Shown in pieces: positions 1 through 20,873 of a DNA stretch of 20,873 nucleotides; the first letter of the stretch is position 1, and each line of letters starts with the position of its first letter. Source of the stretch: a virus; the IMG/VR virus record IMGVR_UViG_3300000115_000207, positions 2,272-23,144 of that record. The stretch is one strand, 5' to 3'. The position numbers and the translations under genes were made by a program. The notes beneath the pieces were generated by a model. It made no database searches, was not told where the DNA came from, and saw only the letters and a list, made by a program, of their open reading frames with translations.

Positions 1-384
1 GATTTACTTTACAGAGTTGATCACGGCGAACTTATTACTTTTCCAAAGCTACGTTTAGGTAATCTTGACGCATTTCGTGACTGGGGGTATGCAGGAGATT
101 ACGTGGAAGCAATGTGGATGATGTTGCAGCAGGATATTCCTGACGACTACGTTATATGCACCGGCGAAACTCATACGATTAGAGAATTTCTAGAAGTGGC
201 ATTTAAACAAATTGGTATTGACAATTGGTCTGACCTCGTAATCCAAGACCCTGAGTTCTATCGACCTGCGGAAGTGGACTATCTACGTGGCTGTAATGAA
301 AAAGCTGAAGAGAAGTTAGGGTGGACACCAAAACACTCCTTTGAAGAACTAGTGAAACTTATGGTAGAAGCTGACTCTAAATGA
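1..384 (+). CDS. gmd: GDP-mannose 4,6-dehydratase, C-terminal part (5' end outside window)
   Basis: The frame is open from base 1 and gives 127 residues ending in TGA. The phrases [31 protein letters not shown] and [12 protein letters not shown], then [19 protein letters not shown], are the conserved C-terminal half of Gmd, an extended short-chain dehydrogenase. Gmd converts GDP-D-mannose to GDP-4-keto-6-deoxy-D-mannose, the precursor of GDP-fucose, GDP-rhamnose and related sugars. The N-terminal Rossmann NAD(P) site and the YxxxK catalytic residues lie before the window, so activity cannot be judged. The stop overlaps the next start (ATGA, 381-384), implying translational coupling. Phages carry such genes either to remodel host surface sugars or to feed their own glycosyltransferases; a glycosyltransferase lies about 16 kb downstream. 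Confidence 0.93.
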
Positions 385-632
385 AAGTATACAAAGTCGA
401 ACTAGATATGACATACGCTCTAGGAAGACTTAAAAAATTTAACCTAAAACAATACAATTCCCAATTCCCTATAATTTTTGTAGAGGCAGACGACCCTGAC
501 GAAGCGTGCTATATTGCAGTCTACCAATTAGCGTTAATACTTATACAACAAGAACCTACTCATGAAAACGCAGTTTTTATAAAAGATCTTATATACGATA
601 TTCATATATTAAAAGTTAGGTGCCCAGAATGA
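381..632 (+). CDS. small hypothetical protein, 83 residues
   Basis: I do not recognise this protein. It starts with ATG overlapping the gmd stop (ATGA) and ends in TGA that overlaps the HNH start in the same way, so it sits in a translationally coupled string and is very likely expressed. It reads as an initial beta strand ([10 protein letters not shown]), a basic stretch, a second strand ([14 protein letters not shown]), a helix ([14 protein letters not shown]) and a final strand ([10 protein letters not shown]), so it is probably a small alpha/beta protein. There is no signal peptide, cysteine cluster or nuclease motif. Similar small proteins with a strand followed by an acidic turn and a helix are common in phage accessory regions and have no assigned role. 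Confidence 0.75.
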
Positions 633-895
633 GAGACTACAACGATCAGGTCTACAAAGACTGGAGAAAACAAGTTTATAAACGAGACAAGTTTACATGC
701 CAGATGCCGGGATGTAAAGTTAAGCGTCGATCTTTACAAGCACACCACATCAAGAAATGGTCGAACGCTTCCATGTTGAGATATGATATTGATAATGGCA
801 TTACACTTTGCAGAAAGTGTCATAAAGAAGTCACAGGTTGTGAACATCAATACGAATCTTTATTTATGGAAATAGTTAGAAAGAACAATGGCTAA
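629..895 (+). CDS. HNH endonuclease
   Basis: The 88-residue protein has the compact HNH layout. One zinc cysteine pair is C24-x4-C29; the catalytic AHHIKKW follows (H39/H40); RYDIDNGITLC at 51-61 supplies the central Asn; C61-x2-C64-H65 closes the fold. The phrases YKRDKFTC and NGITLCRKCH are typical of stand-alone phage HNH nucleases. I chose ATG at 629 because it forms an ATGA overlap with the upstream stop and has AGG about eight bases ahead; a GTG at 620 in the same frame would add only three residues. HNH proteins near terminases often nick or cleave DNA during packaging, and others are homing or recombination nucleases. This one lies about 1.2 kb before TerL with two genes between, so either role is open. 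Confidence 0.9.
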   Translation: MRDYNDQVYKDWRKQVYKRDKFTCQMPGCKVKRRSLQAHHIKKWSNASMLRYDIDNGITLCRKCHKEVTGCEHQYESLFMEIVRKNNG

Positions 896-1391
896 ATCAT
901 TACCGTTTACTATAGTAAAAGACACAAGAGAGCAAGAGGGCTACACTTTTCAAGCAAGTAGCTCCAGATACCACACCTGTAAGGGTATGGTTTTAGAAAA
1001 ACTAGACACAGGAGACTACAGCCTTAAAGGGCTTGAAGACAAACTGTGCATAGAGAGAAAGGCGAGTGTAGTAGAATTTGCTAATAACGTTGGGCACGAT
1101 CAAGCTAGATTTCTAAGAGAAATAGACAGAATGTCTAGCTTTCCATACAAGTTTATAGTTTTAGAATTTTCTTTATCGGATCTCATGAACTTTCCGGTTG
1201 GCTCTGACATACCAGAGGAAAAATGGGACTCTATAAAAATTACCAATAAGTTTATGTTAAAAATGCTAATGGACTTTCAAATCAACCACGACATTCACGT
1301 TTTGTTTTGTGGTTCAAAAAAGAATGCTAAATGGACTGTGTTAAGCATACTGAAAAGGATAAATGAAAAATATTCTAAAGAGGATAATTAA
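888..1391 (+). CDS. ERCC4-type (XPF/MUS81-like) nuclease
   Basis: The 167-residue protein carries the ERCC4 nuclease signature in order: VKDTREQ (10-16), TGDYSL (41-46) and CIERKAS (54-60), followed by the ARFLREIDRM helix (73-82). Asp12, Glu15, Asp43, Glu56, Arg57 and Lys58 match the metal-binding and catalytic positions of the GDx(n)ERKxxxD family that cuts branched or flap DNA. After ERK the usual Asp position is Val and the next-but-one residue is Glu (ERKASVVEF), a variation to note. There is no helicase domain, so it resembles the small stand-alone phage members. Its ATG overlaps the end of the HNH gene by eight bases, and its TAA shares one base with the next ATG. A role in recombination or resolving branched replication DNA before packaging is likely. 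Confidence 0.88.
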   Translation: MAKSLPFTIVKDTREQEGYTFQASSSRYHTCKGMVLEKLDTGDYSLKGLEDKLCIERKASVVEFANNVGHDQARFLREIDRMSSFPYKFIVLEFSLSDLMNFPVGSDIPEEKWDSIKITNKFMLKMLMDFQINHDIHVLFCGSKKNAKWTVLSILKRINEKYSKEDN

Positions 1392-2044
1392 TGACGCTTT
1401 CAATAGACACCATATCTGATATACATACGTACAGTATAGATGTCAAAAACAGAGAAATATACCTGCATAGCTATATAGCAAACTCCGAAGAAGACCCCGG
1501 AGTTGACTACAAAATGGCTACAAATTTTTATAAAAACATTAGGCTGCTAGATTCTATATCGCAAGAGCCGATTGTGGTACATATGCACAGCATAGGTGGT
1601 TGTTGGAATGACGGCATGGCTATTTATGATGCAATGTGTGTCGCACAGTCATATATAACAATCATAACATATGGCCAAGCTGAATCAATGAGTAGTATAG
1701 TTTTACAGGCTGGAGATAAAAGAGTCATGATGCCAAACTCATACTTCATGTCTCACTTTGGTTCGACTGGCTATTCTGGAAATTATCTCGATGTTCAAAA
1801 AGGTGCAGCTTTTGAAAAGAGGATAAATGAGACTATGTTAGATATCTACACCGACGCTTGTCTTAAGGGTAAGTATTTTAAAGAAAACTACACAGACCTC
1901 AACTATGATAAGGTTAAAAATTATCTTAAAAGAAAGTTCAAAGACGGTGATTGGTATCTAGACGCACACGAAGCTGTTTACTACGGCTTTGCAGATATCG
2001 TATTGAAAACCAGAAACTGTAAACACATCAATAGTCTTAAATAG
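1391..2044 (+). CDS. ClpP-like serine protease (family S14)
   Basis: The 217-residue protein follows the ClpP fold. HMHSIGG (64-70) corresponds to the NSPGG oxyanion segment. YGQAESMSS (94-102) is the nucleophile elbow with Ser99. PNSYFMSHFG (115-124) carries catalytic His122. DGDWYLDAHEAVYYGFAD (185-202) matches the DRDxFLSAEEAxEYGLxD segment and supplies Asp187, so the full triad is present. The length is close to bacterial ClpP (about 200). The N-terminus shows no signal peptide. It overlaps the ERCC4 stop by one base (TAATG) and sits nine bases before TerL. Many phages use ClpP-like proteases for head maturation, but this genome has a separate prohead protease at 6129, so this one may serve another purpose, such as altering host proteolysis or maturing another virion protein. 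Confidence 0.88.
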   Translation: MTLSIDTISDIHTYSIDVKNREIYLHSYIANSEEDPGVDYKMATNFYKNIRLLDSISQEPIVVHMHSIGGCWNDGMAIYDAMCVAQSYITIITYGQAESMSSIVLQAGDKRVMMPNSYFMSHFGSTGYSGNYLDVQKGAAFEKRINETMLDIYTDACLKGKYFKENYTDLNYDKVKNYLKRKFKDGDWYLDAHEAVYYGFADIVLKTRNCKHINSLK

Positions 2045-2052
2045 AGTACAAC

Positions 2053-4044
2053 ATGAGTGACTTAAAACAAATAAACGAAGCTTGGTTAAATCTAGATGTA
2101 GAGGAGAAAGATCTATTCAATCCATTTGATTGCATTTCTTTATCCCAGCACGATGTTCACTACAAGATAACTTGGCTACTTAGTAGACCTGAGTATTTCT
2201 CTTTCTTGTGCAAGCATATTTTTAATATCAATATTCTACCCTCACAAGCTTTATTTCTGTGTGAGATGTGGAACCGCAAGTTCCCTATGCTTATTGCTAG
2301 TCGTGGATTTGGTAAGTCCTTTATTCTTTCTTTATATTCTATGATCAGGGCTTTACTATTACCAGAGAGAAAAGTTGTTATTGTTGGTGCTGCTTTTAGA
2401 CAGTCTAAAGTTCTTTTTGAGTACATGGAAACTATATGGAATAATTCACCTATCCTGAGAAGCATGTGCGATGTTAATTCTGGACCACGCAGAGATGTAG
2501 ACCGTTGTGTTATGCGTATCAATAAATCTCGCATTACTTGCCTACCATTGGGCGACGGACAGAAAATCAGGGGTCAAAGAGCTAACGATATTATCTCTGA
2601 CGAGTTTGCTTCTATACCTCGTGATATTTTTGAAACCGTTGTAGCAGGATTTGCTGCGGTAAGCTCCGACCCAATCGAAAACGTCAAAAAGATTGCAGCA
2701 CAGAAAAAAGCAAGAGAACTAAGTTTAGACCTTTTCAAAGAAGATGGCTCAGTAATTAAAAAGAACGACAATCAAATCATACTGTCGGGTACTGCCTACT
2801 ATGACTTTAACCATTTTGCTGAATACTGGAAGAGATGGAAAAGTATAATCCAAAGTAAAGGCGAGCCATCTAGACTAAGAGAGGTCTTTGGAGAAGATGC
2901 ACCCAAGGACTTTAACTGGCAAGACTATTCTATCATACGTGTTCCCTACGAGCTGCTACCAGAAGGCTTTATGGATGCCTCACAGGTCGCTAGATCAAAG
3001 GCAACAGTCCATGCTGGTATTTATCAAATGGAGTTTGGAGCGTGCTTTACACGCGATTCTCAGGGCTTCTTCAAGCGTACACTAATTGAGTCTTGCGTAT
3101 CCAACGACGGGTCTGACGACAGAAAACCAATTAAAGACCCAGAAGGTAACGACATCATCTTTGAAGCCAAGCTCATGGGGGATCGTAACAAGAAATACAT
3201 ATACGGCGTTGACCCAGCATCTGAAGTGGATAATTTCAGTATTGTAGTTTTAGAGATAAATCCAGACCACAGACGGATTGTTCATTGTTGGACGACAAAC
3301 AGAGAGCAGCATAAGGAAAAGGTCAAAAAAGGCTTTTCTAAAGAAGGAGACTTCTATGCTTATTGTGCTAGAAAAATTAGAGATCTTATGAAAATATTCC
3401 CTTGCTTACATATTGCTATGGACGCTCAAGGTGGAGGGATTGCTGTTATGGAGTCTTTGCATGACGCAGATAAGATTAAAGAAGGAGAGCACGCAATTTG
3501 GCCTACTATTGATGACGACAAACCAAAAGATACTGATGACCAAAGAGGGCTACACATACTAGAGATGTGTCAGTTTGCGAAACACGACTGGTTAGCCGGA
3601 GCAAATCATGGATTAAGAAAAGACCTAGAAGACAAAACAATCCTATTCCCTAGATTTGATGTCATAACTTTAGGAATATCTAATGCTGAGGATGGCTTAA
3701 AAAATAGAGTGTTTGACACTTTAGAGCAGTGTGTTATGGAGATAGAAGATCTGAAGGACGAACTTACAATGATACAGATGTCTCAAACCGCCAGCGGAAG
3801 AGACAAATGGGATACTCCATCCACAATTGTTGGAACAGGTAAGAAGGGTAAACAAAGGAAAGACCGTTATTCTGCTTTAATCATGGCTAACATGGCAGCA
3901 AGAACCATACTACAGCGGCCTACCGCAGAAGCTTACCAGTTCTACGGTGGTTTTGCTACAGTTGAAGACACGGAAGAGGATAAAAATGAAAATCTATACA
4001 GCGGTCCCAACTGGTTCACTGATAACATGAAGAACATGTACTAG
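2053..4044 (+). CDS. terL: terminase large subunit (ATPase and nuclease of DNA packaging)
   Basis: The 663-residue protein has both TerL domains. In the N-terminal ATPase, ASRGFGKS (82-89) is Walker A, NDIISDEFAS (178-187) holds Walker B with its catalytic Glu184, and SGTAYYD (245-251) is the coupling motif. In the C-terminal RNase H-like nuclease, YGVDPAS (384-390) gives Asp387, HIAMDAQGGG (453-462) gives Asp457, and KDRYSALIMANMAA (603-616) gives Asp604. It is somewhat longer than many terminases, with an Asn/Asp-rich C-terminal tail ending GPNWFTDNMKNMY. It drives ATP-dependent packaging into the procapsid through the portal encoded next. No small terminase is recognisable in the window; it may lie to the left. 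The start ATG follows the ClpP-like stop by eight bases without a strong ribosome site, consistent with coupling. Confidence 0.97.
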   Translation: MSDLKQINEAWLNLDVEEKDLFNPFDCISLSQHDVHYKITWLLSRPEYFSFLCKHIFNINILPSQALFLCEMWNRKFPMLIASRGFGKSFILSLYSMIRALLLPERKVVIVGAAFRQSKVLFEYMETIWNNSPILRSMCDVNSGPRRDVDRCVMRINKSRITCLPLGDGQKIRGQRANDIISDEFASIPRDIFETVVAGFAAVSSDPIENVKKIAAQKKARELSLDLFKEDGSVIKKNDNQIILSGTAYYDFNHFAEYWKRWKSIIQSKGEPSRLREVFGEDAPKDFNWQDYSIIRVPYELLPEGFMDASQVARSKATVHAGIYQMEFGACFTRDSQGFFKRTLIESCVSNDGSDDRKPIKDPEGNDIIFEAKLMGDRNKKYIYGVDPASEVDNFSIVVLEINPDHRRIVHCWTTNREQHKEKVKKGFSKEGDFYAYCARKIRDLMKIFPCLHIAMDAQGGGIAVMESLHDADKIKEGEHAIWPTIDDDKPKDTDDQRGLHILEMCQFAKHDWLAGANHGLRKDLEDKTILFPRFDVITLGISNAEDGLKNRVFDTLEQCVMEIEDLKDELTMIQMSQTASGRDKWDTPSTIVGTGKKGKQRKDRYSALIMANMAARTILQRPTAEAYQFYGGFATVEDTEEDKNENLYSGPNWFTDNMKNMY

Positions 4045-4056
4045 TTCGTGTATAAT
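4045..4056 (+). promoter_or_regulatory. putative late promoter, motif copy 1 (before portal)
   Basis: TTCGTGTATAAT lies directly after the terL stop and 47 bases before the portal start. The GTGTATAAT core also occurs at 6115-6123 and 9311-9319, each time in an intergenic gap. No good -35 hexamer sits 16-18 bases upstream, which fits a phage-modified or late sigma factor (as for T4 late promoters, which use only a -10-like element) better than a standard host sigma-70 promoter. Confidence 0.6.
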
Positions 4057-4074
4057 CAGATACCAATCTGATTA
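4053..4074 (+). promoter_or_regulatory. 9-bp perfect hairpin overlapping the -10 element, in the portal leader
   Basis: TAATCAGAT and ATCTGATTA form a perfect nine-base inverted repeat around the loop ACCA. The left arm shares four bases with the TATAAT box. There is no U-tract after it, so it is not a usual terminator. It could be an operator dyad over the promoter or a stem at the very 5' end of the portal transcript that protects it or modulates translation. Confidence 0.5.
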
Positions 4075-4103
4075 CAATTAAATTAATACTATATGAGGGT
4101 AAA

Positions 4104-6089
4104 ATGAGCGAAGATTCTATGATTGTCTGGGACGATAACGATCCCCACAGTAAAGCTAGAGCTTTTGAAGAACACTCAGACTCAGTTGGCTCTTACGAAG
4201 GCATTTCTCGTGCCTCTCATAGAGATTTCTTAGATTTAGAACCTAATAGGTCCGTTAGGCCGGGGTTCAACTCTAGAGATTACTATGCTTTCAGACAAGA
4301 TGAACAAGTGCCTCGTAGAGCAAAACGCATTATAAAAATGTGCATGGACGCATACGATAAGGTTGGTATCGTTAGAAATGTTATTGATTTAATGGGTGAC
4401 TTTGGTAGTCAAGGAATCAGTATAGTTCATGAAAATAAAAGTGTTGAGAAGTTTTACCAGCAATGGTTTAAGAAATGTGACGGCAAAGAAAGATCAGAAA
4501 GATTCTTAAACCAACTGTACAGAACTGGGCATGTTATAGCATATCGAAGCTCAGCAAAAATCACACCAAAGATCACTAAGTACCTTAAGTCTATGGCTAG
4601 TGATATACGTGTTCAAGTTCCAAGCGTTTCTCAAAACGTAATACCTTGGAGATACAACTTCTTCAACCCTCTAACGCTGGACATGAAAAATGGAGACGTA
4701 AATCTATTTCTAGGTAGAAAAGTATACGATATAACCACAAATAAGTTTTTTGATAATTTTAAAGATGGTGCAATACCTGCTAAAGTTCTAGACACTTTAC
4801 CTGCAAACATCAAGAACGCAGTCAAGTCAGGTGCTAAAAAAATTCCTCTTGATCCAGAGAGACTTTGTATTCATTACTACAAAAAAGATGATTGGCAAAA
4901 GTGGGCACACCCACTAACGTATGCTATTTTAGATGATATTGTTATGCTAGAAAAAATGCGTCTCGCAGATCTATCTGCACTAGACGGTGCCATATCGAAT
5001 ATTAGACTTTGGACGGTCGGTAGTTTAGATCATAAAATTTTACCAAACAGAGCCGCAATCAATAAGCTTAGAAACATTCTAGCAAGTAATGTTGGCGGCG
5101 GTACGATGGAATTGGTATGGGGTCCAGAGCTATCTTACACAGAGTCAAACAGTCAGGTTTACAAGTTCTTAGGATCTGAAAAATATACATCTGTCCTCAA
5201 TAGTATATATGCCGGACTAGGCGTTCCCCCAACCTTAACAGGAATGGCAACAAATGGCGGCGGATTTACTAACAATTTCATATCCCTTAAAACACTAGTG
5301 GAAAGACTACAGTATGGTAGAGATCAGCTTACTAAGTTTTGGGAAAAAGAGATAGAGATAGTAAGACGAGCCATGGGCTTTAGAAAAGGTGCTCACGTAA
5401 CGTTTGATCAAATGAGCCTTTCTGACGAATCCTCTGAAAAGAACCTACTTATACAGCTTGCTGATAGGGATATCATTAGTCATGAAACCATTTTAGAAAG
5501 GTTTAAAGAAATCCCGCAAGTAGAGAAAATGAGACTAAAAAGAGAAGGCAAGGCTAGAGATAACGAGAATTTACCTGAAAAAGCTGGTCCTTTTCATCCT
5601 CCACCCAAGCCAGAAGAATTGAAGCAAGAAGAGGATAATAAAAAAAATAATGTCGATCCGTCTGGAGGAAGACCTCCATTCAAAAAAGACGAAGAGCCCA
5701 GAAAACAAAGGGTAGAAACCCCTAAATCCACTCCCGGACTAGCAGAGTATATTATCTGGGCGAATGAAACTTTTGATAGCATATCTAACCCAAACGGTAT
5801 CACCAAAGGGTATCTAGCTATGAAGAGCAAAAAGAACATGCGTCAGCTAACAAAGGCTGAGTCTTTAGAGCTAGAAAGGTTAAAGCTTTCTGTTTTCACA
5901 AACATAGAGCCTATGTCTAATGCAACAAACGATGCCATTGGCAAGGCTTTATCTTCCAACAAAACAATCCCCACTGATTTTAATAATATACTTAATAATC
6001 AGCAAATATCCCCAAAATACTTGAGTATGGATACTTATAAAAGTAAAGTAATTGCAACTTATGTACAGTATCTTCACTCAAAAAAGTAG
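4104..6089 (+). CDS. portal protein
   Basis: This 661-residue protein is the probable dodecameric portal at the capsid vertex through which TerL pumps DNA. The acidic N-terminus (1-70) is followed by a helical/strand core. Recognisable portal phrases are VRNVIDLMGDFG (90-101), CIHYYKKDDWQKWAHPLTYAILDDI (255-279), the long helix KMRLADLSALDGAISNIRLW (284-303), IYAGLGVPPTLTG (368-380) and FISLKTLVERLQYGRDQLTKFWE (392-414), matching the stem, clip and wing order of SPP1/T4-type portals. Residues about 490-548 are a Pro/Lys/Glu-rich, probably unstructured linker, followed by a helical tail of about 110 residues that many portals lack. The start is supported by a GAGGG ribosome site a few bases upstream. 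Position right after TerL agrees with the call. Confidence 0.92.
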   Translation: MSEDSMIVWDDNDPHSKARAFEEHSDSVGSYEGISRASHRDFLDLEPNRSVRPGFNSRDYYAFRQDEQVPRRAKRIIKMCMDAYDKVGIVRNVIDLMGDFGSQGISIVHENKSVEKFYQQWFKKCDGKERSERFLNQLYRTGHVIAYRSSAKITPKITKYLKSMASDIRVQVPSVSQNVIPWRYNFFNPLTLDMKNGDVNLFLGRKVYDITTNKFFDNFKDGAIPAKVLDTLPANIKNAVKSGAKKIPLDPERLCIHYYKKDDWQKWAHPLTYAILDDIVMLEKMRLADLSALDGAISNIRLWTVGSLDHKILPNRAAINKLRNILASNVGGGTMELVWGPELSYTESNSQVYKFLGSEKYTSVLNSIYAGLGVPPTLTGMATNGGGFTNNFISLKTLVERLQYGRDQLTKFWEKEIEIVRRAMGFRKGAHVTFDQMSLSDESSEKNLLIQLADRDIISHETILERFKEIPQVEKMRLKREGKARDNENLPEKAGPFHPPPKPEELKQEEDNKKNNVDPSGGRPPFKKDEEPRKQRVETPKSTPGLAEYIIWANETFDSISNPNGITKGYLAMKSKKNMRQLTKAESLELERLKLSVFTNIEPMSNATNDAIGKALSSNKTIPTDFNNILNNQQISPKYLSMDTYKSKVIATYVQYLHSKK

Positions 6090-6090
6090 G

Positions 6091-6113
6091 TTTTTTTATT
6101 TTTTTATTTTTTT
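6091..6113 (+). repeat. triple T7 tract (T7-A-T7-A-T7) between portal and protease genes
   Basis: Three runs of seven T separated by single A residues fill the gap after the portal stop. An A-run (6080-6085) followed by AGTAGG-type loop bases and the first T-run could form a weak A-U hairpin with a U-tract, so it may terminate some portal transcripts. It also occupies the place where a -35 box or UP-like element would sit for the downstream TATAAT. Confidence 0.7.
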
Positions 6114-6123
6114 GGTGTATAAT
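6112..6123 (+). promoter_or_regulatory. putative late promoter, motif copy 2 (at protease/scaffold start)
   Basis: TTGGTGTATAAT ends only five bases before the ATG at 6129. If it acts as a -10 element, transcription would begin at or within a base or two of the start codon, giving a leaderless message. It shares GTGTATAAT with the copies at 4048-4056 and 9311-9319. Confidence 0.55.
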
Positions 6124-6128
6124 TTCAT

Positions 6129-7667
6129 ATGAGCAAAATACAAGTTTTTAAACAAGAAATAGCCGATGGGTTGGGCGAACTCGTTAAGAGTACCGCCAGC
6201 GTTGCGTATTGCTCTGAGGCCACCACCTTCAAGGGGCAGCAGTTTTCAGAAAAGCTTGCGAAGGCTATGGAAAACACAGAAGTTGCTGAAAAGATATTAG
6301 CAGAGAATAAAGACCAGATAGACTTGTATTATATCGAATCTGTGCTTGTTTCTACAGGTTGGAATAAAAATGACGATGTTTTTAGGGCAGACAACACTTG
6401 GGCCGCTAGAAACACTCCTGAAGATAAACAATTCAATTTTGGTCATGATGAAAATGATATAATTGGACATATCACAGGAAGTTATGTTCTAACAAAAGAC
6501 GGAAAAGCTGTTGCTGACGATGATACATTAATGCCTGATGAATTTGATATTATATCTCAGGCCGTATTATACAACAGCTGGACTCAACCAGAAAACAGAG
6601 ACAGGATGGAGAAAATAATCTCCGAGATAGAAGAAGGCAAATGGTTTGTCTCCATGGAATGCCTTTTTGCAGGATTTGATTATGCTTTAATCAACCCGGA
6701 AGGTGAAGCTCAGATTGTAGCCAGAGGTGAGCAGTCTGCGTTTCTAACAAAGCACTTAAGGGCTTATGGTGGCGGTGGAGAGTATGAAGGATATAAACTT
6801 GGTCGTGCATTGAATAACATATCCTTCTCTGGAAAAGGCTTGGTTGCAAAACCTGCCAATCCCAGAAGTGTTATTTTAAATAGCAAAAGTACTGCACAAT
6901 TTAAAACAAATGACATTAATTCTAATCTAATTATAGGAGAAAAACACATGTCAGATACTACGTTGTTAGAAAAGCAGCTAGCTGAAGTTCAAACTCAGCT
7001 TTCTTCTGCGAAAGCAGAAAATCAAGCTATTAAAGCTAAGATAGAAGAAGCAAAAGATAAAGAGTTTGCATCTACTGTCGAATCTTTTGAAGCAGCTGCC
7101 GAAGAAAGCAAAGCAACTATTTCTGAGCTTGAAGAGAGTGTTAAGTCTACTCAGGCTCGCGTTGCTGAACTAGAAGATTCACTCGTTACATCTCAAAATG
7201 AGCTTGCAGAAGCCATGAAGAAAATGGACGAGATGAAAAAGAAAGAAGCTATGAAGATGCGTAAGGACAAGATGGCTGACGCTGGATTTGACGAAGAAGA
7301 TATCGAAGAGTCTATGGCTGGTTTCGAATCTTTGTCAGAAGATGCGTTTGACGTTATTGTAGCAATGATGAAGAAGAAGATGGCCAAGAAAAAAGAAGAA
7401 GAGGCCATGATGAAAAAGCCTAAAGCATCAGACGAAGATGCTGAAGCAGCAATGCCTCCGGCTTTGAAGGAAGCAATCGAGAAGAAGAAGAAAGAAAAGG
7501 AAGAAAAAGATGCCAAGGCTTCTGAAGAAGAAGTCACAGCAGAGCATTTTGACGGTGTGGAGTCTACTGAGGCAACTCTGATTGATTCAGAAGATCTAGT
7601 AGACGAAATGGAATCAACCAGAGCTAGCGTAGCAGACTGGTTTGCAAATAACGTCCTTTCTAAATAA
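6129..7667 (+). CDS. prohead protease fused to coiled-coil scaffold
   Basis: The 512-residue product has two parts. Residues 1-270 look like a caudoviral prohead protease of the herpesvirus-assemblin-like fold: FNFGHDENDIIGH (102-114) carries the candidate catalytic His106, KWFVSMECLF (171-180) carries candidate nucleophile Ser175, and ISFSGKGLVAKPANPRSVI (231-249) is a phrase typical of T4-like prohead proteases. Residues 275-440 are a long charged coiled coil rich in Lys, Glu and Met, with an acidic C-terminal end (VADWFANNVLSK), as expected of a scaffold that fills the procapsid and is then digested. No Shine-Dalgarno sequence precedes ATG 6129; the upstream bases are T-rich. A strong one precedes the in-frame ATG at 6948. 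The gene lies between portal and decoration/capsid genes, the classic position. Confidence 0.88.
   Translation: MSKIQVFKQEIADGLGELVKSTASVAYCSEATTFKGQQFSEKLAKAMENTEVAEKILAENKDQIDLYYIESVLVSTGWNKNDDVFRADNTWAARNTPEDKQFNFGHDENDIIGHITGSYVLTKDGKAVADDDTLMPDEFDIISQAVLYNSWTQPENRDRMEKIISEIEEGKWFVSMECLFAGFDYALINPEGEAQIVARGEQSAFLTKHLRAYGGGGEYEGYKLGRALNNISFSGKGLVAKPANPRSVILNSKSTAQFKTNDINSNLIIGEKHMSDTTLLEKQLAEVQTQLSSAKAENQAIKAKIEEAKDKEFASTVESFEAAAEESKATISELEESVKSTQARVAELEDSLVTSQNELAEAMKKMDEMKKKEAMKMRKDKMADAGFDEEDIEESMAGFESLSEDAFDVIVAMMKKKMAKKKEEEAMMKKPKASDEDAEAAMPPALKEAIEKKKKEKEEKDAKASEEEVTAEHFDGVESTEATLIDSEDLVDEMESTRASVADWFANNVLSK
6948..7667 (+). CDS. nested scaffold protein from an internal start
   Basis: An in-frame ATG at codon 274 of the protease gene is preceded by TAGGAGA at 6934-6940, seven bases ahead of the start. 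This is as good a ribosome site as those of the decoration (AAGGAG) and capsid (AAAGGAG) genes. It would make a 239-residue protein beginning MSDTTLLEKQLAEVQ, consisting of the coiled-coil scaffold without the protease. Lambda C/Nu3 is the known precedent for a protease gene containing an in-frame scaffold gene. The arrangement explains how a phage can make a few protease-scaffold molecules and many scaffold molecules. The start is seen in the sequence; its use is inferred. Confidence 0.72.
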   Translation: MSDTTLLEKQLAEVQTQLSSAKAENQAIKAKIEEAKDKEFASTVESFEAAAEESKATISELEESVKSTQARVAELEDSLVTSQNELAEAMKKMDEMKKKEAMKMRKDKMADAGFDEEDIEESMAGFESLSEDAFDVIVAMMKKKMAKKKEEEAMMKKPKASDEDAEAAMPPALKEAIEKKKKEKEEKDAKASEEEVTAEHFDGVESTEATLIDSEDLVDEMESTRASVADWFANNVLSK

Positions 7668-7691
7668 ACGTTTATACAAGGAGATAATAAT

Positions 7692-8216
7692 ATGGCTCTT
7701 AAAGCAGATAGATATGAAGAATCTACAGATGTCAGCTTTTTTTACAATGCTGGCACAGCCACTCGCGGTGGCGTCGTTTGTCTAGATACGGCGACAGTTG
7801 CGGGTGCTTCAGGTGCGGCTTTGGATCAAGGTGAAAACCTTGTTTCTTATCAAGCTGCGGCAGCAACAGATGTTCCAGTTGGAATTTTGCTTAACGATGT
7901 TGTTAACAAAGATCTGACAAGAACTCACATTAATCAATATAAAGACGAAGTTCAACAAGGTGGTAAGGTCACTGTTATGACTCGCGGTTGGGTTGTTACA
8001 AATAACATTACTGGTACTCCTACTGCTGGTTCGCTTGCTTATGCAGACGCCACGGGCGGAACCGCTGGTAATATCGCCGTTGACGTAAATGCTCTTGGCA
8101 GTGCATCTGCTTCTGGTAACTTGGCAATTGGTCGATTTATGTCTCGCAAAGACGCAGATGGCTATGCTAAGGTTTATGTTAACCTTCCTAATCACGGTCC
8201 CGACGACGCACGATAA
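7692..8216 (+). CDS. probable capsid decoration protein
   Basis: This 174-residue protein is rich in Ala, Gly, Thr and Val and lacks long charged helices, so it is mostly beta. After MALKADRYEESTDVSFFYN comes a patterned beta region with RGGVVCLDT, VPVGILLNDVV, VQQGGKVTVMTRGWVV and GNLAIGRFMS, then a short exposed C-terminus (NHGPDDAR). This resembles small phage proteins placed between scaffold and capsid genes that coat the head (comparable in position to lambda gpD and DUF2190-type proteins). AAGGAG lies nine bases before the start. Its gap to the scaffold stop is 24 bases, so it is probably expressed at high level with the capsid gene. The family assignment rests on position and composition and not on a diagnostic motif. 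Confidence 0.68.
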   Translation: MALKADRYEESTDVSFFYNAGTATRGGVVCLDTATVAGASGAALDQGENLVSYQAAAATDVPVGILLNDVVNKDLTRTHINQYKDEVQQGGKVTVMTRGWVVTNNITGTPTAGSLAYADATGGTAGNIAVDVNALGSASASGNLAIGRFMSRKDADGYAKVYVNLPNHGPDDAR

Positions 8217-8239
8217 CCCTAATTAAAGGAGAATTTATA

Positions 8240-9247
8240 ATGTCATATACAGAAAGACCTAGCGATGAATTTATTGCATTGCTACAAAAATCTGGTGATA
8301 GCGACCAAAATGTCGCATACGCCGCACAGCGAGAATTCGCTAAAGCATTAGAGCTTCCTTTGCGTAAGGGTGTTCTTGTTGGAAATATCCTTGGAGATAT
8401 TTTCGAAACCATCAATGTCGAGCCGGGAGCCTCTACGGAGTATCCTCTTGACCTGATTTCCCCCGGACTTGAAGGTGAGCACGTAGCTTACACCAATCCG
8501 GGCCATGGTCGCATTCCCGAAAGAGCGGTTGAAAGCGATTATGTTATGATCCCGACTTATAGCATCACCTCTAGCATTGACTACTTGCTACGTTATGCTC
8601 GTGAAGCTCGTTGGGATATTGTTGGTCGTGCCATGCAAGTCTTGGAAGCTGGTTTTACCAAGAAGATGAATGATGATGGCTGGCACACCCTTTTGGCCGC
8701 AGGCGTTGATCGTAACATCTTAGTTTACGACGGTGACGCTACTGCTGGTCTCTTTAGCAAGCGATTGGTATCTTTGATGCAGACTGTTATGCGTCGAAAT
8801 GCTGGCGGTAACACTGGATCTGCCAATCGCGGTCGTCTGACTGATCTTTACGTTTCTCCAGAAGCATTGGAAGATGTGCGTAACTGGGGACTAGATCAGA
8901 TCGACGAAGTAACTCGTCGTGAAATCTACACGGCGGCAGAAGGCGGTGCACCTATCACCAGAATCTTTGGTGTGAACTTGCACGATCTTGATGAGCTTGG
9001 CGAAGGTCAAGACTATCAAACCTTCTTCACTGACGGCCTGAGCGGTGCTGTTCAGGCTTCTGACCTCGAACTTGTTGTTGGTTTAGACCAGTCTTCTAAC
9101 GACAGCTTCGTCATGCCGATGAAGCAACAGCTCGAAATCTTTGAAGATCCCACTCTTCACAGACAACAACGAGCTGGATACTACGGCTTTGCTGAGCTTG
9201 GATTTGGTGTTCTTGATAACCGCAGAGTTATTCTTGGCTCCTTCTAG
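8240..9247 (+). CDS. major capsid protein (HK97 fold)
   Basis: The 335-residue protein has the layout of an HK97-type major capsid protein. A charged helical N-arm (1-45) is followed by an extended E-loop-like stretch (NVEPGASTEYPLDLISPG, 59-76). A long spine helix with flanks is at about 104-150 (PTYSITSSIDYLLRYAREARWDIVGRAM). Next come LTDLYVSPEALEDVRNW, as in many capsid A/P domains, and a C-terminal strand region QLEIFEDPTLHRQQRAGYYGFAELGFGVLDNRRV. AAAGGAG precedes the ATG by about eight bases. A rho-independent terminator begins 24 bases after the stop. No separate delta domain is evident; the fused protease/scaffold gene two genes upstream would supply scaffolding. Confidence 0.9.
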   Translation: MSYTERPSDEFIALLQKSGDSDQNVAYAAQREFAKALELPLRKGVLVGNILGDIFETINVEPGASTEYPLDLISPGLEGEHVAYTNPGHGRIPERAVESDYVMIPTYSITSSIDYLLRYAREARWDIVGRAMQVLEAGFTKKMNDDGWHTLLAAGVDRNILVYDGDATAGLFSKRLVSLMQTVMRRNAGGNTGSANRGRLTDLYVSPEALEDVRNWGLDQIDEVTRREIYTAAEGGAPITRIFGVNLHDLDELGEGQDYQTFFTDGLSGAVQASDLELVVGLDQSSNDSFVMPMKQQLEIFEDPTLHRQQRAGYYGFAELGFGVLDNRRVILGSF

Positions 9248-9270
9248 TTCTTAGCCGTATCGTGCTTCTC

Positions 9271-9309
9271 AAAGAGTCGTCTTCATAATACTGGGGGCGG
9301 CTCTTTTTT
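9271..9309 (+). terminator. rho-independent terminator after the capsid gene
   Basis: AAAGAGTCGTC (9271-9281) pairs with GGCGGCTCTTT (9296-9306), with two U-G wobbles, and is followed by a run of T to 9309. The stem can be extended by weak pairs into the AT-rich loop. It ends the head-gene transcription unit just before a new promoter motif. Confidence 0.85.
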
Positions 9310-9319
9310 CGTGTATAAT
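9308..9319 (+). promoter_or_regulatory. putative late promoter, motif copy 3 (after terminator, before fibre genes)
   Basis: TTCGTGTATAAT begins inside the terminator T-run and lies 45 bases before the ATG at 9365. It is identical over 12 bases to the copy before the portal and differs by one base from the copy at 6112. The position where a -35 box would be is taken by the terminator stem, so there is no -35 element. Confidence 0.62.
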
Positions 9320-9364
9320 ATCTAGATAGATCTTTATTTTCAAAGGATTTTTAAGGAGTTTTTA

Positions 9365-9865
9365 ATGGCGGCTTTATCAGATTATTTAGAATCTGGTCTT
9401 CTTAACCACATGTTTAGAGGGGCTTCTTTTAGTAAGCCAACAAACATAGCAATTGCTCTCACCAGTGGTGTTCCTCAAGACTCAGATACAGGTGTAAACC
9501 AACAAAATGGTGGAACACTCCCAGAATTACCCTCCGGCACAGCAGATGGACAGCTAACAGGCTACGCGAGATTGAACCTTGGCGACCCATCCTCACTTGG
9601 AGATACATACTGGTCTCACAACCCTGACGATATATCTGTTGGTAGCGGGGTTATAAAAAACGCTTCCTCTTTCTTGTTTGACACTGGAGAAGGTTCAGCA
9701 GCCTTAGTAGACTGGGGCTGGGTATCAGGCATTGCTATTGTAGACTCTGGAGAGTACGGCACTGGCAACCTATTAATGTGGTCAGCTTTAGATAATCCAC
9801 GTATTATTTACACTGGCGATACTGTAAAATTTGACGCATCTAGCCTACAAATTAGCTTTAAATAA
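9365..9865 (+). CDS. small virion/tail-associated protein, 166 residues
   Basis: The start MAALSDYLESGLLNHMFRG, followed by PTNIAIALTSGVPQD, then SGIAIVDSGEYGTGNLLMWSALDNP and IYTGDTVKFDASSLQISFK, follows the scheme of a widespread phage family (DYxExxLLxHxxR, then xxxVALxT, then GIxDAxxGGNLLxxGxL, then GDTxxFxxGxLxI). Those proteins are usually annotated as tail or tail-fibre components in structural clusters; the precise role is not known to me. The body is beta-rich with no transmembrane segments or coiled coil. AAGGAG lies about six bases before ATG. It is the first gene after the capsid terminator and promoter motif, so it heads the adhesion/fibre unit. Confidence 0.65.
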   Translation: MAALSDYLESGLLNHMFRGASFSKPTNIAIALTSGVPQDSDTGVNQQNGGTLPELPSGTADGQLTGYARLNLGDPSSLGDTYWSHNPDDISVGSGVIKNASSFLFDTGEGSAALVDWGWVSGIAIVDSGEYGTGNLLMWSALDNPRIIYTGDTVKFDASSLQISFK

Positions 9866-9885
9866 TAAACCCCCTATAAGGTTTA
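9866..9885 (+). promoter_or_regulatory. small hairpin covering the ribosome site of the first fibre gene
   Basis: TAAACC and GGTTTA pair around an eight-base loop (CCCTATAA). The AAGG that would serve as the ribosome site for ATG 9889 lies at the loop-stem junction. The stem also starts immediately after a tandem stop (TAATAA). It is only six pairs and AT-rich, so an effect on translation is possible but uncertain. Confidence 0.35.
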
Positions 9886-9888
9886 AAA

Positions 9889-11481
9889 ATGATTTTATCT
9901 AAATCAGAGTATCTAGCGTCTATTGGTGAGTTACTGCCAGATAACTCTAATCAACAAATATCTCCACAAGACCTTAGAACTAGCTTAACTGACTTAGTTG
10001 ATTCAGTCCACAAGTTCTTAGAAGGCCATCCGGTCAATGCTACAAATATAGCTACCCCCGACATAAGAACTACAAGAGTTGGCGATCTATCTTTAGACAA
10101 GTTACAATACGCAGGAAGAACCAGTACAGATAACTCTGCTTTTGGTTATTACGCTTTAGGTGCAAATTACCAAAGCAGTGGAAACACCGCACTTGGTTCC
10201 CATTCGTTGGGTTGCAACTTGTATGGAGATTATAATACAGCAATTGGCATAAATTCCATAGCTGGAAATACAGTAGGCTCTGGCAATACCAGTATAGGTA
10301 GTTTATCGTTACAAACAAATAGGAAGGGTAATTTCAATATAGCTATTGGGCATGGTGCTGGTAGTCATATTGGTGAGGACGTTAGCAACAAATTCTACCT
10401 TGGTGTAGATCCGATAGACACTGCTACAGACTGTGACGCCCTATCCTCTTCAGGTTCCCTACCTCTTTTGTACGGGGATACTTCTACTCTAAAACTAGCA
10501 ATCGCTACCCAGTCACTACATGGCTATGGCACTTTACAAGTGTCCGGGGACGTAACACCTTCCCATAGTGGTGCTTTCAATCTTGGTAACGAAACTTACA
10601 ATTGGTCGTCAGTAAATGAGATAATAAATTTTGCTGGAGATCCTCAAAAAATTGGTGTTGGTACTACAGAACCATCCGGTGACCAAGGGTTAATGACCGT
10701 AAAGGGTAATGTTGTTCCAGAAACAAGTGATGTTTACGCTTTGGGTCATGAAGACTTAAGGTGGGATGGCTACTTTAATGATATTCTGGTTAGCGGCAGG
10801 GCCGTAATAAATGATTATACATATCAGACAATAACTGAGTGTTTGTATGATTGCAAAACCCTACACTTGGCAACCAGTGGAATGTGTGCCACCGGAGAGC
10901 TTGGGTTTGCACACGGTGGTGTGTGCGGCTACATGAGCGACGAGTCCTTAGAAGGGGCTGGGTTCGAAGTACACTCTAGCGGATCTGACTACAGAAGAGA
11001 TTACAAGTTTATCTACAGAGCACCAGATCCTACACTCACTTGCTTAGAACTTGATAATGTGTACTCTAGGTCTAGGTGGCAATCAAATATTAGTATGGAG
11101 ATTACTAGTGGCAACCATCTTCAAACAGAAAGAATCCTTAGCGATGATAAGTTATCCCTAGTTAAACAGAGTGGGTGCTATGGATTCTTCATGAATAGCT
11201 ATCTACCTAGTGGTAACAGGGCTTTTATCTCTACAGAAGATCACGTAGATGCCAACTACGCCACCTTAGAGGATGTTAACTTTCTATCTCAATCTGGAAC
11301 GCACATTGGGGATGATACCAACCCCTCGCTTGGCACTAATCCTTCCGGCTACGATTTCAACACGATGTACGGCACCGTAGATTCTGGTGTTCAAGTTGGT
11401 GTAAAATTTGCAACAAGAATAAAAAGCTCCAGTACCATGCGTGGGTTTAGCCTTCAATATCACGATGAAAGGGACTCGTAA
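9889..11481 (+). CDS. tail fibre/adhesin with YadA-head-like repeats
   Basis: The 530-residue protein is a fibre by composition (Gly, Ser, Thr, Asn) and modules. Residues 1-45 (LPDNSNQQISPQDLRTSLTDLVDSV) look like a virion-attachment helix pair seen at the start of phage fibre proteins. Residues 82-154 hold five NxxxG repeats (NSAFG, NTALG, NTAIG, NTSIG, NIAIG) spaced exactly 17 residues apart, like the left-handed beta-roll heads of trimeric adhesins. Later modules include FNLGNETYNWSSV (about 227-239) and YALGHEDLRWDGYF (about 283-296), the recurrent LGxxxxRW fibre phrase. A cysteine-containing region (residues 319-360) follows. There is no signal peptide, consistent with a virion part and not a secreted adhesin. 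The stop is two bases before the next start, so the two fibres are probably made together. Confidence 0.82.
   Translation: MILSKSEYLASIGELLPDNSNQQISPQDLRTSLTDLVDSVHKFLEGHPVNATNIATPDIRTTRVGDLSLDKLQYAGRTSTDNSAFGYYALGANYQSSGNTALGSHSLGCNLYGDYNTAIGINSIAGNTVGSGNTSIGSLSLQTNRKGNFNIAIGHGAGSHIGEDVSNKFYLGVDPIDTATDCDALSSSGSLPLLYGDTSTLKLAIATQSLHGYGTLQVSGDVTPSHSGAFNLGNETYNWSSVNEIINFAGDPQKIGVGTTEPSGDQGLMTVKGNVVPETSDVYALGHEDLRWDGYFNDILVSGRAVINDYTYQTITECLYDCKTLHLATSGMCATGELGFAHGGVCGYMSDESLEGAGFEVHSSGSDYRRDYKFIYRAPDPTLTCLELDNVYSRSRWQSNISMEITSGNHLQTERILSDDKLSLVKQSGCYGFFMNSYLPSGNRAFISTEDHVDANYATLEDVNFLSQSGTHIGDDTNPSLGTNPSGYDFNTMYGTVDSGVQVGVKFATRIKSSSTMRGFSLQYHDERDS
10132..10362 (+). repeat. five-copy 17-residue repeat (51-bp period) in the first fibre
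   Basis: The Asn of each NxxxG unit is at residues 82, 99, 116, 133 and 150, an exact 51-base period at DNA level. The DNA copies have diverged while the amino-acid pattern is kept, so the period is under protein-level selection. Confidence 0.85.
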
Positions 11482-11483
11482 GA

Positions 11484-14234
11484 ATGAAAGATAGATTTTC
11501 TTTACATATCCACAATGGGCAAGCTGATATCCTAGAGGCTATAACTGTACTCAGGAATGGCGGCACTGCTTCTCAATCTGGACTAGTTGGTATAACAAAT
11601 ATACAATACCAGCCAACGTCTAGTGCTATGCCTTCTGCAATATTGCCAGAAACTATCTTTAATGTTCAATCTTCTGGGTCTTGCGACATTAGGTTTAGTA
11701 GTCATGATTTTATCAGCAGAAGCACTATACAGCTTTTGTCAAATGGAAACTCCTTAGCTTCTGGCTTCCAAGTTTCCTACACACCCCTTGGCGATAACGC
11801 CTCACTAAACACGGACGACAATATACCCTCTTTTTCTTATTCAACATCTAATCCGGTTGTTGATTTTGACTTAATTAGACCTAGTGGCGGTAGCGGTGTA
11901 AAAATTGGGTTCCTATCAGTTAGCGAACAGGGTTACGTAGGCATTGGTACTACTTCGCACAAAATGCCAGATGGTTCACAAAGCAACTTATTTAGCCTCA
12001 ACGATCCATTAACTATTTCTCACAGCGGTCTTGCAAATAGCGGGACTATCGCTATACGAGAGCAAAACAGCACCCCTTCTTCCAAATCTGATTTTGGAAA
12101 GCTCTACGTTAAGCCAAAAATTACTGGAGACCAAACACAATCGCTATTCTTCTTAGACGATGGCGGCACAGAATTTGACATTATAAAAAGTCGATTCGAT
12201 TATTTTGACGGCACTTTATACGGTGACGTTTATGGAAATACATTTGGCGGTTGGTATTCTCCTCATGACAGATCAGAAAAATCAGATAGGCTCTGGAACA
12301 CAATTGTGGGCCATGCCGCTGGCTCTTTACTTACTGATGGCGACTCAAACACAATACTAGGGTATTTTGCTGGTAGCGGTATAAATAGCAACAAATCCAA
12401 TACGGTCATCGGAGCCACATCTTACACTCACGCAAGGCAGGGTGAAGGAAATGTTATACTAGGATTTAAAAACGCATCTCCCGCAGACCTTTCTTCAGAC
12501 ATAGTACAAGATAATTTCTCACGTAGTATTATTATTGGAACTGGTCTTTATGTTGGTGAATCGCCAGATGATGATACTTTAGCAATTGGTTACGGATCAA
12601 CACCCTTGGTCCTTGGCAAGCTAGGATCTTCTGCAAGATTTTTTAGTGTCAAGTCAACCCCCAGTGCTGACGCCCTTCTTTCTGTAGACGGCAAAGATCT
12701 AGTTTTTGGTTTTACAAATACGCTAGAAAATGACTACTACAACACTGATGATAGGCGACACAGTTTAATAACCATACAGGATACTTTGTCAGAACTAGAC
12801 AGTGAATCTATGCTGTCTTTGCGTTTTTCTAATCAAGATAACGTTAGTAAAACACTTGTCGATTTTGAACCTAGCGGTACAATAACTTCAACCGCTTCCT
12901 TCACTGAGCCCACATTTAGAACGCCCTATATGGCCGTTAGTGGTGATATAAGATGCTTAGGTGCACTTAGATTTTCTGACGGCAGCGTCATATCAACAGC
13001 TGCAAATGTAGACATTCTAGCTGCTACTGGTATAGCGAAAGTTACGGGAACAGCAGATGGCAATCACTATTTCCGACTACGTTACTTTGACACTCTTTCA
13101 GACGCCACCTCTTTAGTAAGCGGCCCTCTAGATACTTCTACAGCAACTTTAGCTCTTGAAGTTTATGACTCTACAGATACCGCATATCGAGTTGGCAAAA
13201 TAACTATGGATAGTTTTACAAACTATCTTGCTAGTGGTTATGCAGCTGCTGCCGAAAATTGTAATATGATTTTCACAGACAATAAGTATACATTCGACAC
13301 AACTAGAAATAGTAGAAGTGTTGTCATAGGGTGTGATACAGCCTCTTACGCTACGGGCTGGAAGAACTCTGTGATGATCGGAAATCAAGCTGGTTATGCG
13401 GCAACTATAGCTAATACAGCCTTAGAGACAGACACCTCTTGCGTTTTCATTGGCGACAAGGCTGGTTATGACGCAGACAATGCTGATAATTCAGTATTCT
13501 TAGGCAGCTCTGCTGGTAAAAATGCTGACGCAGCTGAAAACTCTATTTTCATAGGGAACAGTGCTGGTTTAAATTCTACAACCAGCTTTTCAATCGGGAT
13601 TGGAGACTTTGCTTTAGCTGGGTTCGATGATTCTGACGCGATTGAAGCAGGTACAAGAAATATAGAAATCGTCGCTGGTAAGCTAAACAACCAAAGGTTA
13701 ATGTATGAACTCGGCAACCTTAACGATAGACTGAACATACAAAATAGCATAGCTGGCTTTACAGAGCACAGATTTATATCTATTGGTGATGCACGACTTG
13801 CCCCAGAATGTCCTCTGGAAGCAAGAAGAAATGAAACCATAACAGGTCACAACACTACACCAGATATACAAGCTTGGTATAATGATAATTCAAGAATCGG
13901 TAGATTCAACGCTTCTGGCGACTTGGTAAGCACAATCATGCCTTCCGGCTATGAAGCGTCTGGAAACAGAATGACCAGTGAGGCTTGGTTTGGCAATATA
14001 GAGGGCTTTATGGTTGATTATGTCTACGCACCAGCGAGTTATGACACGCCAACTAGCGGTTTAATGACCGTTAAAGACTCCACGTTTACTTCAGCTGAAC
14101 AAATAATGATTGTAAATAGAGATACTCAATTAAGTATCCACGGTGCTGGTGCTACAGGTGGAGCAGCATACGTAATAGCAAGTAGGGTAAATGGAGAATT
14201 TAGACCAATATATGTAAGCTGCTCTGGAACTTAA
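11484..14234 (+). CDS. large tail fibre/adhesin with two YadA-head-like repeat blocks
   Basis: The 916-residue protein starts MKDRFSLHIHNGQADILEAI and is Ser/Gly/Thr/Asn-rich throughout. Residues 272-327 carry four NxxxG units (NTIVG, NTILG, NTVIG, NVILG) at exact 17-residue spacing. Residues 612-708 carry a second block (SVVIG, SVMIG, CVFIG, SVFLG, SIFIG, SIGIG), mostly at 17. Between them are fibre-type modules such as MAVSGDIRCLGALRFSDGS (483-501). The C-terminal part (ANSRIG-type beta strands, then SGLMTVKD and GEFRPIYVSCSG) looks like a distal tip or trimerisation region, but no intramolecular chaperone domain is visible. GAAAGGGA precedes ATG by about ten bases inside the end of the upstream gene. 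It is probably a partner or paralogue of the preceding fibre, with which it shares modules. Confidence 0.8.
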   Translation: MKDRFSLHIHNGQADILEAITVLRNGGTASQSGLVGITNIQYQPTSSAMPSAILPETIFNVQSSGSCDIRFSSHDFISRSTIQLLSNGNSLASGFQVSYTPLGDNASLNTDDNIPSFSYSTSNPVVDFDLIRPSGGSGVKIGFLSVSEQGYVGIGTTSHKMPDGSQSNLFSLNDPLTISHSGLANSGTIAIREQNSTPSSKSDFGKLYVKPKITGDQTQSLFFLDDGGTEFDIIKSRFDYFDGTLYGDVYGNTFGGWYSPHDRSEKSDRLWNTIVGHAAGSLLTDGDSNTILGYFAGSGINSNKSNTVIGATSYTHARQGEGNVILGFKNASPADLSSDIVQDNFSRSIIIGTGLYVGESPDDDTLAIGYGSTPLVLGKLGSSARFFSVKSTPSADALLSVDGKDLVFGFTNTLENDYYNTDDRRHSLITIQDTLSELDSESMLSLRFSNQDNVSKTLVDFEPSGTITSTASFTEPTFRTPYMAVSGDIRCLGALRFSDGSVISTAANVDILAATGIAKVTGTADGNHYFRLRYFDTLSDATSLVSGPLDTSTATLALEVYDSTDTAYRVGKITMDSFTNYLASGYAAAAENCNMIFTDNKYTFDTTRNSRSVVIGCDTASYATGWKNSVMIGNQAGYAATIANTALETDTSCVFIGDKAGYDADNADNSVFLGSSAGKNADAAENSIFIGNSAGLNSTTSFSIGIGDFALAGFDDSDAIEAGTRNIEIVAGKLNNQRLMYELGNLNDRLNIQNSIAGFTEHRFISIGDARLAPECPLEARRNETITGHNTTPDIQAWYNDNSRIGRFNASGDLVSTIMPSGYEASGNRMTSEAWFGNIEGFMVDYVYAPASYDTPTSGLMTVKDSTFTSAEQIMIVNRDTQLSIHGAGATGGAAYVIASRVNGEFRPIYVSCSGT
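12297..12464 (+). repeat. four-copy 17-residue repeat, block 1 of the second fibre
   Basis: Units begin at residues 272, 289, 306 and 323 (NTIVG, NTILG, NTVIG, NVILG), each 17 residues apart, the same period as in the neighbouring fibre. Confidence 0.85.
13317..13607 (+). repeat. 17-residue repeat, block 2 of the second fibre
   Basis: Units begin at residues 612, 629, 653, 670, 687 and 703. Spacing is 17 except for a 24-residue step after the second unit and 16 at the end. The A-G pair after each unit (QAGY, KAGY, SAGK, SAGL) also repeats. Confidence 0.8.
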
Positions 14235-14245
14235 GGAGACCTCTT

Positions 14246-15976
14246 ATGGGAAATTGTTGCTGCGGAGGGGGTGGCGAACCACCAATCAGGGGAGCTTGTT
14301 GCTTTTTGATACCACCCACTTTTGAAGAGTTTGGGTGCGAGGATAACGTTACGGCTAATGATTGTGCTGCCAAGATTGGCGGTAGGTTTTTTCCCGACCA
14401 AACATGCATCAATATTGACTGTGAAGAAGATCCACCATCTTCGGTTAAGTGTAACTTTGACACTCTTGAGTGTGGTGTAAATCCCCCACCTCCTTGGGAA
14501 TGGATTTCTAACTGTGCGGTATGTACGAGCACGACCAGTAGCACAACTACGACAGCTACAACTACTACAGAATCGCCAGAATGTGACTGTGAATGCTTAA
14601 CACAGGATTGCTGCTCTAATCCCGCTTGTGGATCTCTACCTGTGATAGATTGCACTGTGTGTCCCGGTAGAGAACCTTGTTATTGGGATTGCAATATTTG
14701 TGCTTGTGCAAACGGTGGCGATACCAGCGTATGTGGACCATGTGAAGGTGCTTGCTGCGAAACTTGCACCGATGGGCTAGGCAATGTCATTTCTCAAACT
14801 TGCACTGATGGTGTTTCTCACACATCTTGCAATGAATCCGCTGGATCATCAGGGTGCACCTATACGTTTGTGTATGGTGCCAGCTGTGATGATATAAACT
14901 GTGAAACTGTTACAACTACCAGCTACACAACTACCACCACCACTACCACTGAAAACCCATGCTCTAATGGTCTTCCGTGTTCTGCGGGAGATTCCTGTCC
15001 AGAAGGTTACAATTGTTCAGAAATACTTTGTTGCTGCGACGGTGTTCCAACTCGCGTAGTAGGCCAGCCGGGATGTTGCGTTTCGTGCCCAGAGGGTTGC
15101 GAGCCACCTGAACTTGGGGTTCCATGCACGAGTACCACTACAACCTTCGGGCCTACAACTGAAACAAGCACTAGCACGACAACTTCGTCGCCTACAGTAC
15201 CATGTCCATGCGAATACTTAGATTGCGGCTGCCCAACCGCTACCGACACTAAGCCGGAGTGTGCAGCTGGTCAATATTTTGATTGCGAACAATGCCAGTG
15301 TGTAGAAGATGACGGTGGCGGTGGACCCGACGATCCAGAGCCTCCCCCAATTATAATCTCTGAAGCTACAGCTGCTTCCTCCTGTAGTGATTCAGTATGT
15401 CAATATGAGTGGATGTACCCTCCGGGTTCTTGGGTTCAAACAGCAAGCTACTGCTCAGAGGGTTGTACGTGTCCTGATCCCCCAAGCTACCCAGCCGCCC
15501 AAGGTGTTACAGTTGAATTAGATTGTCAAGGAGAAGATACAACCACAAGCACCACAACAACCGCTGCCCCCACTACCACTACGACAGGAAGCCCTTGTTC
15601 ACAGTCAAATTGCACATATCAATGGACTGTCAGTCAGGGGTGGCAACAGCTTTCAAACAACTGTGCTGAGGGCTGCGAGTGTAGTGGACCGCCTTCGTCA
15701 GCTCCAAGTTCGGATGGCTACACTGAGGATGTTGCTTGTCAAGACATTGCTACCACGACCACCACTACCACAACTAGCAGTACTACCAGTAGCACTACCA
15801 CTACGTTAGATCCAGCTATAGATGGAGCCGACGACACAACTACGACTACCACCACTACCGGAACTACTACCACCACCACTGGAACCACTACTACTACCAC
15901 TGGAACTACAACCACCACTACAACCACCACTGCATCACCCGGAGGTGGAGGAGTTGGCGTGGGTGGAGGATACTAA
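14246..15976 (+). CDS. mucin-like protein: cysteine-rich modules joined by Thr/Ser tracts
   Basis: I know no characterised relative of this 576-residue protein as a whole. It has 67 cysteines and six Thr/Ser tracts (94-109, 222-235, 294-317, 432-448, 503-520, 531-562). It begins MGNCCCGGGG. Cysteine modules come in pairs: GACC-type at 17-59 and 169-219, CxC-type at 113-154 and 320-352, and a C-x4-C-x-Y-x-W type at 380-427 and 451-498; a single module spans 239-294. The last tract is 29 Thr in 32 residues, broken by three Gly, then comes a glycine-rich end (GGGGVGVGGGY). There is no signal peptide or membrane segment. AAGGAG precedes ATG. It lies between fibre genes and a glycosyltransferase, so I infer a virion surface protein whose Thr tracts may be O-glycosylated. 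Plain unmodified stalks are the alternative. Confidence 0.85.
   Translation: MGNCCCGGGGEPPIRGACCFLIPPTFEEFGCEDNVTANDCAAKIGGRFFPDQTCINIDCEEDPPSSVKCNFDTLECGVNPPPPWEWISNCAVCTSTTSSTTTTATTTTESPECDCECLTQDCCSNPACGSLPVIDCTVCPGREPCYWDCNICACANGGDTSVCGPCEGACCETCTDGLGNVISQTCTDGVSHTSCNESAGSSGCTYTFVYGASCDDINCETVTTTSYTTTTTTTTENPCSNGLPCSAGDSCPEGYNCSEILCCCDGVPTRVVGQPGCCVSCPEGCEPPELGVPCTSTTTTFGPTTETSTSTTTSSPTVPCPCEYLDCGCPTATDTKPECAAGQYFDCEQCQCVEDDGGGGPDDPEPPPIIISEATAASSCSDSVCQYEWMYPPGSWVQTASYCSEGCTCPDPPSYPAAQGVTVELDCQGEDTTTSTTTTAAPTTTTTGSPCSQSNCTYQWTVSQGWQQLSNNCAEGCECSGPPSSAPSSDGYTEDVACQDIATTTTTTTTSSTTSSTTTTLDPAIDGADDTTTTTTTTGTTTTTTGTTTTTTGTTTTTTTTTASPGGGGVGVGGGY
15383..15739 (+). repeat. tandem duplicated cysteine module in the mucin-like protein
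   Basis: Residues 380-427 and 451-498 share the spacing C-x4-C-x-Y-x-W ... W-x6-7-C-x3-C-x-C-x17-18-C, with EGC conserved in both (SEGCTC, AEGCEC). They are separated by a Thr tract, so module plus linker seems to have duplicated as a unit of about 71 residues. Confidence 0.8.
15836..15931 (+). repeat. terminal Thr tract, T(6-9) runs separated by single Gly
   Basis: The run order is T8-G-T6-G-T6-G-T9. All four Thr codons are mixed irregularly, so it is not a simple trinucleotide microsatellite. The opposite strand shows a Val-rich reading frame that is only its shadow. Confidence 0.85.
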
Positions 15977-16001
15977 AATTTTAAACTAAAGGAGAAAAAA
16001 G

Positions 16002-17165
16002 ATGGAACAAACTTTAACTATTGGCATGGCACACCACAATGATTACAACGGTGTTTATTTTTCTATACAAGACATAAGAAAGGAATTGATATTTAACGGT
16101 AGGCAAGACTTGTTAAAAAAAATAGAATTCGTTGTTGTAGAAAACGACCCTAATAGCAAACATGCCAACGAACTGAAAAATTTATCAAACCACATCCCTC
16201 AGATGAGAATCATAGATTTACACGACAAAAAGGGTACATCTGTTGCTAGAAATAAAATAATAGAAGAAGCAAAAACCAACTTTGTTTTAGTAATGGACTG
16301 CCACGTTTTGTTATGCCCTCTGGTTAAAACGCTAGAAAACTTATTTACGTTCATGGAGTACAACAAGGACACAAACGATCTTTACACAGGACCATTGGTG
16401 TATGATAATATGAGAATGATTTCCACGCACTTTAATGATGAGTGGAGAAGTCAAATGTGGGGCACTTGGGGAAATGCTTGGCAGTGTGTTTGCGAGTCTT
16501 TCAATTTTTCAATTATGAACAACGAAGGTAATTGCAAGTTTGTTTCAATGGTTGGTCAAAAACCTTTAGATAAATGCGAATATTGTGAAAGAGAGTTTCC
16601 AAAGATACCCTTCTCGCAACATGAAATTAAATTAAATGCAGATGGATACTCACAACTAGGTCAAAGGTCTGACAGTGAGCCTTTTGAAGTGTTTGGTCAA
16701 GGGCTAGGTGTATTCTTTACTAAGAAAAATACTTGGCTAGGATTTAATGATCATGCCAGAGGTTTTGGCGGCGAAGAGTGTTATATTCATGAAAAGTACA
16801 GGAAAGCTGGAAGAAAAACCATGTGCCTACCATTTTTAAAGTGGTTACATAGATTTGGCAGACCGGACGGTGTTAAGTATGAGCTAACTGTTGAGGGAAA
16901 AGTAAGAAACTACATTCTAGAGTTTAAAGAAATCGGTTTAGACATGGAACCCCTCAAAGAGCACTTTACCAAAAAATTTAATTTTCCATCCGATAAGTGG
17001 GATAGTTATATTGAGCAGGCAAATGCTATATACGCAGACGACGCTGAAACCACTCAAGTGTCTCCAGAAGATCTTGCCGAACAAATAAAAATTCTTGAAC
17101 AAAAACTTTTAAAAGCACAAAACAATAAAAAACCCTGTTCCTCAAAGAAATGTTGTAAAAGGTAA
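16002..17165 (+). CDS. GT-A glycosyltransferase with polypeptide-GalNAc-transferase-like (GT27-like) active-site pattern
   Basis: The 387-residue protein opens with a GT-A nucleotide-sugar fold (TLTIGMAHHNDYNGVYFSI, then IEFVVVENDP at 41-50). SVARNKIIEEA (80-90) leads to FVLVMDCHVLL (94-104), where D99-C-H101 is a DxH metal motif as in GT27. GFGGEECYIHEKYRKAGRK (254-272) carries a GGE motif at the place of the GT27 GGEN, and H283 (WLHRFGRP) matches the third metal ligand after it. Between MWGTWG (152-157) and VFGQGLGVFF (230-239) is an insertion with C178, C192 and C195. A coiled-coil helix (354-371) and a basic cysteine tail (PCSSKKCCKR) end it, and no lectin domain is present. I recognise related phage and bacterial proteins but recall no proven acceptor. 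AAAGGAG lies ahead of the start, 25 bases after the mucin-like gene. Confidence 0.87.
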   Translation: MEQTLTIGMAHHNDYNGVYFSIQDIRKELIFNGRQDLLKKIEFVVVENDPNSKHANELKNLSNHIPQMRIIDLHDKKGTSVARNKIIEEAKTNFVLVMDCHVLLCPLVKTLENLFTFMEYNKDTNDLYTGPLVYDNMRMISTHFNDEWRSQMWGTWGNAWQCVCESFNFSIMNNEGNCKFVSMVGQKPLDKCEYCEREFPKIPFSQHEIKLNADGYSQLGQRSDSEPFEVFGQGLGVFFTKKNTWLGFNDHARGFGGEECYIHEKYRKAGRKTMCLPFLKWLHRFGRPDGVKYELTVEGKVRNYILEFKEIGLDMEPLKEHFTKKFNFPSDKWDSYIEQANAIYADDAETTQVSPEDLAEQIKILEQKLLKAQNNKKPCSSKKCCKR

Positions 17166-17170
17166 TTAAC

Positions 17171-20100
17171 ATGAGTTTAGTAATTTCAGATAGAGTAAAA
17201 GAAACCACAACGACGCAGGGAACTGGTACAGTTACTCTTGGTGGTCCTCTTGGTGGCTTTCAATCATTTTCATCTGCGGTAGGTTCTGGAAACACAACCT
17301 ACTATGTTATAGAAAACGACACGCAGTTCGAGATAGGTATTGGAACGTGTAGCGGGGACTCTCTATCTAGAGACACTGTTTTGAGAAGCTCTAGCGGCGG
17401 CTCAAAAATATCATTATCGGGCGTGTCCTTCGTGTTCTGTGCTATACCGGCTGACAGGTCCATGTTCAAGGACGCAGATGGTAATTTTGTTATATCTGGA
17501 GATATTTCTATAGATGATTTATTTGCAGATGGTAACATTGTGTCCAAGGGTGATATTCACGCTAGTGGCGATATAAGCACTGATGGCAATATCAGCAGCG
17601 TTGATATATCAGCTGGCTCTCTCACTATTACAGAGTTAACCGCCAGTGGCAATGTGGTTGCTAATGATGTCATAGCTAGTGGACAAATTTTATCTAGCGG
17701 CTTGCTTACTTTAGCTAGAACAAATGCGGGTAGTTTCGTTCACGCCATTGTTGATGACAATAATCAAATTATTACCCTACATACAGATGGAAACACTTCC
17801 CCAGAGTGGAAGCTTGGCTTGAAAACCAACCCGTCTGAAACAGCCGCCCCTACAGTTGCCTACATAGTTGCCAAGGATGGTGATATAGGTTTTTACGCCA
17901 ATTCATCTAATCACCTAGATTTAGATCACGGACAAGGCTTTGTTGTAACAAACAAGGGCGATACCACCTTTGTTTCTTCGTCCGCTACAGGTAATTACGC
18001 TATTGGTAATACAGCGGCTTACCCGTCTTTTGTTGTAAAGGCGGCAGTGTCTCAAGCTGATAACATACAAGAATGGCAAAATAGCTCAGAGATAACTTTA
18101 GCTAATGTTTCCAGTGACGGCTCTATTCAAACTAGTGGTAGTATTAGTGCTAGTGGTGGAATCTTGTTTAATGATCTTGTGCCTAACTCCATTACAAACA
18201 AGTTATACAATGATGGTGGAACCCTGAAGTTTAGCGGTTCTTCTTTAGGTGGTGATGCTAAAAATACAGACGTGTTAGCAAACTCAGCTAGTGGCGTAGC
18301 AATTAGTGGTTACATTGATCATGTTGCTGGTTCAGGATCAGATCTAACTATATCTTCTGGTAACGCAAATTTAGCCCTTATTAGTGCTAACACAACCGAA
18401 ACGAGGGCTGCCGATGAAGCGAATGCTGCCAGTGGCGTTTCTATTAGTGGGTGGGCTGATTCTACCTTTCTAACCTCCGCACCCAACGCCAATGACGTTG
18501 AGGCCAATTCTGCTAGTGGTGTTGCTATTAGTGGTTGGGCCTCCCACACAATAGATGCAACCGGATTATACGTTAGGGGCTTGACCCTTGATAACACCAC
18601 AGAAATAAGATCTAACTCTGCGAGCGGTGTTGCGATTAGTGGTTGGTCTGCCTATAAAGTAGACGCTAATGCATCATTAATATCCGATAATACTATAAAC
18701 ATTTCAGTTTCTGGTAACAGGATTGAAACTAGACTAGAAGCAGATATTCGTGCGAACTCTGCAAGCGGTTCACTTCACGCTGCTGATATTTTAAGTAACT
18801 CTGCTAGTGGTGCTGCTATATCTGGCTACAATGCAGCTTACACAGATATTAAAGTTGCAGCATTAATTGGCGGTGCACCGGCTACTTTAGACACTTTAAA
18901 CGAAATAGCCGCCGCTATTAATGACGATGCAAATATTGCTACCACCTTAACAAACTCAATCTCTGCAAATACTACAGAAATTAGGGCAAACTCTGTCAGC
19001 GGTGTTGTTAACGCAGCAGACATCTTGGCAAACTCAGTGAGTGGAGTGGTTATATCAGGAATTGCAGAAGCCGCCTCGCCCACCGGTACACCAAGCGGTG
19101 TTGCGTTCTTTGGCAATGATGGCCTTATAACAACAGACACACCTTTTTATTACGGCGGTTATGGTGATCTGCACATAGAAAGTATATTCTCATCAAGCGG
19201 TATAAAAATATTTAGTTCTGGAGATATTGCAGATACTCACAGCGAATACTTCAAAATTGACGCCTCTACAACAAGATTCAATATTGGAACATTCGGAGAT
19301 GGCGATGGTGATGGTCCTGATTTATATATTTACAGAGATGGTGCGTCTCATCTTGAGCTGAATAGTGCTGGCACCCAAGTCATTAGACCTCTAATACCAA
19401 ACGTTGACGGTAGTCCAAATATAGGTAGATCAGATTTAAGATTTGGAACTGTTTATTCTTGGAATTTAGATGCAGAATCTCATAGCGCCACAGGAACCCC
19501 ACTCAAGGTTAAAGGCGCAGCAGCTCAGAGTGCCAATTTGACAGAGTGGAAAGATAGCTCAGACCAAGTTTTAGCAAAGATAGACTCAAGTGGTGTCTTT
19601 ACTCAAATCCTTGGTTCTAGTGGAACTGATGTATCTAGATTAATATTTGGAGATAGCGAGAGGGGGCAACTTTCCGAAGACGGGTATGTGACCGGTGTTT
19701 GGCTAGACTATGAAGACGGCTCTGCATATAATAACGGGGGGTTGATTTTTGGAACGTGGTACAACACTAGTAAAACAGCAAAAACTTACCTACAGGTAGA
19801 AAGAGATTTTATTAGATTTGAAGTAGGGAATGGCTTAAGACTTACCACCACATCAACCGCAACTAGAATAAATGGTAATTTGGAGCCTTACAGTTCGCTG
19901 ACTAACAACTTAGGAAAGTTGAATGCACCTTGGTTAAATATATATGGGCAAAATTTTCACGTCAGCGGTATTCTCTACGCTTCCGGTGACCCCGGAACCA
20001 ATGGTCAAGTTCTAACTTCTACCGCAGACGGTATCGAGTGGCGAGACGCAAATACTCTAGCTGGACTTAGTGGCACACCAAGCGGCGTGTCTTTCTTTGG

Positions 20101-20873
20101 TGGAGACGGGCTTCTTACTGATGACTCTGGATTTATCGTAGATTCTGGCTACGGCCAAATACAAGTTGGTATTAACGCCACTCCTTCTGATATAAACAAC
20201 CCTAACAACACTTTTAATGTATTTAGTAACGAATACAACCAATTGGCAAAAATTACACTGAAAAATAAAGCTCGTGGAAATACAACACTTGATATTGTTG
20301 CTACATCTGGCGGTAGAAGTGCTAGTACTACATATACAGTGGGGTCGCATGATTGGTATGTAGGACAATTGACAGCTAGCATGGCTGGTCTTGGCAACCG
20401 ATTTGTTGTCGCTTCTTACGATCTGGATAGCTCTAGATCTATTATAATGGATAGTAATGGTTACGTTGTTCTTGGAGGTACTGGTCCTCAAGCTAAACTT
20501 CATGTTAACAATACTCTTTTGGCAACCTATCCCGTAAGTATCTTTAGAGGGATGGCGGCACAAGCTGGTAATTTGACAGAGTGGCAGGCCAGCGACGGAA
20601 CAGTAGTCGCTATGGTTAAGCCTGATGGTAGTATAGCTAGTAGTGGGGATATTAGTGCTAGTGGTAATATCACCGCTAATGGTAACATTGGTATAGGAGC
20701 CTCTAATCCTACAGATAGATTAGTTGTTGCAGGCAACTTAAAAACGACCCACATCGGATATACAACGAATGCTTTCAGAGTAACACATAATTCTAATGAC
20801 ACATACTTAAGTTTATATAAAAGATCAGATCAAAGCAATGCTGCGGTTAAGATTATAACCGCAGGCGAGTCAG
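17171..20873 (+). CDS. giant tail fibre, N-terminal 1234 residues (3' end outside window)
   Basis: The frame opens at ATG 17171 (AAAAGG eight bases before it, inside the end of the glycosyltransferase gene) and stays open to the window edge. The N-terminus (SDRVKETTTTQGTGTVTLGGPLGGFQSF, then YYVIENDTQFEIGIGT, DTVLRSS) is the attachment domain found at the start of many aquatic-phage tail fibres. A long SG-rich shaft follows, with SGDISxxGNI units (about 109-160). Then come eight NSASGVAISGW-type repeats (371-631), two TPSGVxFFGxDGLxTxD junctions (about 640 and 969), three A-A-x-Q-x-A-N-L-T-E-W modules (about 291, 782, 1129) and LGxxxxxW beta modules (NNLGKLNAPWLNIYG). No lytic or chaperone domain is reached. 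It probably forms the long host-recognition fibre. With the upstream gene it may be co-transcribed. Confidence 0.88.
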   Translation, partial: MSLVISDRVKETTTTQGTGTVTLGGPLGGFQSFSSAVGSGNTTYYVIENDTQFEIGIGTCSGDSLSRDTVLRSSSGGSKISLSGVSFVFCAIPADRSMFKDADGNFVISGDISIDDLFADGNIVSKGDIHASGDISTDGNISSVDISAGSLTITELTASGNVVANDVIASGQILSSGLLTLARTNAGSFVHAIVDDNNQIITLHTDGNTSPEWKLGLKTNPSETAAPTVAYIVAKDGDIGFYANSSNHLDLDHGQGFVVTNKGDTTFVSSSATGNYAIGNTAAYPSFVVKAAVSQADNIQEWQNSSEITLANVSSDGSIQTSGSISASGGILFNDLVPNSITNKLYNDGGTLKFSGSSLGGDAKNTDVLANSASGVAISGYIDHVAGSGSDLTISSGNANLALISANTTETRAADEANAASGVSISGWADSTFLTSAPNANDVEANSASGVAISGWASHTIDATGLYVRGLTLDNTTEIRSNSASGVAISGWSAYKVDANASLISDNTINISVSGNRIETRLEADIRANSASGSLHAADILSNSASGAAISGYNAAYTDIKVAALIGGAPATLDTLNEIAAAINDDANIATTLTNSISANTTEIRANSVSGVVNAADILANSVSGVVISGIAEAASPTGTPSGVAFFGNDGLITTDTPFYYGGYGDLHIESIFSSSGIKIFSSGDIADTHSEYFKIDASTTRFNIGTFGDGDGDGPDLYIYRDGASHLELNSAGTQVIRPLIPNVDGSPNIGRSDLRFGTVYSWNLDAESHSATGTPLKVKGAAAQSANLTEWKDSSDQVLAKIDSSGVFTQILGSSGTDVSRLIFGDSERGQLSEDGYVTGVWLDYEDGSAYNNGGLIFGTWYNTSKTAKTYLQVERDFIRFEVGNGLRLTTTSTATRINGNLEPYSSLTNNLGKLNAPWLNIYGQNFHVSGILYASGDPGTNGQVLTSTADGIEWRDANTLAGLSGTPSGVSFFGGDGLLTDDSGFIVDSGYGQIQVGINATPSDINNPNNTFNVFSNEYNQLAKITLKNKARGNTTLDIVATSGGRSASTTYTVGSHDWYVGQLTASMAGLGNRFVVASYDLDSSRSIIMDSNGYVVLGGTGPQAKLHVNNTLLATYPVSIFRGMAAQAGNLTEWQASDGTVVAMVKPDGSIASSGDISASGNITANGNIGIGASNPTDRLVVAGNLKTTHIGYTTNAFRVTHNSNDTYLSLYKRSDQSNAAVKIITAGES
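18281..19063 (+). repeat. eight NSASGVAISGW-type repeats in the giant fibre
   Basis: Copies start at 18281, 18422, 18506, 18614, 18755, 18797, 18989 and 19031. Spacing is irregular (14 to 64 codons), and the unit is about 11 residues (33 bases). The pair at 18755/18797 and the pair at 18989/19031 are themselves copies of each other, 234 bases apart, showing a larger duplication (IRANSxSGxxxAADILxNSxSGxxISG). Confidence 0.8.
19078..20128 (+). repeat. duplicated fibre junction module TPSGVxFFGxDGLxTxD
   Basis: Two copies start at about 19085 and 20072, exactly 987 bases apart. Each is followed by a Gly-Tyr-Gly turn (GGYGDLHIES, DSGYGQIQVG) and then different sequence. They mark the borders of large interchangeable shaft segments. 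Confidence 0.65.

Follow-up and report, generated by a model that had tools for sequence, protein, structure and literature searches.

In animals, enzymes of the GT27 kind attach sugars to tracts of threonine and serine, and the initiation of mucin-type glycans is commonly regarded as a eukaryotic trait. A broad survey of GT-A glycosyltransferases found that DxH replaces DxD in the families GT27 and GT60, and that a C-terminal His binds the metal in the polypeptide GalNAc-transferases (ppGalNAc-Ts) of GT27 (PMC7185993); in Toxoplasma GalNAc-T3 the residues used are D276, H278 and H414 (PMC11074326). GT60, with the Skp1 GlcNAc-transferase as its type, has the DxH motif and the retaining GT-A clade in common with GT27 (PMC7185993), and its polypeptide glycosyltransferases occur in prokaryotes as well as in protists. 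On the side of the acceptors, the mucin substrate CST1 of Toxoplasma carries a Thr-rich tract beside Cys-rich modules (PMC11074326), as does the candidate acceptor described below.

Virion glycosylation by phage enzymes has only just begun to be recognised. In mycobacteriophages, phage-encoded glycosyltransferases were reported to glycosylate virion proteins (Freeman et al. 2023, cited in PMC12619734 and PMC10955285), with glycans at the C-termini of capsid and tail-tube subunits as far as these citing papers relate it. A further point of comparison is given by RiPP-like clusters (lasso peptides and others), in which PqqD chaperones and HprK-related kinases are found. Among papers under open licence, no account of a phage pair consisting of a GT27-like enzyme and a mucin-like protein, or of bacterial clusters with Thr-tailed proteins, was found.

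The locus presented here lies in a stretch of 20,873 nucleotides (hereafter the window) from a marine phage, filed as an IMG/VR virus record of 23,144 bases. Matches to terminase, tail or fibre and head proteins in a PHROG search identify a tailed phage, whose terminase has less than 35% identity to every INPHARED protein among the matches listed. The original prediction had proposed that a mucin-like protein and a GT27-like glycosyltransferase form an O-glycosylation cassette. The parts of the locus are as follows.

11484..14234, + strand: structural or tail-spike-like gene, its 3' end being the edge of the cassette slot (PHROG tail spike match; gene order kept in relatives)
14233..14238, + strand: ribosome site AAGGAG of the mucin-like gene (sequence)
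14246..15976, + strand: gene of the mucin-like protein, 576 aa, with Cys-rich modules and Thr/Ser/Pro tracts, the proposed acceptor (ORF, composition, run statistics)
14291..14422, + strand: Cys module A (GACC...C...C...C...C), close to the N-terminus (motif collection, sequences)
14927..14950, + strand: Thr run of 8 residues (sequence)
15383..15526, + strand: Cys module B, copy 1 (C..C.W...W...C...C.C..P..C) (motif collection, alignment)
15596..15739, + strand: Cys module B, copy 2 (alignment, predicted structure)
15752..15931, + strand: C-terminal Thr-rich region with Thr runs of 8, 4, 8, 6, 6 and 9 (run count; tandem repeat 15845-15930)
15989..15994, + strand: ribosome site AAGGAG of the glycosyltransferase gene (sequence)
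16002..17165, + strand: GT27-like GT-A glycosyltransferase, 387 aa (Pfam PF00535, predicted structure, PDB fold match)
16296..16304, + strand: D99-C-H101, the DxH metal motif (D and H unchanged in all 32 homologues)
16767..16775, + strand: G256-G257-E258 (invariant in 32 homologues)
16848..16850, + strand: H283, the C-terminal metal-ligand His or C-His (invariant in 32 homologues)
17171..20873, + strand: giant tail-fibre-like ORF running past the end of the window (PHROG tail/fibre matches)

Both cassette ORFs were recovered at the coordinates originally assigned to them, separated by 25 bases (15977-16001) and each preceded by AAGGAG, in agreement with the ribosome sites that had been postulated; the supposed lack of a terminator between them also held, the sole terminator-like site (14365-14384) lying inside the first ORF. 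The enzyme gene has the Thr-tract gene on its 5' side and the fibre gene on its 3' side.

The first protein was described as built of Cys-rich modules and long Thr/Ser tracts, which its composition bears out, Thr making up 116, Cys 67 and Ser 53 of its 576 residues. It contains twelve Thr runs of at least four residues, the longest of nine, and when its residues were shuffled 2000 times the longest run averaged 3.7 and never exceeded 8. Thr/Ser/Pro tracts beyond chance are therefore joined to Cys-rich domains, in the manner of a mucin. The protein had no match in Pfam, PHROG or INPHARED, and neither cassette protein has relatives among INPHARED phages or PHROGs. Module A recurs in the partner proteins of related phages, some of which are without Thr runs, and the second copy of module B is predicted to form a small beta fold (pLDDT 91.8), for which comparison with the PDB gave no match. 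In contrast to the capsid and tail-tube subunits glycosylated in mycobacteriophages, as the citing papers describe them, the candidate acceptor in the window is a dedicated slot protein, rich in Cys and bearing Thr tracts.

For the enzyme, the DxH, GGE and downstream His pattern that had been noticed in the single sequence proved to be conserved: no variation occurs at D99, H101, G256-G257-E258 and H283 among 32 homologues with identities down to 38%, nor at D14 and several Trp. H283 follows E258 at a distance of 25 residues in every one of the 32 relatives, equal to the E334-H359 spacing of GALNT2. A Cys-containing insert lengthens the distance from DxH to GGE in the cis clade, to which the window enzyme belongs, and in the siphovirus clade, and sets both apart from ppGalNAc-Ts; in members without the insert this distance is 97-109 residues, near the value of 108 in GALNT2. 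The ppGalNAc-Ts carry GGEN where the phage enzyme has GGEE.

Pfam assigns the enzyme, like all 32 aligned members, to the generic family-2 glycosyltransferases only (PF00535, E=1.1e-7 for the window enzyme), and phmmer and hmmsearch of PDB sequences retrieved generic GT2 enzymes and no GT27, so that a comparison of folds was needed. The structure was predicted with a pLDDT of 91.3, and the model is closest to polypeptide GalNAc-transferases by both VIA-align and Foldseek, an outcome in favour of the original prediction, which had asked for a structural comparison. In VIA-align against the PDB, ranks 1-29 are all GT27 ppGalNAc-Ts (Z 23.6 to 19.7), followed by GlfT2 of the next family (Z 18.0) and RmlT (17.9); the best match, GALNT2 (6nqt), has Z 23.6 with 3.0 A over 267 residues, and the top rows of Foldseek are likewise all ppGalNAc-Ts (E 7.9e-13). 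DxH and C-His are common to the phage enzyme and to ppGalNAc-Ts such as GALNT2 and Toxoplasma GalNAc-T3. Differences are evident as well: identity to GALNT2 in the structure alignment is only 12-14%, and no match to the ricin-type (beta-trefoil) lectin domain usual in GT27 was obtained in the phage enzyme, whose chain closes with a predicted helix about 45 residues past the catalytic domain. The matches of the 32 members at E up to 1 included no Pfam family of the GT60 type, in a search in which the HMMER filters drop weak matches. As judged from the predicted model, the enzyme is best called GT27-like in fold and metal site, strict membership in GT27 being not proven; by fold it likewise differs from what is related of the mycobacteriophage system.

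If the Thr tracts were the acceptor, enzyme and tracts should be found together in other phages, and a survey of homologues had been named as the means to see this. With enzymes clustered at 80% identity (n=32), a Thr-tract ORF was located within 150 bp of the enzyme in 22 of 32 clusters by script and in three more by inspection; leaving out three clusters found through Thr runs, the figure is 23 of 29. When the surroundings of the enzyme at viral loci were divided into bins of 1 kb, Thr tracts fell in 69 of 234 bins up to 3 kb away and in 2 of 145 beyond (p=3e-14).

A scan of the sequence collection with the neighbouring gene 11484-14234 gave no relatives; this gene was too variable for the purpose, and relatives of the same lineage were gathered via terminase or major capsid protein instead. 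In these, the slot following the neighbouring gene is occupied in one of two ways, either by a Cys-rich Thr-tract protein and then the enzyme, or by an unrelated protein of 750-1677 aa with no enzyme and the fibre gene next to it (L142-L146, L149). Seven contigs with Thr tracts and no enzyme were considered as counter-examples and set aside, as all of them end inside the Thr-tract ORF and are uninformative on the pairing. One subclade has the enzyme flanked by two Thr-tract proteins (L008, L012, L013, L018, L019), and only weak tracts are present in the partners of L009 and L020.

The alternative that survives best holds that the enzyme is indeed a polypeptide glycosyltransferase, with another phage protein as its main acceptor, either the giant fibre or Ser and Thr of the Cys modules, the Thr tracts serving as flexible linkers. 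The position of the enzyme gene next to the fibre gene would suit it, and so would four loci at which the enzyme persists beside partners free of Thr runs (an 898-aa protein in the single cluster L025-L027; in L151 a protein of 1066 aa with RCC1 and dockerin repeats), all of which carry module A, so that a Thr run is not strictly required. Thr tracts also often exist where the enzyme does not, since it was present on just three of 120 sampled viral contigs having Thr runs of 10, many of these contigs being fragments. Against the fibre as acceptor stands its place directly beside the slot in the enzyme-less relatives named above, and against both variants stand the bacterial loci, as set out below; we regard this alternative as unlikely.

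Over all clusters, enzyme and Thr-tract ORF are immediate neighbours in at least three phage lineages unrelated to one another; as far as tested, the loci L028-L045, L319, L322, L330, L170, L200 and L217 have nothing but the enzyme in common with the window. In L034 and L170 the cassette follows two or three genes after the tape-measure gene. In L044 and L217 the enzyme is joined in one protein to a methyltransferase-like domain that scores above the Pfam cut-off, and in L029 to one with a weak match; the enzyme of L173 has a GT25-like LPS domain as its fusion partner.

Cellular homologues were gathered by similarity of the enzyme alone. In many of them the chain also includes an HprK-related kinase A or PqqD domain, and some adjoin such domains; carriers of the enzyme include the cultured Oricola indica JL-62 (L206) and Labrys. 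The short proteins beside the cellular enzyme follow one pattern, a Tat-like leader (RRxxxK...W-K-P-V-V...PAHA) and then a Thr/Ser/Pro tail with runs of up to 25, and a locus often has two or three such genes (L205, L207, L209, L212, L216, L224). These loci resemble RiPP-like clusters in their leader-bearing precursors and accessory domains and differ from them in having a Thr/Ser/Pro tail as putative core and a GT27-like glycosyltransferase for its modification; neither a lasso cyclase nor a known RiPP class could be recognised at the cellular loci. With the same 1-kb binning, Thr tracts were present in 27 of 350 bins up to 3 kb from the enzyme and in none of 541 at 3-9 kb (p=6e-12, with bins not fully independent), and 47 of 71 cellular loci show no Thr tract within 3 kb by the strict criterion, several of them having weaker Ser/Thr tails. 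The scaffold of the bacterial partners is wholly different from that of the phage proteins, the Thr tract being the sole visible common feature, and module A was not seen in them by eye; both observations speak against the fibre or the Cys modules as main acceptor.

The freshwater-type relatives of the window are those in which adjacency is truly lost: L397, L409, L411, L414, L416 and L429 have Thr tracts in the slot protein and no enzyme within 10 kb, and whole contigs were therefore searched. On three long contigs (G069, G070, G072) an enzyme of the same family lies elsewhere, and on a fourth with Thr tracts (G088, 126 kb) it was found at the distant locus, as predicted before the search; two Thr-poor long contigs (G087, G090) have none, and neither has the Thr-rich G089 (90 kb), a contig that does not include the distant locus. 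This locus is situated among replication genes, identified by eye. Among the contigs that show it, the Thr-rich ones have the enzyme there (G069, G070, G072, G088) or beside the slot (G004), the Thr-poor G012 and G087 have none, and G039 and G029, Thr-poor or weak, do have it. All Thr-tract contigs that are without an adjacent enzyme and show the locus (4/4) possess the other enzyme clade at this place. In a tree of 57 rows the distant enzymes form a clade of their own (100/100), separate from the cis clade (100/100), and hence the same phage lineage has been paired with two enzyme clades. For the small set of 13 contigs of at least 80 kb, Fisher's test gave p=0.10 by strict scoring and 0.03 when G029 is counted as Thr-rich.

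The site among replication genes would also suit modification of DNA, and it could be assumed that the enzyme glycosylates DNA or a polymer of the host surface (LPS, capsule) and that chance or hitch-hiking made it a neighbour of the Thr-tract gene. Modification of DNA and change of serotype are familiar roles of phage glycosyltransferases (PMC12619734), and the fusion to an LPS-type domain in L173 fits such a role. However, fold and DxH point to the protein-acceptor families GT27 and GT60, the PqqD and HprK-related domains fused to or neighbouring the bacterial enzymes are peptide-handling parts, and hitch-hiking leaves unexplained why phages without other kinship, and bacteria too, show the coupling to Thr tracts; we consider this alternative improbable, least so for the enzyme among the replication genes, and overall somewhat more improbable than that of another protein acceptor. 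That the tracts are a compositional by-product of slippage-prone ACN repeats beside an ordinary, unrelated family-2 glycosyltransferase is very improbable and already contradicted by the co-occurrence data, for although Pfam offers only the generic family and a degenerate tandem repeat of 21 bp makes up part of the tract near the 3' end of the gene (15845-15930, the sole repeat seen), the Thr codons ACC, ACT, ACA and ACG are mixed, with identical neighbours in 11 of 43 cases against 15.2 expected and thus rarer, which indicates that the tracts are kept at the protein level and not as a DNA microsatellite, the enrichment by distance is extreme in viral and cellular loci alike, and Thr-poor slot proteins are mostly without the enzyme.

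The co-occurrence of enzyme and Thr tracts is strong, is met again in bacteria and in phages of unrelated lineages, and survives the loss of adjacency; its best explanation, which we hold to be probable, is a polypeptide O-glycosyltransferase for Thr/Ser tracts acting on the protein in the tail/fibre slot. The second gene would encode a metal-dependent GT-A enzyme working like a polypeptide GalNAc-transferase, and, being phage-encoded, it would be made in the bacterial cytoplasm, unlike ppGalNAc-Ts. It would transfer sugar from a nucleotide-sugar donor to Thr and Ser of the long tracts in the protein of the adjoining gene, with a preference for this neighbour, and turn the slot protein into a mucin-like glycoprotein in which Cys-rich or disulfide modules are spaced by glycosylated, stiff, protease-resistant linkers. 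From its position in the tail/fibre gene block the glycoprotein is probably displayed on the virion tail, where it may be of benefit to the phage.

In kind, this would belong to phage virion glycosylation as already described, and there is a real chance that it is part of a wider mucin-type system of prokaryotes. In its full form, for which we see roughly even prospects, this idea comprises one GT27-like family with Thr-tract acceptors, organised in phages as exchangeable tail/fibre cassettes, sometimes with a methyltransferase-like fusion, and in bacteria as modules linked to HprK-related kinases and PqqD that decorate short secreted Thr-tail proteins, the whole being kin to, and possibly older than, the initiation of animal mucins. 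A compact phage pair of enzyme and acceptor, together with culturable bacterial relatives, would offer a testable origin for GT27-like chemistry; it would also represent a virion surface of a new form, and could perhaps be put to use for dense O-glycosylation in bacteria. As the pairing has been reached in several ways, by cis cassette, distant locus, fusion of glycosyltransferase and methyltransferase and bacterial Thr-tail clusters, it makes a good natural experiment.

With regard to the sugar, GalNAc is not implied by the fold alone. A GDP-mannose 4,6-dehydratase-like gene at the start of the window was considered as a clue to the donor and rejected, since its family is present in relatives with and without the enzyme and is hence uninformative. 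As to peptides, Thr8 and TTTTTGTTTTT are candidate acceptors for the enzyme.

In the window, the GT27-like glycosyltransferase (16002-17165; "the enzyme") follows the Thr-tract protein, which occupies a tail/fibre slot. In several relatives (L handles, with coordinates counted within each locus) further domains or repeats were noted in proteins of this slot:

L147 2770-5127, Hint/intein-like domain inside the Thr-tract or a neighbouring slot protein
L001 3352-5949, Hint/intein-like domain, likewise placed
L012 2916-5954, Hint/intein-like domain, likewise placed, recognized by eye only
L151 12226-15426, slot protein with RCC1 and dockerin-like repeats (Pfam)
L026 3299-5995, slot protein with RCC1 and dockerin-like repeats (by eye)

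L151 and L026 retained the enzyme, yet their slot proteins were devoid of Thr runs. In a subclade (L008, L012, L013, L018, L019) a Thr-tract protein was located on both sides of the enzyme, and in freshwater-type relatives (L472-L475) a member of the enzyme family without the Cys-containing insert was situated at a conserved position amid replication genes.

An additional C-terminal region of about 300 residues was observed in the enzymes of L029, L031-L039, L044, L170 and L217. Wherever Pfam resolved this extension, it was methyltransferase-like (Methyltransf_24, weak RMNT_CmcI), and it may methylate the sugar added by the enzyme.

At eight cellular loci (L205, L207, L209, L212, L216, L224, L166, L206) short proteins, in one to three copies per locus, adjoined a GT27-like glycosyltransferase. 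Their Thr-rich tail was combined with a Tat-like leader and a W-K-P-V-V...PAHA motif, and in several of these loci an HprK-related kinase domain was fused to the glycosyltransferase. The arrangement looks like an undescribed bacterial peptide-glycosylation cluster.

Near the start of the window two further features were recorded:

1-384, GDP-mannose 4,6-dehydratase-like gene, of which the window holds the C-terminal part and the contig the rest, further upstream
888-2044, ERCC4-type nuclease and ClpP-like protease (by eye), immediately upstream of the terminase gene

Among relatives that carry the dehydratase-like gene, some have the enzyme and others lack it.
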